From assembly GCA_030609325.1 (NCBI GenBank), contig JAUWCL010000014.1, forward strand, positions 1-64,000: a DNA stretch of 64,000 nt, in the 5' to 3' direction. This document shows, in pieces, positions 1 to 64,000 of the stretch (position 1 is the first letter of the stretch; each line of letters begins with the position of its first letter). The notes beneath the pieces are model-generated. The model saw only the letters and a list, made by a program, of their open reading frames with translations. It had not been told where the DNA came from and ran no database searches. The position numbers were made by a program, and so were the translations under genes. This stretch comes from Candidatus Krumholzibacteriota bacterium (GTDB lineage Bacteria > Krumholzibacteriota > Krumholzibacteriia > Krumholzibacteriales > Krumholzibacteriaceae).

Positions 1-1
1 G

Positions 2-151
2 TGGGACCTGCAGATAGACCACATCGTCCCATTTGCAAGGGGCGGGGATAACTCGCCATCCAACCTGAGGCTGTTATGCGCGAAGCATAACCGCCTGGAG
101 GCTAAAAGAGCTTTCGGGGAAAAACACATGGAACAGTTCTGTGATCCATGA
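2..151 (+). CDS. HNH endonuclease, C-terminal end (gene cut by window start)
   Basis: An open frame enters from the left edge and stops with TGA at 149-151, giving 49 residues. It reads IDHIVPFARGGDNSPSNLRL and then LLCAKHNRLEAKRAF. This is the second half of the HNH (McrA-like) nuclease motif: the DH pair, the conserved N of the SNLRLLC stretch, and the final H/N of CAKHN. Such domains cut DNA with one metal ion and occur in restriction, phage and mobile-element nucleases. Only the C-terminal end is visible, so the wider role cannot be judged. A terminator-like hairpin follows at 168-211. Confidence 0.8.
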   Translation, partial: WDLQIDHIVPFARGGDNSPSNLRLLCAKHNRLEAKRAFGEKHMEQFCDP

Positions 152-167
152 AGCCGTTTGATCCGTG

Positions 168-211
168 AAAAACCCGACTGCCGGATCAAGGATCTCTCCA
201 GGGCCGGGTTT
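168..211 (-). terminator. Probable bidirectional terminator between convergent genes
   Basis: Inverted arms AAACCCG (170-176) and CGGGTTT (205-211) flank a 28-base interior. Read on the minus strand the second arm runs into a TTTTT tract, as expected for the end of the secreted zincin gene (stop at 245). On the plus strand it follows the HNH stop. The stem is short and the loop long, so confidence is moderate. Confidence 0.45.
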
Positions 212-244
212 CCTTTAAATCTATTTACAAAAAAGAGACACGTA

Positions 245-1309
245 CTAACGGACGAGCAGCATCTTTCCAGTACGGAAATCAACTCCGGCCGTCACGCGAT
301 AGAAGTAGATGCCGCTGGCGGCGCGGACTCCATGGTCGTTCATCCCGTCCCATGTCTTCTCGAACGTCTGCTGCGAGATCGTTCCCGACCAGAGATCCCT
401 TACGAGAGAGCCGTCGGCCGCATAGATCCTCACGCTGACATCCCTGCCGATGACCGGCCCGTTGAAATCGGCTCTTATCGTAGTGACGGGATTGAACGGA
501 TTGGGATAGTTGCCGACAGAGGCGATGACTCCGCCGCCGGAATGCACAGGTACCACGGCGTCGCCGGCAAGAGAAGCTATGAAGGTCTCAAGTCCTTCGA
601 CCTCCGTGGGCTGGACCAGGTTGGGGTTTTCTATCATGCCGGGATAAACGGCCAGTTCCCCGCCGAAGAGTATCCTGAAATCCTCTGCGAATATCTCGCT
701 CGGCCTGTTCATGTGGATCGCCCTCTCAGTATAGACAGGATCATCGAGTATGCCCCTCATGCCGAGATATATCGCCCACCCTTCCTCATCACTGTCCGGC
801 AGATACGCCTTCTGGAAGCAGTGTCCGAACTCGTGCGTGACGACGCTCGCGACCGTCGAGGCGGACACCTCCCACACTCCTGGCGAGAGAAATATCCGGC
901 AGCCGGTCGAGGTGCTGCTCATGTAGTAGAGCCTCGGCATCGGGAGGATGTAGACATCAATGTCCATGTCGACCATACGTCCATCGACGTCGATCTCCCG
1001 CAGAGCGTCGAGGACGACCTCCTCTCTCATCGGGAAGAACTCGCCAGCGCCCTTGTTCACTATAACCGGGCTCGTGATATCCTCGATCAAGTAGTAGCAC
1101 CCTCCGCCTTCGGGATAAAACACGAGGTTTCCGCTGGCGTCACGCTGCGTCATCTCCGAAAGTATGCCTTCGGGTGTATATACGGTGACCGTCGAGCCGT
1201 TACTCAGGGTATAGAGGTGGGTAAAATCCTCCGCACACAGGGTAGCCGGTGCGGTGAACAAGGGGGCGGCAAGAGCCAGCAGAATGTAGATAACCACTCT
1301 ATTTTTCAA
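245..1309 (-). CDS. Secreted zincin-like metallopeptidase with FlgD-like C-terminal tail
   Basis: The protein has about 354 residues from a TTG start at 1309. AGGGAG sits 7 bases upstream and the product opens MKNRVVIYILLALAAP, a typical signal peptide ending near ATLCA. An in-frame GTG at 1354 would add 15 hydrophilic residues and has a weaker ribosome site. HEFGH lies at residues 159-163 and an EEGW about 10 residues later may supply the third metal ligand. The C-terminal 90 residues carry GNYPNPFNPVTTI and end SGIYFYRVTAG...MLLVR, the FlgD-Ig-like module common at the end of exported proteins in FCB-group phyla and often tied to type IX-like sorting. Substrate unknown. Family beyond zincin not assigned. 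Confidence 0.75.
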   Translation of the reverse strand: MKNRVVIYILLALAAPLFTAPATLCAEDFTHLYTLSNGSTVTVYTPEGILSEMTQRDASGNLVFYPEGGGCYYLIEDITSPVIVNKGAGEFFPMREEVVLDALREIDVDGRMVDMDIDVYILPMPRLYYMSSTSTGCRIFLSPGVWEVSASTVASVVTHEFGHCFQKAYLPDSDEEGWAIYLGMRGILDDPVYTERAIHMNRPSEIFAEDFRILFGGELAVYPGMIENPNLVQPTEVEGLETFIASLAGDAVVPVHSGGGVIASVGNYPNPFNPVTTIRADFNGPVIGRDVSVRIYAADGSLVRDLWSGTISQQTFEKTWDGMNDHGVRAASGIYFYRVTAGVDFRTGKMLLVR

Positions 1310-1721
1310 CAGGTTCTCCCTGTCACAATACAGCCCTGCGCACAAGGACCGCACTTATCCGCTCATATGGGAATTGCAACGGTTGTTCCCCGCATCGGAT
1401 CCGACCGGACCAGCACCGTTCCCGCAGACATGAAAAGGCCTGGAATCCCGGGCGGCCGGCCGGCATGACATCGGATTATATGTTGTTAAATAATAAGTTA
1501 CAGGATTGGAGAAGAGTCGCTCGCACGCTGGACGGAAGTCGGGAAAATCTCGATCAGGGACACTCCAGCAGCCTTCCCACTCCCCGTGCTGCCCTGGAAA
1601 TGGGGATTTTTCCCTACGATTCTAAAGGGTTTATACAGGTATTCAACCACTAACGCATTTGTTTATAACGGATTCACGCTCGAGAAGATATACTGGGAAA
1701 ATATCCTCAGACGTGCGGGTA
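1310..1721. other. Noncoding stretch upstream of the zincin gene
   Basis: About 410 bases between the zincin start and the stop of the barrel gene. I see no convincing gene. A perfect minus-strand TATAAT lies at 1475-1480 in an AT-rich patch, but the hexamer 17 bases before it matches the -35 consensus at only three of six bases, so it is a weak promoter candidate for the zincin gene. No strong terminator hairpin was found. Confidence 0.4.
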
Positions 1722-3107
1722 TCAGAACCTGTTATGCGTGGCGAAGTAGTAGGAAGGCGCTCCCTGCTCGCTGAAGGCCACCTCGAGCCTTACCAGATTC
1801 TGGATCGGTGATATGATCTCGAGACCAAAACCGGCCGTAGAATGGAACCGCGAACGCGGCGCCATATCGAACGAGTTCATGAGGGCGCCGTTGTCGACGA
1901 AGGCGATAGTATTGAGAGCGAGGTCGAACTTGCCGATCAGCGGGATATCCCAGACATTGGGGCCGTAGACGTTTCTCCTCCACTGGACCGTGGTGAGCAA
2001 CCTCGCAGTACCTCTCGCGTCGCTAGCGGGATATCCCCTCAGGTCGTTCCTGCCACCTATCCCCATCTTGTAAAACCACGGCACCGCTCCGTCCCGGTTG
2101 TCGCCGGTGAAGGCGAGGATGATCGTGCCCACGCCTTGTACGGGAACATAGAAAGAGCTCGACAGGGACATGAACGAGTACTGCTGTTTCAGTCCGTCGA
2201 TGCTCGTGTACCTGCGCACCGACGCACGGGCGAACATGCCGCTGAACGGCGAGATGAGGTTGTCCCTGCTGTCGTAGGTCAGCGCCAGCCCCGTCACGAG
2301 ATAGAACTGGTTGAAATAGTCGCCGTTCTGGTTCGGGGGGCCGTCGACACACAGCCTCGAATGCCTGTTCTCGATCATGACGTCGGGCATGATCCAGACC
2401 TGGCGCAGGAGGCTTCGGGTCAGCGGGAATCCCATCATCACCCCGCCGCCGTGCCTTTCCTTGATGAAGTCGGCCTTTTCAGGAACAGTGAGCCTCTTAT
2501 GGGAAAATCCGTGGAAACTCAGCCTCATCCGGTACCTGCCGACCCACGGCATGCTCCACGAGATACTTCCGCCGTGCTCGTGCTCCCTCCTCCTCTCAAA
2601 TCCGGCAAACAGCTCCTGCCCCGTCCCCTGGAAGTTCCTTATCTTCCAGCGTACGCCATAGCTTATACCCTTTACGAGATCGTAGTTGACCGAGGGAAGT
2701 GGATATTTCATGAAAAGGCCGGGGCGCTCCGACACCCTGACGATTACGTTGCAGTGTCCCGGCGACGTCTCGTCGATCGTGATATCGACCTCGGAGAAGA
2801 ATCCGAGTCCGCGCAGGTAGGAGTGGTCCCTGTAGAGGATATCCTCGTCGAGCTGCTCGCCTTCCTTCGTGGCCATCTCGCGGATGATCGTCCAGCGCTT
2901 CGTATGCGTGTTTCCCTTGACGATGATCTCGTCGACGACGCTGTCTCTGAAGGGACTGACCTCGGCCTCGAGTGCCTCGCGGGAGGCATCGACCGCTAAC
3001 ATCTTCGTGGCGAACGCGCCTCCGCCCGCAACGGCCTCTCCGCCGTAGAATAACGCGGCGACTATGATCAGCGCCGACAGCAGATATACTTTAGGGAATA
3101 TACGCAA
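1722..3107 (-). CDS. BamA/TamA-like outer-membrane surface antigen
   Basis: 461 residues. A signal peptide (residues 1-28) is followed by one clear POTRA-like unit around residues 58-130, built on DEIIVKGNTHTKR and LRGLGFFSEVDI. The rest forms the 16-strand Omp85 barrel, with the FxGDNRDG and GGRNDLRGYP segments typical of Bac_surface_Ag (D15) domains. The chain ends in F, the usual barrel-terminal aromatic. It is short for BamA, which normally has five POTRA units, so it may be a specialised TamA-like or FhaC-like member that inserts or moves a particular substrate. It lies downstream of the ECF sigma operon but has its own promoter candidate at 3168-3196. Confidence 0.85.
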   Translation of the reverse strand: MRIFPKVYLLSALIIVAALFYGGEAVAGGGAFATKMLAVDASREALEAEVSPFRDSVVDEIIVKGNTHTKRWTIIREMATKEGEQLDEDILYRDHSYLRGLGFFSEVDITIDETSPGHCNVIVRVSERPGLFMKYPLPSVNYDLVKGISYGVRWKIRNFQGTGQELFAGFERRREHEHGGSISWSMPWVGRYRMRLSFHGFSHKRLTVPEKADFIKERHGGGVMMGFPLTRSLLRQVWIMPDVMIENRHSRLCVDGPPNQNGDYFNQFYLVTGLALTYDSRDNLISPFSGMFARASVRRYTSIDGLKQQYSFMSLSSSFYVPVQGVGTIILAFTGDNRDGAVPWFYKMGIGGRNDLRGYPASDARGTARLLTTVQWRRNVYGPNVWDIPLIGKFDLALNTIAFVDNGALMNSFDMAPRSRFHSTAGFGLEIISPIQNLVRLEVAFSEQGAPSYYFATHNRF

Positions 3108-3167
3108 TAAGATCTGGGTGCTCCAGACTCCCGAATATACGGGGGATTACGGACAAGGTCTCTGACT

Positions 3168-3196
3168 ATAATAACAATTCTCGGGAAAATAGTAAA
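3168..3196 (-). promoter_or_regulatory. Sigma70-type promoter for the BamA-like gene
   Basis: Minus-strand TTTACT (3191-3196) and TATTAT (3168-3173) are separated by 17 bases. The -35 box lies in the loop of the inverted repeat at 3179-3210. The start codon is about 60 bases downstream. Confidence 0.5.
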
Positions 3197-3210
3197 GCGC
3201 TATCCCGAGA
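3179..3210 (-). terminator. Hairpin directly after the bactofilin-like gene
   Basis: Perfect 8-base arms TCTCGGGA and TCCCGAGA (3203-3210 and 3179-3186) enclose 16 bases and begin immediately after the stop codon of the upstream gene. The following minus-strand bases are T-rich but interrupted (ATTGTTATT), so it is an imperfect intrinsic terminator. Its loop holds the -35 box of the next gene, so it could also influence initiation. Confidence 0.5.
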
Positions 3211-4578
3211 TCACTCCTCTACCGGACCGGGCCATTCGGGCTCTTCAGGCTCCACCGGGACCGCTGAGGCATCGGGCAACCCGGGCACCTCTGGCCTTTG
3301 CTCGAGCGGCAGGACCCCGGCCTTGGAGATGATAAGGGCCCCGGATCCGAGAGTCACCGCAAGGAAGCCGAGGAACACGGCGATCGTCTTCAGCAGGAGC
3401 TGGATCGGCATCAGGAACGGTACGACCCACATCATGGCAGCCATGAAGCCCGGCAGGGTTATCAGGAACAGTCCCATGAAACCACAGAGGAACGGAGACG
3501 CGCCGTTCGGCCCGAACTTCTTGCAGAGGAACCTGCCCAGCGCCAGTGCGCTGACGAAGTATCCGAGCAGCAGGAGCGCACCATATGAGAGCACCAGCAG
3601 CAGGGCCACCGGTATTCCGATGATTGTTATAGCGAGAATCAGACTGAGGATGGCTACGACCCCCAGACCGACCCACACGAGGATCCCTACGCCGAGCGAT
3701 TTGAAGAACGATCCGAACACATGGTCGGAGGACATCTTTATGCGGTCGGGCAGGAAGTAGATTATAAGCAGGAGTAGAAGGGTGAAGATGACGAACTTCA
3801 TCACCTTGACGATCACGTCCCACATATTGCCGGCACCGTACGAGAGAAACGGCAGATGGATGTTCGGCATGCCGGCAGCCACGGTGACTGTCTCGCCCCT
3901 CACCCGGGGATTGTTGTACTCGCTCAGCTCGCCCATCACGGTGACCACGTCGCCGTTGATGACGGCCGTGCCGTGGAGTTTGGTGTCGCCGAAAACGTTG
4001 ACAACGTTGCCGCGGACCTTACCCTCTATGATGATGTCGCCGGCGATCGAGACGACGTCACCCTGAACGAGCTCATACCTGCCGATATGGATATCCTCGC
4101 CGAATCGTACGACGTCGCGCCCTCTGATCTTCACATAGGCCCTGTCGTCGTCCTCGAAGAGCATCGCGGCGACAGATTCGGGCAGGTCCTGGAGCAGCTC
4201 GAGGTCGTCCTCGAGATCTTCGAGGGCACGGCCTATCTCCTGGGGATCGAACTCGAGGATGACACTTTCCTCTCCGTCCCTGGCCCCGATTTTTATACCC
4301 TCATCGGATATCGATATCTTGATCGACTGCTTCTTCTCTCTCGGCTTCCTCGTGGAAACAGCCTCGGTTTCCCGTTCGGCCGCCGCCGCAGGAGCGGGCT
4401 TCGCCGGCTTGCTCGTCTTCGTCGTGTCGATCGATTCCTTTTCCTGCGCCGCGCTCATTACCTTTAAAGGCATGTGGAGCTTTCCGGTCCTGTTGCCGGT
4501 CAGGCCCGACGTGACCAGGAGAAACGAGCAGATGAATACAGCTGCCTTCGCGACTATCGCGCTAAATAATGCTGACAT
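3211..4578 (-). CDS. Bactofilin-like (polymer-forming) domain membrane protein
   Basis: 455 residues. A signal or anchor helix (about 5-28) is followed by a long charged Pro/Lys/Glu linker and an acidic helical part. A short beta-helix resembling bactofilin repeats comes next (VSIAGDIIIEGKVRGNVVNV and following, about 165-240). The C-terminal half has five or six membrane helices (about 260-430). The pattern matches membrane-attached polymer-forming proteins that often sit beside ECF sigma and anti-sigma genes. Its start overlaps the end of the anti-sigma gene by 17 bases, so the two are co-translated. A role in scaffolding or sensing at the envelope is inference. Confidence 0.7.
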   Translation of the reverse strand: MSALFSAIVAKAAVFICSFLLVTSGLTGNRTGKLHMPLKVMSAAQEKESIDTTKTSKPAKPAPAAAAERETEAVSTRKPREKKQSIKISISDEGIKIGARDGEESVILEFDPQEIGRALEDLEDDLELLQDLPESVAAMLFEDDDRAYVKIRGRDVVRFGEDIHIGRYELVQGDVVSIAGDIIIEGKVRGNVVNVFGDTKLHGTAVINGDVVTVMGELSEYNNPRVRGETVTVAAGMPNIHLPFLSYGAGNMWDVIVKVMKFVIFTLLLLLIIYFLPDRIKMSSDHVFGSFFKSLGVGILVWVGLGVVAILSLILAITIIGIPVALLLVLSYGALLLLGYFVSALALGRFLCKKFGPNGASPFLCGFMGLFLITLPGFMAAMMWVVPFLMPIQLLLKTIAVFLGFLAVTLGSGALIISKAGVLPLEQRPEVPGLPDASAVPVEPEEPEWPGPVEE

Positions 4579-5209
4579 GGGTCTCTCCCTTTCTCCAGAC
4601 GATACGCGTCGCCCTCACTACCAGGACCACAATCACGACTGCCGACAGCCCCGATATCACGAGATGGGACAGCTGGATACCGGACACCTGTCTCTCGAAG
4701 GTTTCGAGAAGTATCCTGCCCGCAAGCCTGTAATTCGTCGATGTCGCGAGATATTTTCCTATGACCGACGGATCCTCGATGACCCGTTTTACTATATACA
4801 GCCCCGAGCCGGCGTACGTCACAGCCCTGCCGGCCGCAGCGGCGATCATCCCTATCATGGGCGTATAGACCGCTACGAACAGCCCGAACACCGCCGCTAT
4901 ACCCACCGCGACCCTGGCGGGGAACGGTATCCTGTCCCATCCACTCCTGACCGCCGCGCCGGCGCGTTTGGCGGCGCCTTTCCTGTACCGGGCCACGTTG
5001 ACCCTGGCCATGACTCCGGAGTCGAATCCGGGAGAGGGCTCGGCGAGGGGTATCCCGTCGAGCGCCCCGAAGACGGCTGCGAACTGCGCGTCGAGCTCCC
5101 GGCAGGAAGGGCAGGATGCGAGGTGACTCTCGTACTTCGCCCTCTCGGCGGCGCCGAACTCGCCGTCATGGTATTTCTGGATCAGCATCTCGAAATGCCG
5201 GCAGTTCAT
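4562..5209 (-). CDS. Zinc-finger anti-sigma factor
   Basis: 215 residues. The N-terminus carries the anti-sigma ZAS (zf-HC2) signature with H29, C33 and C36 in ESHLASCPSCREL, plus an early C3. Hydrophobic segments lie near residues 100-135 and 175-200, so the zinc domain should be cytoplasmic and the protein membrane-bound. It is encoded four bases after the DUF4097 gene, in the same operon as the ECF sigma factor. The simplest reading is that it holds that sigma factor inactive until an envelope signal releases it. The intervening DUF4097 gene between sigma and anti-sigma is slightly unusual. Confidence 0.85.
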   Translation of the reverse strand: MNCRHFEMLIQKYHDGEFGAAERAKYESHLASCPSCRELDAQFAAVFGALDGIPLAEPSPGFDSGVMARVNVARYRKGAAKRAGAAVRSGWDRIPFPARVAVGIAAVFGLFVAVYTPMIGMIAAAAGRAVTYAGSGLYIVKRVIEDPSVIGKYLATSTNYRLAGRILLETFERQVSGIQLSHLVISGLSAVVIVVLVVRATRIVWRKGETHVSII

Positions 5210-5213
5210 GATC

Positions 5214-6317
5214 CTACTCCTCGGGCTCCTCTATGGTGATGTTGCCGCTGGCCGTCTCCAGGAAGACTTTCGCGCGACCGTCCCTCACTATACCCGCTAT
5301 TCTGTTCCTGTCCACCTTGGTCACGGTGATCGGCAGGCGGGCGGAGATCTCGCCGGAAGTCGTCGCGGCCTTCAGTATGTATCCGTCCTCCATTATCTGG
5401 AGGAAGCGCAGAACGATGTTCCCGCTCGAAGCAGTTATGCTGTAGTCGGACAGGTTTTCCGGCGTCACCCGGAAGTTCAAATCACCGCTCGCCGTGGACG
5501 CTTCGACCGCGCCCCGCACGTCTACGAACCTCGCCGATCCACTTATCCCCTCGTATCTGACAGCGCCGACTCCGTCGACGACCGAATCCCCGGTGTATGT
5601 GTTCAGATCAAGCGATCCTCCGATGGAGGTGAGTTCCACGTCGCCTGTAGCCACGCTGATCTCGGCATCGCCCCCGACGTTCCTCACGACAATATCACCG
5701 GACGCGCTGCTCAGTTTCACAGTGCCCCCGACCTCGTCGACCTCGATGTCGCCGCTGGCGACGGCAGCAGTCAGGTCGCCGCCGATATCCCTGATTACGA
5801 GGTCCCCGCTGGCGGAGGATGCCTCCACATCGGCCAGGACGCGGTCTATCTCCACATCGCCGCTCGCCGACGCCGTCTCAATCGACAGCCCGGCGGGAAC
5901 GGTCAGTGTCAACGAAATGCTCATCGACTGGCCCCGCTCGATGAAGAACGAGAATATGCTCTTCCTGACCTTGCCCTTCTTGGGATATCTCGTTTCTATC
6001 TTGATCATGTCTTCAGGCCTGGTGACTACGACGCCCATGCTCTCGGCGATCTTCCTCGCTGTCTCTTCGTCGTCGGCCCTGATGATCTTGACGATCTTCA
6101 GTTCGATTGTTTCCCTTCCCTCTTCGCCCGTGACAGAGATGTCACCGCTGAGGCTCTCGATGACGAGCCGCCTTGCGTCCTCCACGGAGATCGATTTGGA
6201 TACGGTCTCCTCATGCCTGTAGTTAGCGCCCTCGACCGCAGCCGCCGCGAAAAGGATCGCGGTAATCACGGCTGCGCGCATGGTCACTGCCGTTTTTCCT
6301 GCCGATGTACGCTTCAT
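5214..6317 (-). CDS. DUF4097-family beta-strand repeat protein
   Basis: 367 residues. After a signal peptide (about 1-30) the chain is a run of short alternating strands of the type VEASSASGDLVIRDIGGDL, repeated more than ten times with SGD/SGN at each turn. That is the DUF4097 (adhesin-like) right-handed beta-helix pattern. Members are widespread beside ECF sigma/anti-sigma pairs, but no enzymatic role is known. The start codon overlaps the sigma-factor stop (ATGA), so translation is coupled. Export to the periplasm or outer surface is inferred from the signal peptide. It may be the sensed or regulated envelope component of this operon. Confidence 0.85.
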   Translation of the reverse strand: MKRTSAGKTAVTMRAAVITAILFAAAAVEGANYRHEETVSKSISVEDARRLVIESLSGDISVTGEEGRETIELKIVKIIRADDEETARKIAESMGVVVTRPEDMIKIETRYPKKGKVRKSIFSFFIERGQSMSISLTLTVPAGLSIETASASGDVEIDRVLADVEASSASGDLVIRDIGGDLTAAVASGDIEVDEVGGTVKLSSASGDIVVRNVGGDAEISVATGDVELTSIGGSLDLNTYTGDSVVDGVGAVRYEGISGSARFVDVRGAVEASTASGDLNFRVTPENLSDYSITASSGNIVLRFLQIMEDGYILKAATTSGEISARLPITVTKVDRNRIAGIVRDGRAKVFLETASGNITIEEPEE

Positions 6318-6919
6318 GACAAATCAACTCCTGTAGTGCCGGTCTCGCCCAGCATTCCCCTGCCCTTGAAAAATCCCTTTATGAGGTTCCTCGCTCTGTG
6401 TATCCGTGCCTTGACCGTGCCTAGAGGGATCCCGAGGTTGTCCGAGATCTCCTCGTACGAGAGCTGCTCCTGGTGCCGAAGGATCACTATGATCCTATAA
6501 TGTTCCGGCAGGGCGCTCACGGCTTCTTCCAGCACTGCCATCATCTCCCTTGTCTGAAGCTCTCTTTCCGGATCGCCGGTATCGGACGCGATCTGACGGG
6601 GCATGTCGCCCTCATCGCCGGATACAGGCTCGTCCAGAGAGACGATGCCTTTTCTGCGCTTGCGGATAAAATCGATGCACAGGTTCGAAGTGATCCTGTA
6701 AAGCCAGCTCGAAAAAGGGTACGAAGGATTGTACCTGTCGAGCACATTGAACGTCCGGACAAAGACCTCCTGGGCAAGGTCCTCCGCATCGGTGTCGTTC
6801 CTGACCATCCGCAGGCAGATGCTGTAGACCGGTCTCCTGTATTTTGTGAGAAGTTCTTCAAAAGCCTTCTCATCTCCTTTCAGGCATCTCTTGACCAGTT
6901 GTGCGTCTTCCCGACTCAC
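6314..6919 (-). CDS. ECF-type RNA polymerase sigma factor (RpoE-like)
   Basis: 201 residues, usual for sigma-E-like ECF factors. Region 2 is clear (about residues 22-95: YRRPVYSICLRMVRNDTDAE, DLAQEVFVRTF and SSWLYRITSNLCIDFIRKRR). Region 4 (about 130-185) contains LPEHYRIIVILR, the helix-turn-helix LSYEEISDNLGIPLGTVKAR and then IHRARNLIK. Region 3 is absent, as expected. It heads a four-gene operon with a DUF4097 protein, a ZAS anti-sigma and a bactofilin-like membrane protein. It should direct a small envelope-related regulon and possibly its own promoter (see 6932-6961). Confidence 0.95.
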   Translation of the reverse strand: MSREDAQLVKRCLKGDEKAFEELLTKYRRPVYSICLRMVRNDTDAEDLAQEVFVRTFNVLDRYNPSYPFSSWLYRITSNLCIDFIRKRRKGIVSLDEPVSGDEGDMPRQIASDTGDPERELQTREMMAVLEEAVSALPEHYRIIVILRHQEQLSYEEISDNLGIPLGTVKARIHRARNLIKGFFKGRGMLGETGTTGVDLS

Positions 6920-6931
6920 TGTCTACACCTT

Positions 6932-6961
6932 GACTACGGAAACGGTTAAAGAATGTTTCCC
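6932..6961 (-). promoter_or_regulatory. Candidate ECF-type autoregulated promoter
   Basis: On the minus strand GGGAAAC (6955-6961) and CGTAGTC (6932-6938) are 16 bases apart, just upstream of the sigma gene. This resembles the GGAAC-N16-CGTC layout recognised by many RpoE-like ECF factors. No experimental consensus for this factor is known, so the call is tentative. Confidence 0.3.
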
Positions 6962-7119
6962 CCGGCGTTAAATCATTTTAGTAACTATTCCTGCCTTCTC
7001 CGACCGGGTGGCGCGAAGGATAACAGTAACCCCGGCGGTGGTAAAAGCCAATTCTTGTAACGTGTCTCCTTTGAAAAGGTTCCGGGCTCCGGCGCATGCT
7101 GATGCGGGGAGAATTTTTC

Positions 7120-7149
7120 TTGACACCCCACCTCCACCAGGAATAGAAT
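7120..7149 (+). promoter_or_regulatory. Sigma70-type promoter for eno
   Basis: TTGACA (7120-7125) and TAGAAT (7144-7149) lie 18 bases apart, ahead of the enolase gene. A perfect -35 box and a 5/6 -10 box place the start of transcription near 7156, leaving a leader of roughly 60 bases. The rest of 6962-7119 shows no gene. Confidence 0.75.
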
Positions 7150-7175
7150 CCGGCTTGTCCGGGCATGCGCCTTAA

Positions 7176-8501
<1,326 letters not shown>

Positions 8502-8510
8502 AAAGATATC

Positions 8511-8867
8511 ATGAAGAGTCTCTGGGGACAGGGAGAAAAATATCTCAGGATACGCCGGAGGTCGATAGACGTCAGCCCAGGCGTGGCGAGGATGTTGGTA
8601 ATCGGTCTGATAGTGCTGGTCACCGCAATATTCATCGCCGGGGACGTGGGGCTGTGGACCCTGTGGCGCGCGCAGAAAACGCTCGACGTCATAGAGAGCC
8701 ACAACAGGGAACTGGAGAACGACATCTCCTACCTTCGGCGGAACATCGGCGAACTCAATGACGACCCGTTCGCAATAGAAAAGGTCGCCAGGGAAAAATA
8801 CGGATACATGAGGCCCGGTGAGAGAGTATATCGGATAATCACCCTTTCCCCGGTCAATAAAAACTGA
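8511..8867 (+). CDS. FtsB/DivIC-like septum formation initiator
   Basis: 118 residues. It has a short basic cytoplasmic N-terminus, one membrane helix (about 28-48, RMLVIGLIVLVTAIFIAGDV) and then a coiled coil (about 52-85) ending in the family motif DPFAIEKVAREKYGYMRPGE. FtsB/DivIC proteins link FtsL to FtsQ and help activate septal peptidoglycan synthesis. The position directly after eno supports the call, since eno-ftsB is a common gene order. It probably shares the eno promoter. Confidence 0.88.
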   Translation: MKSLWGQGEKYLRIRRRSIDVSPGVARMLVIGLIVLVTAIFIAGDVGLWTLWRAQKTLDVIESHNRELENDISYLRRNIGELNDDPFAIEKVAREKYGYMRPGERVYRIITLSPVNKN

Positions 8868-8886
8868 CGCAGGGTGCCGACCACGC

Positions 8887-8915
8887 TTGACAAGCGGGAC
8901 GCAAACCCATAATAT
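8887..8915 (+). promoter_or_regulatory. Strong promoter for the initiator tRNA
   Basis: A perfect TTGACA (8887-8892) is followed after 17 bases by TAATAT (8910-8915). The predicted start, about 8922, lies a few bases before the tRNA 5' end at 8930. Confidence 0.8.
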
Positions 8916-8929
8916 TCGGCTGGAAATGA

Positions 8930-9006
<77 letters not shown>

Positions 9007-9012
9007 ACTTGA

Positions 9013-9059
9013 AAGACGATTTCCCGGTGTCCAGGCTGCATGGAGCCGGGAATCGTCTT
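9013..9059 (+). terminator. Hairpin terminator after tRNA-fMet
   Basis: Arms AAGACGATT..CCCGG (9013-9027) and CCGGGAATCGTCTT (9046-9059) pair over 14 bases with one bulged T, around an 18-base loop. The T tract after it is poor (TATATGG), but position and stem strength support termination of the tRNA transcript and perhaps of the convergent operon. Confidence 0.55.
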
Positions 9060-9101
9060 ATATGGATTGACATTGGGGTTCCTTCTCATGGGAGAGACAG
9101 G

Positions 9102-10199
9102 TCAGCGTCTCTTTATCCTGTCGAACAGATTCTCGGGCATCTTATCAAGCTTCCTGACACCTCGCCATGCATGTTGAATCTGCCTTCGCAGTTTTCCGGT
9201 TACACCGCTCGGATCATAAGCCTTCAATATAGAGTACAGTATTATGGGATTGAACCTTTGTGGCCAGTAGGCAAGATAGCGGCCTTCCCAGGAAGTGGGC
9301 CCGAATTGCTTCTTGAATTCGTAGATGGGCTTATACCGATGGAAATGTCCCAGACGGTCAAACGCAAGAGTTAATGCCAGCTCGATGATACGACTCTGTG
9401 TCGGGTCATCCACATGTTCGTTGGCGAGAGGGGCTGTACCGAGAGTAGCCATCGCATATCCCTGTTCCTTTAGAAGACGGAAAGATTCAGCGATCAACAA
9501 CTGGTTCGTGCCACGCAATGTCGTTTCCTTGCGGCGCATCAGATCGAAATAGATACCATTTCTTGCATAAATAGGGGCGCATACTACGAATGCTTCGACC
9601 CGGTTGTCTTTGAGCACCAGAAAGTACTTCCGTTCTCCAGGATCGGACAGCCCGGGGTCGCCTATCAGAAAAGCAAACTCACCCGAGCCCTTGAATTTCA
9701 TCCAGGCGGCGGAGAGCTCCTCCATATTTTTCTCCCAGTCCGGCCTTCGCCCTTCAAGCGGACGATATTCGACCAGTGTCAAGCCGTGCTTCTTTGCCCT
9801 TCTGGTGTCATTACGCAGATCCTTGAACTTGCCGCCCGTCCACGACAATTTTTCCAGCTCGAAGATCGGCTCCTCGCCGATCTTGATCATGCCGAAGCCC
9901 TGTTTTTCGAGGACTTTCTTGCAACGATCGGTGACGGCCTGGAAGCAGCAGCGCCGTTTATGCGCATTGCAAAAATGCCTGAATTCAGAAATAAACTCGC
10001 TGAGATCTGAAGGATCACATACAGGATCACCGGCGGCCAACGCAACGTTGGCATGGACCACATACGCGATCACGCCGTCTATCCCGGATGGTGAAAAGAA
10101 GTATGACTTGTCGCTACAAAGAATGCTGTACGACTGGGACTGATAGCCGTGGCGTTTAAGTGCTTCGAGTACGCGATCCGAATCGCCGTTTACCTGCAC
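9102..10199 (-). CDS. DUF2156 (phosphatidylglycerol lysyltransferase C-domain-like) protein
   Basis: About 365 residues from a GTG at 10199 preceded by GAGGGAG. A TTG at 10256 would overlap the upstream kinase gene and lacks a good ribosome site. The chain is a double GNAT-like fold of the MprF C-terminal type: YFFSPSGIDGVIAY, ALAAGDPVCDP, CCFQAVTDR and DLRNDTRRAKKHGL in the first half, and the MRRKETTLRGTNQLLIAE stretch near the end. MprF moves Lys or Ala from aminoacyl-tRNA to phosphatidylglycerol. Stand-alone soluble DUF2156 proteins lack the flippase part, and their acceptor is usually unknown. It is the last gene of the TetR-radical SAM-phasin-UbiB operon. Confidence 0.8.
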   Translation of the reverse strand: MQVNGDSDRVLEALKRHGYQSQSYSILCSDKSYFFSPSGIDGVIAYVVHANVALAAGDPVCDPSDLSEFISEFRHFCNAHKRRCCFQAVTDRCKKVLEKQGFGMIKIGEEPIFELEKLSWTGGKFKDLRNDTRRAKKHGLTLVEYRPLEGRRPDWEKNMEELSAAWMKFKGSGEFAFLIGDPGLSDPGERKYFLVLKDNRVEAFVVCAPIYARNGIYFDLMRRKETTLRGTNQLLIAESFRLLKEQGYAMATLGTAPLANEHVDDPTQSRIIELALTLAFDRLGHFHRYKPIYEFKKQFGPTSWEGRYLAYWPQRFNPIILYSILKAYDPSGVTGKLRRQIQHAWRGVRKLDKMPENLFDRIKRR

Positions 10200-10224
10200 A
10201 AAAGCTCCCTCACAAATATAGTGG

Positions 10225-11919
10225 TTACATTCTTCCACGTCGCACGATCGTAACAAGCAGCCAGAACCCCATCAATCCCGCAATCAGGAAACCGACCAGG
10301 CCGATGACGGGTATCTCCTGCCACTTGGGCGGTATACCGGACAGGACCATGAGCGCTGAACCGATGATGAGCGCAGCGAGGACGATGGCATAAGCGATCC
10401 GGTTGCTGATCCTTTCGTGGGTGGCAAACATCGGTTCGAGGCCGCGGTGCTCGAACTCGACCTTCAGCAAACCTTTCCTGGCAAGCTTGAGAATTTTTCT
10501 CATCTCATCGGGCACTGCCCTCATCAGGCGGAAAATATCCATTCCTGAATCAACCATGTCCCTTGTGAGCCGGTCGGGCTTGAAACGGCCCATGCGGATA
10601 CGCCTTATAAAGGGAGTGGCCCGCTCAACGGCGTCGAAGCCGGGATCGAGCTCGCGGCCAAGACCCTCCACCGAGGCCAGAGCCTTCACCATCAGGAAAA
10701 GATTGGGTGGAATGCTCAGGTGGTGCAGAGCCGCCGTCTTTAATAACCGGGGAATCAGCTTCCCCATTTCCAGTTCACCGAGGGGCATATAGCTGTACTG
10801 ATCGATGAACTCGGAGACATCTCTCTCAAGCACACGGCGGTCGGGCTCCTTCTCCGGACCGGTCAACTCTAGGAGGGCATCCGTCGCCTTCTTTTCATCG
10901 CACCGGACGATACTCAATACGAGATCGACGAAATCTTCGCGGCTTGCGATATCCACCCTTCCCATCATCCCAAAATCGAGATAACAGATCACATTATCCG
11001 GCAGGATGAAGATGTTTCCGGGATGAGGGTCGGCATGAAAGAAACCATATACAAAGACCTGTTTCATGATCAGGTCGAAACCACGCTCGGCGATTACCGC
11101 CGGATCGAGGCCTTTTTCTCTCAGCCTGCTGATGTCGGAAATCTTGACTCCGTCCATATATTCCATTGTCAGGACGCGGTTACTGGAAATCTCCCTGTGA
11201 ACCCGGGGGATATAAATATCCGGATCATCGTCGAACTGCCGGGCGAACCTCAACATGTTCGCCGATTCCATTGTATAGTCGAGTTCCTTTTCGATCGTGC
11301 GGGCGAATTCGGTCACCATCCTGGTGGGGCGCTGAACATCCCAGCCTTCGATGTGCTTTTCAGCCAGGCCGGCAAGGTGCATCATGATTTCAAGGTCGAT
11401 CTCGATGATCCGGCGGATATCCGGTCTCTGGACCTTTACAACCACTTCCTCCCCGTCAAGTGTCCGTGCCCGGTGAACCTGCCCGATCGATGCCGCCGCC
11501 AGGGGATGCTCCTCGAAATACGAAAAGATCTGATCGAGAGGCTTGCCAAACTCGTTCTCCAGGATATCCCGGACATCGGCGAACGGGAAAGGCGGTACGT
11601 CATCCTGCAGCTTGGGCAGTTCCTGTATGAGATCAACGCTGAGCAGATCGGGCCGGGTCGAAAGAATCTGGCCCAGCTTGATAAAGGCTGGGCCGAGTTC
11701 CTCCAGTACCATCCTGATACGAACGGCGTTTGACAATGTCTCGAGCCTTGCCCGGCGTTTACGGGAAACGAGATTCAACCCCACTTCCACGGACTTCTCG
11801 ATATTCATAACGTCCACCAGGTGCCCGAACCCGTACTTGAAAAGCACGGACAGGATCCGGCGATAGCGCTTCACGTGGTGAACTGTTTTCTGGATCCGGT
11901 TTATCCTGAAGGTGGCCAA
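10225..11919 (-). CDS. AarF/ABC1/UbiB-family atypical kinase
   Basis: 564 residues. Hallmarks in order: the KxGQ-type motif in GPAFIKLGQILSTRPDLL, the Ala-rich nucleotide loop AAASIGQVHRA, the lysine strand EVVVKVQRP, EYMDGVKI, and the catalytic/metal segment HADPHPGNIFIL...YLDFGMMGR. Two membrane helices end the chain (about 505-560). Family members (UbiB, yeast Coq8) are ATPases or kinases needed for ubiquinone synthesis or lipid homeostasis. No ubiquinone genes are near, so a membrane-lipid role is as likely. It lies two bases after the phasin-like gene, an association seen for UbiB homologues elsewhere. Confidence 0.93.
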   Translation of the reverse strand: MATFRINRIQKTVHHVKRYRRILSVLFKYGFGHLVDVMNIEKSVEVGLNLVSRKRRARLETLSNAVRIRMVLEELGPAFIKLGQILSTRPDLLSVDLIQELPKLQDDVPPFPFADVRDILENEFGKPLDQIFSYFEEHPLAAASIGQVHRARTLDGEEVVVKVQRPDIRRIIEIDLEIMMHLAGLAEKHIEGWDVQRPTRMVTEFARTIEKELDYTMESANMLRFARQFDDDPDIYIPRVHREISSNRVLTMEYMDGVKISDISRLREKGLDPAVIAERGFDLIMKQVFVYGFFHADPHPGNIFILPDNVICYLDFGMMGRVDIASREDFVDLVLSIVRCDEKKATDALLELTGPEKEPDRRVLERDVSEFIDQYSYMPLGELEMGKLIPRLLKTAALHHLSIPPNLFLMVKALASVEGLGRELDPGFDAVERATPFIRRIRMGRFKPDRLTRDMVDSGMDIFRLMRAVPDEMRKILKLARKGLLKVEFEHRGLEPMFATHERISNRIAYAIVLAALIIGSALMVLSGIPPKWQEIPVIGLVGFLIAGLMGFWLLVTIVRRGRM

Positions 11920-11921
11920 GG

Positions 11922-12236
11922 TTACTCCTGTTTTTCACCGCCCACCGCATTTCTCTTTTCGAGAGAGGCAACTCTTTCAACCAGTTTATCAATATCTTTC
12001 TTTGTTACAACATCCAGTCTGGCCAGCACTTTCTTTACGCTCTCTTCGACCTTCTTCTCGAAATCTTTACTCGCTTCCTCGGACTTTTTCAAGAGCTCTT
12101 CGACAAACTCTTTTCCTTCTTTCTCCGTAATCTCGCCTTTTTTCACCAGTTCCCTGCCCAGTTCTTCGGCCTTCTCCTTGGTCATGACGGCAAGGCCCAC
12201 GCCTGTCAGCATGACTTTCTTCACAAGGTTCAGCAT
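11922..12236 (-). CDS. Phasin-like small coiled-coil protein
   Basis: 104 residues from ATG 12236, which follows AAAGGAG by 7 bases; an upstream in-frame start at 12287 has no such site. The chain starts with a short hydrophobic segment (MLNLVKKVMLTGVGLAV) and continues as a highly charged amphipathic helix (TKEKAEELGRELVKKGEITE and onward) ending in a likely coiled coil. This matches the phasin/PhaF-like family of polyhydroxyalkanoate granule regulators, which also occurs beside ABC1/UbiB kinases. No PHA synthase is present here, so granule binding is not assumed; it may tether or regulate the kinase. Confidence 0.75.
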   Translation of the reverse strand: MLNLVKKVMLTGVGLAVMTKEKAEELGRELVKKGEITEKEGKEFVEELLKKSEEASKDFEKKVEESVKKVLARLDVVTKKDIDKLVERVASLEKRNAVGGEKQE

Positions 12237-12283
12237 GGCTGCACTCCTTTCCTGAAAGACCCGGCGTGCCGCAGTACGCTCAT

Positions 12284-13732
12284 TCAATCACCCTTCTTCA
12301 TTCTCTCGATGTATTCATTTCTCCAGATCGGTTCGGTCAATTTTTTTATATCCTTCCCGTACTGTACCATACCCTGGTGATAATTGCCATCTTGCATGGC
12401 GACAGTGGCTTCTTCGTTTAAAGGCCTCGAACCGCAGCGCGCAACCGCGCCCTTGAGGATCTCGAAATGATCCCTGATCACGCAGGGACAGAGCCAGTTA
12501 TCCGTTTCTTCGGAAATACGGTTATATCCATATTCATCCTGCCACTTTCGTATTTCACGGAAAAACGGCGATTCGAGCGCCGTATCGAGTGTTCCTCCTT
12601 TCGAATAGATGTCATAAATATTATCTGAGGCATAAGGCACAAACGCGCATGGTGAAATGTCACCGTTCCAGTCGATGTAAAGATATCCACCCGGCCGGCC
12701 GGCGCTGATGCACCCATTGGAAAGGACCCCGTTGTTCCAGAAGTCGGCCAGGAATATCTCTCGCTCACGAACGAGGCGCTGCACCCTGCGTAACATCTCT
12801 ACACGCTGCCGGGGCGGGACCACCAGATCGAGCGACTGGCCGCGCCCTATCGGCATGTACTGGAACAGCCAGCCGTAGGCCGATCCTTCCTGCTCGAAGT
12901 AGAAATCGATGAAACGGTCACTTGTAATCGTTTCCCAGTTGTTCCTTGTAGGTGTGGCCGAGATACCGAACGGCACTCCGTTGTTTCGCAGATTCTCGAA
13001 TGCCTTGAGGATCTTTGCATGTACGCCCTTTCCGCGCCTTTCATCGGTCTCCTCGGTAAAACCTTCCACGGAGATCGCCGGTGTGATATTCCCCATTCCA
13101 CCCATGCGCCTGGCGACCTCATCCGTTATCAGCGTAGCATTGGTATAGACCATGAACATGTCGGAAGGGTGTTTCTCGACGATGTCGAGCAGCCCCTTCG
13201 GGCCGTCCCTCCAGAGGAAAGGCTCTCCTCCTGAGATCACGGTGAAATGAGATCCCCAGAGTTCACGCTTTTCGGTAAGGATCCTGTCGAAGGTCTCAAA
13301 ATCGAGACTCGCGTGATTTCCCGGTTCGCTCTCCGCATAACATCCTTTGCAGCGCAGGTTGCATTTTCCAGTCGGACTGATTAAAGCGAAGAGTGGAACT
13401 TTGCCTCCATGACTCCCGTCGGATGATCCCGGTCTTTCCCTACTGGTCAGAATGACGTTGTTCAGGAATACTTCTATCAATCGATTGATTACCTGCCTGG
13501 AGATCAGTCCCCGGTCGATGGCGCGTTCTGCGCCGCGCAGCATCGCCACAATGTAAAGATACTTCTCTTCCTGCACACCGACGGGACGGTTGGCAGGATT
13601 CTCGACGACAATCGATTTATACGCCCTGGATTCGATTACCTTTCTGGCCCTGGGTCTTATATATTTACTGTTGATCATGAGCCTGATTAATTCCTGAAAC
13701 GATCCGTTTTTCAGAATAGCCTCGGCTTTCAT
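12284..13732 (-). CDS. Radical SAM protein with C-terminal SPASM-like cysteines
   Basis: 482 residues. The radical SAM cluster motif CNLRCKGC (CxxxCxxC) follows ALISPTGK near residue 120, and the SAM-binding TVISGGEPFLW lies about 40 residues later. Toward the C-terminus, cysteines in NGCISAG, DISPCAFVPY and NWLCPCVIRDH could hold auxiliary iron-sulphur clusters as in SPASM/Twitch enzymes. An N-terminal helical region of about 100 residues precedes the barrel. The substrate cannot be named from sequence. Clustering with TetR, a phasin-like protein and a UbiB kinase hints at lipid or quinone chemistry rather than peptide modification, since no precursor peptide gene is visible. Confidence 0.88.
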   Translation of the reverse strand: MKAEAILKNGSFQELIRLMINSKYIRPRARKVIESRAYKSIVVENPANRPVGVQEEKYLYIVAMLRGAERAIDRGLISRQVINRLIEVFLNNVILTSRERPGSSDGSHGGKVPLFALISPTGKCNLRCKGCYAESEPGNHASLDFETFDRILTEKRELWGSHFTVISGGEPFLWRDGPKGLLDIVEKHPSDMFMVYTNATLITDEVARRMGGMGNITPAISVEGFTEETDERRGKGVHAKILKAFENLRNNGVPFGISATPTRNNWETITSDRFIDFYFEQEGSAYGWLFQYMPIGRGQSLDLVVPPRQRVEMLRRVQRLVREREIFLADFWNNGVLSNGCISAGRPGGYLYIDWNGDISPCAFVPYASDNIYDIYSKGGTLDTALESPFFREIRKWQDEYGYNRISEETDNWLCPCVIRDHFEILKGAVARCGSRPLNEEATVAMQDGNYHQGMVQYGKDIKKLTEPIWRNEYIERMKKGD

Positions 13733-13745
13733 TATTCTCCTCCAA

Positions 13746-14366
13746 TCATTCGGCCAGGCTCCCCTTGAGAAACAACTCCGTGATCATGGGAATATTTTTC
13801 TCGTAGGCATGACGCTCCGGGTTCTCCATCCAGCAGAAGAGAAAGGCGTTGGTGAGCCCCTCCAAGGAGATGGCCATGTAGTAGGGATCCACCCTGCGAA
13901 ACACGTTTCTCTTGATTCCGACCTCCAGCACCGCCGCGAGACGTTCCACCAGTTCGTTGTAAAGCTTGAGCATGTCCCTGTCCAGTCCGGCCGCAATATT
14001 GAAGCTGGCACCTCGTGTTTCGGCGAAATAGATCCTGAGCGAGCTGATACGAGTGGTGAAGAAACCCGATTTGGCCGAGATATACGACCTGATAACGGTC
14101 AGGGTATCATCCTCGCCCGCAAGGACCTCCGTGAGGATCCGGTGGTAATCAGTCGCCATTTCGGTCACGAGCACCTTGTAGAGATCCTCCTTGTTCCTGA
14201 AAAACTTGTAGAGCGTGCCTATTGCGAACTCGGCTTTCTTTGCGATCTTGTGCATGGATATGTTGTGATACCCTTCCTCGGCGAACAGCCCAAGAGCGGA
14301 AGAAAGCATGTGCTGGCGGCGCCAGAGCCTCTCCTTCTCCTTTCGTGAAAGATCCTTTTCCTTCAT
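13746..14366 (-). CDS. TetR/AcrR-family transcriptional regulator
   Basis: 206 residues from ATG 14366 (GGGAGGAC just upstream); the frame is open to 14471 but that leader is unlike TetR proteins. The N-terminal helix-turn-helix is classic: MLSSALGLFAEEGYHNISMH, KIAKKAEFAIGTLYKFFRNK, EDLYKVL. The C-terminal ligand domain is typical in length. It is the first gene of the operon running to 9102 and should repress it, probably along with its own promoter. The inducing ligand is unknown. Confidence 0.92.
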   Translation of the reverse strand: MKEKDLSRKEKERLWRRQHMLSSALGLFAEEGYHNISMHKIAKKAEFAIGTLYKFFRNKEDLYKVLVTEMATDYHRILTEVLAGEDDTLTVIRSYISAKSGFFTTRISSLRIYFAETRGASFNIAAGLDRDMLKLYNELVERLAAVLEVGIKRNVFRRVDPYYMAISLEGLTNAFLFCWMENPERHAYEKNIPMITELFLKGSLAE

Positions 14367-14423
14367 TACGTCCTCCCGTCCAAGCCCATTACAGCCCACA
14401 TGCAAGCAAGAACATAACGTCAT

Positions 14424-14450
14424 ATAATAGAATGATGCGTCACATGTCAA
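14424..14450 (-). promoter_or_regulatory. Candidate promoter of the TetR-radical SAM operon
   Basis: Minus-strand TTGACA (14445-14450) and TATTAT (14424-14429) are 15 bases apart, shorter than ideal. The region is AT-rich and lies about 60 bases before the TetR start. A self-repressor should bind here, but I could not define a clean palindrome. Confidence 0.4.
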
Positions 14451-14483
14451 GAAAAAAAATTTCCTTTTCATGAATAATCCGGG

Positions 14484-16511
14484 TTAATGGTGTTTGCTTG
14501 TGCCGGTATCGCCGTAGAAGCGATTGATTTCCCCCATGATTATTTTCAAGATATCCGGGCGCGGACGGGACGCCTTCAGCGTGATGTCGTTCAACTTGTA
14601 CTTCTTTGTGTACATCGGGTAGATCTCATAGACGCTGTTTTCGACGATGAATGCATGATTGAAATAGCTGCCGATTACAAAGGGACGCATCTCTGTTTGC
14701 TTGTCGAACAAACTTCTCCCGTTGCTGTAATCCAGGATGTCGCTTGTACAGCCAAAGAAGTCCTGAAGAAGAGTCGGCGCGATGTCGATATGGGAGGTCG
14801 CATGTGTAATGCGCTGCGGCTCCTTATCGGGGAAATAGACGATCAGCGGCACACGGGTCTGATACTGCGTGAAGTTACTGCCGTGCCCCCAATAATTAGC
14901 CTTGTTATCATTGAACTCCTCGCCATGGTCGGTGGTGATGATGATGATCGTATTCGCCAGAGCCCTGAGTGATTCCAGTTCTTGAATGATTTCGCCAACG
15001 AGTGCGTCGACATAGTGGATCGAGTTTCGATAATCATTCAGGTAATATTCGGGGGCTGTGCCGTCGCTAGTGAACGCCAGGTTTATCTCCTTGGCGGGGC
15101 GAAACAGCGCATGGGCTTCGGGATAACAGTAGGGGCAGTGGGACGACTTGAAAAAGGCAAGAGCCATGAACGGCCGCTGACTGCCTGTTTGCTCATGTAA
15201 GAATGAGATCAATTGCCTGGTAAGGTCTTTATCCTGATCGGGGATGGATTTCCCCGAGAAGGATTCGTGAACCTCGATGCCGCGAAAGATGGTGTCCTTG
15301 ATCTTATGACGCTCGAATTTCGATTTGGCATAAATGCCAAAAGAATATTTGTTTTTTTTAAGGACATCGATGAGGACAGGATTGTCGATGAGGGTGCTGT
15401 TGGCCTTCACCGCCGTCCAGTAAGTCGGGTGAAGCCCATAGAACATGCCGAAAATGCCGCATGTTGTTTGATTGCCGGAGCTGAAATGCTTGAGAAACAT
15501 CGATGATTTCTGAGAGAGGGCAAAGATGTTCGGCGACACTGCATCGTTCATCATGTCGAAACGCCAGCTTTCCAGCAAGATAATAACGATGTTAGGAAGT
15601 TTCTTGCCGTACGGTGCACTGTACTTCATGTCGCTGAGCGGATAGTTCAGGGAGCTGTATTGGTACTCCTTCGATGTGACCCCGGATTCGGTCTCTCCAA
15701 TCGGGAGAAGTCCTCCGTATTTAACGGCATTCTTATGCGAGGTGAAAGGGATGTAGGCAGGGAGGTGCGGTGTAAGACTTGTGATCCGGTTATTGTTCCT
15801 CTGGTAGGCGACGATATGGATAACCTGGCTGACACCAAAGGCCAGGATCGTGAGCAGCGAAAAGGTCAGAATCAGACATTTGGGTTTCCTGACCATCCGC
15901 GCAACGGTGAAAATCCCGACCTCAACCGCGATGATTCCAAGCAGGGCCACCAGCAATGTGTGGCGTGTGGGAGTCGGCAAACCCAGACCGCTGAAATCGT
16001 TAAAAACATATCCTAGCCAAAAGAAATCGATGTGAATCTTAGTTATGTTATACATAAAGCTGTCCAGGAGGAGATAGTAGACGAAGATCGTAATGATTGC
16101 TCCGCTGCAGCAGATCGCCACCCTTCTGAGAGAAAAAAAGAATAGAGATATGAGTATGATGACGAACAGAAGAGGGAAAACGTAGTAGCCGATGAAGACA
16201 CAGGAGATGTAAACCCATGTCAGCCTGGTGAAATCGACGTGCCTAATGTTCAGCAGAAGAGTAGAGCAGATCAGCGGAACATTGAGCACCAGAGCCGTGA
16301 CCAGATATTGATACAGGTCGGTGTATTTCTTTAGAGAAGGGCAATGGAAGTTTGTGCGTCGGACCCTTTCAGTCGGATCTGCAGGGGAAAGAATTGCATC
16401 TTCGAGGTTCTGACAACGCGCGGGGTCTATTTCGCTCCCAGTTCGGAAGCTTCCACGACCCGGCAAATCCGCTTCGAGTTCACGTTGCCGGATGAAACCG
16501 TGTTTCTCCAT
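14484..16511 (-). CDS. YejM/PbgA-like membrane sulfatase-fold protein
   Basis: 675 residues. About five membrane helices (residues 70-270) precede a periplasmic alkaline-phosphatase/sulfatase-fold domain. Similarity to E. coli YejM is visible in NYPLSDMKYS, SSGNQTTCGIFGMFYGLHP and ATSHIDIAPTLLQDFFG. YejM senses lipopolysaccharide and lacks a working metal site. Here the site looks intact: E314 in LLESWR, T349/T350 in NQTTCG and D528-H529 in TTDHGEEF, with spacing close to lipoteichoic-acid synthase. It could therefore be an active phosphotransferase or sulfatase as well as a lipid sensor. It ends the RND/DUF1302 operon (12 bases after the barrel gene). Confidence 0.85.
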   Translation of the reverse strand: MEKHGFIRQRELEADLPGRGSFRTGSEIDPARCQNLEDAILSPADPTERVRRTNFHCPSLKKYTDLYQYLVTALVLNVPLICSTLLLNIRHVDFTRLTWVYISCVFIGYYVFPLLFVIILISLFFFSLRRVAICCSGAIITIFVYYLLLDSFMYNITKIHIDFFWLGYVFNDFSGLGLPTPTRHTLLVALLGIIAVEVGIFTVARMVRKPKCLILTFSLLTILAFGVSQVIHIVAYQRNNNRITSLTPHLPAYIPFTSHKNAVKYGGLLPIGETESGVTSKEYQYSSLNYPLSDMKYSAPYGKKLPNIVIILLESWRFDMMNDAVSPNIFALSQKSSMFLKHFSSGNQTTCGIFGMFYGLHPTYWTAVKANSTLIDNPVLIDVLKKNKYSFGIYAKSKFERHKIKDTIFRGIEVHESFSGKSIPDQDKDLTRQLISFLHEQTGSQRPFMALAFFKSSHCPYCYPEAHALFRPAKEINLAFTSDGTAPEYYLNDYRNSIHYVDALVGEIIQELESLRALANTIIIITTDHGEEFNDNKANYWGHGSNFTQYQTRVPLIVYFPDKEPQRITHATSHIDIAPTLLQDFFGCTSDILDYSNGRSLFDKQTEMRPFVIGSYFNHAFIVENSVYEIYPMYTKKYKLNDITLKASRPRPDILKIIMGEINRFYGDTGTSKHH

Positions 16512-16523
16512 GATATGCCTTTA

Positions 16524-17867
16524 TTAGAACGCGTACTTGAAAGCCAAGTAGATTTCGTCCATCCCTGTCAATTGCCCGAAGTTTGAGTGACCACTTCCTT
16601 CGATGAGATGAGCCCCAATCTTTACCTCGCTACCATCCCATGGGTAATAGGCGATCTCCGGCATGCCTACGATTGCGTAGTCATCTCCCGGATCTGTTAT
16701 GTCCGGGACTTCCACCGCCGCTGCCATAGTCAGTTTTATTGTTTCATTGCGGAACTTCTTCTCCACACCCCCGACGAGATAATCGTGGAGTGCATCTTGC
16801 CCCAACTCATGTACGAATCCGTGAATGAATTGACCGTTTAAATAAATTCCATTGTGGAACGTATAGTCTCCCCCGATGGCAAAGCGCGCGAACGGATCAT
16901 CAGAAAGAGCTACAAACTCGCTAATGCCCAATTCCAACGCAGACGCATCCAGCATGGCCTGGACTTCTTCGGGGAAAAACACTCCTATTTCCGCCCATAC
17001 GCCAACATCCCAGATCGCCCCACTCATATCCACCCCCAGGACATCCATGCGAGGAAACACAAGAGTGTTGTGAGCCTCCACACCGCCACTTTCATCAGGC
17101 GTCAGAATCACCTTCTTTATAACCGGAAAATCACTTCGCCCCTTGTAATAGCTCACCGAAAGGTCGTAGTTGAGTACCGCCCGGCTCACCTTGATCGCAG
17201 CCGATGCCTGTTCCTTGAGGGATCTCCCCGGCAAATCCAACTCGTCTGAGACCACACTCGGCTTTATGTCGCCGCCGAGTGCAGGCAGGGAACCGGCGAG
17301 CGCCGCTGCCCAATCCGGGGGTGGAAGTGCCGCAGGCGTGAAACTCGGAACAAAAACACCATAGATTGTGACCTCGTCCCAGTAGTACGTAGCCAGCATG
17401 CTGGTTGTCGGAACGTGACGCCCGAAGTCCCAGATATCCTCCAGGTCGTCCGGATTGATATTGTCCGTGGGGTTGATCTTATCTGCGGTTCCCCATGCGA
17501 TACGTTGCCTGCCTATCCGGAAATCGAGATTGGGCGAGAGAAACTCGTACAGATCCACATACGCTTCCCGGAGAATCAAGTCCCAGGGGTTCAACTTCCT
17601 CTTGTCATGCCCCATGAGATCCGCGGTAGACTTTGCCACCGTGCCCCCGAACCCGCGGACCCAGACCTGGGCAAATACATGTGCATTGTCGACGGGACTT
17701 GCGTCAATCTCCAGGTTGAGCCGGTTTTCATTCCAGAGCAATTGTCCGTCACTCGTTCGCACACGCCAGTCGGTCAGGACATAGCCGCCGATGTCCACGT
17801 CTTCGGCCCTGGCCGAGCTTAAAAGACTGCCCCAGAAAAACATGATAATTATGAGTTTTATCCTCAT
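16524..17867 (-). CDS. DUF1302-like outer-membrane beta-barrel protein
   Basis: 447 residues with a signal peptide (MRIKLIIIMFFWGSLLSSARA). Alternating amphipathic strands follow: DIGGYVLTDWRVR, ENRLNLEIDASPVDN, LREAYVDLYEFLSPNLDFRI, GRQRIAWGTADKINPTDNIN. The last strand ends KYAF. The GRQ.IAWG..D.INP segment is the mark of DUF1302 proteins, usually encoded with an MMPL/RND transporter and a LolA-like lipoprotein carrier, exactly as here. It probably acts as an outer-membrane channel or acceptor for the cargo moved by those partners. Its ribosome site GGAGG lies inside the last codons of the native LolA-like remnant (17868-18035), showing the two were originally one operon. Confidence 0.85.
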   Translation of the reverse strand: MRIKLIIIMFFWGSLLSSARAEDVDIGGYVLTDWRVRTSDGQLLWNENRLNLEIDASPVDNAHVFAQVWVRGFGGTVAKSTADLMGHDKRKLNPWDLILREAYVDLYEFLSPNLDFRIGRQRIAWGTADKINPTDNINPDDLEDIWDFGRHVPTTSMLATYYWDEVTIYGVFVPSFTPAALPPPDWAAALAGSLPALGGDIKPSVVSDELDLPGRSLKEQASAAIKVSRAVLNYDLSVSYYKGRSDFPVIKKVILTPDESGGVEAHNTLVFPRMDVLGVDMSGAIWDVGVWAEIGVFFPEEVQAMLDASALELGISEFVALSDDPFARFAIGGDYTFHNGIYLNGQFIHGFVHELGQDALHDYLVGGVEKKFRNETIKLTMAAAVEVPDITDPGDDYAIVGMPEIAYYPWDGSEVKIGAHLIEGSGHSNFGQLTGMDEIYLAFKYAF

Positions 17868-18035
17868 CTACGGCCTCCGCTGCAAAAAACGCCCGATAAA
17901 GATGGCATCTGAGAGCCCGGCATCGAGGATGATTGTAGAAAAACCCACAATTGTACGATGTTCGATCTTGAGATCCTGCATATCGATCTCCAAAGCCATC
18001 CAGTAGCCCTCGATCTTGCTCACCTCGCTATCATC
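17868..18035 (-). pseudogene. 3' remnant of the native LolA-like gene
   Basis: Read on the minus strand from 18035 to the TAG at 17868-17870, this gives 55 residues containing SKIEGYWMALEIDMQDLKIE. They align without a gap to the last 53 residues of the intact neighbour (VKIDGYWISKVSEMQDLKAE). The remnant has the GC-rich codon use of the surrounding genome, whereas the intact copy is AT-rich. It has no start and no 5' part: the AT-rich copy ends exactly where it begins (stop 18031-18033). It is the surviving 3' end of the gene that once preceded the DUF1302 gene. Confidence 0.85.
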
Positions 18036-18783
18036 TTTTTAAATTCCTCTTTGAGAATTTGCTATCAGGAATTCCAGAATCAAATTTGACTTCCTCAATT
18101 ATCATTTTTGTTTTATGTTCTGCCTTCAAGTCCTGCATCTCACTTACTTTTGATATCCAATAACCATCAATTTTCACTATTTCATCTCTTATCATGATTT
18201 TAAAAAGCTTACTTCCTTTATCGCAATGCTCTATTTTGGTAGGATAGAAATTGTCATCTCTAATCCACATGAGCAGTTTCGAATAGTCCGTTTTCACACA
18301 TTCTTTTGGTATAAGCTCAAGGACATAATGATTGTCTTCTTTCCTCAATAATTCAGAACTGTACTTATCAGAATACCTTATTGCTTCCATATCCTCATAA
18401 CTAAAGTCGGTGCCGGCAAATTTTGTGTTCTTTACGTGAGAGGCGATCCTTCTTATCTTCTTAAAGGCAGGCAGATAAACGTACATGACATCGTCAGGAA
18501 GAGAAAGAAATGAGATTCCTTTTTGATCGGCCGGAGAGAGAAATTTTACCATCCGTTTGTCGCTGTCTTTCTGCATCATACTCATCTCACGAGACTTTTC
18601 TTTTCCCTTATTATCAATCAGGATCATTTTTATTCTTAAATCCTGATCTTTAGGCGCATTAATTACATCGTCAACCTTCATGAGAATTTGGGAAGCCGTA
18701 AGTTGTTTTTCAACTGCCCAGCCTTGAGAAAAAAAGGCCATTACACCCAACACGATAATAATGAATGAAATTGACCGTTTCAT
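18031..18783 (-). CDS. LolA-like outer-membrane lipoprotein-sorting protein (AT-rich, acquired)
   Basis: 250 residues with a signal peptide (MKRSISFIIIVLGVMAFFSQGWA). The body matches the LolA-like family found with MMPL exporters: SREMSMMQKDSDKRMVKFLS, GISFLSLPDDVMYVYLPAFK, FAGTDFSYEDMEAI and VLELIPKE. These periplasmic proteins are thought to carry hydrophobic cargo from the RND pump to the outer membrane. Codon use is strongly AT-biased (many AAA, ATT, TTT), unlike the DUF1302 gene beside it but like the RND gene upstream. It is complete and appears functional, replacing the native gene whose tail remains at 17868-18035. Confidence 0.85.
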   Translation of the reverse strand: MKRSISFIIIVLGVMAFFSQGWAVEKQLTASQILMKVDDVINAPKDQDLRIKMILIDNKGKEKSREMSMMQKDSDKRMVKFLSPADQKGISFLSLPDDVMYVYLPAFKKIRRIASHVKNTKFAGTDFSYEDMEAIRYSDKYSSELLRKEDNHYVLELIPKECVKTDYSKLLMWIRDDNFYPTKIEHCDKGSKLFKIMIRDEIVKIDGYWISKVSEMQDLKAEHKTKMIIEEVKFDSGIPDSKFSKRNLKR

Positions 18784-18918
18784 TTTAGCTTTCTCCTTTT
18801 TTCGTTTATGTTAAAAACGTTCATTTCTCTTCATACTATTTTTCATTTCATAAGCGATTCTTTTCTGTTTAAAAGTCATTTGCAGCCTTGTATCAAGCCC
18901 ATTCTTTCCCCCTTTCTT

Positions 18919-21870
18919 TCATCTTTGAATCATTCTTTTAATTATTTCGCTTACCCTAGCTCCCATATCATTGGTAAAGCGGTCATGATTTCCTACGAGC
19001 CCTGAACGGGATACCAAAATCAAAGCCGGTAAAACAGTAATCGAACTCAGGGCAGCAGTTATCATTGTTATAGCCAGTACGTAGCCAAACCATCTCATCG
19101 GAACTATATCACCAAATATCAACACTAAAAACCCCATCCCTACAGTCATAGCATTGATGATTATAGCCTTTCCCGCAGTTTCCAGTGTTTTATCCAGCGC
19201 TTCCAGTTCAGTTTTACCCTTGGCAAACTCAACCCTAAACCGGGAGATGAAATGTATAGAATAGTCTATTCCTACACCCATTGATATATTACCAATTAAA
19301 ATTGTGAGTTCATCTAAGGGTATGTTAAATATTGCCATGAGAATAAAATTTACTAAAATACAGAGGATAATCGGAACGATTGATATTAATCCACCAATAG
19401 GTGATTTAAACTGTAAAGTAAGAAGAAGAAATACCAGAACGATAGCAATGCCGAGACCCAAACCCTGACTTCTCATAATTTTTCGGTCAAGTTCTTTATA
19501 GATTAGCGGTATTCCTGTATGTTCAGCAGTCAATTTGACTTTAGCCTCATTCTCAGTTTCTGTTATTTTTGAGAATATAATATATTTTGAACTATCAATT
19601 GCTATCCAGTCTTCGTTTATCTCCCAGAGATCATCCTGTAAATCCTTCAAGAATCCTGTATCCTCAATTAGATTTTGAGGAAGGAGAGGTTTTAATTCTT
19701 GAACAAGTTGATTTACTCTTGCCCATCTTTCTTCATCAGCTATAATTGCCCAAATCGACTCAGCGGCATACTCCAGGATTTCTGTCTCTTCAGCGTCGAG
19801 CTCTTTTGGAATATTCCGTTTTAAGATAGCGACAACCTCATTTTCACGGGAATTATTCTCTTTTAACATTTTGCTGATGTCATGAACGACGCTGGCAATA
19901 ACTCTTTCTGATTCTATTTGAACATCTGCTTCATCACTGTCCAAATAATCACCAATTTTTATTCCTATATCTTCTATAGAAGCATTATCGAATCCATCCC
20001 AATCGTCCGAGACTCTCGACACAATTGCATTCCTTAACACATTGTCAAGATTAATACTTTCAACCTTTCTCTTTTTAATATCCCACTTTATTTTAGACAA
20101 TATTCTTTCTACACGTTCCTTTTTCAGCTCTTCAGCCAGTTCGCGGGAAGCAAGAGATATTTTAACTTTAACCAAATCTGTTTTGAGTTCCTTGTTAAGA
20201 TAATTGTCAACTGCATTTACAATCCTGTTAATAACTTTTGTATTTACTGAACCCAATTTCGCCTGAATTACACCTTCTGTTGCATCGCTGTTTATTAACT
20301 GGTCTAATATTTCCTGACCCTCGATAAAGAACCAGAGATTTGCTACTCCCTCTTTTGTCTCGGGAATGGTATAATGTCCATTCATCACCCAGTTCATTTC
20401 ACAAATTAAATCGGCAATAGACTGGGTGTCATTTATATCTAGCTGAGCTTCCAGATACTTTTCCAGTTTCACCATCTCTTTTAAAACAAAGGGTTCTTTC
20501 ATATTTCCTCTAACAAATATCTGAACCGGTATAGCACCACCAAGTTTTTCTTCCATCATTTCTTCAGCAATTCTTATTTCGCTATCTTTTTCAAAGTAGG
20601 AAGCATAATTCACTTCTCTTTTTAATTTTGGAATAGCAATCAGGGAAACTATAACGATAAGAGCACCTATAATAAGGATAAGTTTTTCGTTCTTGAGGAC
20701 ATAATATCCCAGTTTATCCATCAGTCTTGTTGTCCAGTTGTCTTCTATCCCGCGGTGATTTAACCTTACTTTTTTAATCTTTAACATCGAAAGAACTGCC
20801 GGAACAAAAGTAGCAGAGATTAACATGGCAAAAAAGACACCTAGAGCCGTTGCAGCTCCAAACTCCCTAATTATACCCAAATCCGAAGACATAAAGGACA
20901 AAAAACCGATCAAGGTTGTAGCACCCGCCAGAATAATTGGTTTTCCTACTTCGCTTAAGGCATGCTTTATTCCCTCAAGTTTGCTATCTCCTCTTAAAAT
21001 ATCTTCGTTATATTTGGCAAGCATGTGGATTGTATAAGCAGTTCCAATGGCTATAAGTAAAACAGGTAAGATCTCTGATGCCATAGTAAGTTGAATATTC
21101 AACAAACCCATTATTCCTAAGGTCCAGACAGTGCTAATTAGTACTGTAGCCAAAGGTAGAAAAACCCCGCGGAAACTCCTAAAACTGAAATAAAGAGTAG
21201 CTATCACTAAAAGCGTAACTAGAGGGAGAAACATTTTTATGTTTGCTTTGATAAGATCGCCAAGAAATGCTATCTGAAAGGGCATTCCTGCATAATAGAT
21301 TTTTTCATTACCTTCTATTTCCTGGACAATCTTTTTCATCCGGCGAGAAACATTTATTTTATCATCACCCTCTTTCAATCGGGCAATGATTACCGTAACC
21401 TTACCGTCGCTGGAAACCAAGCTCCCTCTATACATCTTCTTGGAAAGAATATATTCCTTCATTCTCTTGAGTTCTTCAGGGTCTTGAGAAATATCATCCT
21501 TATCAATAAGTTTTCCGACTTCTAAGCCCCATTCCGTTTTCTTAATGTCCAGAATATCGGTCAAACTCATCACGTGGGAGATCTCATCCATCTCCTTGAA
21601 TTTCCCAGTAATCTCATTCACTCTTGTCAGGGTTTCATAGTTGAAAATGTCATCGGTTTCCAGACCAACCATAGCCAGATAATTGCCTCCGAATTTATCG
21701 CCCACTTCATTAAATAATATCACGATAGGATCATCCTGAGGCATATAACTGAGAAGATCGCTGTTTATTTTAATCTCTTTTAGATGATAGCCTAAGAATG
21801 CGGTAACACCGATAGTGACTAGAATAATCACTAAGCGAAACTTGAGAATTAATTCAGCAAATTTTTTCAT
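18919..21870 (-). CDS. MMPL/RND-family exporter (AT-rich, acquired)
   Basis: 983 residues. The topology is that of RND proteins of the MMPL/HpnN type: helix 1 at 12-30, a large periplasmic domain to about 210, a bundle of five helices (about 212-370), a second helix and very large loop (about 395-770), and a last bundle (about 775-975) with GVGIDYSIHFISRFR. Such pumps move hydrophobic molecules such as hopanoids, lipids or pigments to the outer membrane with LolA-like and DUF1302 partners, both encoded next. The gene is conspicuously AT-rich against GC-rich flanks. The N-terminal 110 residues are clearly homologous to the truncated native copy at 23535-23846. AGGAG precedes the ATG. Confidence 0.9.
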   Translation of the reverse strand: MKKFAELILKFRLVIILVTIGVTAFLGYHLKEIKINSDLLSYMPQDDPIVILFNEVGDKFGGNYLAMVGLETDDIFNYETLTRVNEITGKFKEMDEISHVMSLTDILDIKKTEWGLEVGKLIDKDDISQDPEELKRMKEYILSKKMYRGSLVSSDGKVTVIIARLKEGDDKINVSRRMKKIVQEIEGNEKIYYAGMPFQIAFLGDLIKANIKMFLPLVTLLVIATLYFSFRSFRGVFLPLATVLISTVWTLGIMGLLNIQLTMASEILPVLLIAIGTAYTIHMLAKYNEDILRGDSKLEGIKHALSEVGKPIILAGATTLIGFLSFMSSDLGIIREFGAATALGVFFAMLISATFVPAVLSMLKIKKVRLNHRGIEDNWTTRLMDKLGYYVLKNEKLILIIGALIVIVSLIAIPKLKREVNYASYFEKDSEIRIAEEMMEEKLGGAIPVQIFVRGNMKEPFVLKEMVKLEKYLEAQLDINDTQSIADLICEMNWVMNGHYTIPETKEGVANLWFFIEGQEILDQLINSDATEGVIQAKLGSVNTKVINRIVNAVDNYLNKELKTDLVKVKISLASRELAEELKKERVERILSKIKWDIKKRKVESINLDNVLRNAIVSRVSDDWDGFDNASIEDIGIKIGDYLDSDEADVQIESERVIASVVHDISKMLKENNSRENEVVAILKRNIPKELDAEETEILEYAAESIWAIIADEERWARVNQLVQELKPLLPQNLIEDTGFLKDLQDDLWEINEDWIAIDSSKYIIFSKITETENEAKVKLTAEHTGIPLIYKELDRKIMRSQGLGLGIAIVLVFLLLTLQFKSPIGGLISIVPIILCILVNFILMAIFNIPLDELTILIGNISMGVGIDYSIHFISRFRVEFAKGKTELEALDKTLETAGKAIIINAMTVGMGFLVLIFGDIVPMRWFGYVLAITMITAALSSITVLPALILVSRSGLVGNHDRFTNDMGARVSEIIKRMIQR

Positions 21871-21981
21871 GCTTTACTCCTAGAAATTTTTATAAAAACA
21901 ACCAGACCAAATAATTCAGCAATTACTGAGCCTTTTGCATAAATAATTTTCAAATCCGACCGTTGGACTCGATAGCTACAT

Positions 21982-23534
21982 GAGTGAGACAGGGCATTCA
22001 CTCGTTTTCATGTAACGTCTTTCAAGTTTCGTTTTTGCAAGTCACATTTTTATCGACTGTACGGCCAAAATCTCAGGCCGATCCGCTGCGAAACAGTTTA
22101 TTCATCGATTCCAGCACGCTTTTCCGCTTCGCCACAGCTTCAGCAGGTTGTGCGTGCAGCAGATCAGCGACCACTCGCAGCGGCAGGCGTCAAATCCCCG
22201 CCGCATAAAGCTATCGAAGCCTCGAACACCCTTGATCTGCCCGAACACCGGCTCGACCGTTTGGCTTCGCAATTTGTACAACTCCCGACCTCTCCTGGTC
22301 CGAAGTTTTCGTTCCATCAACTCAGTCACCGATAGACCCGACGGTATTCGACCTCGCGGCGGGGGTTGATCACGCATCGCCTTTCGCTGTTTCCAATCTT
22401 TCTGCGTCGCTATCAATAACTCCGCTTCACCGGCGGGGACTTTCGTAAAATTATCGTCGCTGCAATAGCCGGCGTCAGCCAAGGCCACGCCGATGCTCCC
22501 CTTCACACTGACGGCTTGCCGGTTCACTTCAACCTGCTGAAGCATCGGGTGCAACTGCTGCTTATCGTTGGCCTGCCGCGTAACGTCCTCGGCTACGATT
22601 ATCTGCTCCCGCGTTACCGCCGCCTGGGCATTGAGGCCCTGAACATAGCCTTTTCGCGTCTTCATGATCCGACTGTCCGGGTCGGTTGCGTTCGCCTTGG
22701 CTTCGATGTTCTCCCCTTCTTCGGGCGACTTCGGCTTGCGGCCGCGAGTCTTTTTGCCGGTCGCCCCTTCCTTCGCCTGACGCCGATCGATCTTTTCCTG
22801 CTGAACCCGACGGGCCTCAGCCTTTTCCCGCTCCAGCCGCTCCTTGCAGGCCTTAAGACGGATCAGACGGCCCCTACGATCCCGCAAGCCTTCCGGCAGT
22901 TCGTCACCGCGCTTGCCGGGGCCAAAAGCCTCGTCCTCCTCGGCATCCCTCGCCGCCGCCTCGGCCAGCATCTTCTCGACTTCCCGCTCAAGATGCTTCA
23001 GCGTGCGATTCGCCGCCAGCGATGCGTTGGCCTTGATCTTCGTGCCGTCCAGCGAAACATTGCCAAGCTTCACTAACCCCGCTTCCGCACACAGCCGAAG
23101 CACCTCAAGAAACAAACCTTTAAGATCCTGATCGTTGTCCTTGCGGAAGCGCGCGAGCGTAGTGTGGTCGGGAGCTCGGTTCGCAGTGATGACCTTGTAG
23201 GCCACATCAGTCTGACAGAACTTCTCGATCCGCCGACTGGACCGCTCGCCGGTGCAGTAGGCGTAAAACAGCAGGCTGACCATCATTGACGGATTGAAGG
23301 CCGAATTGCCTACCCCGTCTGTGCGGTACTTCTGGTAAAACGACTCCAGGTCTATTTGCTCAACGGCGTCGATGATAAACCACGCCAGATGACCTTCCGG
23401 CAACCAATCCGCCAGAGACGGCGGCAGAAGATACGCCTGTTTCCGATCGCAGGGCAGAAAATTGTAAGCCATGAAAAAAACCTTTCTTAACGCTCTATCA
23501 TCCCATTAGCCGCATTATACCCGCCCGAACACTC
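21982..23534 (-). mobile_element. IS1182-type insertion sequence (ends approximate)
   Basis: The element is defined by its single transposase gene (22102-23472). Possible ends share GAGTG...GGGC read inward from both sides (left 21982, right 23534), a weak terminal repeat; the length of about 1.55 kb suits the family. No matching target duplication is visible at these ends. The left flank is AT-rich foreign DNA and the right flank is GC-rich native RND sequence, so the element sits at a rearrangement junction. Exact boundaries need comparison with other copies. Confidence 0.65.
22102..23472 (-). CDS. IS1182-family DDE transposase
   Basis: 456 residues. The N-terminal DUF772 domain (LPEGHLAWFIIDAVEQIDLE, GNSAFNPSMMVSLLFYAYCT, APDHTTLARFR) is followed by a DDE domain. 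The first acidic residue is in NVSLDGTKIKANAS, the second in ALADAGYCSDDN and the glutamate in TVEPVFGQIKG. A charged Lys/Arg/Glu insertion separates the first two. The ATG follows a run of As after the RND remnant. The gene appears intact, so the element may still be mobile. Confidence 0.95.
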   Translation of the reverse strand: MAYNFLPCDRKQAYLLPPSLADWLPEGHLAWFIIDAVEQIDLESFYQKYRTDGVGNSAFNPSMMVSLLFYAYCTGERSSRRIEKFCQTDVAYKVITANRAPDHTTLARFRKDNDQDLKGLFLEVLRLCAEAGLVKLGNVSLDGTKIKANASLAANRTLKHLEREVEKMLAEAAARDAEEDEAFGPGKRGDELPEGLRDRRGRLIRLKACKERLEREKAEARRVQQEKIDRRQAKEGATGKKTRGRKPKSPEEGENIEAKANATDPDSRIMKTRKGYVQGLNAQAAVTREQIIVAEDVTRQANDKQQLHPMLQQVEVNRQAVSVKGSIGVALADAGYCSDDNFTKVPAGEAELLIATQKDWKQRKAMRDQPPPRGRIPSGLSVTELMERKLRTRRGRELYKLRSQTVEPVFGQIKGVRGFDSFMRRGFDACRCEWSLICCTHNLLKLWRSGKACWNR

Positions 23535-23846
23535 GGTGAGGCTCGTCATGTGGGTGATCTCGGGGAGCGCCTTGGCCTTCTCCGTGATCTGGTGGATTGT
23601 CCGGAGTGTGGCCGCAGTGAACACGCCGTCCGATTCCACGGCGATTATCGCCAGTGAATTCCCCGCGAACTGTGCACCCACCGCATTGAAGAGCTGAACT
23701 GCCTCGTCGCTGTCCGGGAAGTAGTTCAGGATGTCGCTATCGACCTCGAGACGCGGCAGCAGTGAGACGAACCAGAAACTGAGTATGAGCGTGACCAGAA
23801 TCACGAGAACCCGGAACCGAACCACGAGGTCTGAGAATCGCTTCAT
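23535..23846 (-). pseudogene. 5' remnant of the native MMPL/RND exporter gene
   Basis: The first 104 codons of an RND gene start at ATG 23846 with VRFRVLVILVTLILSFWFVS, then LEVDSDILNYFPDSDEAVQL and AGNSLAIIAVESDG. They align throughout to the start of the intact AT-rich exporter (KINSDLLSYMPQDDPIVILF; GGNYLAMVGLETDD). Homology stops at SLTE, where the insertion sequence begins; the frame then runs 15 codons into the element to a stop at 23487. GC-rich codon use matches the genome. The rest of the native gene is missing. The peptide could still be made but could not transport. Confidence 0.88.
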
Positions 23847-23949
23847 AATACCCCACCAGACAGATTGGACTAAATTCGTTTACTAGTACGATTGCGACAC
23901 AAAAAAAACGGCTCTCCGCCAAATATCAGCATCATAGGGGCGGATCCTA

Positions 23950-24531
23950 TCAGATATCCGGCGCAAGAATCCCGCGGAAGAGCATACGTAACAGAACCTC
24001 GGCATGTTCGTTGATGTCTGCTATTCCTGTCTTCGCAGTCCATGGGTACTCCAGCCCCTTCAGGGCTGTGATCACTGCCAGGGCCGTCACCTCAACGTCT
24101 CCATCCTTCAGATTGAGTGCTTTCTTCCTTAACCCCTCGGAAAGGATCTCCCGAAACATCGCCATCTCATCTTCGAAATCCTTTTGCCTCACATTTTCGA
24201 TAAACGGATAGTGTTCCAGATACTCATCCCTCAGCGCGCTATAGAAGTTTGCCAGTTCCCGGAGGTGACTCATCCGGGTAATCACATAAGCCCGCAGCTT
24301 TTCCTGTGGTGTGCCGGCCTCCTCGACCGCGTCCCTGATGCGTTTTGCCAAAGTTTGTCCTTCCCGCTCAATCACCGCACGGAAGATGTCTTCCTTGCTT
24401 GCGAAGTGATGATAGAGCGTGCTCTTGGCAATATGTGCAGCGGAGGCAATCTCATCGACGGTAGTCTTGTTGAACCCGAAGCGCGCGAAGAGCTTCTGGG
24501 CCGTTTTTAATAGTGTCTCCCGTGTGTCCAT
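23950..24531 (-). CDS. TetR/AcrR-family regulator of the RND locus
   Basis: 193 residues from ATG 24531 (GAGGG upstream); the GTG at 24558 would add nine residues and has no ribosome site. The DNA-binding domain is canonical: LLKTAQKLFARFGFNKTTVD, EIASAAHIAKSTLYHHFASK, EDIFRAVIEREG. The C-terminal domain has the usual length. It was the first gene of the native operon TetR-RND-LolA-like-DUF1302-YejM-like. A perfect 23-base palindrome lies 62 bases upstream of its start and is the likely operator. Confidence 0.92.
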   Translation of the reverse strand: MDTRETLLKTAQKLFARFGFNKTTVDEIASAAHIAKSTLYHHFASKEDIFRAVIEREGQTLAKRIRDAVEEAGTPQEKLRAYVITRMSHLRELANFYSALRDEYLEHYPFIENVRQKDFEDEMAMFREILSEGLRKKALNLKDGDVEVTALAVITALKGLEYPWTAKTGIADINEHAEVLLRMLFRGILAPDI

Positions 24532-24593
24532 ACGAAAACCCTCATTCTGCCTTGACACATTTGCTTGTCAATTGATGGTGGACAAATTCACCT

Positions 24594-24616
24594 GATTAGT
24601 AGTAATACTACTAATC
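24594..24616. promoter_or_regulatory. Perfect 23-base palindrome, probable TetR operator
   Basis: Arms GATTAGTAGTA and TACTACTAATC (11 bases each) flank a single central A. It lies upstream of the TetR gene in an AT-rich intergenic stretch. A second, looser inverted repeat TTGACA/TGTCAA lies at 24552-24571 and could hold the -35 box. Size and symmetry suit a TetR-family dimer or pair of dimers. Confidence 0.65.
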
Positions 24617-24716
24617 GACCAATTTGGTTTCAATGGTTTTTTAGTAGTGGCGTTAATTTCCTCTTAGCCCATGGTGTCCTTGGTATGGTTGAAGACTGGC
24701 ATAGTCATTCCATAAG

Positions 24717-24917
24717 CTAGTTGCCAGCCCCCAACTTTATATGGTAGAGCGACGTATATATGTAGGGGAACCTGCTCTGGCCGAGGCAATCGATGACACT
24801 GCATCTGGCGGGAGTCTGCTCTCCACTCTCCGCGTCGATGACCACGACCGTCAGAAGCACATTTCCGGCTGGCGGTCCCGCGGCCGCCAGCAGACAGAGT
24901 GCCAGCGCCGCAGATAA
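24717..24917 (-). pseudogene. Short truncated secreted-protein remnant
   Basis: Read on the minus strand this gives a hydrophobic signal-like stretch (LLSAALALCLLAAAGPPAGN) and then VVIDAESGEQTPARCSVIDC before a stop at 24717. The DAESGEQTPARC pattern resembles the start of secreted proteins with a carboxypeptidase-regulatory-like module (for example ahead of CehA-type phosphoesterases). No good start codon exists because the frame begins in the terminator at 24914-24941. It looks like the 5' remnant of a decayed gene. Low certainty. Confidence 0.35.
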
Positions 24918-24941
24918 AAGCCGGGGGCGTCGCCCCCGGCT
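24914..24941 (-). terminator. Intrinsic terminator of the large lipoprotein gene
   Basis: Perfect 11-base arms AGCCGGGGGCG and CGCCCCCGGCT (24919-24929 and 24931-24941) with a one-base centre are followed on the minus strand by TTTTAT. It lies about 55 bases after the stop at 24996. Confidence 0.85.
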
Positions 24942-24995
24942 GTCTGTTGCTGTAAATGAAATGGCTGCCGATCGATCCGTCCGGAAATCCACCCT

Positions 24996-27224
24996 CTACT
25001 CTCCGGTCAGACCCCACTCCTCGAAGACCACTTCGGCGATGGAATCGACTGCCGTGTGCCTGAAGAACCAGAGCGGCAGCCCGAAGTGCACGCTCCTTGC
25101 CGCTGCGGCCGGCGAACCGGCTCCCTCGGGCACTACGCCGGAATACTTGTCTATCCATACGGCAACCGTCGTATAATCGAGAGGCGATCTCGTGCTGCGC
25201 GCACTCATTCTGTACATCGGATGGAAGCATTTCTGCTGGCGTATGCCGCTCGTCTCGACCCAGTAGGCCGGATCGTACGCTTCCACGTAATAGAATCCAT
25301 TGATCCTCGGATCGAAGAACATGCCCGGCTGGGTCACGTCCTCGCTCAAGGTGAGATCGAGCGGAAGACCGGGATACTGCATCGTTATCAAATCCTCGGC
25401 GTCGATCACGCAATTTCTGAGAGCGTCCTGGTCCCGCCTCCGCGCCGGCATCTCACTGCCGGTACGGAACGTCCCGATGACCTTGTCGACCACCGATATG
25501 CAGTAATCCCTGTGCCCCATGCAGTTCACGCCGCTCGTATCCGCCTGGTTAGGCGTCATGTCGTACTTGAATGTGGCGGGAAACTGGGGGGCCAGTACGA
25601 ACGTCAGCGCCAGGCCTCCCGATGCGAGATCCGATCTCCCGCTGGTCCAGAGATGGCCGCCTCTCAGCAGGAAGAGAGACAGGTAGTTGATCAGGATGGT
25701 GCTGCTCTCTCCGATCAGCGATTCCGGAGTGAACATTATGACATCCTGCAGCGCACCCTCCTGAGAGTTGCCGTACGTCCATATGATGTTCTGGTACTTG
25801 CCGACAACCTTCATCTCGGGCGGAACGTTGTTATGATCACGGCAGTCGTAGATATCCCTCGATGCTATGAACTTGGGATCCTTCGAACAGATATCGGTCC
25901 AGAAATTGTCGTGCGTCTCCTCGTCGGGAAGCATCATGTTGGGCAGGATGGCGTTTCCGAGAGCCCAGTCGTCGACCCAGAGGAGCGTCCTCTCCATTGA
26001 GAAGGGAACGACCTCGATCTGAACCCTGCCGAGGGTGATCTTTCCGCCGTTGTCTGCGGCCTCTACATAGATCGTATGGATGCCGCTGTACCAGGTCTTC
26101 GGAGCCGCGCATTTGATGAACGGGCTCGGAGCGACCGCCCACTGGGACGGGTCGTCGAGCTGCTGGATGTCCCACCCGTACCTGTAGCTCCTGATCTCCC
26201 CACCGTAGCTGCTTGCGTCGGCCGACCAGCAGAAGTTCAGCTCTATCCCGGGGGGCAACTCGACCTGGATGGGATTGAGATCGGCGCCGAGGAACTTGAA
26301 CCCTCCGAGGAACGGTTCCGTTATCATCAGCAGCGGCCCCTGCATTGGAGAGACAAGAAACTGCCGGACATTCTGGTTCTTTTTGAAGACCGCCGTCACG
26401 GCCCCCGCCTCGTCTTTCGCCTGGACGGCGAAAATGTGCGACAGATTCAGCTCGAGGATCTCGTCGTCGCCGAGGATCGTCGAGGTGCCCGAATCACCTT
26501 CGGCCCTGTAATAGATCCACAGCCCCCAGAGCGGTTCGTAGTACTCGGGATTCTCGTTCAGGTCCAGTATGATGTTGAAGGTCGGATCGTAGATACCCGC
26601 GTGGTTGATGACCTGCGACCACAGGATCCTGATCGAGTCGGGGATCTGGTAGTTGGACGGGCTGTCGATCGGGTCCCTGCCCTCCCAACGGAACGTGATC
26701 ACGTTGCTGTACGTCCTGACCGTGCCCTCGGGATGCGTTATCTGCACGAACGGCGCCAGCGTCCAGGCGGTAAACGATCTCAATACAACTTCGGACCTTT
26801 CCCCCTGCATATCGACCCCGCGGATGAAGAAGGTATGTGTCTTGTCGTATTTTGTGTAGAGATCGTTCTCCTCGAACGGCCTCGGGTTCTCGTCGGCGGA
26901 AACCCTTATAACGCTGTCGTACGAGACGGTCCTGAACCACTTATCCATCCCGGTGGTATCGGCCGGATCGAATCCGATCGGATCGCCGTCCACCACGATA
27001 AACTCGAAGAAGTCGATCTCGCCGTCAGGGTCCCATCCACCCCAGTAGAAGTGCACCTGGTAATCTGTGGTGTCTCCCTCTACGGGCCCGCTGGAGAGCC
27101 AGACCTCGGGCGGACTGTTTGTCTCGCTGGTCCCTGTGAATACATTGTTCGAGCAGCCGACCGCCAGGGCAAGGAGTCCGATGACGGCGGCGGCCGCGAT
27201 ATACAGGTATCTCTTCCTTACCAC
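24996..27224 (-). CDS. Large orphan lipoprotein, fibronectin/Ig-like segments
   Basis: 742 residues. A lipoprotein signal (MVRKRYLYIAAAAVIGLLAL then AVGC at about 21-24) is followed by NSPPEVWLSSGP and WGGWDPDGEIDFFEFIVVDG. That is the fibronectin-like opening seen in many surface proteins of FCB-group uncultured lineages, and similar segments recur at WEGRDPIDSPSNYQIPDSIR and CWSADASSYGGEIRSYRYGW. The C-terminal half (TLLWVDDWALGN onward) is a mixed alpha/beta region of unknown fold. I do not recognise a catalytic motif. It probably sits on the outer membrane. It has its own promoter (27326-27354) and terminator. Confidence 0.75.
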   Translation of the reverse strand: MVRKRYLYIAAAAVIGLLALAVGCSNNVFTGTSETNSPPEVWLSSGPVEGDTTDYQVHFYWGGWDPDGEIDFFEFIVVDGDPIGFDPADTTGMDKWFRTVSYDSVIRVSADENPRPFEENDLYTKYDKTHTFFIRGVDMQGERSEVVLRSFTAWTLAPFVQITHPEGTVRTYSNVITFRWEGRDPIDSPSNYQIPDSIRILWSQVINHAGIYDPTFNIILDLNENPEYYEPLWGLWIYYRAEGDSGTSTILGDDEILELNLSHIFAVQAKDEAGAVTAVFKKNQNVRQFLVSPMQGPLLMITEPFLGGFKFLGADLNPIQVELPPGIELNFCWSADASSYGGEIRSYRYGWDIQQLDDPSQWAVAPSPFIKCAAPKTWYSGIHTIYVEAADNGGKITLGRVQIEVVPFSMERTLLWVDDWALGNAILPNMMLPDEETHDNFWTDICSKDPKFIASRDIYDCRDHNNVPPEMKVVGKYQNIIWTYGNSQEGALQDVIMFTPESLIGESSTILINYLSLFLLRGGHLWTSGRSDLASGGLALTFVLAPQFPATFKYDMTPNQADTSGVNCMGHRDYCISVVDKVIGTFRTGSEMPARRRDQDALRNCVIDAEDLITMQYPGLPLDLTLSEDVTQPGMFFDPRINGFYYVEAYDPAYWVETSGIRQQKCFHPMYRMSARSTRSPLDYTTVAVWIDKYSGVVPEGAGSPAAAARSVHFGLPLWFFRHTAVDSIAEVVFEEWGLTGE

Positions 27225-27325
27225 TGCACTCTCCCCCCCGGCAGGGTCTGTACGGAGCGGTCTCTATCTCTCCCGCAACGGCCTGGATATGATCCGCTGC
27301 CGCGGCGAGCTTACATCTCTTTGTT

Positions 27326-27354
27326 AATATAAAATCAACGCCTTGCCCGGTCAA
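27326..27354 (-). promoter_or_regulatory. Sigma70-type promoter for the large lipoprotein
   Basis: Minus-strand TTGACC (27349-27354) and TATATT (27326-27331) are 17 bases apart, about 95 bases before the start codon at 27224. Confidence 0.6.
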
Positions 27355-27370
27355 CAACCGAGATGCCATC

Positions 27371-28693
27371 TCACAATTTTCCGCTCTCCTCGAGTTCCTG
27401 CCGCGCCTCCTCAATTTTCGGCCAGCTATCCTCGAGGACGTCGCGGTGGACCATGCAGGTGAGCATCTTGAGCTTGATGTAGTCCGCCCTGTAAAAGATG
27501 TAGCCGTGGAACTTTCCGCGCCTCGACGCCCGGGCAGAATCCTTTATCAGGTACCAGTTCCTTCCTTTTACCTTCTTATACGCGAGCAGGTGAACACCGT
27601 GATCGTCCTGCGTGGTGCTGTTATAGTACCTGAACTCGCGCGAGTCCTGGTCGATGTAGTCTCGTGGTATATCGAACGTCGGGACGATTGCCGCGTCCTC
27701 CATGCCGTAGTAACCCGGTTCTGAGACGTCGCCCCCGATGCAGACGGTGTACCCGCTCTTCGCAGCTTTTTTAATATACCCGTAGTATTTATCCAGCGGC
27801 ACGTTGTAATAGGTATACGTAGGGCGCCAGTTGTCAGGGACGTCGAAGCTGTCCATCGTATTGAATGGGACCGACATCGTCGACATCAGCTGTACGTAGT
27901 CCGACGTATTTATGTCAAGGACGTCGCGGAAGAATTCCTTCGGCATCATCTTCTTTCCGTCATACTCGAACGTCTCGGGCGGTCGGCCGATATGCTCGTC
28001 GAGAATCAGCCTCACGTGGCCGATGATCGCCTCCTCGTCCCAGTATCCTCTCTCCCTGCACAGCTCGTGGAAAGCCTTCAGTTCGCCGATCAGCGGGGAA
28101 TGGTTGTGTTTCGTGGCCCCGCCCGGTAATCCCGTGTACGTTTCGGCCGGAACGGCGCCGTACTTCTCCCAGATGATGAGGACGCCGTCCGACTCGCCTC
28201 CCTGGGCCAACGGCTGGTTTCCCCTCTTGCGGATATAGCCGCGCGCCTTTTCGATATACTCCCAGTAGATCGTGTGCAGCTCGGAGACCTTGACCTCCCT
28301 GCCGTGGATCCTCTTCACCTCCGACTCAAGGAACGAGGTCGCGCTGAAACACCAGCACATCCCCGTAAGGTGCTGCGGGATGGGCTGGAAATGAAAGGGA
28401 GGGTTGAAGCTTTCCGGGGATTCCGGCATTGCGACAGACGAGAAATCGAAGCGGATGACCTTGCGATCCTCCTTCTTCGCCTTTTTCTTCGCCTCGTGCG
28501 CCACGTCGATCTCCTTCGTGATGCTGTCGGCGACCGCCTTCAGGCTATCCATCTCCTCGATGATGCCCTTCAGGACCGAGTCGCGGCGGTACTTCTCATA
28601 CCTCACCCTGTCCCTCTTATCGGCCGATGCCGGGCCGGCGAGCGCCGACGCGAGCACTGCGCCCGCAAGCAGGACGGCGAATGCATTCCTCAT
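27371..28693 (-). CDS. Papain-like C1-family peptidase
   Basis: 440 residues. A signal peptide (about 1-24) and a charged helical pro-region lead to the active-site segment LTGMCWCFSATSFLESEVKR, in which the Cys before W is the expected nucleophile. The histidine lies in DDHGVHLLAYKKVKGRNWYL. The usual asparagine position reads IKDSA, with Asp in place of Asn. The arrangement is closest to the C1B (bleomycin hydrolase/aminopeptidase C) branch, but the secretion signal is unlike those cytoplasmic enzymes. It follows the tricorn-like peptidase gene by about 100 bases with a terminator between. Confidence 0.82.
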   Translation of the reverse strand: MRNAFAVLLAGAVLASALAGPASADKRDRVRYEKYRRDSVLKGIIEEMDSLKAVADSITKEIDVAHEAKKKAKKEDRKVIRFDFSSVAMPESPESFNPPFHFQPIPQHLTGMCWCFSATSFLESEVKRIHGREVKVSELHTIYWEYIEKARGYIRKRGNQPLAQGGESDGVLIIWEKYGAVPAETYTGLPGGATKHNHSPLIGELKAFHELCRERGYWDEEAIIGHVRLILDEHIGRPPETFEYDGKKMMPKEFFRDVLDINTSDYVQLMSTMSVPFNTMDSFDVPDNWRPTYTYYNVPLDKYYGYIKKAAKSGYTVCIGGDVSEPGYYGMEDAAIVPTFDIPRDYIDQDSREFRYYNSTTQDDHGVHLLAYKKVKGRNWYLIKDSARASRRGKFHGYIFYRADYIKLKMLTCMVHRDVLEDSWPKIEEARQELEESGKL

Positions 28694-28732
28694 CGGATTA
28701 CCTCCATTTCCTTACCTTGACTCGAGAGAACG

Positions 28733-28777
28733 GAAAACCGCCGGGGCCGGCGCCAGGGAGGGAGCCGGCCCGCGGCG
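28733..28777 (-). terminator. GC-rich terminator after the tricorn-like peptidase
   Basis: On the minus strand GCCGCGGGCCGGC and GCCGGCCCCGGCGG pair around a 12-base loop and are followed by TTTT. It lies just after the stop at 28797 and before the C1 peptidase gene. Confidence 0.75.
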
Positions 28778-28796
28778 TTGGATCTCAAGGGTTCCC

Positions 28797-31700
28797 TCAG
28801 GGACTCCTGTCCGGTCCCTTCGGCTTCTCGACCTTCGCCTTCGGATTCTTCTTCATCTCCTCGAGCAGGTACTCGACGGCCTTCTCGATCATCGGCTCCC
28901 TGCCCGCCTGGATCAGGCCCGGGTCGTCCCAGCAGTAGATGTCCGGATCGACCCCCACGGCCTCGACGTCCCACTCGCCTTTCGTGTTGACGAAGGCGAA
29001 GCCGGGCACGGCGAAACTGCCACCGTCGACGAAACCGGGCGAGAACCCGTATCCGATCAGGCCGCCCCACGTCTTCTCACCTATCAGGGGACCGAGGCCC
29101 GCTTCCCTGAAGTAAAACGGGAAAGCGTCGCCTCCCGAGGACGACAGCCCGTTGATCAGCATCGCTTTCGGACCGTCGTTCACAATGAACGGCGTCGCCG
29201 TCAGGCGCGAGTTGCGCGCCGCCCAGTAGCTGAACGGCCGCCTGCTCATGATCTCGACAATCTCGTACGGAGAGTGTCCGCCTCCATTATACCTCTCGTC
29301 GATGATCAGGGCCTCCTTGTCCATCAGCGGCTGGAACGAGCTGAAAAACGCCCTGTATCCATGGTACCACGTGTTGGGGATGTGCATGTAGCCGATGCGC
29401 CCGCCGGAGAGCTTGTCGACGAGCCTGCGGTTCTCCTCCACCCAGTCCATGTAGAAGAGGTTCAGCTCGGAGCTGATCGGCCTGACACTGATCTCCCTCG
29501 CCGACTTCATGTCGGGCTTGCCGCCGATCTTCAGTGTGACGGGAATACCGACCTTGTTTTCGAGATAGATGTAGGGGCTTTCGTCGGTCGTCAGTTCGTT
29601 GCCGTCGATTGCAAGCAGGTACGAGCCTTCCTTCACGTTCAGACCAGGCTCGGTGAGCGGCGAACGCTCGTTGTCGTGCCAGTTGGCGCCGCCGTAGATC
29701 TTCGCGATCTTCCACCTGCCCTTTTCCGCCTCGAACCCGCATCCGAGCAGGCCGACGCTGACGCGGTCGACCGTCGGGAACCGTCCGGGGAAGACGTATG
29801 TATGGCCGGCGTTGAGCTCTCCGATGAGCTCTCCGAGTATATAATCGAGGTCGGTCCGGTGCGCTACGTGAGGCAGCAGGACCGCGTAGCGATCGTGCAT
29901 CGCCTTCCAGTCAACGCCGTGCATTCCGGGATCGTAGAACCAGTCACGCATGATCCGCCAGGCATCGTGGTAGACCTGCTTCCACTCGACCGCAGGATCG
30001 ATCCTCATCTTCATGCCGGAGAGGTCGAGCTTGCCCTCGCCTGGCTTCTGCCCGGGGGAGAAGCTCGCTATGCCGTAGCCACCGCCTTGCCTCGGGGCGT
30101 AGATGAACTTCTTCCCGTCGGCCGAGAGCTGGTAAGCGCGGATGTCCTTCATGATCGACTTCGATTCGCGCGACTCGAGGTCGAACTTCTTCAGTTCGGT
30201 GTCGCGCGTCTCCTCACGGACGATGTAGGCGAGCCCTCCGTCGATGGCCGTCAGGGCATAGTAAGCCTTGGGCTCTTCGGGAAGGGCCACGACTCTCGAG
30301 TCGAATCCTTCCGCGTCGATCTTCGCGATGCCGGAATCCTCTTCCTTGACCTCTTCCTTGTCATCGTCCTTCTTCTTGTCTTTCTTTTCGCCCTCTTCCC
30401 CATCCTCCCCGTCCGGCTTCTCCTCGTCGCTCAGCGGCTTGAGGGGATTGGGTGTATCGGCAGAGAGGGTGCCGATGTATAGCCTGGCCTGCCACTCGCG
30501 CTCCATATATACGAAATCCCTGCTCGAGACAAAGTAGATGTACTTGCCGTCCTTCGAGAAGACTGGATTTCGGTCGTTGGTAAAGCCGCCGGTCAGCTGC
30601 ATGTTCTTGTCCGACTTGAGCGAGTGGACCCAGACCGAGCTCATCCAGTTGTCGTCGAGCTTCGTGTAGCAGAGCCAGTCGCTCCCCGGAGAGAACGAAT
30701 AGCTGCCGAAACCGCGCATCTCGCTGCGGTCCGCCTTTTTCTTCTTTCCGCTCTCCACGTCGACGATCCATAGGATGTGCTTCTTGTCGGTGATCGCGAT
30801 CTTCTTGCTGTCGGGCGACCATTTCGGGCCCATCATCCAGGAGTCGGCGCCCTTCGTTATCTGTTTCGCCTTCCCCTTTCCGTCCTGCGGATAGATCCAC
30901 AGCTCGTACTCCCCGCTTTCCTCGGAGAGGGTAGCGATCCACCTGCCGTCGGGCGACCACTCGACATCGCGCTCGCGGATCGGCGGGGTCAGGGTAATGT
31001 TCCTCGGAATGCCGTGCTCGGCAGGAACGGTGAAGACGTCGCCGCGCGCTCCGAACGCTGCGCGTGCTCCCGAGGGAGAGATCGTGTAGCTCTCGATGTC
31101 GCCGCTCACCCCGCTGTGTACGGGGCGTGTGAACGGCTTGTCGCTGCCAAGCATGATCTCGATCTTCTTCGTCTCGCCGCCGGCTGTGTCGTGCCAGTAG
31201 AGGTAGCCGCCGTTCTCGAAAACGATCCTGTCGCCGCCTCGGCTCGGAAAGAGTACATCGAACTCCTCGAACGCCGTCACGCGGTCGAATTTCTTCGTTC
31301 CGCGATCGTAGCGCCAGATGTTGAGCTTCCAGTTTTCGTCGCGGTCCGAGGTAAAATATATCGCATCCCCGATCCACATCGGGAAGTTGTCGGTGCCCTC
31401 GAACTCGGTGATCCTCCCGGCCTTGTCCGTGTCAAGATCGTATGTGAATATGTCCTGGGCCCTTCCCGCGGTGTATCTCTTCCAGGTCCTGAATTCGCGC
31501 GACTTGATGTTGTAGGCCAGCTTCCTGCCGTCAGGCGAAAAAGACGCCGGGCCGCCCTCGGGGATCTGAAGCTCCTTCTCGAGGCCGGGATTTGCCGGAT
31601 CGACGAGTATGTACCTGCCGACCCTGCGGCCGAACGGTGTCCTGTTCGCCCGGACGAGTATGTGTTTCCCGTCGGGTGTCCAGTCGAGGACCATGTAGTC

Positions 31701-32072
31701 AAAGCCGCCTCTCGGTGGCATCCGGCCGACGTCGGGATAGCAGGTCAGCCTCTTCGGGACTCCTCCCTCGTACGGCATGACGTAGACCTGGCGAGTCCCG
31801 GCGTACTCGCCGGAAAAGGCGATCCACCTGCCGTCGGGTGAGATTTTGGGAAACACCTCGAGTCCCTCGGGGAACGACGTTACACGCCTGGCGCGCCCGC
31901 CTTCGACGGAGACGGTCCAGATGTCTCCGGCATAAACAAAGGCCACCCTGTCGCCCATGATGTGCGGGTGACGAAGCAGTCTCGCCTCATCAGCGGCTGC
32001 CGGCAGCGTCGCCGCGGCCAGAACGGCCGCTGCGACGGCAAGTGCCGCCGCTCGCGATATAGCAGATATCAT
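28797..32072 (-). CDS. Tricorn-like S41 protease
   Basis: 1091 residues with a signal peptide (about 1-27). Residues 30-600 form WD40/TolB-like propellers (repeats such as FPKISPDGRWIAFSGEYAGT and VEWSPDGRWIATLSEESGEY). A Lys/Glu-rich insertion of about 25 residues follows at about 565-590. A helical core, a PDZ-like domain (about 795-890) and the S41 catalytic domain complete the chain, with GRIGYMHIPNTWYHGY, ALIIDERYNGGGHSPYE, LSSSGGDAFPFYF, TWGGLIGYG and VGVDPDI. The nucleophile serine is in SSSGGD; archaeal tricorn has SDGD there, so the adjacent Asp is Gly here. It degrades peptides, here outside the cytoplasm. Symporter and POT genes follow upstream in the same direction. Confidence 0.92.
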   Translation of the reverse strand: MISAISRAAALAVAAAVLAAATLPAAADEARLLRHPHIMGDRVAFVYAGDIWTVSVEGGRARRVTSFPEGLEVFPKISPDGRWIAFSGEYAGTRQVYVMPYEGGVPKRLTCYPDVGRMPPRGGFDYMVLDWTPDGKHILVRANRTPFGRRVGRYILVDPANPGLEKELQIPEGGPASFSPDGRKLAYNIKSREFRTWKRYTAGRAQDIFTYDLDTDKAGRITEFEGTDNFPMWIGDAIYFTSDRDENWKLNIWRYDRGTKKFDRVTAFEEFDVLFPSRGGDRIVFENGGYLYWHDTAGGETKKIEIMLGSDKPFTRPVHSGVSGDIESYTISPSGARAAFGARGDVFTVPAEHGIPRNITLTPPIRERDVEWSPDGRWIATLSEESGEYELWIYPQDGKGKAKQITKGADSWMMGPKWSPDSKKIAITDKKHILWIVDVESGKKKKADRSEMRGFGSYSFSPGSDWLCYTKLDDNWMSSVWVHSLKSDKNMQLTGGFTNDRNPVFSKDGKYIYFVSSRDFVYMEREWQARLYIGTLSADTPNPLKPLSDEEKPDGEDGEEGEKKDKKKDDDKEEVKEEDSGIAKIDAEGFDSRVVALPEEPKAYYALTAIDGGLAYIVREETRDTELKKFDLESRESKSIMKDIRAYQLSADGKKFIYAPRQGGGYGIASFSPGQKPGEGKLDLSGMKMRIDPAVEWKQVYHDAWRIMRDWFYDPGMHGVDWKAMHDRYAVLLPHVAHRTDLDYILGELIGELNAGHTYVFPGRFPTVDRVSVGLLGCGFEAEKGRWKIAKIYGGANWHDNERSPLTEPGLNVKEGSYLLAIDGNELTTDESPYIYLENKVGIPVTLKIGGKPDMKSAREISVRPISSELNLFYMDWVEENRRLVDKLSGGRIGYMHIPNTWYHGYRAFFSSFQPLMDKEALIIDERYNGGGHSPYEIVEIMSRRPFSYWAARNSRLTATPFIVNDGPKAMLINGLSSSGGDAFPFYFREAGLGPLIGEKTWGGLIGYGFSPGFVDGGSFAVPGFAFVNTKGEWDVEAVGVDPDIYCWDDPGLIQAGREPMIEKAVEYLLEEMKKNPKAKVEKPKGPDRSP

Positions 32073-32136
32073 CTGTCCTCCTTCTGGTAATTGGTCCGGC
32101 CCGCTTTATATCGGTTCAGGCCGTGCCCGGCCGGAT

Positions 32137-33936
32137 TTATTCATTTAATACACGTTTATCGCCGGAATGTTTCATTTCACTCCGCATGAGGAGATAAAGC
32201 GTCGCTCCGGCCGCGGCAGCGAGGCCGAGGAGCAGGATCCCGCGACGCGGCGAGCCGAGTATCAGGTTCCCCGTCCCGATAAGCGTCGAGAATACGAGGA
32301 CGGCCGCCGCCGCTATCTTCGTCGCGGTCCGCAGGGACGTGCCGGGGAGGGCCGGAACACCGGCCTTCACCCTCACCCTCTCCCATCCCCGCCCTCCTGG
32401 CCTGACCCGTTTATAGAAATCAACGAGGCGATCGTCGCCCACCGGCCTCGTGAGCATCGTCACAACGATCCATACCGGCACGACTATGAGGAAGGTGATG
32501 ACCGTCGAGTAGGGAAACTGGACTATCGGCGAATCTGCGAACCTGCCGGTCGATGCCATGACCGCGAATACGAGAGTGCAGACGCCGGCGGTAGCCATTG
32601 CCGATATCTCCGACCAGGCGTTGACCCGCCACCAGTACCACCGGGCGATATACACCGATCCTATTCCCGCTGTGATCGAGATAATGAGCTTCCAGGCCAA
32701 CGAGATGTCGCTGACGGCGAACGATGCGACAGCACCCAGCACGGCCAGCCCGAGGACCGACAGGCGCGCCGCAGCCATATAGCTCCTGTCGCTCTTCCCC
32801 TTCCAGAGGAAGCGGCGCAGGAGGTCGTTGACGACGAGCGAGGATCCCCAGTTGAGCTGCGTGTCGATCGTCGACATGAACGCCGCGAAGAACGACGCGA
32901 GGACCAGCCCGAATATCCCGGGCGGCAGGATCTCCTTCATCATCATCGGGTAGTACGTCTCGGGATCGCCGACCTGCCCGAAAAGAGCCATCCCGCCGAG
33001 GCCGACAATGATCCACGGCCAGGGCCGCAGGCATATGTGCGCCACGCAGAACCAGAGGTATGCGAACACCGAGTGCCGTTCGTCCTTCGCGGCGAAGAGC
33101 CTCTGGGCGATATACCCCCCGCCGTCGACATGATACGACGCCCACCAGACTACGAGGATCAGCAGCAGAAACTCGGTGAACGGATTGGCGGCGAGCAGCC
33201 TGTCCGGGGCGGGGAACATCCTCAGAACCTCCCCCGCGTCGAATCCCGAGTCGGGCAGGCGCGAGAGGATCCCGTCCAGCCCGCCGAGCCTCGACCAGGT
33301 CGCGGCGGCGAGGTAGATCGAGCCTCCCATCGCTATGACGAACTGGAGAACGTCGGTGACGACCACCCCCCACAATCCCGAGAGTGCCGTATAGGTGACG
33401 GCAATGACAAACAGCGCCAGCACGGTGAATACGTCGGCCTGTATACCGAGTACGGTCGTCCCGCTGTCCCAGCCCATCACGATGAGGATGATCTTGGCCA
33501 TCGCCCGCATCACCCAGGCGATCACGAGGACGTTCTGGAATATGCCGAACCAGGCGGCGCGGTAGAACCTCAGGCCCCGTGCCGGTTTTCCGTCGTAGCG
33601 CAGCTCGATCAGTTCGGCGTCCGTCGTGATCCTCGCCCTGTTCCACAGCGGGGCGAAGAGGAAGACGGTCAGGACCGCGCCGAACGCCCAGTTCCACCAC
33701 ATCCAGTTGCTGAAGATCCCGCCCTGGGCTACGAGTCCGGACACGACAAGCGGGGTGTCGGCGGCGAAGGTCGTGGCCACCATCGACGTGCCGACTATCC
33801 ACCACGGCAGCGAGCGGCCCGAGACGAAGAATTCCTCGGTGCTGCGCGACGCCCGCCGCGACAAAGCGACGCCGATACCGAACACGATCACGATATAGAG
33901 CGAAAGAACGAGTATGTCGGGCGCTGAGAGTATCAT
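32137..33936 (-). CDS. Sodium:solute symporter (SSS family)
   Basis: 599 residues with about 13-14 membrane helices. It begins DILVLSLYIVIVFGIGVALS then RRASRSTEEFFVSGRSLPWW, the standard SSS opening, and continues FAADTPLVVSGLVAQGG. Helix 8 carries FFAAFMSTIDTQLNWGSSL, matching the sodium-site serine/threonine pattern. These carriers use sodium to import sugars, amino acids or small acids; the substrate cannot be told. The start overlaps the stop of the POT-type gene (ATGA), so the two transporters are co-translated. Confidence 0.92.
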   Translation of the reverse strand: MILSAPDILVLSLYIVIVFGIGVALSRRASRSTEEFFVSGRSLPWWIVGTSMVATTFAADTPLVVSGLVAQGGIFSNWMWWNWAFGAVLTVFLFAPLWNRARITTDAELIELRYDGKPARGLRFYRAAWFGIFQNVLVIAWVMRAMAKIILIVMGWDSGTTVLGIQADVFTVLALFVIAVTYTALSGLWGVVVTDVLQFVIAMGGSIYLAAATWSRLGGLDGILSRLPDSGFDAGEVLRMFPAPDRLLAANPFTEFLLLILVVWWASYHVDGGGYIAQRLFAAKDERHSVFAYLWFCVAHICLRPWPWIIVGLGGMALFGQVGDPETYYPMMMKEILPPGIFGLVLASFFAAFMSTIDTQLNWGSSLVVNDLLRRFLWKGKSDRSYMAAARLSVLGLAVLGAVASFAVSDISLAWKLIISITAGIGSVYIARWYWWRVNAWSEISAMATAGVCTLVFAVMASTGRFADSPIVQFPYSTVITFLIVVPVWIVVTMLTRPVGDDRLVDFYKRVRPGGRGWERVRVKAGVPALPGTSLRTATKIAAAAVLVFSTLIGTGNLILGSPRRGILLLGLAAAAGATLYLLMRSEMKHSGDKRVLNE

Positions 33937-35327
33937 TCCCCGGCTGACACCCCGTCTTCCACCTGCTCGCCGAAATGCCTGTTATGGAAGAACAGGGCGA
34001 TCAGGGCCGCGGCGCCTATGGCAGCGAAAACGAAGAACATCTTCCACGGCTCGCGCGTCCCCTCCTCAGGCACGTACCTGGCGAGCAGGTATCCGCCGAG
34101 CGGGCCTCCGATCAAGTTGGCAATGAACGAGCGAACGTAAGCGAATCCGAGGTAGAGCCCCACCTTGCCCTTCGGAGCAAGGCTCGAGACGTAGTCGAGG
34201 AAACGCGGCGCGAAGGTCATCTCGCCGACGGCAAAGAGCATTATCGAGAGGCACGCTCCCAACAGCGTCGGGATGAGCCCCATCATCACCATCGCCAGGG
34301 CGGAGATCGCCATCCCGATAGCCATCGTCCGCGTCGACTTGATCCTCAGCACCACCTTCGCCACGGGGAGCTGGAAGAGTATGATCATGAGCGGATTGAT
34401 GGCGACGATAAGCTCCATCGGGGCCGTCTCGGATATGTGTGTCAATATGTACTTCGGTATCGAGATGTAGAGCTGCCAGAACATCAGGTCGAACCCTGCG
34501 AATATCAGGATGAACGTGACGAACTTCACGTCGCCGAACAGCCTGAACATGTCGGCGAAGGTCTTCCCTATCGATCGCTGCGGCTCTCCCGTCCTGTCCG
34601 GTTCCCTGTAGGTGAAGGCAACGAAGGCGAGCGCCACCAGTGCCATCGCCATGGAGAAGAGACAAATCACCTGCATGCCGAATCCCTGCCACTTCAGCAT
34701 ATCCATGAACGCCTCGGGGGATATCGGCGGCGTCTGTTCGGCTGCCCTGGCGACCAGCCCCCCGGTCATCTCGAATGGAGGCACGTTGGCGGCGACCCAG
34801 TTTTTCAGTCCCTCGAAATCGGAGCGCGACAGCCACTCGCCGAGGTTCTGCCGGAGGAGCTTCGCGACGATCTTTCCCGTAAATCCGCCGATGTTGACGA
34901 TCATGTAGAAGATCGAGAATCCTAGCTTCGAAAGATCGGCAGGGGACGCTTTCTTCACCGTGCCGGAGATCACCGGCTTGACGAACGAACCGCCGATGGC
35001 GATCAGTACGAGCGAGAAGACGACCATCGATTTCGACGGGAAGACCCCGAGCAGGCCGTATCCGAGCGCGAGGACGGAGAAAGCTATGAAGAGGCCGTTC
35101 CTGAACCCGATCTTGTCGGATATCGCGCCGGTGGGTATCGGCAGGAGATAGAGCGCCGCTATGAACAGTCCCGTGATCGTGGCCGAGGTCTCGACACTGT
35201 ACCCCACCCTCCTCGTCAGGTAGAGGACGAGGATGATGTTCATTCCGTAGTAGGCCAGCCTCTCGAAGAGTTCGATCGTGTTGGCCGACCAGAAAGTCTT
35301 CGGAAACTTCTTGAACGATGACAGCAT
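33933..35327 (-). CDS. MFS transporter of the POT (peptide) type
   Basis: 464 residues and about 12-14 helices. The N-terminus has FWSANTIELFERLAYYGMNI, close to the POT signature ERFxYYG that binds protons and peptides. ISDKIGFRNGLFIAFSVLAL and FVKPVISGTVKKASPADLSK also fit the family. POT carriers import di- and tripeptides with protons. The adjacent secreted tricorn-like protease and C1 peptidase would provide such peptides. A hairpin (35346-35379) separates it from the barrel gene upstream. Confidence 0.85.
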   Translation of the reverse strand: MLSSFKKFPKTFWSANTIELFERLAYYGMNIILVLYLTRRVGYSVETSATITGLFIAALYLLPIPTGAISDKIGFRNGLFIAFSVLALGYGLLGVFPSKSMVVFSLVLIAIGGSFVKPVISGTVKKASPADLSKLGFSIFYMIVNIGGFTGKIVAKLLRQNLGEWLSRSDFEGLKNWVAANVPPFEMTGGLVARAAEQTPPISPEAFMDMLKWQGFGMQVICLFSMAMALVALAFVAFTYREPDRTGEPQRSIGKTFADMFRLFGDVKFVTFILIFAGFDLMFWQLYISIPKYILTHISETAPMELIVAINPLMIILFQLPVAKVVLRIKSTRTMAIGMAISALAMVMMGLIPTLLGACLSIMLFAVGEMTFAPRFLDYVSSLAPKGKVGLYLGFAYVRSFIANLIGGPLGGYLLARYVPEEGTREPWKMFFVFAAIGAAALIALFFHNRHFGEQVEDGVSAGE

Positions 35328-35345
35328 TTACACCACCTTTGACTC

Positions 35346-35379
35346 GGCCCGGAGAGTGGAACGCACCTCTCCCCGGGCC
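35346..35379 (-). terminator. Hairpin after the OMP gene
   Basis: Arms GGCCCGG.GAGAG and CTCTCCGGGCC pair with one bulged base between the barrel gene (stop 35397) and the POT gene (start 35327). There is no T tract, so it may instead stabilise the mRNA end. Confidence 0.45.
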
Positions 35380-35396
35380 TTCGATCATGGTCAGAA

Positions 35397-36161
35397 TCAG
35401 AAACTGAACGTCAGTCCGACGAATATCGTGAATCCGCTGAGGTCGACGGAGGCTTCCTCTAATTCGGAATCCCTTTCTTCCGGTCCATATACGTGATATC
35501 CATTGACTACACCCTTCCCCAGATAGACTTCTTTTGTCTCGCCGTCCTGATTCGTTGCGGTGCCCTCGAAGCCGCTGACGTCGGCCCATCGGCCCTGGAC
35601 CCCGACATCGAGGCTCATCAGGGGTATCAGCGATAGCCTGATTCCGCCGCCGGCCTGGAGCCCGAATCCCCATTTGTCCATCTCGGCGTTGTACCCATCG
35701 GTATTCCCTCCAACAGTTTCAGAGTAATCGAATTCCAGGCTCGTCCTGTAGAATCCTACTCCACCGTATATGAATGGATTGATGAATACCAGCGGGGGCT
35801 CCCAGTACACGTTCAGGAGAACGGGCACCGATTTGACCTTGTGTACATAACTTAAACCGTCGGCACCAATGCTGAAATTGTAATCCCACTTGCCGGAGAG
35901 GTACCCCACGCCGACAGCCCCGGAAAATGTGGGAAGAAGCGGGAAAGTGAACTCGGCCGAGATCTCCGGGATCCAGTTCATATTGTCGAATGTGGAAATT
36001 CCACTGGGGATCTCTTTGTTCGTCTCGTCCACCCACGTGTTGAAATCCCCGTAGCCGATCCAGGTGAACCCGCCCTTGACCTTGATGCCGGGCCCGGCCT
36101 CAGCCGGAACCGCCGCCGCGGTGACCGCCAGTGCGATCGCGAGAGCAATGAGCTTTTTCAT
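35397..36161 (-). CDS. Outer-membrane beta-barrel protein, unknown role
   Basis: 254 residues from ATG 36161 with GGAGG four to five bases upstream; the frame is open to 36191 but lacks a site. A signal peptide (MKKLIALAIALAVTAAAVPA then EAG) leads to eight or so amphipathic strands: IKVKGGFTWIGYGDFNTWVD, FSGAVGVGYLSGKWDYNFSI, INPFIYGGVGFYRTSLEFDY, GLQAGGGIRLSLIPLMSLDV. It ends FTIFVGLTFSF. The size and GGVGFY/QAGGGI pattern suit an OmpA/OmpW-like eight-stranded barrel. No specific function can be given. Confidence 0.75.
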   Translation of the reverse strand: MKKLIALAIALAVTAAAVPAEAGPGIKVKGGFTWIGYGDFNTWVDETNKEIPSGISTFDNMNWIPEISAEFTFPLLPTFSGAVGVGYLSGKWDYNFSIGADGLSYVHKVKSVPVLLNVYWEPPLVFINPFIYGGVGFYRTSLEFDYSETVGGNTDGYNAEMDKWGFGLQAGGGIRLSLIPLMSLDVGVQGRWADVSGFEGTATNQDGETKEVYLGKGVVNGYHVYGPEERDSELEEASVDLSGFTIFVGLTFSF

Positions 36162-36238
36162 GTTGCCTCCAGTATCAGACGTTGTTGTCAACCATGCGAT
36201 AATTCATGCAGTGTTCTTCGTTCTCGACCTCCTCGCGA

Positions 36239-36904
36239 TCATTCCTTCTTCAGCTGCTTTATCCTCTTTATATTGTCGCGTGTGCCTATGACGAGCAGCA
36301 CGTCGCTGTCCTTGATAGTAAAACCCGCCGCGGGCACCAGGACAAAGTTCTCCGGTACTAACTCCTTGATGCCGATGACGTTCACGTTATACTGCGATCT
36401 CAGCTTCAGCTCCGCAAGCGTCTTTCCCACAAACTCATGGACCGGGGCGATCTCGGCGATGATGTAATCACCGGTCATCGGGAAGTAGTCGAGCACGTCG
36501 GGAGTGGAGAGCTTCCTCGCCACCTTCACCGCCATGTCCATCTCGGGGAAGATGACTTGTGTGGCCCCGACCTTTCTCAGTATCTTGCCGTGATCGACGT
36601 TCGAGGCCTTCACGACGACCCTCTTAGCCCCCAGCTCCTTCACGTACAGCGTGACGAGGGTCGAGGTGCTGACGTTGTCGCCCATGCTGATCACGACGGT
36701 GTCCATCTCGTCGAGACCGAGCGTGGCAAGCATCTCCTTCTCGGCCGCGTCCCCGATTATGGCCTGCGAGCAGAACGGCCTTATCTTCAGGACGAGATCG
36801 TTGTCCCGGTCGAGGGCGATGACATCGTGGCCCTCCTCGAACAGCGTCCTCGCCACGTTGAACCCGAAACTCCCGAGTCCCAGTACGGTGAATCTCTTTG
36901 CCAT
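36239..36904 (-). CDS. TrkA/KtrA-type potassium-channel regulator
   Basis: 221 residues. An RCK_N Rossmann domain opens MAKRFTVLGLGSFGFNVART (GxGxxG-type fold) with ALDRDNDLV as the acidic nucleotide-ribose contact. A TrkA_C domain occupies the last 85 residues (EFVGKTLAELKLRSQYNVNV, DSDVLLVIGTRDN). A single RCK unit, as in KtrA, forms a cytoplasmic ring gating the partner channel in response to ATP/ADP or NAD(H). The TrkH/KtrB subunit gene lies directly upstream (33-base gap). Confidence 0.95.
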   Translation of the reverse strand: MAKRFTVLGLGSFGFNVARTLFEEGHDVIALDRDNDLVLKIRPFCSQAIIGDAAEKEMLATLGLDEMDTVVISMGDNVSTSTLVTLYVKELGAKRVVVKASNVDHGKILRKVGATQVIFPEMDMAVKVARKLSTPDVLDYFPMTGDYIIAEIAPVHEFVGKTLAELKLRSQYNVNVIGIKELVPENFVLVPAAGFTIKDSDVLLVIGTRDNIKRIKQLKKE

Positions 36905-36937
36905 CTCCTTTTCCTTTCCCTCCGCGGGGGCGCGGCA

Positions 36938-38332
36938 TCATCCTATCATGATTTTTCCATCAGCGTACCTGTAAGTTATCGGGCGGAGCCGGCTGGTGAC
37001 GACATAGGCCATCATCAGCAGGCCCACCCTTCCGAGGAACATCAGGACGATCACGACGATCTTGCCGGCCGGATTCAGCGTGCCTGTAGTTCCCATCGAG
37101 AGGCCTACCGTGGCGAAGGCCGAAACCGTCTCGAAGAACGCAGACAGAAAATAGTCGGCCGATTCATGGGCCAGGTCCATGTGAAAGACGAGGAGCAGGA
37201 CCAGCCCGATCGCCACCGTAATGACCGCCATGGCGAGGACCGACAGTGCCTTCCCTATCCTTCCCTCCGGTATTGTGCTCCTGAACACGCCGACCGACTG
37301 GCGGCCCGAGACCCGGCTCTTGATTATGGCGGCAAATACGGCGAGGGTCGTCGTCTTTATTCCCCCGCCCGTCGAACCGGGGCTCGCCCCGATGAACATC
37401 AGCATGATTATTATAAAGAGCGTGGCAGGCTCGAGCGCCGAGATCTCGACCGTGTTGAAGCCGGCCGTCCTCGCCGTGACCGACTGGAACAGAGATGCCA
37501 GCGTCCTGTTCTTCATTGTCAGCGTCTCCCACTCCGGTCCCCTCTCGATGAAGAATATCAGCAGCGCCCCGCCTATTATCAGAACCGCCGTCGTCAACAT
37601 GACAAGCTTCGTGTGGAGAGAGAAATGGTATCGCCTGCGGTCCTTGCGGTGCCTGAACCTCCAGTAGAACTCGTTGACGACGGGGAATCCGAGGCCCCCG
37701 AGGATTATCAGGCTCATCACCGTGACGTTAAGCAGTATATTCCCCTGGTATTGCATGAAACTCGTCGAGAAGAACGAGAATCCAGCGTTGCAGAACGAAG
37801 ATATCGCGTGAAAGACGCTCGTGAAGATCGCCGGCTGCAGCGGCATCTCCCTTCTCCAGACGAGGAAGAGCAGGGCGGCCCCGACCACCTCCACGGTGAA
37901 GGTGAATGCGAATATCATCCGGATCAGCTGTTTGATGTCGACGATAGGGCTGGGAACGAACGACTCGTTGATAATCCATCTCTCTTTCGTCCCCAGGCTC
38001 TTTCCGATGAAGAGGAAAAGAAATACGGAGAATGTCATGATGCCGAGCCCGCCGACCTGTATCAGCGTCATGACTACGATCTTGCCGAAGACGGTCAGCT
38101 TCGTCCCGATATCGATGACAACGAGTCCGGTCACGCAGACTGCCGATATGGCGGTGAAAAAGGCGTCGAGCCCGTTGAGCGTGTCGCCCGTCGAAGCGGC
38201 GGGCAGCGAGAGGAGAATCGCCCCGAGCGTCGCCGTCAGAAGGAAGCTCAGCACCACAACGAGCCCGGGAGGCATCCTCTGGAGCTTCCTCTTGACCTTC
38301 CTCCTGAAGCTGTTTCTGTCGGTGTCGTACAT
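36938..38332 (-). CDS. TrkH/KtrB-type potassium uptake channel
   Basis: 464 residues with four M1-P-M2 repeats. Selectivity-filter-like turns are visible in AISAVCVTGLVVIDI, FHAISSFCNAGFSFFS, SVTARTAGFNTVEI and ETVSAFATVGLSMGTTG. A cytoplasmic Arg/Lys-rich N-terminus (RRKVKRKLQRMPPG) precedes the first helix. With the neighbouring KtrA-like protein it forms a sodium- or proton-coupled potassium importer. The call is secure at family level. Confidence 0.95.
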   Translation of the reverse strand: MYDTDRNSFRRKVKRKLQRMPPGLVVVLSFLLTATLGAILLSLPAASTGDTLNGLDAFFTAISAVCVTGLVVIDIGTKLTVFGKIVVMTLIQVGGLGIMTFSVFLFLFIGKSLGTKERWIINESFVPSPIVDIKQLIRMIFAFTFTVEVVGAALLFLVWRREMPLQPAIFTSVFHAISSFCNAGFSFFSTSFMQYQGNILLNVTVMSLIILGGLGFPVVNEFYWRFRHRKDRRRYHFSLHTKLVMLTTAVLIIGGALLIFFIERGPEWETLTMKNRTLASLFQSVTARTAGFNTVEISALEPATLFIIIMLMFIGASPGSTGGGIKTTTLAVFAAIIKSRVSGRQSVGVFRSTIPEGRIGKALSVLAMAVITVAIGLVLLLVFHMDLAHESADYFLSAFFETVSAFATVGLSMGTTGTLNPAGKIVVIVLMFLGRVGLLMMAYVVTSRLRPITYRYADGKIMIG

Positions 38333-38362
38333 GAGATCGCCGCAGGGCGCCCGGGAGGCGTC

Positions 38363-38725
38363 CTACTTTATGAAACCTATCCTTCCCGCCTGCTTGTCCG
38401 AGCCGAGGGCCTCTTCGTCGATCTCCAGGCTCTCCACGTTCTCATCTTCGAACATTATGATCGTCTGGATCGTTCTCCAAGGGAGGAGGATGTTGACCGT
38501 GTGCTTCCGGGGCTTTCTCTTCTTCTCCGGCACAGCCCTCCCGCTCGAGTCCCTCAACTCAACGGTCATGAACTTCCTGTTCTCCACCCAGATCCCCGCT
38601 TCGTCAACGGCCTTGACCCTGCAGAAGAACGGTCCCTCGCTCTCGATGCCGGTGAACTCGATCCCCTCGCAGCTCTCCAGCTTGACCAGTACGGTCCGGC
38701 CGATGATATCCCTCGCGTCGTTCAT
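38363..38725 (-). CDS. Small conserved-looking protein of unknown function
   Basis: 120 residues, AGGAG before the ATG, 30 bases ahead of the TrkH gene, so it is probably co-transcribed. It begins ARDIIGRTVLVKLESCEGIE and contains ENRKFMTVELRDSSGRAVPE, a basic KKRKPRK patch and an acidic tail. Short strands alternate as in a small beta-barrel (Sm-like or SH3-like), and there is no signal peptide or membrane helix. I do not recognise a family. A 29-base tandem repeat lies just upstream. Confidence 0.65.
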   Translation of the reverse strand: MNDARDIIGRTVLVKLESCEGIEFTGIESEGPFFCRVKAVDEAGIWVENRKFMTVELRDSSGRAVPEKKRKPRKHTVNILLPWRTIQTIIMFEDENVESLEIDEEALGSDKQAGRIGFIK

Positions 38726-38755
38726 ATCCAGCGCTCCTGTCTATTTCCGGCGCCG

Positions 38756-38813
38756 GGCGCCGTGAAACGGTGCATCCCGGTGATGGCGCCGTGAAACGGT
38801 GCATCCCGGTGAT
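38756..38813. repeat. Perfect tandem duplication of a 29-base unit
   Basis: Two identical adjacent copies (38756-38784 and 38785-38813). Each contains the small inverted repeat CCGT-GAA-ACGG. They occupy most of the 140-base gap between the ChaN-like gene (stop 38866) and the small unknown gene. No third copy was seen. Confidence 0.9.
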
Positions 38814-38865
38814 TCTGCCGTTAACCGCGGTGAAATTCAAAGAAAAAATGGGATATGGAGGCAGA

Positions 38866-40524
38866 TCAGCCGCGATAGGGGCGCAGCCTGCGGACCCATT
38901 CGAGGTACAGCGGCGTCGCGCCGCCCTCCCTGTCGAACCTCTCGCGGAAGAGGACCTGGAGCTCCTCGACGGAGACCTTCCCGTCGTGGAACCCGCTGTA
39001 GAGCGCGTCTCCAAGTGTCCGCCCGAGCGCCTTGACGATCCACAGCCTCTTCCTGATACTGAGCCTGTGTATCCGCTTCATCTTCCCGGTCGACATCTTC
39101 CCGCCGGTCTTCTCGCAGGCGATGTGGTACCTCAGCAGGGCGGCCGCTTCCCTCGTCTCGGTCAGGGTCATGCCGGGCAGCGGGCCGACGACCGAACCGC
39201 TCTCTCCCATCGCTTCGAAGAGCTCTCCCGGTCCCCCGCACGATATCACGGGATTCACCAGCCTGGCGCCCAGGGTGCAGAGAGCCTCCTCGAAAACGAA
39301 TGCATAGAACCTGTCCTCCATCGTCCTCCTGATCTTCCGCTGCGGACCGATCTCGTCGCGCATCGCGTAGAGTACGAACCTCGCCGCCTCACGGGCAGCG
39401 CACACGAGGTCGAAGTGCTGGATCACCAGCTTGTTGACAACCGGGATGTAGCTCATGCCCGATCGCTTCAGATTCTCGGCCGCGGCCAGCACGCCTTTCT
39501 GCGTCATCCCGAGGGATCGGAGATGAGCCGATATCGCCTTGTATGTCGTGCCACAGTGGATCTCGGGAACAACCGATCCGACCGGCTCGCACCAGTCCTC
39601 GCCGACGGTGACCTCGAGGCATCCCCTCCCGCCTGCGATGAAGTTGAGGATATTGTCGAACATCTCGCCCATCGACGGGGTCTGGATGTCGCATTCGGCC
39701 CCCTCTGTCCAGAGATCGATCATGCGGCGGTACGACTGATACTTTATCATCGGCGAGGCGGTGAAGACGCAGTACCTCCCCGCGCCGACCTGTACCGCCT
39801 CGGCGTCCTGGCGCCCCTTCCGCAGGAGCCTCCAGTAAATCTCGTCGATGTTCTGGACGATCGTCGTCTCTTTCAGGCGCCCGCCGATGATCTTTCTCAC
39901 GTCCTCGGGCAGGTGATTCGAGGCAATATGCGATTCGCCTATCACGACGAGGATCGTGTGGCCGGGGAAGAAGTTCCTTATCGAGGCTATCTTGCGCGCG
40001 ATCATCCTGTCCCTGCGCCGTATGAAGCGGAGCTGGTCGCGGGGCTCGGAATCGATCCCGAAGACCGGCACGAACGGATCCTTCGCCGCTTCGAAGAAAC
40101 GGCGGTAGCTCTCCCAGCTGAATCCCCACTCGGATCTGTAGTTTATCGCCTCGAGGAACTCCTCCTCGCTCATCGCCCCCTTCATCCATCTGTCGAGCGT
40201 CTCCTGCTCGTACTCGTAAAGCATCTCGAGGGCGAGAACGACCTTAGCCCCCCTCTCCTTCAGCTCGGCGAGCAGGTCGAGCGCGAGCTTCTGGCTCGCG
40301 TCGAGCGGATGGTAATCGCCGAAATATACGATGTCGCTGCCGGCAGCCCGTTCGAGGATCTCCTCCTTCGGACAGATCTTCCTGTAACCGGACAGCTCGG
40401 AATGGAACTCGCGGATATACGACGACTTCGAGGTCTTGTCGATACCGAATATCTCCTTCTTCAGGCTCCTGATGACTGCCCTCTGAGCCCTTATTTCTTT
40501 TTCTATCGATTGCTTGGCCGTCAT
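38866..40524 (-). CDS. ChaN/Tiki-like protein with long C-terminal extension
   Basis: 552 residues. Residues 50-300 match the ChaN haem-binding/Tiki fold: GSDIVYFGDYHPLDASQKLA, GAKVVLALEMLYEYEQETLD, FLEAINYRSEWGFSWESYRR, VPVFGIDSE, then FPGHTILVVIGESHIASNH. The GD.H, E and GE.H positions are the presumed metal ligands of the Tiki superfamily. The C-terminal 250 residues are a separate, mainly helical region of unknown role, and there is no signal peptide, unlike ChaN lipoproteins. It may be a cytoplasmic hydrolase or haem-handling protein. Confidence 0.78.
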   Translation of the reverse strand: MTAKQSIEKEIRAQRAVIRSLKKEIFGIDKTSKSSYIREFHSELSGYRKICPKEEILERAAGSDIVYFGDYHPLDASQKLALDLLAELKERGAKVVLALEMLYEYEQETLDRWMKGAMSEEEFLEAINYRSEWGFSWESYRRFFEAAKDPFVPVFGIDSEPRDQLRFIRRRDRMIARKIASIRNFFPGHTILVVIGESHIASNHLPEDVRKIIGGRLKETTIVQNIDEIYWRLLRKGRQDAEAVQVGAGRYCVFTASPMIKYQSYRRMIDLWTEGAECDIQTPSMGEMFDNILNFIAGGRGCLEVTVGEDWCEPVGSVVPEIHCGTTYKAISAHLRSLGMTQKGVLAAAENLKRSGMSYIPVVNKLVIQHFDLVCAAREAARFVLYAMRDEIGPQRKIRRTMEDRFYAFVFEEALCTLGARLVNPVISCGGPGELFEAMGESGSVVGPLPGMTLTETREAAALLRYHIACEKTGGKMSTGKMKRIHRLSIRKRLWIVKALGRTLGDALYSGFHDGKVSVEELQVLFRERFDREGGATPLYLEWVRRLRPYRG

Positions 40525-40561
40525 CGTCTCTCTCCCGCACGCGGCAGGCCTGTGATAATAT

Positions 40562-40590
40562 TCGACAACAATATTGCCTTCGCATATAAT
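40562..40590 (+). promoter_or_regulatory. Sigma70-type promoter for the Cys-rich protein/acyl-CoA synthetase pair
   Basis: TCGACA (40562-40567, five of six) and a perfect TATAAT (40585-40590) are 17 bases apart, giving a start near 40597 and a short leader to ATG 40623. Confidence 0.75.
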
Positions 40591-40622
40591 GTTCCACGTC
40601 TAAATTTTTCGAAAGGCCGATC

Positions 40623-40799
40623 ATGACGCGACAGCCCAGATGGTGCGACCTCGGCTGCCGGCACGCATCTTTTCCGGACAAGGACGCACTCGACGGCGCC
40701 TGCCACACAATCATAGCCCTCTGGTGCGATAAATACGGCAGACTCGTACAGAAAAGCGCGCTCTGTCTCGACATGACGACGGAGAAGGAAGATGGATAA
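40623..40799 (+). CDS. 58-residue Cys-rich small protein
   Basis: It starts at ATG 40623 with GAAAGG upstream and stops TAA at 40797-40799, overlapping the next gene start (40792) by eight bases. The sequence opens MTRQPRWCDLGCRHASFPDK and continues DALDGACHTIIALWCDKYGR. Cysteines are arranged C-x3-C, later C-H, W-C and C. It resembles, from memory, small uncharacterised Cys-rich proteins of the form WCDxxC...FPxxDALDGSxxCRTFxALxC found in various anaerobes. The four or five Cys could bind zinc or an iron-sulphur cluster. Its strong promoter and coupling to the synthetase gene support it being real. Confidence 0.75.
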   Translation: MTRQPRWCDLGCRHASFPDKDALDGACHTIIALWCDKYGRLVQKSALCLDMTTEKEDG

Positions 40800-43080
40800 T
40801 ACGATCGAGCCGCAGGTGCTTGCCTCAATCGAGGAGATCCTGCTCGGCATCCTCGACGAGGGCAGGGAAATCCCCCGCGAAGACGAGATCTATGCCGTCC
40901 TCGACCTGCTCGGATTCGAGACACCCGAGGCCGTCTTCATGACCTCGGCCAACGAGATAGACGAGGAGACGCTCGCCTCCCTGCCGGGCGACGAGGTCGT
41001 CTGCAAGTTCATCTCGCCGCAGGTCGCCCACCGCACCGAGCACGGCGGCATCAGATTCACCGAAAAGAGGCCGGGGACGCTGCGCGGGGTATTCTCCGAT
41101 TTCGAGGCGGCCGCCTCGAGGCTCGGGGTCGAGTTCTCCGGGATGCTCGTGGCCCGCCGCCTCAACGTGGACGAGTCGGTCCCCAGGCAGCTTCTTCTCT
41201 CTCTGAAGCAGGACAGGGCGTTCGGCCCCGTCGTCGTCGCCGGACTGGGCGGGACAGGAACGGAGGTCTACAACGAAGGGCTGAAGAAAGACCGCGGGCT
41301 GCGCGTGATGGCCTCGTCGATGTGCACCGAAAGGGAATTCGTGGAAAATGCCCTGATGAATACGCTGTTCTTCCCGATCATCGCCGGGCACACGCGGATA
41401 TCATCGCAGCCGATGATCGCTCCCGGCGCGTTCGTCGAAGTGGTGCGGAGGTTCGCCTTTCTGGCCGCGGGCTTCTCTACCCTCTCCGACTGGACTCCCG
41501 TGACTATCGAGGAGCTCGAAATCAATCCACTCCAGATCACTGAGGGCGGCGGGCTCGTCCCGCTCGACGCGATGATGAAGCTCTCTCGCATCAAGGGCAG
41601 CCGCGAGGCGGCTCCGCAGGAGAAGATCGACAGGCTGCTTCGGCCGGGGAGCGTCCTCGTCATCGGGGCATCGGCGACCAGGGTCAACATGGGCCGGGTC
41701 ATACTGAAGAACCTCGCCGCGTCGGAGACGATACCTCGCGAGAGGATCTATCTCCTCCATCCTGAGGCCGGTTCGATCGAAGGGTGCGCGGCCTTCCGGT
41801 CGCCCGCCGACCTGCCGGAGAAGGTCGACACGACCGTCTTCACGATCCCTGCGAGCGAGGAATCGGAGGCGCTCCTCGAGGAGCTGATCCTCGGCGAAAG
41901 GACCGAGTCAATAATCCTCATATCGGGGGGATACGGTGAGACCGAGGGGGGACGCGAGCTTTCCCTCAGACTGAGAAAGGCCATCGCCGACAGCCTCGAT
42001 CTTCCCGCCGGCGGCACGATCGTCAACGGCCCTAACTGCATGGGTATTATCTCGGGGCCGGGCGGCTACAACACATTCTTCCTCCCCGAGTACAAGTTTC
42101 CTCTCGAGGGAGAGTTCGGCAGGCGCAGCGCCGTCATCAGCCAGAGCGGTGCGTGGCTCGTCACCCTGCTCAATACGCAGGCATCGTTCCTGCAGCCGCG
42201 ATACATGATAACTGTCGGCAACCAGATCGACCTCACGATTACCGATCATTTCGAAAACGTATCAGATGATCCCGATATCGACTTGTTCTGCATATATATA
42301 GAGGGTTTTCGCGCCTGGGAGGGAGAGCGGTTCCTCGAGCTAGCCCGGAAGATCACCTCCTCGGGCCGCAGCGTCATCCTCTACAAGACCGGACGGACCG
42401 CCGAGGGCGCCGCGGCCGTAGCGTCCCACACGGCGGCGATGGCCGGCGACTACGCCGTCCTCGAGAGGCTCCTGCGCGACGCGGGGGTCCATGTCGCCGA
42501 CTCCCTGGAAGAGATGGAGGACGCGATGAAGGTCCTCACCCTGCTCGAGGGAAGGCACTCAGGCAGAAACCGCGTCGCGATATCGAGCGACGCAGGCTAC
42601 GAATGCTCGGTGGCGGCCGACAGGCTCGGATCGATGGAACTGGCCCGCTTCTCGGAGAAGACGGTCGAACGGCTCGGCGAGCTCCTCCCCACCGGATTCA
42701 TAGACGTCAACAACCCGATCGACGCCACACCGGCGATCACGACGGAGAAGTACGGAAAGTGCATAGAGGTGGTCCTGGAGGATGACAACGTCGACTGCGT
42801 CATCGTGTCGACCGTCGCCTCCACCCTGTTTCAGGAAAACCTCCCCGCCGGACCGGGCCACAAGGAAGACATCAACCGGAAATCCTCCCATCCGAACACG
42901 ATGATCAGTCTCTTCCGCTCTACGGAAAAGCCGATGGTCGTCTGCCTCAACGAAGGTGCGATCTACGACCCGGCGGTCGAGATGATGGAGCGGGCGGGGG
43001 TACCCGTCTTCAGGAAGATCGACCGGGCTGCCCGCGCGATGGACATATTCCTGAAGATCCGCTCCCCGAAGGGGGCATGA
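40792..43080 (+). CDS. NDP-forming acyl-CoA synthetase, ATP-grasp domain first
   Basis: 762 residues. Residues 20-265 form an ATP-grasp (beta-subunit-like) domain: EVVCKFISPQVAHRTEHGGI, GPVVVAGLGGTGTEVYNEGL and TIEELEINPLQITEGGGLVP. Residues 285-410 are a CoA-binding Rossmann domain (SVLVIGASATRVNMGR) and the rest is ligase-like (IVNGPNCMGIIS, AVISQSGAWLVTLLNTQ, and VASHTAAMAGDYAVLERLLR near the expected phosphohistidine). Such enzymes make ATP from acetyl-CoA or other acyl-CoA, or run in reverse. The usual fused order is CoA-binding first, ATP-grasp last; here it is reversed. GGAGAAGG precedes the ATG. Confidence 0.88.
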   Translation: MDNTIEPQVLASIEEILLGILDEGREIPREDEIYAVLDLLGFETPEAVFMTSANEIDEETLASLPGDEVVCKFISPQVAHRTEHGGIRFTEKRPGTLRGVFSDFEAAASRLGVEFSGMLVARRLNVDESVPRQLLLSLKQDRAFGPVVVAGLGGTGTEVYNEGLKKDRGLRVMASSMCTEREFVENALMNTLFFPIIAGHTRISSQPMIAPGAFVEVVRRFAFLAAGFSTLSDWTPVTIEELEINPLQITEGGGLVPLDAMMKLSRIKGSREAAPQEKIDRLLRPGSVLVIGASATRVNMGRVILKNLAASETIPRERIYLLHPEAGSIEGCAAFRSPADLPEKVDTTVFTIPASEESEALLEELILGERTESIILISGGYGETEGGRELSLRLRKAIADSLDLPAGGTIVNGPNCMGIISGPGGYNTFFLPEYKFPLEGEFGRRSAVISQSGAWLVTLLNTQASFLQPRYMITVGNQIDLTITDHFENVSDDPDIDLFCIYIEGFRAWEGERFLELARKITSSGRSVILYKTGRTAEGAAAVASHTAAMAGDYAVLERLLRDAGVHVADSLEEMEDAMKVLTLLEGRHSGRNRVAISSDAGYECSVAADRLGSMELARFSEKTVERLGELLPTGFIDVNNPIDATPAITTEKYGKCIEVVLEDDNVDCVIVSTVASTLFQENLPAGPGHKEDINRKSSHPNTMISLFRSTEKPMVVCLNEGAIYDPAVEMMERAGVPVFRKIDRAARAMDIFLKIRSPKGA

Positions 43081-43240
43081 CGGGGCCTTTTGTGTTGAGC
43101 GGGCCGCACCGATATTATAAACTGCGCATCCGGCATGTTTTGCCGATTTTTCCTGTAACCGAAGCGCGATGACGATTGACTGAAACTATAAGAGGGCCGG
43201 AGGCGTACGAAGTATATCTACGGCGCCGGAAGGGGCGAAA
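43081..43240 (+). promoter_or_regulatory. Gap before the exporter operon: weak terminator and promoter signals
   Basis: A small hairpin CGGCA/TGCCG (43131-43145) followed by ATTTTT could end the synthetase transcript. A candidate promoter TTGTGT-17-TATTAT (43090-43118) precedes it, so the hairpin might instead act as an attenuator for the ABC/RND operon. Both signals are modest. GGAAGGGG lies shortly before the ATG at 43241. Confidence 0.35.
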
Positions 43241-44122
43241 ATGAACATATCGATCGAAGGATTGAGCAAGACATACAAGGGCGGCACGACTGCCCTCACC
43301 GGGGTGGACCTCGAGATAGGCAGCGGGATGTTCGGCCTGCTCGGGCCGAACGGCGCGGGAAAGACGACACTGATGAGGATCCTCGTCACGCTGATGAAGC
43401 CGACCGGCGGCAGCGTCAGGGTAAACGATCTCGACCTGCAGAAGAACCGGCGCGAGATCAGGTCGATGCTCGGATACCTCCCGCAGGAGTTCAGATTCTT
43501 CTCCAAACTCACTACATGGGAATTCCTCGATTACATGACGTGCCTCGCCGGCCTGAAGGAAGCGAAGAAGCGGACAAAGGCCGTCGGCGAGATGCTCGAG
43601 CAGGTCGGACTCTACGACGTGCGCGACCGGCTCGCCAACAAGCTCTCCGGGGGAATGAAGCGCAGGCTGGGGATCGCCCAGGCGCTGATCGGAGAGCCGA
43701 AGATCATAGTCGTCGACGAACCGACGACCGGTCTCGATCCCGAGGAGCGGATCAGGTTCAGGAACCTGCTCGCCGATATGGGCCAGAAGGACATCGCCAT
43801 CATCCTCTCGACCCATATCGTCGGCGACATATCGAGCACCTGCCACAACATGGCACTGCTCGACCGCGGCCGCGTCGTTTTCCGCGGCTCCCCCGACGGG
43901 CTTATCGAGAAGACCCGCGGGCGGGCGTGGAAGATACGCGCGCTCGACAGCGAGCTCGAGGAGATAAAGACGACCTTCCCCGTGATATCGGCCATTCCCG
44001 CCGACGACGGTTGGGAGGTCCACGTCGTCGCCGACGATACGGGCAGATGGCCCGGCGAGGAGGTAGAGCCGGATCTCGAGCACGCGTACGTCTATTTCAT
44101 GGAGAACCTCTCGGAAAACTGA
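43241..44122 (+). CDS. ABC transporter ATPase
   Basis: 293 residues. All nucleotide-binding motifs are present: Walker A GPNGAGKTT (G35-T43), Q-loop LGYLPQEFRFF, signature LSGGMKRR (about 135), Walker B IIVVDEPTTGLD with D159-E160, and H-loop STHIV. The C-terminal 70 residues form a regulatory extension. It pairs with the next gene, a large ABC-2-like permease. The opening segment IGSGMFGLLGPNGAGKTTLM is nearly identical to the ATPase fused to the RND protein at 53239-57981, so the two ATPases are close paralogues inside one operon. Confidence 0.95.
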   Translation: MNISIEGLSKTYKGGTTALTGVDLEIGSGMFGLLGPNGAGKTTLMRILVTLMKPTGGSVRVNDLDLQKNRREIRSMLGYLPQEFRFFSKLTTWEFLDYMTCLAGLKEAKKRTKAVGEMLEQVGLYDVRDRLANKLSGGMKRRLGIAQALIGEPKIIVVDEPTTGLDPEERIRFRNLLADMGQKDIAIILSTHIVGDISSTCHNMALLDRGRVVFRGSPDGLIEKTRGRAWKIRALDSELEEIKTTFPVISAIPADDGWEVHVVADDTGRWPGEEVEPDLEHAYVYFMENLSEN

Positions 44123-44173
44123 GGGACCCGCGGCCGAGTACCGATCCCCGCCGACCGATGAAAGGCTGACAAA

Positions 44174-47100
44174 ATGATATCTATCTACAACATCCTCACA
44201 GTGGCGAGATTCGAGGCAAAGACGCTGTGGAGGAGCTGGTTTTTCCGGATCTTCTCGATCCTCTCCATAGCGGTCATCGGCTTCTTCGACTTCGGGGCCC
44301 TCTCCCCCGTCACCTGGTCGCCGTGGGCTTTCCAGGGAGTGCCGACGACGATACCGTACATGAACATCCTTCTTCTCAACGCAGCGCAGGCGATCATAGC
44401 TGTATTCCTCGCCTCCGACTTTCTCAAGCGGGACAAGAAGCTCGACACGACCGAGGTCGTCTACATGCGCTCGTTGACAAACGCCGATTACATCGTCGGA
44501 AAAACGCTCGGGATCATGCTGATGTTCCTTCTGCTCAACGTCGTGATCCTGCTGATCGGCCTCGTATTCAACGTATTCTTCACGGAGACGACCTTCGCCG
44601 GGACAGCCTATCTCATATATCCCCTCGTGATCAGCGTGCCGACGCTTATCTTCATACTGGGATTCGCATTTCTCATGATGGTGACGATCCGCAACCAGGC
44701 GGTGACATTCATCGTCCTTCTCGGATATATCGGAATTACCATCTTCTATCTCGGGCCGAAGGTACACAATGTCTTCGACTACATCGCCTTCAACGTCCCG
44801 ATGGTCTACTCGCAGTTCACCGGCTTCGCAGACATGTTCCACATGCTCGCGCAGCGCTCGATCTATCTCCTGCTCGGTCTTTCGTTCATATCCATGACGA
44901 TAGTTATGATCCGGAGGCTCCCCCAGTCGAGGATGATGACGGGGCTGGCGAGGTTCGCCGCGATCGCCTGCGCGGCGCTCGCCATAGTGCTGATCGCCGT
45001 CTACACCGGCAGGGGCGGCAACGCGGGACGCCAGCGCGAGAGGATCCTGGAGGCATCCGAGGCAGCCGCTTCAAAACCGGTAGCGACGCCCCTCTCCTGC
45101 GCTATAGATCTCGGACACGAGGGCGGACTCATCGACGCGACGGCGGCGATGTCGGTGCGCAACGACACCGGCGCTCTGCTCGTCTCCTACATATTCAGCC
45201 TCAACCCGGGGCTGGCCGTCCGCGAAGTGACCGGCGATTCCGGGCCTCTGAAGTACGAGCGCGACGAACACATACTGACGATCGTGCCCTCGAGCCCTCT
45301 CGCCGCCGACGCCGAGGATTCATTCAATATAAGGTGGAGGGGGATAATAAACGAAGACGCCCTATACACCGATATCGGCAAAGAGACGCTCGCTGACGCG
45401 TACAGGATCATTTTCTTCAACATCGGCAGGAGATACTCGTACATACATCCCTCGTACGTGCTGCTGACGCCCGAGACGATGTGGTACCCGGTCGCCGGGC
45501 CGGGATTCGTCCCGTCGGAGCCGCTCGAGCGGCGGCACGATTTCATCGACTTCTCCCTCGACGTCACCACTTCTCCCGGGTTGACCGCCGTCTCGCAGGG
45601 CGCGTCCGCGTCGACCTCGCCGGGCAGCTTCAGCTTCCGTCCGGAGAACCCCCTGCCTGCGATATCCCTGGCGATCGCGGAGTTCGAGAGAAAGACCACC
45701 GTCGTAGACTCGGTCGAGTACAACATCTACTACGGCGAGGGACATGACTACTGGACGCAGCACCTCTCCGAGGTCGGCGACACGCTCGAAGCGATGATCA
45801 GGGATCTGCGTCAGACATACGAAAACAACCTCAACCTCGAGTATCCCTTCCCCAGGTTCTCGATAGTGGAGGTCCCGGTCCACTACTCGGCCTTCCATCA
45901 CGCCTGGTCGGTGAGCCAGGAGACGGTCCAGCCGGAGATCGTGTTCATACCCGAAAAGGGAGTGACCCTCAGGAGCGCCGATTTCAGGAGGATGAAGCGC
46001 AGGAACGAACGGCGGCTCAAGAGGAGCAACGAGGAAGTCTCGGAGATGGAGAGCCAGGCCGGCATGCTCGCAGTCTTCGTCAACGGGACGCTTACCGGCC
46101 GTTTCGGCAGAAGGGAGTTCGGCGTCGACGATCCCTTCAGGAGGTCGCCCTCATACAACGTCTTCCCCAACATGCTCTCGTTCAGGAACGGCATCGATTT
46201 CCAGGAAATGCCATGGCTCGTCATGGCTCTCGAGTCGTGGTACGCGTCGAGACTGGACGACAACGTCTCGACCTTCACGCGGATGTATTTCGGCATGACG
46301 CCCGAGGAGAGGGTCAACCTCAAGCTCGCAGAGATGAGCCTCCGCGACCTCGTTCTCGATCCCGATTACCGCAAGATGTCCCATTTCGCCCTGCGATCCA
46401 AGGGGAACTTCCTCTTCACCATGATGGAGAGTACGACGGACCGCGACAACCTCGACGCAAGTTTCAAGGAGCTTTTCGAAAGGTACGAGCACGGCAACGT
46501 GCCGGGTGAAGTGTTCGCCTCCTCGCTTCAGGAGAAGTTCGGGATCGACCTCACCACGATGGCGGCCGGCTGGTACGACAGCGTTGCCCTGCCCGGATTC
46601 ATCATGTCCCCCGTCGACATCTACAAGTTCATCGACGGCGAGCGCGAGAGATACCAGGTCCGCTTCAGCGTCACCAACAACGGGGACACCGACGGGCTGA
46701 TCGACTTCACATTCAGACAGATGGACCTCAATATGCGCGGCGGCAGGAGATTCGGGATGATGCGGATGATGACGGCGACGATGACCCTCGGGGAGGACTA
46801 CAACAGGTACGTTCCCATCGAGTCCGGCGTGACGAAGGAACTCGGATTCGTCCTCGACTTCCAGCCCTCCTCGATCCTCGTCAACACTCTCGTGTCGCGC
46901 AACCTCCCCGCCGTCCTCGAGATCGACCTGCCGGAACAGCTCGAGGAGAAGAAGAAGGCCGCTCCCTTCGACGGCGAAAGGCTTCGCGAGAAGCCGGTGA
47001 GCCTCACCGTGGAAGGCGAGACGGTCGTCGATAACGAGGATCGGGGATTCGAGTTCGCCTCGGGCAGATCGAAGAGCCTGCTCAAAAGGCTCCTCCCCCG

Positions 47101-47545
47101 CCGGGCGCCCGAAGAGGACACGAAATATGTCGGAATGAGGCTCTGGAACAAGACGAACAAGTGGCAGCCATCGGTCGACTCGAAGTTCTACGGCGGCCAG
47201 ATCCGCTCGGCCCACTTCATATCGGGCGGCAAGGGCGACCTGAAGGCCTCATTCACCGCCACGCTCGAGAAGAGCGGGCACTACGACATCTATTACCACG
47301 TCAGCAGGATCACCTCCCCCTGGAGAAGACACAGGCGCGAGGAGACCGACTACGGGAAACACCACTTCCTCATATATCACGACGACGGCGTCGAGGAGAC
47401 GGAGCTTGACATCAACGGCGCCGACGACGGATGGAACTATCTCGGCTCGTACTACATCTCGGAGGGCAAGGCGGTCGTCGAACTGACCAACCAGTCCGAG
47501 GGACGTGTCGTGATCGCCGACGCGGTCAAGTGGGTCGGGCGCTAG
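44174..47545 (+). CDS. ABC-2-like permease with degenerate M1-peptidase region and golvesin-like C-terminus
   Basis: 1123 residues. Residues 10-290 hold six or seven membrane helices (RSWFFRIFSILSIAVIGFFD onward). Residues 310-840 resemble the M1 aminopeptidase part of known permease/M1 fusions (RYSYIHPSYVLLTPETMWYP, VEVPVHYSAFHHAWSV), but no HExxH zinc motif exists; the matching area reads MPWLVMALESWYAS. Residues 985-1123 match the golvesin-like C-terminal module (SGHYDIYYHV, DGWNYLGSYYISEGKAVVEL, VVIADAVKWV). It should form the membrane part for the preceding ATPase. The exported middle and end probably bind cargo or partner proteins instead of cutting peptides. Confidence 0.85.
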   Translation: MISIYNILTVARFEAKTLWRSWFFRIFSILSIAVIGFFDFGALSPVTWSPWAFQGVPTTIPYMNILLLNAAQAIIAVFLASDFLKRDKKLDTTEVVYMRSLTNADYIVGKTLGIMLMFLLLNVVILLIGLVFNVFFTETTFAGTAYLIYPLVISVPTLIFILGFAFLMMVTIRNQAVTFIVLLGYIGITIFYLGPKVHNVFDYIAFNVPMVYSQFTGFADMFHMLAQRSIYLLLGLSFISMTIVMIRRLPQSRMMTGLARFAAIACAALAIVLIAVYTGRGGNAGRQRERILEASEAAASKPVATPLSCAIDLGHEGGLIDATAAMSVRNDTGALLVSYIFSLNPGLAVREVTGDSGPLKYERDEHILTIVPSSPLAADAEDSFNIRWRGIINEDALYTDIGKETLADAYRIIFFNIGRRYSYIHPSYVLLTPETMWYPVAGPGFVPSEPLERRHDFIDFSLDVTTSPGLTAVSQGASASTSPGSFSFRPENPLPAISLAIAEFERKTTVVDSVEYNIYYGEGHDYWTQHLSEVGDTLEAMIRDLRQTYENNLNLEYPFPRFSIVEVPVHYSAFHHAWSVSQETVQPEIVFIPEKGVTLRSADFRRMKRRNERRLKRSNEEVSEMESQAGMLAVFVNGTLTGRFGRREFGVDDPFRRSPSYNVFPNMLSFRNGIDFQEMPWLVMALESWYASRLDDNVSTFTRMYFGMTPEERVNLKLAEMSLRDLVLDPDYRKMSHFALRSKGNFLFTMMESTTDRDNLDASFKELFERYEHGNVPGEVFASSLQEKFGIDLTTMAAGWYDSVALPGFIMSPVDIYKFIDGERERYQVRFSVTNNGDTDGLIDFTFRQMDLNMRGGRRFGMMRMMTATMTLGEDYNRYVPIESGVTKELGFVLDFQPSSILVNTLVSRNLPAVLEIDLPEQLEEKKKAAPFDGERLREKPVSLTVEGETVVDNEDRGFEFASGRSKSLLKRLLPRRAPEEDTKYVGMRLWNKTNKWQPSVDSKFYGGQIRSAHFISGGKGDLKASFTATLEKSGHYDIYYHVSRITSPWRRHRREETDYGKHHFLIYHDDGVEETELDINGADDGWNYLGSYYISEGKAVVELTNQSEGRVVIADAVKWVGR

Positions 47546-47567
47546 ATTCAAGAAAGGAAATATTACG

Positions 47568-49070
47568 ATGTTATCCGAATCGAGGATCTCCGGAGCGGCG
47601 CGGAGGTTCGCCGCCGCCGTACTGCTCGCTGCGCTGCTGCCGGCCGTATTGCCGCCGGGGACGTCGGCGCAACATGTACTGACGCTCGTCGACGCCCTCT
47701 CCATCGCGATGGAGAACAGCCCCAATATCAGGCATACGAAATTCCGGCTCGAGGCAAGCGAGGCAAGACTCAGGGCGCAGGAGGCGGGGCTCAAAACACA
47801 GTTCGGGCTGACCCTCGGACCGATCTCGTATCAGAACACCAACAGGTTCGACGAGTTCTTCTCCACCTGGTACAGGTACGAATCGAAAAACATCGCCGGT
47901 CAGTTCACGATCAGGCAGCCGATCAAGTGGACCGACGGAGTGCTCTCCCTCAACGACCGCCTCTCCTGGCACGACACGTACACCGAGGTGAACGACGAGT
48001 CGACGAAAAATTTCCGCAACGAGCTTTACCTCGAGTTCGACCAGCCGTTGTTCACCTACAACAGGATGAAGATGGACCTCAATGTGCTCGAGCTCGACTT
48101 CGAGAGCAGCCAGCTGACCTATGCCATCGCACAGCTGAATCTCGAGAGAACGGTGATGAACGAGTTCTACAACCTCTATGAAATAAAGATGAGGCTCGAG
48201 ATCAACCGCGACGCGATGGATACCGACCGTGAGCATCACCGCATCATGAAGAACAAGTACGACGCGGGGATCGGGAAGCTCGACGACCTCACGCAGGCCG
48301 AGACAGACATGCTCTCGAGCGAGTCGAACCACAATAACACGGTCGTCTCCCTGGCAAACGCCCTTGACCGCTTCAAGTACCGCATCGGCCTCCCGATAGA
48401 CGACGATATCGACATCGATGCAGACATCGCTTTCAGCCCCGTCGGGGTCGACATGGATTTCGCCGTCAGGCACGGGCTCGAAACGCGGATGGAGCTTCGC
48501 CAGCAGGAGATCACGATCGCCAACGCGTACAACAGTGTGGTCAGAGCGGGAACGGTGAACGAATTCAGTGGCGATCTTCATCTCTCGTGGGGATCGTCCG
48601 GGACAAACCCGGACTTCACCAATATCTACAACAAGCGGACCGATGAGCAGGCCGTACGCATCTCCTTCGACATACCGATCTGGGACTGGGGACAGAAGGA
48701 GAACACGATCCTCGCCAGTGAAATCAATCTCGAGAGCCATAAACTTGCTCTCGAGGAGGACAGATACGAGATCACGATGGATATAAGGGAATCGTGCCGC
48801 GAGCTCGACAACCTCGTCCGCCAGATCGAGCTGGCCCGCAGGCGGATCGAGAGCGCCGAGAAGACGTACGAGATCAACCTCGAGAAATACCAGAACGGGG
48901 ATATCACGACACAGGTGCTCGGAGACTACCGCCAGACACTTTCGAACGCAAGACTCAGCGAGATCAGGGAGTTGATCAACTACAGGCTCCAGCTGCTCGA
49001 CCTGAAGATAAAATCATTGTGGGACTTCGAGAATGACCGACCGGTGGTCGAACTTACAACGGAGATGTAA
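47568..49070 (+). CDS. TolC-family outer-membrane efflux protein
   Basis: 500 residues. A signal peptide (about 10-38) ends near GTSAQHVLTLVDALSIAMEN, where mature TolC-type proteins begin. Two OEP repeats follow, each a long helical hairpin; the second contains EQAVRISFDIPIWDWGQKEN and ELDNLVRQIELARRRIESAE. TolC trimers give a channel across outer membrane and periplasm for RND or ABC exporters. Together with the next two or three genes this completes a tripartite pump. AAAGGA precedes the ATG. Confidence 0.93.
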   Translation: MLSESRISGAARRFAAAVLLAALLPAVLPPGTSAQHVLTLVDALSIAMENSPNIRHTKFRLEASEARLRAQEAGLKTQFGLTLGPISYQNTNRFDEFFSTWYRYESKNIAGQFTIRQPIKWTDGVLSLNDRLSWHDTYTEVNDESTKNFRNELYLEFDQPLFTYNRMKMDLNVLELDFESSQLTYAIAQLNLERTVMNEFYNLYEIKMRLEINRDAMDTDREHHRIMKNKYDAGIGKLDDLTQAETDMLSSESNHNNTVVSLANALDRFKYRIGLPIDDDIDIDADIAFSPVGVDMDFAVRHGLETRMELRQQEITIANAYNSVVRAGTVNEFSGDLHLSWGSSGTNPDFTNIYNKRTDEQAVRISFDIPIWDWGQKENTILASEINLESHKLALEEDRYEITMDIRESCRELDNLVRQIELARRRIESAEKTYEINLEKYQNGDITTQVLGDYRQTLSNARLSEIRELINYRLQLLDLKIKSLWDFENDRPVVELTTEM

Positions 49071-49085
49071 AGCAAGGAGTAGGAC

Positions 49086-50135
49086 GTGAAGAGAATCCTG
49101 TTTGTTTCGGCAGCGCTGCTGGTCTCTTCTTCCTGCGGAGGCGGGGACGATAGGATAGACGTCGAGGTCGCCATTCCCGTATCGGTCGAGGAGATCACCC
49201 CCGGCTCGATCGAGGAATTCGTGACGGCGACCGGCACGGTGAAGGCTTCCAAGGAGGTGACGATCAACGCCGAGACGGGCGGCGAATACATCCTGCTCGA
49301 CAATCCAGAGACGGGCAGGCCCTTCGCTCTGGGCGACATCGTCGCGAAAGGGACGAAGATAATCCGCCTCAGGAACCAGGAGGAGGAGAACAACATAAGG
49401 ATAGACGCACGCAAACTCTCCCTGGAGACTATGCGCCTCGAATACGAGCAGCAGAGATCGCTCTATGAAAAGGGGGGCGTCACGCGCCTCGACCTGGCAT
49501 CGGCCGAGCGTTCCTACATAGACGCGAAATACGACTACGATAACGCGCATATCCGCCTCTCGAAGCTCAACATCACCGCGGCGTTCGACGGCGTCATCAC
49601 GAGCCTCCCCTACTACACGCGGGGAGTCGATGTCGCCCTGGGCGCGGAGCTTCTCGGCCTGAAGGAGTACAGCCGCCTCCAGCTCGAGGTGAGCCTTCCC
49701 GGAAAGGAGCTCGGCCGCGCCGGCGCCGGCCAGGACGTGCGCCTGATGAACTACACACTCCCCGACGACACCCTCTCCGGCACGGTCACGCAGGTCTCCC
49801 CCACCCTCGACCCGGCGTCGAGGTCGTTCAAGGCAATGATCGAGATCGGCAACCCCGATCTGATGCTCAGGCCGGGCATGTTCGTCAAGGCGGAGATCGT
49901 AGTCGCCCGGAGCGACTCGACGATCGTGATCCCCAAGGACGTGATACAGGTCAGGCAGCGGGGCAAGACTGTTTTCATCGTCCGGAAAGGCGCCGCGCAG
50001 GAGCGGATCATCACCACGGGGCTCGAGAATCCGAACTGGATAGAGGTGCTCGACGGGCTCGAGATCAACGACCGTCTCGTCGTGAGGGGGTTCGAGACGC
50101 TGAGGAACAGGTCGAAGGTAAAGGTCGTGAGGTGA
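49086..50135 (+). CDS. Lipoprotein periplasmic adaptor (HlyD/MFP family)
   Basis: 349 residues from GTG 49086 (AAGGAG seven bases upstream). The N-terminus is a lipoprotein signal with the cysteine in LLVSSSCGGG. The adaptor fold follows: beta-barrel and lipoyl halves (VTATGTVKASKEVTINAETG, LNITAAFDGVITSLPYYTRG), a short coiled coil between them, and the membrane-proximal domain (LVVRGFETLRNRSKVKVV). These proteins join the inner-membrane pump to TolC. The stop overlaps the next start (TGATG), so adaptor and pump are co-translated. Confidence 0.93.
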   Translation: MKRILFVSAALLVSSSCGGGDDRIDVEVAIPVSVEEITPGSIEEFVTATGTVKASKEVTINAETGGEYILLDNPETGRPFALGDIVAKGTKIIRLRNQEEENNIRIDARKLSLETMRLEYEQQRSLYEKGGVTRLDLASAERSYIDAKYDYDNAHIRLSKLNITAAFDGVITSLPYYTRGVDVALGAELLGLKEYSRLQLEVSLPGKELGRAGAGQDVRLMNYTLPDDTLSGTVTQVSPTLDPASRSFKAMIEIGNPDLMLRPGMFVKAEIVVARSDSTIVIPKDVIQVRQRGKTVFIVRKGAAQERIITTGLENPNWIEVLDGLEINDRLVVRGFETLRNRSKVKVVR

Positions 50136-53100
50136 TGAGGAAGATATCGGAATTCTCCGTCGAACATCCCGTTACAGTGACGATGATCGTCCTCGGCGTG
50201 ATCCTGCTCGGCTGGATCTCGTTCCAGCGGCTCGGGATAGACCTCTTCCCCGACCTGAACAATCCCCGCCTCTTCGTCGAGATAGAGGCGGGCGAGCGCC
50301 CCCCCGAGGAGATGGAAAAGCAGTACGTCGCCGATATGGAGAACCTGATCTTCACACAGAAGGGGATCACGGGGGTCTCCTCGGTCATCAGGGTCGGTGC
50401 TGCGAGGATCACCGTCAAGTACGGCTGGGACATGGACATGGACGAAGCCTTCCTCAATCTCCAGAAGGCAGCGGCAGACTTCGGGCAGGGCGTCGACGAC
50501 CTCGAGATCACGATAACCCAGCACGATCCGAACTCCGATCCCGTCATGACGTTCGCCCTGGTCAATCCCGACGTGACCGACATGGACGGCCCCCGCAGGA
50601 TCGCGGAGAACTACATCCGCAACGAGCTGGTCAGGATCGAGGGGATCGCCGGCGTCGAGATCTCCGGGGGCGAGACGAAGGAAGTGATCGTCCTGACCGA
50701 TTCGTACATGCTCGAGGCGTACGGACTCTCGGTCGACGAGATCGCTTCGAAGATAAGCAGCTACAACGTCGAGGCCTCTGGCGGTACCGTCACCGAGATG
50801 GGTATCTCGTACCTGATCAAGGGCGTCTCCGTCATGGAGTCTGTCGAGGATATCAGACAGATCATCCTCGCCTGGAAGGAGCCCGGCGAGGGGCAGCAGC
50901 TTTCCGCCGGGGGTCAGCAGCCTGCGGCAATGCAGACCGCCGGCGGATCGACGGAGAAGGCTCCCGTATACCTGCGCGACGTTGCGGACGTATCGCTGCG
51001 CAACAGGGAGCCGGAGAATATCGTCAGACTCAACGGCACGAGGTGCCTCGGGCTCTCGGTCTACAAGGAGATGCGGTTCAACACCGTCGATGCGAGCGAC
51101 AATCTCATGGCGGCCCTCGACCGGATCGAAAAGGCCCTTCCCGGCTACGAGCTCGTCGTCATCCAGGACCAGGGGCGGTTCATCAACTCGTCGATCGGCG
51201 AGGTGAGGCAGACGGCGCTCCTCGGAATATTCCTCGCGATACTTATACTCTACGTCTTCCTCAGGCGCCTGGGGACCACTGCGATCATCAGCATATCGAT
51301 ACCGGTCTCGATCGTGGCTACCTTCAACCTGATGTACTTCAAGGGGCTGTCGCTCAACATCATGACGCTCGGCGGCCTCGCCCTCGGCGCGGGGATGCTC
51401 GTCGACAACGCCATCGTCGTTGTCGAGAACATAGTCCGCAACATCGAATCGGGTATGAGCGTCAAGGAAGCCGCCGCGACCGGCACCGCGCAGGTCGGCG
51501 GAGCGATAACGGCCTCAACGATCACTACGATCGTCGTCTTTCTCCCGATAGTCTACCTGCACGGCGCGGCCGGAGAGCTCTTCAAGGACCAGGCGTGGAC
51601 GGTAGCCTTCGCCCTCCTCTCCTCTCTCGCCGTCGCGATACTGATAATCCCGATGCTCGCAGCAAGGTTCCTCGGGAGCGGCAAGGCATCGGCCGTCGCA
51701 AGACCGGTGCGATTCGAGCGTTACGGCGCCATACTGTCGAAGGCGCTCGAGAGGCGCTGGGCCGTGATCGCCGGGGCGGCGGCCCTCGTCGCGCTGGCAA
51801 TCCTTCTCCTTCCGATAGTGGGCAGCGAGTTCATACCCGAGGCGGACGCCGACGAATACTCGATATACCTCACCCTGCCCGAGGGGTCCGACCTGACGAG
51901 GACCGACGGAACGGTCAGGGGGCTCGAGGAGCTGATAAAGGGCATCTTCGGCGACGCGGTCGAGGCGCTCTACAGCACGACAGGGCCGGTGACGGGGATC
52001 GGCAGCGACGAGTCGTCCGTCTTCCAGGACGAGAACACCGCCGTCGTGAGAATTCGGTTTGCCGAAGGGCACGGGCTCGGCTCGGACGGGATCATGTCGG
52101 GACTGGGCGCGGCGCTCGCGACGATACCGGCCATCGAGTCGAGGCTCGTCCGGGACCAGACGGCCCTGCGCTCCGTACTGGGGGCGGAGTCGGCTCCCGT
52201 GGTGATCGAGATCAAGGGAGACGACCTCGAGACGCTCACTCTTCTCGCCGACCAGGTCAGGGAGAAGCTCTCCGGGGTCGATGACCTCTATAACGTGGAG
52301 ACCTCTCTCGAGCACGGACGTCCCGAGGTCAGCGTCGTGGTCGACCGCCTCAGGGCCGGGATGCTCGAGGTGAGGCTCGGCGAGGTGACGGAGGCCCTCG
52401 AATCGAGACTCACGGGCCGCAGCGCCGGAGAATGGAACCGCGGCGGTGAGAAGACCGATATTACCGTGATGCTTCCCGAAGTGGGGCTGGGTGATCTCGA
52501 CAGGATATACATAGACTCCGGCGGCAGGAAATTCCGTCTCGACGAGCTGGCAAGCCTCGAGATCGGCACCGCGCCGCGCGAGATCAACAGGCGCGGCCAG
52601 ATGAGGGCCGCCGTCGTCACCGCGCACAAGCGCGAGGGCAGGCCGTTCGACCACGCGATACGCGAGATAAACGGCGAGCTCGCCGCTATGGATATACCGC
52701 CCGACTACAGGCTGGTGATCGCAGGAGAGGAGGCCAAGAGGCGCGAGGAGTTCCGCGACCTGAGGTTTGCGCTCATACTCTCGGTGATACTCGTCTACAT
52801 GGTCCTTGCCTCACAGTTCGAGTCGCTCGTCCATCCGTTCGCGATCCTTCTCACGATCCCGCTCGCCGGAGTCGGCGCCGTTCTGATCTTCTTCGTGCTC
52901 GGCCGCCCGCTGAGCATCATGGCCTACATCGGGATGATCATGCTCGTCGGTATAGCGGTGAACGATTCGATCATCCTGATCGACGCGATCAACCGGCTCA
53001 GGCGCGATGGCATGGCAAAGAGGGATGCGATCGTCGCCGCCGGAAGGATGAGGATCAGGCCTATCGTCATGACGAGCACGACGACGATCCTCGCGCTTCT

Positions 53101-53242
53101 CCCCCTCACCCTGGGATTCGGCGAGGGCGCCTCGCTCCGCTCCCCGATGGCACTGGCGGTGATCGGCGGGCTGGTGACGTCGACGATACTCACTCTCCTC
53201 GTAATACCCTGTGTCTATTCCGTCCTGGATCGGAGCCGATGA
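50135..53242 (+). CDS. RND efflux permease
   Basis: 1035 residues from ATG 50135 (GTG at 50132 is also possible). The HAE-type layout is complete: helix 1 (VTVTMIVLGVILLGWISFQR), a porter domain, helices 2-6 with GAGMLVDNAIVVVENIVR, a second porter domain and helices 8-12 with AVNDSIILIDAINRLRRDG and MTSTTTILALLPLTLGFGEG. The proton-relay position shows Asp-Asn rather than the Asp-Asp of AcrB, as in many divergent RND pumps. It is followed by the fused RND-ABC protein with an ATGA overlap, so the active trimer may be mixed. Confidence 0.95.
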   Translation: MRKISEFSVEHPVTVTMIVLGVILLGWISFQRLGIDLFPDLNNPRLFVEIEAGERPPEEMEKQYVADMENLIFTQKGITGVSSVIRVGAARITVKYGWDMDMDEAFLNLQKAAADFGQGVDDLEITITQHDPNSDPVMTFALVNPDVTDMDGPRRIAENYIRNELVRIEGIAGVEISGGETKEVIVLTDSYMLEAYGLSVDEIASKISSYNVEASGGTVTEMGISYLIKGVSVMESVEDIRQIILAWKEPGEGQQLSAGGQQPAAMQTAGGSTEKAPVYLRDVADVSLRNREPENIVRLNGTRCLGLSVYKEMRFNTVDASDNLMAALDRIEKALPGYELVVIQDQGRFINSSIGEVRQTALLGIFLAILILYVFLRRLGTTAIISISIPVSIVATFNLMYFKGLSLNIMTLGGLALGAGMLVDNAIVVVENIVRNIESGMSVKEAAATGTAQVGGAITASTITTIVVFLPIVYLHGAAGELFKDQAWTVAFALLSSLAVAILIIPMLAARFLGSGKASAVARPVRFERYGAILSKALERRWAVIAGAAALVALAILLLPIVGSEFIPEADADEYSIYLTLPEGSDLTRTDGTVRGLEELIKGIFGDAVEALYSTTGPVTGIGSDESSVFQDENTAVVRIRFAEGHGLGSDGIMSGLGAALATIPAIESRLVRDQTALRSVLGAESAPVVIEIKGDDLETLTLLADQVREKLSGVDDLYNVETSLEHGRPEVSVVVDRLRAGMLEVRLGEVTEALESRLTGRSAGEWNRGGEKTDITVMLPEVGLGDLDRIYIDSGGRKFRLDELASLEIGTAPREINRRGQMRAAVVTAHKREGRPFDHAIREINGELAAMDIPPDYRLVIAGEEAKRREEFRDLRFALILSVILVYMVLASQFESLVHPFAILLTIPLAGVGAVLIFFVLGRPLSIMAYIGMIMLVGIAVNDSIILIDAINRLRRDGMAKRDAIVAAGRMRIRPIVMTSTTTILALLPLTLGFGEGASLRSPMALAVIGGLVTSTILTLLVIPCVYSVLDRSR

Positions 53243-56200
53243 GCGCTGGCAACTTTATAATCCGCCGCAAGACCCTCATCAGCATGCTCTTCACTGGGCT
53301 GGTGATGCTCGGCGTCATATCGCAGAGGCGACTGCCGGTGGAGCTGTTTCCCGACATCGAGCTCCCGTACCTCTTCGTCTGGGTCCGATCGACACGACCC
53401 GTCGATCCCGTCCGGGTCGAGAAGGAGGCGGTGATCCCGATCGAGGAGGCGGCCGGCACACTCGAGGGAATAGAACTGATCGAGTCCGACGTCGGCCGCG
53501 GCATGGGCAGGATAACGATCGAGTACGAGAAGGGCATTGACGTCAAGTATGCCTACCTCAAGCTCGAGGAGAAGATCGCGGAGATCAGGTCCTCGATCCC
53601 CGAAGACTATATCGTCAGGGTCTTCAAGCTCGATATACAGCGGATATCGAACGACCTGATCTTCCTTGAGATCCGCGGAACGGGGGGCATCGACCGCGTC
53701 CGGCAGGTAGTCGACAGGGACATCGTCAGGGAGTTCGAGAGCATCGAGGGAATCGCCGAGGTGACCGTCACCGGCGGACGGGAGAAATCGGTCGACATAA
53801 TCCTCGACGACGAGGCGATCGAAGCGTACGGGCTCACCGCGTCGAGGATCTCCGCCCTTATCTCTCAGAACGGCGCGTCCAATACCTTCGTCGGCCAGGC
53901 GGTGGAGAAGGACAGGAAATACTTCGTCAAAGTCGTGACCGAATATCTCGACATCGCCGATCTCGAGAAGATCGTCGTGCATCCCGGCGGACCGGTCCTG
54001 CTCGGCGACATCGCCGATATCTACTTCGGCGTTAAGAAGCAGGAGGACATCACGAGGGTAAACGGGATGGAATCGGTCTCGATGAACCTGACGAAGGACC
54101 AGATGGTCAACATGATCGAAGTCTCCGACAGGGCTCTCGAGACGGTCGAACGGCTCAACCGCGAGATGCGCGACATGGAGATGGAGATCGTCGTCCAGTA
54201 CGACGGCGCCGAGTCGATACGCGGCAACATCAGCCTCATCGTCAGGCTCGCCGTCATCGGCGGCCTGCTCGCCATCATCATACTGTGGTTCTTCCTCAGG
54301 AACCTTCGACTCGTCTTCGTCATCGCCCTGTCGATCCCCATCTCGGTATACATCGCGATGAACTTCTTCTACGCCGCCGGAATATCGATAAACAGCCTCA
54401 CCCTCATAGGAATCGCTCTCGCGATCGGGATGCTCCTCGACAACGGCGTAGTCGTACTCGAGAACATATACAGGCTCGTCTCGAAGGGAATGGATGCCGA
54501 CAGGGCCGTAATCCAGGGAGTGAGCGAGGTATGGCGCTCGATCGTAGCCGCCACGGCGACTACGATAACGGTCTTCCTCCCCTTCGTCTTCTCCTCGAAT
54601 TTCATAGTTCAGAGTCTCGGAAAGCATATCGGGGTGTCGATCGTCTCGACACTGATCGTCTCCCTCGCAGCCGCCCTCCTGCTCGTCCCGATGGTCAGCC
54701 ATTACTTCCTCTCGAAGGGGAAGAGGCCCGACTACAGCCACGTACGATCCTCGGGCGGCAGGATGATGGAGATATACCGCGCCCTGCTCAAGACAGGGAT
54801 GAGATACCCCGCCAGAACGACGGTCGGGGCGCTCATCATCTTCTTCGTCAGCATCATCCTCTGCCTCGGCCTGAGCGCCGGCTCGTCACGCATCGAGGAA
54901 ACGGGATCGTTCGACATCTTCCTCGTCATGCCGCGCGGCTCAACACTCGAATCGACCGACGCCGCCGTCCGCAACCTCGAGGAGAGGCTCGACAGGATCC
55001 CCGAGAAGCAGGACATCATCAGCCGCATCTACGAAGAGGACGCCCGGATCACGGTGACGCTGAAGGAAGGGTACAGCGACATCGACAGGCGCAATCTCAG
55101 CCAGGTAAAGTCCGCCGCAAGGCAGCGGATTAAAGATTTCAGGACGGGCGAGATATCGTTCGATGAGCCCACTTCGAGCACGAGGTACCGCGGAAATCGC
55201 GGCGGAGGTATGGGCGGCGCGATGGGGCGCTTCTTCGGATTCGGCGCCCAGCAGAAGAGCATCGTCGTCAAGGGGAGCGATTTTCAGGCGATGTCGAGAT
55301 TCGCGGGCAACCTCGTCGAGTATATCGACGATCTCACGTCGACCGCGTCGGCGCAGGTCGACGTCATCCCGGGCAGCCCCGAGATACAGCTGATGTTCGA
55401 CATGCCCCTTCTCACCTGGCACGACCTCACCCTGCAGTCGGTCAACAGGGAGCTGAACTCTTTCCAGCCCGAGCGGTCCACCGGACGGGTGTTCAAGGAC
55501 GGAACCGACGAGTACGAGATCGTCATCAGGAGCTCTGGCGTCGAGGAGCGGCGGACCGACGACCTGCGCGAGATGTCCCTCCAGTCGCCCTCCGGCGCGG
55601 TCATCGATCTCGAGGAAGTCAGCCGCATGGTCTACTCGCGGGGCATGACCAGGATCAAGCGCGTCAACCAGGAGAAGCAGATATCTATAACCTACTCATT
55701 CATTGACGAGATCAACGATTCCAGAAAGCTGCTCGACGCGGCCGAGGCGGAGATAGAGGAACTGATCGCCGGGCTCGTCGTTCCACAGGGCATGGCGGTC
55801 GAGATAGTCGAGGACGACAGCGGCGTTGGCGATTTCAAGTTCCTGATACTCGCCGCTTTCATTCTTATCTACATGATCCTCGCGTCGGTCTTCGAGTCGC
55901 TGACCACCCCGGTCGTTATGATGTTCACGATCCCGCTCGCCGCCATAGGTTCGCTCTGGCTCCTGATCTTCACAGGCACATCGATTGTGGATATATACAC
56001 GCTGACCGGATTCCTCATCCTTCTCGGCGTCGTCGTCAACAACGGGATCATCCTCATAGATTACTCGCTCATCCTGAGGCGCAGGGGCTACCGAACGGCG
56101 AGGTCGCTCATGATGGCCGGCCAGGCGAGGATGCGCCCGATCCTCATCACCGCCATCACGACGATCGCGGCGATGGTCCCGCTCGCGATGGGAAAGGAAG

Positions 56201-57981
56201 AAGAGGTCTCCGTCATCGGGTCGCCTTTCGCCATTACCGTCATAGGCGGCCTGACGGCAGGCACCCTCTTCACGCTTATATTCATACCTGTCGTATATTC
56301 CGGGCTCGATTCGGCGCTCAGCTGGATGAGAGGGCTCGACTGGAGGATCAAGCTGGCGCAGGCTGTCGCGGCTTTTCTCGGTATCTGGCTCGTCTGGGAA
56401 AAGATCGATTCGCTGATCTGGAGATCGGCCATGACAGCAACTGTCATACTGGCCGTCCCGGCGATCACCTGGTTCGTCCTTGCCAGCCTGAGGAAGGCGT
56501 CGGAAAAGGTGATCGACAGTGAGAGCGCGATCACGATCACGGTGCGCAACCTCGTCAAGATCTACGATCAGCCTTCGAAATTCGTCCGCGAATGGAAAAA
56601 GGGCGGGCGGATCAGGGAGAGACGCGGAGATACCCGCACGAGCGACGCGGGAGACCTGCTCTGGCAGCTCCCCGTACTCGGCTTCATGATCTACTTCGTC
56701 TATTTATACCTCTCTTCTTTCTTCTGGGCATTCGTGCTCTCGCACACACTTTTCTTCTTCCTGATGCACCTGTGGAGCTGCTGGAGCGGACGGCTGCCGG
56801 GTCTGACGGGCTTCGTGAGACGCTTACTGCGCGGGCTGTCGAAGAACTTCATATGGCTCTTCCCTCTCGTCAACCTCACCGTCTTCTACAGGAAGTGGGA
56901 CAACCTCGCCGCAGTGATATTCATCGCGATCCTCTGGTTCGCCGCCCTCGCGATCTTCTCCACATCTCGCAGGATCCACCGGGAACGTATCAACATCGCG
57001 AGGATCGAGGGGCGCTTCGCCGGCATCCGCCGTTCCCTCTACCGCCTCGTGCTCATGATACCCGTCATCGGAAAGCGCAAGCAGCCGTTCAAGGCGCTTG
57101 ATCGCGTGTCGCTCGAGATCGGCAGCGGGATGTTCGGCCTGCTCGGCCCGAACGGAGCGGGCAAGACGACGCTTATGAGGGTGATCTGCGGGATCCTCGA
57201 CCAGAGCTACGGCAAGGTATACATCAACGGGATAGACACGACCAGGAAGCGCGAGGAGCTGCAGGGGCTGATCGGCTACCTGCCGCAGGAGTTCGGTACA
57301 TACGAGAACATGACGGCGAGGGAATTCCTCGACTACCAGGCGATCCTCAAAGGCCTCACCGATAAGGAGAAACGCCGTGAGATGGTAGACTACGCCCTCG
57401 GGGCGGTACACATCGAAGAGCATGCCGACAGGAAGATCGGCGCCTTCTCCGGCGGGATGAAGCAGCGGGTCGGGATAGCGCAGATACTCCTGCACCTGCC
57501 GAGGATCCTCGTCGTCGACGAGCCGACCGCCGGGCTCGACCCGCGCGAGAGGATCAGGTTCCGCAACCTCCTCGTCGAACTGAGCAGGGAGAGGGTCGTC
57601 ATCTTCTCCACACACATCATCGAGGATATCTACAGCTCGTGCAACAGGGTCGCCGTCCTGAACAGAGGGCAGCTGCTCTATCTCGACGACCCGGTGAAGA
57701 TGACGGAGACGGCGCGTGGCCGTGTCTGGTCGTTCAGCGCCGAGCCGTCCGATTTCGAGAGGATCAGGAAGGAGCATCTCGTCGTCCATCACATGCGCGA
57801 CGGCGCGAGGATAAAGGTCAGGTGCCTCGCCGCCGAAAGGCCCGTGCCCGACGCACACGAGGCGCGGCCGACTCTTGAGGACGCCTACCTCTGGCTGCTG
57901 AGATCCTCGGGGAGCAACGTCCTGGGCGTGCGGAAAGCGGCGGCGGAAGCCGCGGGAGGTGACGCGGATGAGCAGGTCTGA
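53239..57981 (+). CDS. RND permease fused to an ABC ATPase (split nucleotide-binding domain)
   Basis: 1580 residues in one uninterrupted frame. Residues 1-1035 are a full RND pump: LISMLFTGLVMLGVISQRRL; ALAIGMLLDNGVVVLENIYR around helix 4; GVVVNNGIILIDYSLILRRR near helix 11. Two more hydrophobic segments follow (about 1040-1090). At 1098-1110 comes ITITVRNLVKIYD, the usual first strand of an ABC ATPase. About 170 residues with three or four membrane helices then intervene before PFKALDRVSLEIGSG (1283-1297). Then all ABC motifs appear: Walker A G1303-T1310, signature FSGGMKQR (1403-1410), Walker B with D1427-E1428, and H1459. All catalytic residues are intact. It overlaps the preceding RND gene (ATGA) and the following ABC permease gene by 14 bases. 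Confidence 0.9.
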   Translation: MSAGNFIIRRKTLISMLFTGLVMLGVISQRRLPVELFPDIELPYLFVWVRSTRPVDPVRVEKEAVIPIEEAAGTLEGIELIESDVGRGMGRITIEYEKGIDVKYAYLKLEEKIAEIRSSIPEDYIVRVFKLDIQRISNDLIFLEIRGTGGIDRVRQVVDRDIVREFESIEGIAEVTVTGGREKSVDIILDDEAIEAYGLTASRISALISQNGASNTFVGQAVEKDRKYFVKVVTEYLDIADLEKIVVHPGGPVLLGDIADIYFGVKKQEDITRVNGMESVSMNLTKDQMVNMIEVSDRALETVERLNREMRDMEMEIVVQYDGAESIRGNISLIVRLAVIGGLLAIIILWFFLRNLRLVFVIALSIPISVYIAMNFFYAAGISINSLTLIGIALAIGMLLDNGVVVLENIYRLVSKGMDADRAVIQGVSEVWRSIVAATATTITVFLPFVFSSNFIVQSLGKHIGVSIVSTLIVSLAAALLLVPMVSHYFLSKGKRPDYSHVRSSGGRMMEIYRALLKTGMRYPARTTVGALIIFFVSIILCLGLSAGSSRIEETGSFDIFLVMPRGSTLESTDAAVRNLEERLDRIPEKQDIISRIYEEDARITVTLKEGYSDIDRRNLSQVKSAARQRIKDFRTGEISFDEPTSSTRYRGNRGGGMGGAMGRFFGFGAQQKSIVVKGSDFQAMSRFAGNLVEYIDDLTSTASAQVDVIPGSPEIQLMFDMPLLTWHDLTLQSVNRELNSFQPERSTGRVFKDGTDEYEIVIRSSGVEERRTDDLREMSLQSPSGAVIDLEEVSRMVYSRGMTRIKRVNQEKQISITYSFIDEINDSRKLLDAAEAEIEELIAGLVVPQGMAVEIVEDDSGVGDFKFLILAAFILIYMILASVFESLTTPVVMMFTIPLAAIGSLWLLIFTGTSIVDIYTLTGFLILLGVVVNNGIILIDYSLILRRRGYRTARSLMMAGQARMRPILITAITTIAAMVPLAMGKEEEVSVIGSPFAITVIGGLTAGTLFTLIFIPVVYSGLDSALSWMRGLDWRIKLAQAVAAFLGIWLVWEKIDSLIWRSAMTATVILAVPAITWFVLASLRKASEKVIDSESAITITVRNLVKIYDQPSKFVREWKKGGRIRERRGDTRTSDAGDLLWQLPVLGFMIYFVYLYLSSFFWAFVLSHTLFFFLMHLWSCWSGRLPGLTGFVRRLLRGLSKNFIWLFPLVNLTVFYRKWDNLAAVIFIAILWFAALAIFSTSRRIHRERINIARIEGRFAGIRRSLYRLVLMIPVIGKRKQPFKALDRVSLEIGSGMFGLLGPNGAGKTTLMRVICGILDQSYGKVYINGIDTTRKREELQGLIGYLPQEFGTYENMTAREFLDYQAILKGLTDKEKRREMVDYALGAVHIEEHADRKIGAFSGGMKQRVGIAQILLHLPRILVVDEPTAGLDPRERIRFRNLLVELSRERVVIFSTHIIEDIYSSCNRVAVLNRGQLLYLDDPVKMTETARGRVWSFSAEPSDFERIRKEHLVVHHMRDGARIKVRCLAAERPVPDAHEARPTLEDAYLWLLRSSGSNVLGVRKAAAEAAGGDADEQV

Positions 57982-58690
57982 CAAGGTGCGCAACGCGATC
58001 TACTCGGCCAGGAAGATATCTTCGTACAACCTGAAGATCATCTTCGCCAACAAGTTCATCTACTTCCTGCTGGCCGCCTTCATATTCTTCCTCGCCGCCG
58101 GCGCCATCTCGTTTTTCTCGTCTGATTCGAACCCGGGCGTGCCCGATGTATACTACATACTGATGTTTCCCGGCATCCTCCTCGTCTTCTACCCTACCGT
58201 CTTCGGAATCCAGAACGACGTCGACTCCAGGATGATCGAGATCCTTTTCGGCATACCCGACTACAGGTACAAGGTATGGCTGTCGAGGATGGCGCTGATA
58301 TGGCTTATAACTTTCGCGCTGCTCGTAGTACTGACAGTGCTGAGCTCGGTCGTATTCGTTCAGGTGCCGATATTCAAGATGGTCTACCAGCTGATGTTCC
58401 CGATCTTTTTCATCGGAGCGCTTTCGTTCATGTTCTCGACCGTAATTCGAAGCGGAAACGGAACGGCGGTGATCATGGTAGTCATCGGTATGGCGTTCCG
58501 GGTAGCAGCCGAGGCCCTGTCGAAGAGCAAGTGGAACCTCTTCCTCAACCCTTTCCGGGTGCCCGACCAGATGACGGCTGCCGCATGGTCCGGGATCATC
58601 TACCAGAACCGCATAATGCTCGCCGTCGGCAGCGTGATCGCCATCCTGTACGGGCTCTACAACCTCCAGAACAGGGAAAAGTTCATCTGA
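57968..58690 (+). CDS. ABC-2-type permease
   Basis: 240 residues from ATG 57968 (GGAGGT seven bases upstream; the GTG at 57959 is less likely). Six membrane helices in ABC-2 style: FANKFIYFLLAAFIFFLAAG, YYILMFPGILLVFYPTVFGI with QNDVDSRMIEILFGIPDYRY between helices 2 and 3, ALIWLITFALLVVLTVLSSV, and a C-terminal LAVGSVIAILYGLYNLQNRE. It has no ATPase gene of its own; the natural partner is the ATPase at the end of the RND fusion just upstream, with which it overlaps. It closes the exporter operon. Confidence 0.9.
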   Translation: MSRSDKVRNAIYSARKISSYNLKIIFANKFIYFLLAAFIFFLAAGAISFFSSDSNPGVPDVYYILMFPGILLVFYPTVFGIQNDVDSRMIEILFGIPDYRYKVWLSRMALIWLITFALLVVLTVLSSVVFVQVPIFKMVYQLMFPIFFIGALSFMFSTVIRSGNGTAVIMVVIGMAFRVAAEALSKSKWNLFLNPFRVPDQMTAAAWSGIIYQNRIMLAVGSVIAILYGLYNLQNREKFI

Positions 58691-58750
58691 ATCTCCCTGA
58701 CCCCGCCAGCGCTATTGCACAGAGTCCCGATTGCTGTTAGCCTTGCGGCC

Positions 58751-60946
58751 ATGTATCCGCTCATGAAGAGGTTTTCTCTGACGGTCGCCGTGCTCCTCGC
58801 CGTCACCGCGGCAGGCACTGCGGCCGGGACCGGTTCGGGGCCGCCGAAAATAGGCATCGCCCTCAGCGGGGGCGGCGCCAGGGGCCTCGCCCACATAGGA
58901 GTACTCAAGGTCTTCGAGGAAGAGGGCCTGCAGGCCAAGATCATTACCGGGACGAGCATGGGCTCGATTATCGGCGGACTGTACGCGGCCGGGTACTCCC
59001 CCGCCTTTCTCGAGGAGATGGCAAACAGCGTCGACTGGTTCGGCTTGTTCCGCGAGACTGTCGACCGCAGGTATGTCTCGATGCGCCGGAAGCTGTTCAG
59101 GGACAGATACCTCCTCGCCTTCCCCGTTGAAGGCGACAGAGTCCGGCTCCCCTCGGGCATGATAAAAGGTCAGAAGATACACAGGCTCTTCTACGAGCTC
59201 TGCTGGCCGGTGGCGGAGATCAACGATTTCAGCGAATTCCACCGCCCGTTCTCATGCGTTGCGACCGACATAGTCACAGGAGAGCCGTACGTTATAGACA
59301 GCGGCAGCCTCGCCGACGCGATGAGGACAAGCATGGCAATACCGACCGCCTTCTCACCGGTCAACATGGACGGCCGCCTCCTCGTCGACGGGGGGCTCGT
59401 GAGAAATCTCCCGGCAGTCGACGCGATCGATCTGGGCGCCGCCATCGTCATATGTGTCGACGTGTCGAGCGACCTCGTCGGTGCGGACAGCCTCAGGACC
59501 ATGCTCGACATCACCGACCAGACCGTGGACATCCTGATGAAATCGACCATGGACGCGCAGAAGGAGTACTGCGACCTCTACATAAGGCCGGACCTCCAGA
59601 CCGTCAGCACCCTCGACTTCAGCAACGTACCCTACATCATCGAGCAGGGCGAGAAGGCGGCCCGCAGGCATATCGAACAGATACGCTCTCTGGTCGAAAA
59701 AACGGGTGGATTCCGCGATCCCTCCGAGCAGATGGAAGAGACGCCGGTAACATCTGTGGAAATATCGGGATTGAGACTCGATGGCCTCTCCGAGGTGCCG
59801 TCGAGTCTCGTGGCTTCTCTTATCGGGATCGATCCGCCCGCCTCGATCACCGCGGACGATATGGACCGGGCCCTGCAGAGGCTGTACAGCACCGGCTATT
59901 TCTCGAAGATATCGTACCGGTTCATAAAGAAAGACGGGGAAAGGACGCTCGTCCTCGACATCGAGGAGGAGAAGATGGACTACCTCGGCCTGGGCCTCAG
60001 GTACGATACGCGGTGGGCGTTCTCGGTCCTCCTCGGTGCCCAGATGAAGAACCTGGTCGGTCACGGCTCGGTGCTCAACCTCGATATGGTATTCAGCAAC
60101 CGCGTAAACCTCCTGGGCATCTATACACTCGACGCCGGCCTGGGGACCTGGCTCTCGCCCGGCCTGGCCGGCAATTATATCGACGATTACCTGGAGTCGT
60201 ACGAGGACGGGGAGCGGACGATGAGATGGGGAGTCAGGGCCGGCAGGGCCGGGCTTCTTGTGGAGAGCTCGCTGGGATACATATTCCGCTGCCAGATCGC
60301 CGGCGGCGGGGAATGGTACAGTATCAGGCCCGATATCGCGCCTCCCGGGACCCCGACGGAGTCGGGCGGCCTTTTTCTCGTTGGAGGGGACTTGTGGCTC
60401 GACACGCTTGACCGGTCGTGGATGCCGCGCAGGGGAATCCAGCTCAAGGTCTCGGGGCAGCACTTTCCCGAGATGTCGGTGAACGAGACCTCGTACAACA
60501 GGGCGTACGCCCATGTCGTCGCAGCCCTCCCGTTTCACAGCCGGGTGTCGCTCCGCGGCCGCTTTCTCTACGGGATCACCGGCGGGGGAAGACCCCTACC
60601 CCACCACAGGTACACTCTCGGCGGTATCATGTCGTGGTTCGATTATTACGGGCAGCGCGACGTCTCGTTCTACGGTTACGAACCCTTTGAGTTCTCCGGC
60701 TCGAACGCCTTCCTCGCCGGCGCCGATCTTCAGATAGAGATCACCTGCAGGTGGCTCGTCGCCGGGCATTTCAACGCCGGTTCGGCTGTCGACGACAGGA
60801 ACGAGATCTTCAAGGGTGAGAATACCTTTACGGGAGGGGCGGGTACCGTCGCGTACGAAACGCCCGTGGGACCGGCGGAGCTGACCCTCTCGAGCAGCGA
60901 ACGCAACGGCCTGAAGCTCTGGTTCGGCTTCGGATACCGCTTCTGA
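58751..60946 (+). CDS. Patatin-like phospholipase fused to an Omp85-type barrel (PlpD-like)
   Basis: About 731 residues from ATG 58751 (starts at 58715 or 58763 cannot be excluded; ribosome sites are weak). A signal peptide leads to the patatin domain: oxyanion loop SGGGARG, nucleophile elbow GTSMGS with S69, and VDGGLV with the catalytic D213. A POTRA-like unit (about 330-405) and a barrel (about 410-731, ending LWFGFGYRF) follow. This is the type Vd layout of PlpD/FplA, in which the lipase is carried to the surface by its own barrel. It acts on membrane phospholipids. Sixty bases separate it from the exporter operon. Confidence 0.92.
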   Translation: MYPLMKRFSLTVAVLLAVTAAGTAAGTGSGPPKIGIALSGGGARGLAHIGVLKVFEEEGLQAKIITGTSMGSIIGGLYAAGYSPAFLEEMANSVDWFGLFRETVDRRYVSMRRKLFRDRYLLAFPVEGDRVRLPSGMIKGQKIHRLFYELCWPVAEINDFSEFHRPFSCVATDIVTGEPYVIDSGSLADAMRTSMAIPTAFSPVNMDGRLLVDGGLVRNLPAVDAIDLGAAIVICVDVSSDLVGADSLRTMLDITDQTVDILMKSTMDAQKEYCDLYIRPDLQTVSTLDFSNVPYIIEQGEKAARRHIEQIRSLVEKTGGFRDPSEQMEETPVTSVEISGLRLDGLSEVPSSLVASLIGIDPPASITADDMDRALQRLYSTGYFSKISYRFIKKDGERTLVLDIEEEKMDYLGLGLRYDTRWAFSVLLGAQMKNLVGHGSVLNLDMVFSNRVNLLGIYTLDAGLGTWLSPGLAGNYIDDYLESYEDGERTMRWGVRAGRAGLLVESSLGYIFRCQIAGGGEWYSIRPDIAPPGTPTESGGLFLVGGDLWLDTLDRSWMPRRGIQLKVSGQHFPEMSVNETSYNRAYAHVVAALPFHSRVSLRGRFLYGITGGGRPLPHHRYTLGGIMSWFDYYGQRDVSFYGYEPFEFSGSNAFLAGADLQIEITCRWLVAGHFNAGSAVDDRNEIFKGENTFTGGAGTVAYETPVGPAELTLSSSERNGLKLWFGFGYRF

Positions 60947-61016
60947 TACCCGGGCTGTCAGATCCCGTACCAGATCAGGTAGAATATCTCGATTATTATA
61001 TCCTTCAGCATGATCA

Positions 61017-61403
61017 TTATTCCCCCTTTACAGCCCCGCCGGCAGCCCGATTATCGAACATGTCCTTGACCTCGATGTTCATCAGCACCCAGATCGTGTA
61101 GATGCCGAGTATCGTCCCGAACGGGACGATGAGCAGGTTAATAAAGCCTGCCACGAGAAGCGTGATCCTCGCCCACTGTCTGTACTTGAATATTCCTATG
61201 CCGCCGATCAGGCCGGGCAGGCAGGGAAGGAGCAGGCAGAACGAGATCAACGTGCCGACTATCGACGTGATCGCCATCGCCTCGGGATCGCACGAGAGCA
61301 TCCCCCCTCCTACCACGGCGGTAAACACGATCATCGCGACGAGAACGCCGAGCGCACCCCACGCAATATGAAGAACACCCAGTATCGTTATGTGCTGCTC
61401 CAT
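61017..61403 (-). CDS. Small four-helix membrane protein
   Basis: 128 residues, AAAGGAG before the ATG. Four hydrophobic helices: ITILGVLHIAWGALGVLVAM, AITSIVGTLISFCLLLPCLP, a short one near YRQWARITLLVAGFINLLIV, and FGTILGIYTIWVLMNIEVKD. The layout (hydrophobic pairs, YRQWAR between, WVLMN near the end) is common in small uncharacterised bacterial membrane proteins of the DUF-type sharing LxxxxLxxGIYxxWxL ends. No function can be assigned. It is followed by a possible 19-codon reading frame starting in a TAATG overlap (60958-61017). Confidence 0.7.
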   Translation of the reverse strand: MEQHITILGVLHIAWGALGVLVAMIVFTAVVGGGMLSCDPEAMAITSIVGTLISFCLLLPCLPGLIGGIGIFKYRQWARITLLVAGFINLLIVPFGTILGIYTIWVLMNIEVKDMFDNRAAGGAVKGE

Positions 61404-61441
61404 CTGTCCCCCACTCCTTTCGGCACTTCGCCAGAGCTCGA

Positions 61442-61999
61442 TCAGAAGTCTTCCAGGTCTCCGAGCTCGGGGATCGATCTTCTAAGTTTCTTGTGCGTTC
61501 TCTTGAGATCGTCGGCCTTGTCCTCGATCTTCTCTGCCTTCTTCTCGAGTTTCCTGGCCATCTTCTCGAGGTCATCGGACTTTATCTCGATCTCGTCTTC
61601 CATATCGTCGCAGTCGTAGTCCTCGAGGAGGAGCTTCGCCGCGCACGCCACGGCGCTCACGCCGAGCTTGGCCCCCGCCAGTCCGATCTTCGCTCCCTCT
61701 TTAACGATCTCTGCTGCCAGTTCCTCGATATCCTCGTAGTCGCGGTAGTACCTGCGGAGGAGTTTTTTCTGCTGCCTGTTCGTCCTGACTTTGCGGCCGT
61801 CGATGTAGAGCTCGCAGTCTTTCGTGATCTCGACGATCCAGTCCTCGTGCTCGATCACGAGAGTGCCGTCCTCAAAATCGATGCTCTTCGCCCTGAAGTT
61901 CCAGTCGTCATCGTATCTGCTCCCGTGCGATTCGGCACCCACTGAGAACATCACGGAAACGATCAGGGCCAGGGCGATCAGGGGCAATGTCTTCTTCAT
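61442..61999 (-). CDS. Secreted protein with C-terminal coiled coil, unknown function
   Basis: 185 residues from ATG 61999 (GGAGGA seven bases upstream; the frame is open to 62086 without a site). Signal peptide MKKTLPLIALALIVSVMFSV then GAES. The mature part holds a strand-rich segment (FEDGTLVIEHEDWIVEITKD, LYIDGRKV), a helical hairpin with several Ala/Gly (GAKIGLAGAKLGVSAVACAA) and a strongly charged coiled coil (DDLEKMARKLEKKAEKIEDK). This resembles secreted DUF-type helical proteins that bind membranes. No family recognised. Confidence 0.65.
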   Translation of the reverse strand: MKKTLPLIALALIVSVMFSVGAESHGSRYDDDWNFRAKSIDFEDGTLVIEHEDWIVEITKDCELYIDGRKVRTNRQQKKLLRRYYRDYEDIEELAAEIVKEGAKIGLAGAKLGVSAVACAAKLLLEDYDCDDMEDEIEIKSDDLEKMARKLEKKAEKIEDKADDLKRTHKKLRRSIPELGDLEDF

Positions 62000-62194
62000 C
62001 GGTCGTCCTCCGTCTGTGATCGAAACGCTCCACCTGTATTGTGATACGCAGTCCGGCTCGATGTTGTTGCACGCTTTTCCTACCATAGTCGATTGTGTAC
62101 CTGCGTGGACAGACTGTACGCCGGATGTGTACTGTATGGTACAGATTCGGTTGTAAAGAGAGGTCGAGCGTTTTTCATGCGTACGGTTATCTTA

Positions 62195-62223
62195 TTGATA
62201 TAACGATAGATACACGATATAAT
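62195..62223 (+). promoter_or_regulatory. Strong sigma70-type promoter with long leader
   Basis: TTGATA (62195-62200) and a perfect TATAAT (62218-62223) are 17 bases apart. The start near 62230 leaves a leader of about 130 bases before ATG 62361. I found no clear riboswitch in the leader. The rest of 62000-62194 shows no gene. Confidence 0.75.
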
Positions 62224-62360
62224 GTCCGGAGTTGCTATTCGGCACCTCTCCTGCAGGGTTCCTCAGACGTGAAGGTGGTACCGGAACACTGAATCAGGCT
62301 TTTTTTCCGTAAATCAGAGAGACAGGGAACCTGTAAATCACCGATGGGAAGGAGCAGAGG

Positions 62361-63518
62361 ATGAAGAGATACCTTGCATTTTCGATGATCCTCGTCTTCG
62401 CCATGATCGCGGCCGGATGCGAATCGGTAAGCGACGACCCGACATCTCCCGATAACTCGGGCGATCTCCCGCTTCAGGTCGTCAATCTCGATTCGCCAAC
62501 GGGCGGATTCACGGAGACGAACGAGGAGCCGCTGTTCGGCGACTCAGAGACATTCCTCGCGCTTGAAGCGGGTGAGGGCGAAAACTGCGATTTCGATGAC
62601 CCGCTTCGCAACGAGGAACACGTCCGCGAGATGGAGCGCAGGCACGGTGTCAGGATATACCGCTTCCGCGCGCTGTGGGGCAGGATGGTCAACGCCATTG
62701 ACGATATGACCGTCACCGACTGCTGCCCCGTCGACTGGTCCGGCGGCATGAAGCTCGAGGGCGGCGTGATCGTCATCGAGCGCATCCTCAAATTCGAGGC
62801 GGACGATGAGATCGTCCGTACGGGACTGAACACGATCAGGTGGAAATCGACGACCTGTCCACACGTGGACGGCATCCAGGTCCGCCTGATAGTTCCCCCG
62901 GTACCCGATCCCGACTCGACCACCGCACAGCCCGGCATTCCCGACGAGGAGATCCCCGAGCCGACGCTGACCATCGTCGCCGGCCCGTTCGAGCGGACCT
63001 TCACGATGGACGAGCTCGAAGCGATGAGACTGATGGAGCCCGTGGACAGGTGCAACAACTACATGGCGATCGGCAGCCACAGGATACTCCCCGGCTGCCC
63101 GAACGGATATCTCTTCGGCAAGTGGAACAGGGCCGATGAGCCCGATACCCTCGTCAATCCCGATACGGGCGAGCTGCGGGGTATAGTCCTCGGGCACTTC
63201 AAGGGCATCTGGATCAGCGAGAGAGGATGGGCCGTCGGCCACGTAAGAGGGATCTACGGCGTAAACAGCAATAACGAACGGAAGTTCTTCGGTAAATATA
63301 TCAATCCGACGGGCGAATTCATGGGAATAATCGCCGGTGACTGGGACGTCAACCCGACCCTGGCATACGATTCGATCAACAAGATGGGATCTTTCGAGGG
63401 TCTTTGGTACGGCCGCAATCACGGCGTAAAGGGACGCCTGAAAGGAGAGTGGGTCACGTCTGCAGGCCAGGGATACTTCAAGGGTATCTGGGATATGCTT
63501 TGCAACGAGAATATGTAA
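62361..63518 (+). CDS. Orphan lipoprotein with repeated GxFxGxW units
   Basis: 385 residues. A lipoprotein signal (MKRYLAFSMILVFAMIAAGC) precedes an acidic linker. A middle part with EMERRHGVRIYRFRALWGRM and VDWSGGMKLEGGVIVIERIL follows. The C-terminal third has at least five degenerate repeats: VLGHFKGIWISERGWAVGHV, RGIYGVNSNNERKFFGKY, GEFMGIIAGDW, GSFEGLWYGRNHGVKGRLKG and GYFKGIWDM. The pattern recalls MORN-like or beta-roll repeats. It should be anchored at the outer membrane. Function unknown. A strong promoter and a strong terminator make it a single-gene unit. Confidence 0.72.
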   Translation: MKRYLAFSMILVFAMIAAGCESVSDDPTSPDNSGDLPLQVVNLDSPTGGFTETNEEPLFGDSETFLALEAGEGENCDFDDPLRNEEHVREMERRHGVRIYRFRALWGRMVNAIDDMTVTDCCPVDWSGGMKLEGGVIVIERILKFEADDEIVRTGLNTIRWKSTTCPHVDGIQVRLIVPPVPDPDSTTAQPGIPDEEIPEPTLTIVAGPFERTFTMDELEAMRLMEPVDRCNNYMAIGSHRILPGCPNGYLFGKWNRADEPDTLVNPDTGELRGIVLGHFKGIWISERGWAVGHVRGIYGVNSNNERKFFGKYINPTGEFMGIIAGDWDVNPTLAYDSINKMGSFEGLWYGRNHGVKGRLKGEWVTSAGQGYFKGIWDMLCNENM

Positions 63519-63535
63519 CACCCACCTCTTGCGCG

Positions 63536-63572
63536 AGGGGGAGAGCCCGGCGGGGCGCTCCCCCTATTTTTA
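63536..63572 (+). terminator. Strong intrinsic terminator
   Basis: Arms AGGGGGAG (63536-63543) and CTCCCCCT (63558-63565) with an inner GCCC/GGGC pairing are followed by ATTTTTAT. It terminates the lipoprotein gene just before the convergent phosphatase gene. Confidence 0.9.
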
Positions 63573-63593
63573 TGACCGCACCCGCCTTCCATT

Positions 63594-64000
63594 CTATATC
63601 AGTCCGTTCGCGAGAGCGGCCACTCCGTCTCTCGTAAATGACCCGGTGGTCACCTTCAGGATCTTGCCGTGGATCGTACTGCTGCCCGCGACGATATTCC
63701 CCGCCGCAAGAAACCCGTCGCCTCCGAAGAAATCGGTCACGATCCCCCCCGCCTCGTTGATCATCAATGCTCCGGCCGCCATATCCCACGGCTTGAGATA
63801 GAGCTCCCAGAATCCATCGAGCCTCCCCGCCGCCACGTGCGCAAGGTCGAGTACGGCCGCGCCCGCGCGCCTTACCCCCCGGCACCGGAGGAACAGCTTC
63901 CTGAACGTATCGAGGTACGGATCGAGGTATTCATACGTGCGGAAGGGAAATCCCGTGCCGAGAAGACACTTTTCCAGGCTTTGCGCAGGCGAGACAGACA
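63594..64000 (-). CDS. Inositol monophosphatase-family protein (gene cut by window end)
   Basis: The last 135 codons are present; the frame is open to the right edge. It reads GTGFPFRTYEYLDPYLDTFR, RGVRRAGAAVLDLAHVAAGR, LDGFWELYLKPWDMAAGALM and INEAGGIVTDFFGGDGFLAA. WDxAAG with the preceding hydrophobic run is the second signature of the FIG superfamily (inositol monophosphatase, CysQ, SuhB), in which the Asp binds a catalytic metal. The N-terminal metal site lies outside the window. It hydrolyses a sugar or inositol phosphate; the exact substrate is unknown. Confidence 0.9.
   Translation of the reverse strand, partial: SVSPAQSLEKCLLGTGFPFRTYEYLDPYLDTFRKLFLRCRGVRRAGAAVLDLAHVAAGRLDGFWELYLKPWDMAAGALMINEAGGIVTDFFGGDGFLAAGNIVAGSSTIHGKILKVTTGSFTRDGVAALANGLI

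Follow-up and report, generated by a model that had tools for sequence, protein, structure and literature searches.

Probable in-place displacement of a pump and its carrier within a horizontally acquired island of a Krumholzibacteriota genome

Replacement of genes in place is normally known only from conflicting trees. Omelchenko et al. reportedly treated xenologous displacement in situ and mosaic operons in 2003. Both subjects are also discussed in two other papers (PMC9425974; PMC1274311), and a related process, homology-facilitated illegitimate recombination, needs one homologous end (PMC3240628). Concerning the exporter itself, a literature search for the specific operon returned AmeABCD as the sole characterised analogue, in which an HAE3 pump has a LolA-superfamily protein and, in the outer membrane, a DUF1302 protein as partners and whose deletion raises the net influx of Nile Red (PMC6394551).

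The locus described here is a well-preserved and very clear example of a known process, xenologous displacement in place, inside a foreign island. Since broken ends, foreign genes and a cut insertion sequence all remain, the steps of the displacement are readable: the DNA was joined at non-homologous breakpoints, pump and carrier travelled together, and the partner in the outer membrane was left in place. Our best explanation, to which we assign a probability of roughly 0.77, is layered horizontal transfer followed by in-place displacement of two operon genes.

Organisation and composition of the locus

The window, i.e. the whole stretch of DNA that was analysed (64,000 nucleotides), comprises bases 1-64000 of a 71.6-kb contig. 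The source genome, from an uncultured bacterium, is a draft MAG of 2.63 Mb (completeness 95%, contamination 0.01%); its distribution over 56 contigs is a point against the best explanation. On the minus strand, the genes are ordered TetR1, RND 5' remnant, IS1182 element, intact RND, intact LolA-like, LolA 3' remnant and DUF1302, followed by YejM-like, TetR2, radical SAM, phasin, UbiB-like and MprF-like. The features are:

8930..9006, plus strand: tRNA-Met (CAT), found with ARAGORN; island border, next to the same genes in G001, G023 and G024
9007..24641: horizontally acquired island of about 15.6 kb, from the tRNA to the TetR1 promoter, as judged from DNA identity compared with the flanks
9102..10256, minus strand: MprF-C-terminal-like (DUF2156-type) protein, in the island; partial NF033480 match
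10225..11919, minus strand: UbiB/ABC1-type kinase-like protein, in the island; TIGR01982 with 455.9 bits, just below the cut-off
11922..12287, minus strand: phasin-like protein, in the island; Pfam PF05597
12284..13732, minus strand: radical SAM/SPASM protein, in the island; Pfam PF04055
13746..14471, minus strand: TetR2, second TetR regulator, in the island; Pfam PF00440; 80% in G024
14484..16511, minus strand: YejM-like sulfatase/DUF3413 membrane protein, in the island; PF00884 and PF11893, NF038282 below the cut-off
16524..17867, minus strand: resident DUF1302 outer-membrane protein; 20.8 bits against DUF1302 (Pfam cut-off 23.2)
17868..18035, minus strand: 3' remnant of the old LolA-like gene, 55 codons; aligns without gaps to the last part of the AT-rich copy
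18031..18783, minus strand: intact AT-rich LolA-like periplasmic carrier; PF17131
18919..21870, minus strand: intact AT-rich RND/MMPL (HAE3-like) inner-membrane pump; PF03176
21928..23532, minus strand: IS1182-family element, from NF033551 and comparison with the G006 copy
22102..23472, minus strand: intact IS1182 transposase ORF; one copy in the genome
23532..23846, minus strand: 5' remnant of the old RND gene, 105 codons; 41% identical to the AT-rich copy
23950..24558, minus strand: TetR1, operon regulator; PF00440; identity to the genes at this locus 88% (G010) and 87% (G024)
24605..24633, minus strand: promoter-like site of TetR1 overlapping the palindrome GATTAGTAGTATTACTACTAATC, a likely operator; consensus match only
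24742..24860, minus strand: head of a truncated host PHP/CehA-type gene; 72-74% over 38-39 residues, then breaks off

In windows of 500 bp, the GC content is 36-38% throughout 18001-22000, compared with 47-57% in the surrounding island and mostly 55-65% in the host flanks. Codon use sets the AT-rich pair apart as well: at a GC of 0.36-0.37, its GC3 is 0.35 (RND) and 0.38 (LolA), against 0.58-0.70 in most neighbouring island genes and 0.79-0.82 in the host genes beyond 24999, a range into which the 105-codon RND remnant also falls. Composition, together with the anatomy of the genes, counts in favour of the best explanation.

An envelope island beside tRNA-Met

The earlier note called the displaced genes native; in the sense of long resident, this is not supported by the comparison with relatives. 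In the congener G001, the locus consists of orf742, a 650-aa PHP/CehA-type gene, tRNA-Met, ftsB and enolase, and the operon is absent; our genome keeps the head of this PHP gene, which breaks off at 24742. In G024, a member of another family of the same order, the island lies at the same tRNA with protein identities of 87% (TetR1), 77% (YejM-like), 86% (UbiB-like) and 85% (MprF-like), and its DNA is 81-85% identical to ours compared with 65-70% in the flanking genes. The tRNA-side half of the island is likewise found at this tRNA in G023 (84-85% DNA identity versus 67-72% in the flanks), including the radical SAM gene that is missing in G024, and G010 carries TetR1 at the same locus on a contig that stops one base before the RND start codon. 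The shared DNA begins abruptly at the TetR1 promoter (24641) in G000, G010 and G024. Besides, the distant genome G227, which belongs to another taxon, encodes a 79-80% identical MprF-like protein on both sides of a TetR-RND-LolA-DUF1302 operon.

The higher similarity of the island than of its flanks, its patchy presence and the MprF-like proteins of G227 together show that the block moved between lineages. As judged from these sequence comparisons, everything from tRNA-Met to the truncated host gene belongs to one island that was acquired horizontally. In line with tRNA-adjacent genomic islands, the block is patchily distributed, and in several relatives its start is next to tRNA-Met; in contrast to them, no integrase was seen among the island ORFs and no convincing att repeat is present. 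The one candidate repeat, a 9-nt match to the tRNA end near 24724, was discarded as chance-level (6 of 318 windows match) and is absent in the relatives. More generally, the case shows that the “native” DNA on either side of a transfer can be newly arrived too.

Probable displacement of the pump and carrier genes

Both AT-rich genes are complete: the RND protein has 983 aa (Pfam MMPL, E = 1e-59), and the LolA-like protein has 250 aa (LolA_like, E = 4e-54), with the profile covered through its last position. The RND remnant matches the start of the AT-rich RND protein with 41% identity (E = 3e-27), and the LolA remnant aligns gap-free, at 42% identity, with the C-terminal 50 residues of the AT-rich LolA protein (E = 6e-11), values that exclude chance. 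The stop codon of the AT-rich LolA gene (18031-18033) lies at the junction. The earlier note was therefore right that GC-richer fragments of both genes flank intact AT-rich copies, that the LolA remnant aligns without gaps and that the acquired stop codon falls at the junction. A recent duplication of RND and LolA was ruled out, as the copies are only 40-42% identical.

The closest relatives of the AT-rich RND protein are found in KSB1, G194, Zixibacteria and WOR-3 (55-65%), with 65% identity to a KSB1 MAG, 63% to G194 and 61% to a Zixibacteria MAG. Its first 105 residues are 58-75% identical to RND proteins from operons of KSB1, Zixibacteria, WOR-3 and G194, and the RND remnant reaches at most 46% with any homologue found. 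The search for a donor genome returned none closer than 65%, which counts against the best explanation; the plasmid and viral collections gave no close relative of the AT-rich RND gene. In the trees, displaced and resident members conflict: the AT-rich LolA protein is the sister of G184 (support 99/99), and the resident DUF1302 protein is the sister of G085 (100/100), which is also the nearest relative of the LolA remnant. Hence, the phylogenetic check favours a foreign origin of the pair, based on the 40-42% identity and on the trees of the pair and of DUF1302. The remnants themselves have too few residues for a firm decision, and the AU test does not formally reject a clade of remnant and AT-rich copy (p = 0.23 and 0.07); a recent duplication is nevertheless excluded by the identity of 40-42%. 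Since RND (relatives G080 and G194) and LolA (relative G184) point to partly different relatives, the AT-rich pair may itself be a mosaic.

At the other junction, an IS1182-type element had been reported. The family assignment stood, with a transposase score of 307.1 bits against the NCBIfam IS1182 model NF033551 (cut-off 270) and, as is typical of the family, a matching terminal repeat GAGCCTNTTGCATAAA; simple occupation of the junction did not, as the left end is lost. Of the two terminal inverted repeats that define IS1182, the right one is intact at 21928 against the AT-rich DNA (end GAGCCTTTTGCATAAA), whereas about 40 bp including the left one are lacking at 23532, where codon 105 of the old RND gene directly adjoins. 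A 96% identical copy in G006, from the same family as the host, has 40 extra upstream bases and starts with GAGCCTGTTGCATAAA, the mirror image of the end at 21928. The element (GC 0.59) is thus a truncated member, present as a single copy in this genome, and a search of the viral collection gave no close relative of its transposase. Lacking the left end with its terminal repeat, the copy is probably immobile. The edge at 21928 is a true transposition edge. The end facing the old RND gene is cut internally, which means that the transposase did not make the join at 23532; this join is a later deletion or an illegitimate join and not a transposition edge.

The two outer joins do not lie in homologous register, because each retained piece of an old gene is also contained in the complete new one. 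With the old genes partly duplicated in this way, homologous recombination did not place the breakpoints, and the swap was not a homologous replacement. What did hold is that pump and carrier were swapped in place with both scars visible, as remnants flank new genes of 40-42% identity. Likewise, the operon kept its TetR, DUF1302 and YejM-like members as had been stated: TetR1 and DUF1302 are in place, and the gene order is as elsewhere. Complete operons of other phyla share the order TetR-RND-LolA-DUF1302, from which it follows that the AT-rich pair landed in the orthologous slot.

The most likely course is displacement in place by non-homologous steps, resulting in a hybrid that pairs the new pump with the resident DUF1302 partner. 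At the outset, an envelope island carrying TetR1, RND, LolA-like, DUF1302, YejM-like and TetR2, together with the radical SAM, phasin, UbiB-like and MprF-like genes, entered this lineage beside tRNA-Met and truncated the host gene, as the comparison with relatives shows. AT-rich DNA in which a distant lineage's RND-LolA pair is complete then joined between the old RND and the old LolA gene, probably by non-homologous joining given the out-of-register breakpoints; the new pair lies in the same order and orientation. Finally, the IS1182 element, which circulates in the host family, would either have inserted directly in front of the AT-rich RND gene or have come in together with the AT-rich DNA, and a deletion, probably a later event, would have fused codon 105 of the old RND gene to about base 41 of the truncated IS. 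The same deletion would have brought the AT-rich segment close behind the TetR1-controlled leader.

A terminator-like stem after TetR1 (23920-23907) and the promoter-like site overlapping the 23-bp palindrome, both consensus matches only, fit an autoregulated leader; part of the palindrome is also present in G010 and G024. The final codons of the old LolA remnant contain the ribosome site of DUF1302 (GCGGAGGCCGTAGATG), and the old tail may have been kept for this reason. As the old ends carry the TetR1-controlled leader and this ribosome site, selection probably retained just those parts without which the new pair could not be expressed alongside the resident partner in the outer membrane.

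Among other explanations, the joins could result from an assembly or binning chimera, with an AT-rich contig of another organism attached on one side via the IS and on the other at the LolA junction. The draft state of the MAG, the location of one junction at an IS as a usual place for misjoins, and the contigs of the related MAGs G010 and G023 that end at or beside the slot would fit. However, the IS occurs once and is 4% divergent from the copy in G006, the join at 18031 lacks a repeat, no Ns are present across the joins, and the AT-rich DNA meets the IS at an exact terminal repeat, as left by real transposition. Exact matches of the AT-rich segment to the old remnants reach at most 9-12 bp (12 bp at 18031), so that an assembler had no shared k-mer to join, and a random misjoin would not put a foreign pair into the orthologous slot and orientation. 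We therefore consider a chimera very improbable. Still slightly less credible is capture driven by IS1182 itself, through composite-transposon-like or one-ended transposition: the IS directly abuts the foreign pair with its terminal repeat intact on that side, but its outer end is lost, only one copy exists, and the 18031 end has neither IS nor terminal repeat. For the same reasons (single copy, lost outer end, no IS at 18031), the composite-transposon version was ruled out. Another scheme, in which a 5.5-kb linear fragment already bearing the truncated IS was captured in one step by double illegitimate recombination, is a possibility that deserves some weight, since the segment 18031-23532 is unbroken and terminates on either side in an illegitimate breakpoint; yet the GC of the IS and its 96% relative in the host family fit an insertion after arrival better.

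Among the relatives, this slot is unstable. In G024, the leader after TetR1 is fused to the last 20 codons of DUF1302, and RND, LolA and the remaining DUF1302 are deleted; an intact operon there, with TetR1 and the MprF-like gene 5.1 kb apart, was ruled out on reading the sequence. G005 has only a broken DUF1302 fragment of another lineage, for which a degraded copy of that lineage is a simpler explanation than a chimeric origin, and in G023 the MprF-like gene is gutted and the contig ends inside the YejM-like gene. These losses would suit a decaying, unused operon in which the AT-rich pair is intact merely through recency. Nevertheless, we regard this as rather unlikely, as no codon is missing from either AT-rich ORF, the leader and the DUF1302 ribosome site are untouched by the breakpoints, and TetR1, YejM-like, TetR2 and UbiB-like are intact with 77-87% identity across families. 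The RND-LolA(-DUF1302) segment might alternatively be a dedicated exchange slot that is repeatedly turned over, a doubtful proposal that draws on the swap described here, the deletion in G024, the contig end in G010 and the one nearby in G023. If it were true, selection on a surface exporter (by phage, antimicrobials or substrate) would shuffle pumps together with their carriers across phyla and leave the regulatory and envelope core in place.

A predicted hybrid exporter and comparison with known systems

The AT-rich RND protein resembles HAE3/MMPL exporters of lipids and hydrophobes (HpnN, MmpL); its best NCBIfam match is TIGR00921 (HAE3) with 272 bits (cut-off 352), and the MMPL Pfam cut-off is reached. 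The LolA-like protein has relatives with solved structures (9tp6, 3bk5) and passes the LolA_like cut-off (PF17131); DUF1302 stays just under its own. By analogy with AmeABCD, the foreign pump and carrier would form, with the resident DUF1302 protein, a hybrid that exports hydrophobic or lipid-like molecules. Across 12 operons, the distances of LolA and DUF1302 correlate most closely (r 0.89), followed by RND-LolA (0.81) and RND-DUF1302 (0.77), and TetR is more loosely linked. Here, LolA and DUF1302 are of different lineages, which breaks the usual pattern of co-inheritance and makes the function of the hybrid a real question; because the two are so closely co-inherited elsewhere, it may work poorly. 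The locus thereby offers a way to test if a resident outer-membrane protein can cooperate with a pump and carrier that come from another phylum.

AmeABCD of Castellaniella defragrans likewise comprises an HAE3-type RND pump, a LolA-superfamily periplasmic protein and DUF1302, and is located on a genomic island; in contrast, AmeB is a DUF1329 protein and AmeC is present, whereas our carrier is LolA_like (PF17131) (PMC6394551). No AmeC-like second periplasmic gene was found between TetR1 and the YejM-like gene, and TetR, YejM-like, UbiB-like, phasin and radical SAM genes accompany the exporter, unlike in AmeABCD. With homology-facilitated illegitimate recombination, the locus shares foreign linear DNA joined without homology at a junction, but neither visible junction is in homologous register here (PMC3240628). 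As in xenologous gene displacement in situ, distant homologues replace operon members while order and other members stay. That process is usually inferred from trees; here, pieces of both displaced genes remain, and the breakpoints lie out of homologous register, one of them marked by a truncated IS.

Island margin and the pump-carrier segment

At the edge of the island in the window, a PHP/CehA-type host gene is cut short, with its head alone left at positions 24742-24860; the gene is intact (650 aa) in the congener G001, a genome without the island. The island is also present at the same tRNA-Met locus in G024, a member of another family, where a deletion between TetR1 and the YejM-like gene (L145 11465-11596) has removed both pump (RND) and carrier (LolA-like) genes and cut DUF1302 down to its last 20 codons. 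In the related genome G010, the contig (L091) stops within the same operon at 11487, exactly 1 base ahead of the RND start codon, which possibly reflects strain variation at the RND-LolA segment.

Gene relics in relatives

An internal deletion in the island's MprF-like gene of G023 has left nothing but its two ends (L174 7437-7670). In G005, from another genus of the host family, the decayed remains of a DUF1302 gene follow a type I restriction gene of hsdR-like type (L092 4160-4655).

Distribution of the operon

The distant genome G227 carries the TetR-RND-LolA-DUF1302 operon with an MprF-like gene on either side (L102 1-1143 and 10593-11705), both ~80% identical to that of the window; this flanking pair suggests that the whole module was transferred. 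KSB1, Zixibacteria and WOR-3 MAGs also carry TetR-RND-(radical SAM)-LolA-DUF1302 operons (L036-L039, L093-L095), followed in KSB1 and in G194 by phasin and UbiB-like genes. This operon is widely conserved but scarcely described.

Follow-up and report, generated by a model that had tools for sequence, protein, structure and literature searches.

A conserved RND-ABC fusion protein with membrane helices inside its ATPase, encoded in a multi-gene cassette

We identified a gene in a Krumholzibacteriota genome that joins a full-length RND permease to an ABC ATPase whose core is itself parted by predicted membrane helices. The two pump types are regarded as distinct families, each with its own energy source. 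The gene lies in a 64,000-nucleotide stretch (assembly GCA_030609325.1, contig JAUWCL010000014.1, positions 1 to 64,000; hereafter the window), and conservation, a profile test run blind, structure prediction and a homologue that is split in nature all support the fusion with its interrupted ATPase. The RND-ABC arrangement recurs within the same gene cassette in at least six bacterial groups, which makes it a genuine, apparently undescribed transporter. Based on sequence comparisons, we propose, with a probability of about one half, that the fusion supplies the second RND subunit to a composite envelope exporter, with an ABC-2 unit feeding a two-subunit RND-TolC pump.

The fusion protein and its interrupted ATPase

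The initial annotation described a continuous 1580-codon frame that combines a complete RND permease, carrying a single relay Asp, with an ATPase retaining its catalytic motifs, and each of these elements was borne out. Translation of positions 53239-57981 on the forward strand yielded 1580 residues and no stop, and Pfam assigned ACR_tran over its full length to residues 5-1021 (E = 3e-155) and ABC_tran to residues 1288-1431 (E = 6e-28). The gene and its parts are as follows:

53239..57981, +: RND-ABC fusion gene, 1580 aa (open frame, Pfam, full-length homologues)
53251..56301, +: RND permease module, residues 5-1021 (ACR_tran; relay residues kept in 57/57)
54439-54441, +: Asp401 codon, within the RND module
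56341..56502, +: two further helices following the RND module, residues ~1035-1088 (model helices 5-25 and 29-58 of a 530-aa segment; hydropathy)
56536..56565, +: strand 1 of the ATPase, with the A-loop, residues 1100-1109 (invariant K1107 and Y1109; profile; model)
56566..57087, +: insert with four predicted membrane helices, ~1143-1157, 1161-1188, 1192-1220 and 1223-1248 (model; hydropathy)
57088..57918, +: remaining ABC ATPase, residues 1284-1560 (Pfam, conserved motifs, model, Foldseek)

Asp401 lies in TM4 with Asn402 adjacent, and Asp401, Asn934 and Thr971 are retained in 57/57 aligned fusion proteins. The TM10 Lys of the AcrB type is thus absent, the AcrB Lys940 position being occupied by Asn934 in every aligned protein. 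Across the same alignment, the Walker A motif (1303-1311), Q-loop, signature (1403-1410), Walker B Asp-Glu (1424-1428) and H-loop His (H1459) are each invariant (57/57), as are Lys1107 and Tyr1109 of the A-loop. The invariance of the TM4 Asp and of all ATPase motifs argues that neither engine has decayed, and both look intact by their key residues.

The fused ATPase has an ABC fold with strand 1 and A-loop, but the contiguous strand 1-strand 2 region is absent, as an insert of about 170 residues, predicted to contain four membrane helices, parts strand 1 (1100-1109) from strand 2 (1284). We searched the 260-residue linker of each fusion with a strand-1 profile built from 40 ordinary ABC ATPases, and in 57/57 cases the top match of this profile began at residue 1100 +/-1. 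Scores ranged from 0.9 to 15.9, with most fusions exceeding the best of 285 shuffled linkers (4.2) and a few falling below it. An AlphaFold2 model of the 530-aa segment (120 alignment rows, strand 1 trimmed off the ordinary ATPases beforehand; pLDDT 93.2, pTM 0.83), which superseded a poor first model from 13 rows (pLDDT 62.7), placed a strand at 1100-1109, four long helices after it, and strand 2 beginning at 1284, with strand pairing taken from DSSP only. Strand 1 of the model falls within residues 1098-1110, the segment originally proposed as the first strand of a split ATPase, and Foldseek matched the modelled segment to ABC ATPases (e.g., 4yer, 1vpl and LptB). Together, the 57/57 profile result and the confident model indicate that the ATPase is truly split by membrane helices.

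The position of these helices, which the initial annotation placed between strand 1 and the Walker A half, held for the insert but needed correction upstream, where two further hydrophobic helices (~1035-1088) precede strand 1 and bring the predicted total to about 18 according to the model and hydropathy. The charge pattern and hydropathy are consistent with helices 13-14 lying ahead of strand 1, helices 15-18 lying in the insert and the ATPase being cytosolic; because the window's copy shows only weak hydrophobicity in the third insert helix, the number of helices is a predicted one. The insert is far more variable in sequence than the A-loop and ATPase motifs among the 57 aligned proteins, and showed no Pfam family, no solved relative and no likeness to the small permease gene that follows the fusion (PERM2, below). 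Every clear match to the insert belongs to a long fusion frame or to a frame ended by a contig end, and a search with an insert profile found no stand-alone ATPase carrying it; the exceptions are a weak hit (E = 6e-4) in G576 and the split homologue. The fused ATPase groups with ABC-2-type ATPases (DrrA/GldA/NosF/ABCA).

This split homologue, in the MAG Prado141 (L051), divides the gene naturally: a 1136-aa frame stops after helix 14, and a second gene of 483 aa starts just ahead of strand 1 and includes the insert and the ATPase. The extra helices at ~1035-1088 therefore go with the RND half, and the split point shows that the modules meet after helix 14 and ahead of strand 1, which makes both strand 1 and the insert part of the ATPase. 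It also means that the covalent link between the RND and ATPase parts is not always kept. Exactly between the two halves lies an imperfect palindrome of 97 bases (L051:5579-5675), which may be a small mobile repeat.

Distribution and origin of the fusion

Homologue searches recovered 57 full or near-full-length proteins with the same RND-ABC order (1443-1594 aa) from several phyla, namely Krumholzibacteriota, Bacteroidota (Bacteroides, Parabacteroides, Marinifilum and Marivirga), Chlorobiota, KSB1 and Latescibacterota, and further fusions were found in Zixibacteria and Acidobacteriota-like genomes. Among 58 relatives, the RND end, linker and ATPase are found as a single continuous segment in the window genome and 12 more, from two families, with 55-88% identity over residues 1031-1560; another copy (G022) is represented by its RND half, ended by a contig end. 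A scan of named genomes added 50 long fusions (1443-1592 aa), both in isolates, including Bacteroides faecis, Parabacteroides faecis, Marinifilum fragile, Draconibacterium mangrovi, Marivirga sericea and Butyricimonas synergistica, and in MAGs of Chlorobiota, KSB1 and Latescibacterota. Judged by sequence family alone, the proteins of gut Bacteroides and Parabacteroides are likely to be annotated as ordinary RND pumps.

The insert-profile search gave matches in 13/80 genomes of the window's phylum (Krumholzibacteriota), 8/119 of the phylum of a Zixibacteria MAG, 8/149 of the phylum of an Aminicenantes MAG and 5/248 of a Bacteroidota sample, one of the latter being weak. Of the loci read from the last three sets, all but the weak one carry the insert and ATPase in one frame, and in these the RND end is also in frame except in L155, which is cut short. 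Plasmid records yielded no fusion, and no place in them covers 80% of the query. One genome (G006) carries the gene as two overlapping frames near residue 790 (L042, C82, 8901-13594), reflecting a frameshift or an assembly error.

In a tree of ATPase domains, in which rows L143-L161, L086 and L093 count as fusions with their flanks cut, all fused ATPases form one clade (support 99/98), pointing to a single fusion event.

The gene cassette and a proposed composite exporter

The fusion is embedded in a cassette, whose other members in the window are listed below:

43241..44122, +: stand-alone ABC ATPase (ABC1), 293 aa, sharing 43% identity with the fused ATPase
44174..47545, +: large ABC-2 permease (PERM1), 1123 aa (ABC-2 domain; conserved in the cassette)
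47568..49070, +: TolC-type outer membrane channel, 500 aa (OEP, E = 7e-43)
49086..50135, +: periplasmic adaptor (MFP), 349 aa (RND_mfp TIGR01730 above cut-off)
50132..53242, +: second RND permease (RND1), 1036 aa (ACR_tran, E = 3e-206; conserved order)
57959..58690, +: small ABC-2-like permease (PERM2), 243 aa (near-constant fusion neighbour; weak ABC2_membrane matches in some members)

The order ABC1-PERM1-TolC-MFP-RND1-fusion-PERM2 is conserved in Krumholzibacteriota, Bacteroidota and Zixibacteria, and the RND1/fusion and fusion/PERM2 reading frames overlap by 4 and 23 bases, respectively, as in a tight operon. The adaptor, TolC and two RND genes occur together as in an MdtABC-type tripartite pump, while Acidobacteriota-like cassettes contain no detectable TolC; in two of these (L163 and L166), ABC1 and PERM1 are still adjacent but lie on the opposite strand, divergent from the rest. 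RND1 conserves its own Asp425 (50/50) and has Asn at the AcrB Lys940 position in 49/50, so this Asn appears to be a trait of both RND subunits rather than decay of the fused one.

PERM2 adjoins the fusion in nearly all homologous loci. It is present in 12/13 fusion-positive relatives, with the contig of the 13th ending inside the gene, and was found in none of the other 45 of the 58 relatives and never without the fusion. Members match ABC2_membrane_4/2/3 weakly (best member, E = 6e-4), the window's own copy gave no ABC-2 match, and the likeness between PERM1 and PERM2 is weak by profile comparison (E = 0.013). PERM1 combines its ABC-2 domain with a degenerate, weakly matching peptidase M1-like part, which lacks HExxH in the window and in all 13 relatives read, and with Golvesin_C; a PERM1 paralogue occurs at G000:C39:13314. 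In G020, RND1 is present as two frames (L038:11733-14797) in an otherwise complete cassette. A patatin-like phospholipase with POTRA and an Omp85-like barrel follows the cassette in the window (58715-60946, +) and its close relatives, but does not belong to the cassette in genomes further removed.

In the proposed composite exporter, RND1 and the fusion would most likely assemble into a mixed RND trimer docked to the adaptor and TolC, with the six extra helices anchoring the fused ATPase at the membrane. This ATPase would power the ABC-2 permease made by PERM2, and the resulting unit could heterodimerize with ABC1-PERM1. Using ATP, the ABC-2 unit would collect a substrate in the cytosol or inner leaflet and deliver it to the outer face of the inner membrane; there, the RND part, driven by protons, would take it over and export it through TolC. 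MdtB2C provides a precedent for a mixed 2:1 RND trimer (PMC4462101); two fusion copies and one RND1 would supply exactly two ATPase domains, as an ABC dimer needs. We infer the trimeric assembly, the pairing of the ATPase with PERM2, the hand-over of substrate and the direction of transport, as well as any energy coupling between the RND and ABC parts. Evidence in favour includes the recurrence of the cassette order across phyla, the adjacency of ABC1 and PERM1 even on the opposite strand, the restriction of PERM2 to fusion-bearing members of the 58 relatives, the ABC-2 Pfam families drawn by both PERM1 and PERM2, the ABC-2 type of the fused ATPase, and the invariant TM4 Asp and ATPase motifs. 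Counting against it are the weak ABC-2 assignment of PERM2, its lack of detection in L164 and L099, the split gene of L051, and a genome (G024) with ABC1-PERM1 on a contig without the rest of the cassette.

The same proteins could instead form an independent ABC-2 exporter, in which PERM2 and the fused ATPase are tethered to the RND pump for co-localisation or equal expression while the two cycles stay uncoupled. Neighbouring genes with overlapping ends fuse easily, and the L051 homologue works, if at all, without a covalent link. We nevertheless regard a passive fusion as fairly unlikely, given that a fusion of single origin (one clade, 99/98) has been kept across several phyla and that the six extra helices and the interrupted ATPase are conserved alongside it.

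The initial annotation had raised two functional readings, with the RND part acting as the relay of an ABC exporter or with ATP hydrolysis driving the RND cycle. The key residues kept in both engines and the ABC-2-like permease gene tied to the fusion favour the former. Direct drive, in which ATP hydrolysis would turn the conformational cycle of the RND trimer through inserted helices packed as levers on the RND bundle, would suit the membrane helices between strands 1 and 2, the linker to the RND bundle, and the single TM4 Asp with no Lys at the AcrB K940 position. It is improbable, however, because Asp401 is invariant as in proton-driven RNDs, RND1 shows the same Asp/Asn pattern without any ATPase, and a dedicated ABC-2-like permease gene nearly always adjoins the fusion. 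The invariance of the catalytic Glu, the His and all hydrolysis motifs (57/57) makes it very doubtful that the ATPase is a sensor or assembly factor whose nucleotide binding gates the pump or recruits RND1 or the adaptor without powering transport. Finally, a missed stop, frameshift or chimeric assembly can be set aside, for although the frameshifted copy in G006 shows that errors exist in this group of MAGs, none was found in the window and the same frame occurs in many independent genomes, named isolates included.

Returning to the composite exporter, it is conceivable, at somewhat short of even odds, that two energy sources, ATP hydrolysed by the interrupted ABC domain and protons flowing through the RND part, act in sequence or on the same step to move substrate from the cytosol through both membranes. 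Two coupled energy sources, if true, would define a new transporter class, and the conserved RND-ABC protein would offer a natural system for asking how ATP and the proton gradient combine in one export path.

Comparison with known systems

The component families are known; their union and the interrupted ATPase are, as far as we found, undescribed. Full-text literature searches, which covered a minority of subscription papers and preprints, returned no RND-ABC fusion and no membrane helices inside an ABC ATPase core, in agreement with the earlier statement that no described protein is known to combine both pumps.

Like HAE-1 RND permeases (AcrB and CmeB), the fusion has a complete ACR_tran domain with the TM4 Asp, to which it adds a C-terminal extension of ~550 residues comprising six helices and the ATPase. 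The best solved match to its RND part is MdtB of Escherichia coli MdtABC-TolC, a system that likewise has two different tandem RND subunits, an adaptor and TolC, but has no ATPase, 12 rather than ~18 membrane helices and no ABC-2 genes. In MacAB-TolC, too, an inner membrane component powered by ATP works with an adaptor and TolC, and the ATPase and membrane helices share one chain; MacB, however, contains its own 4-helix permease, no RND part and an uninterrupted ATPase. ABC-2 exporters (DrrAB, NosFY, GldA-type and ABCA) have an ATPase of the type seen in the fusion, and an ABC-2-like permease gene comes directly after the fusion; in ordinary members, however, the ATPase is either free or fused to a permease, nothing interrupts its strand 1-strand 2 region, and there is no RND part.
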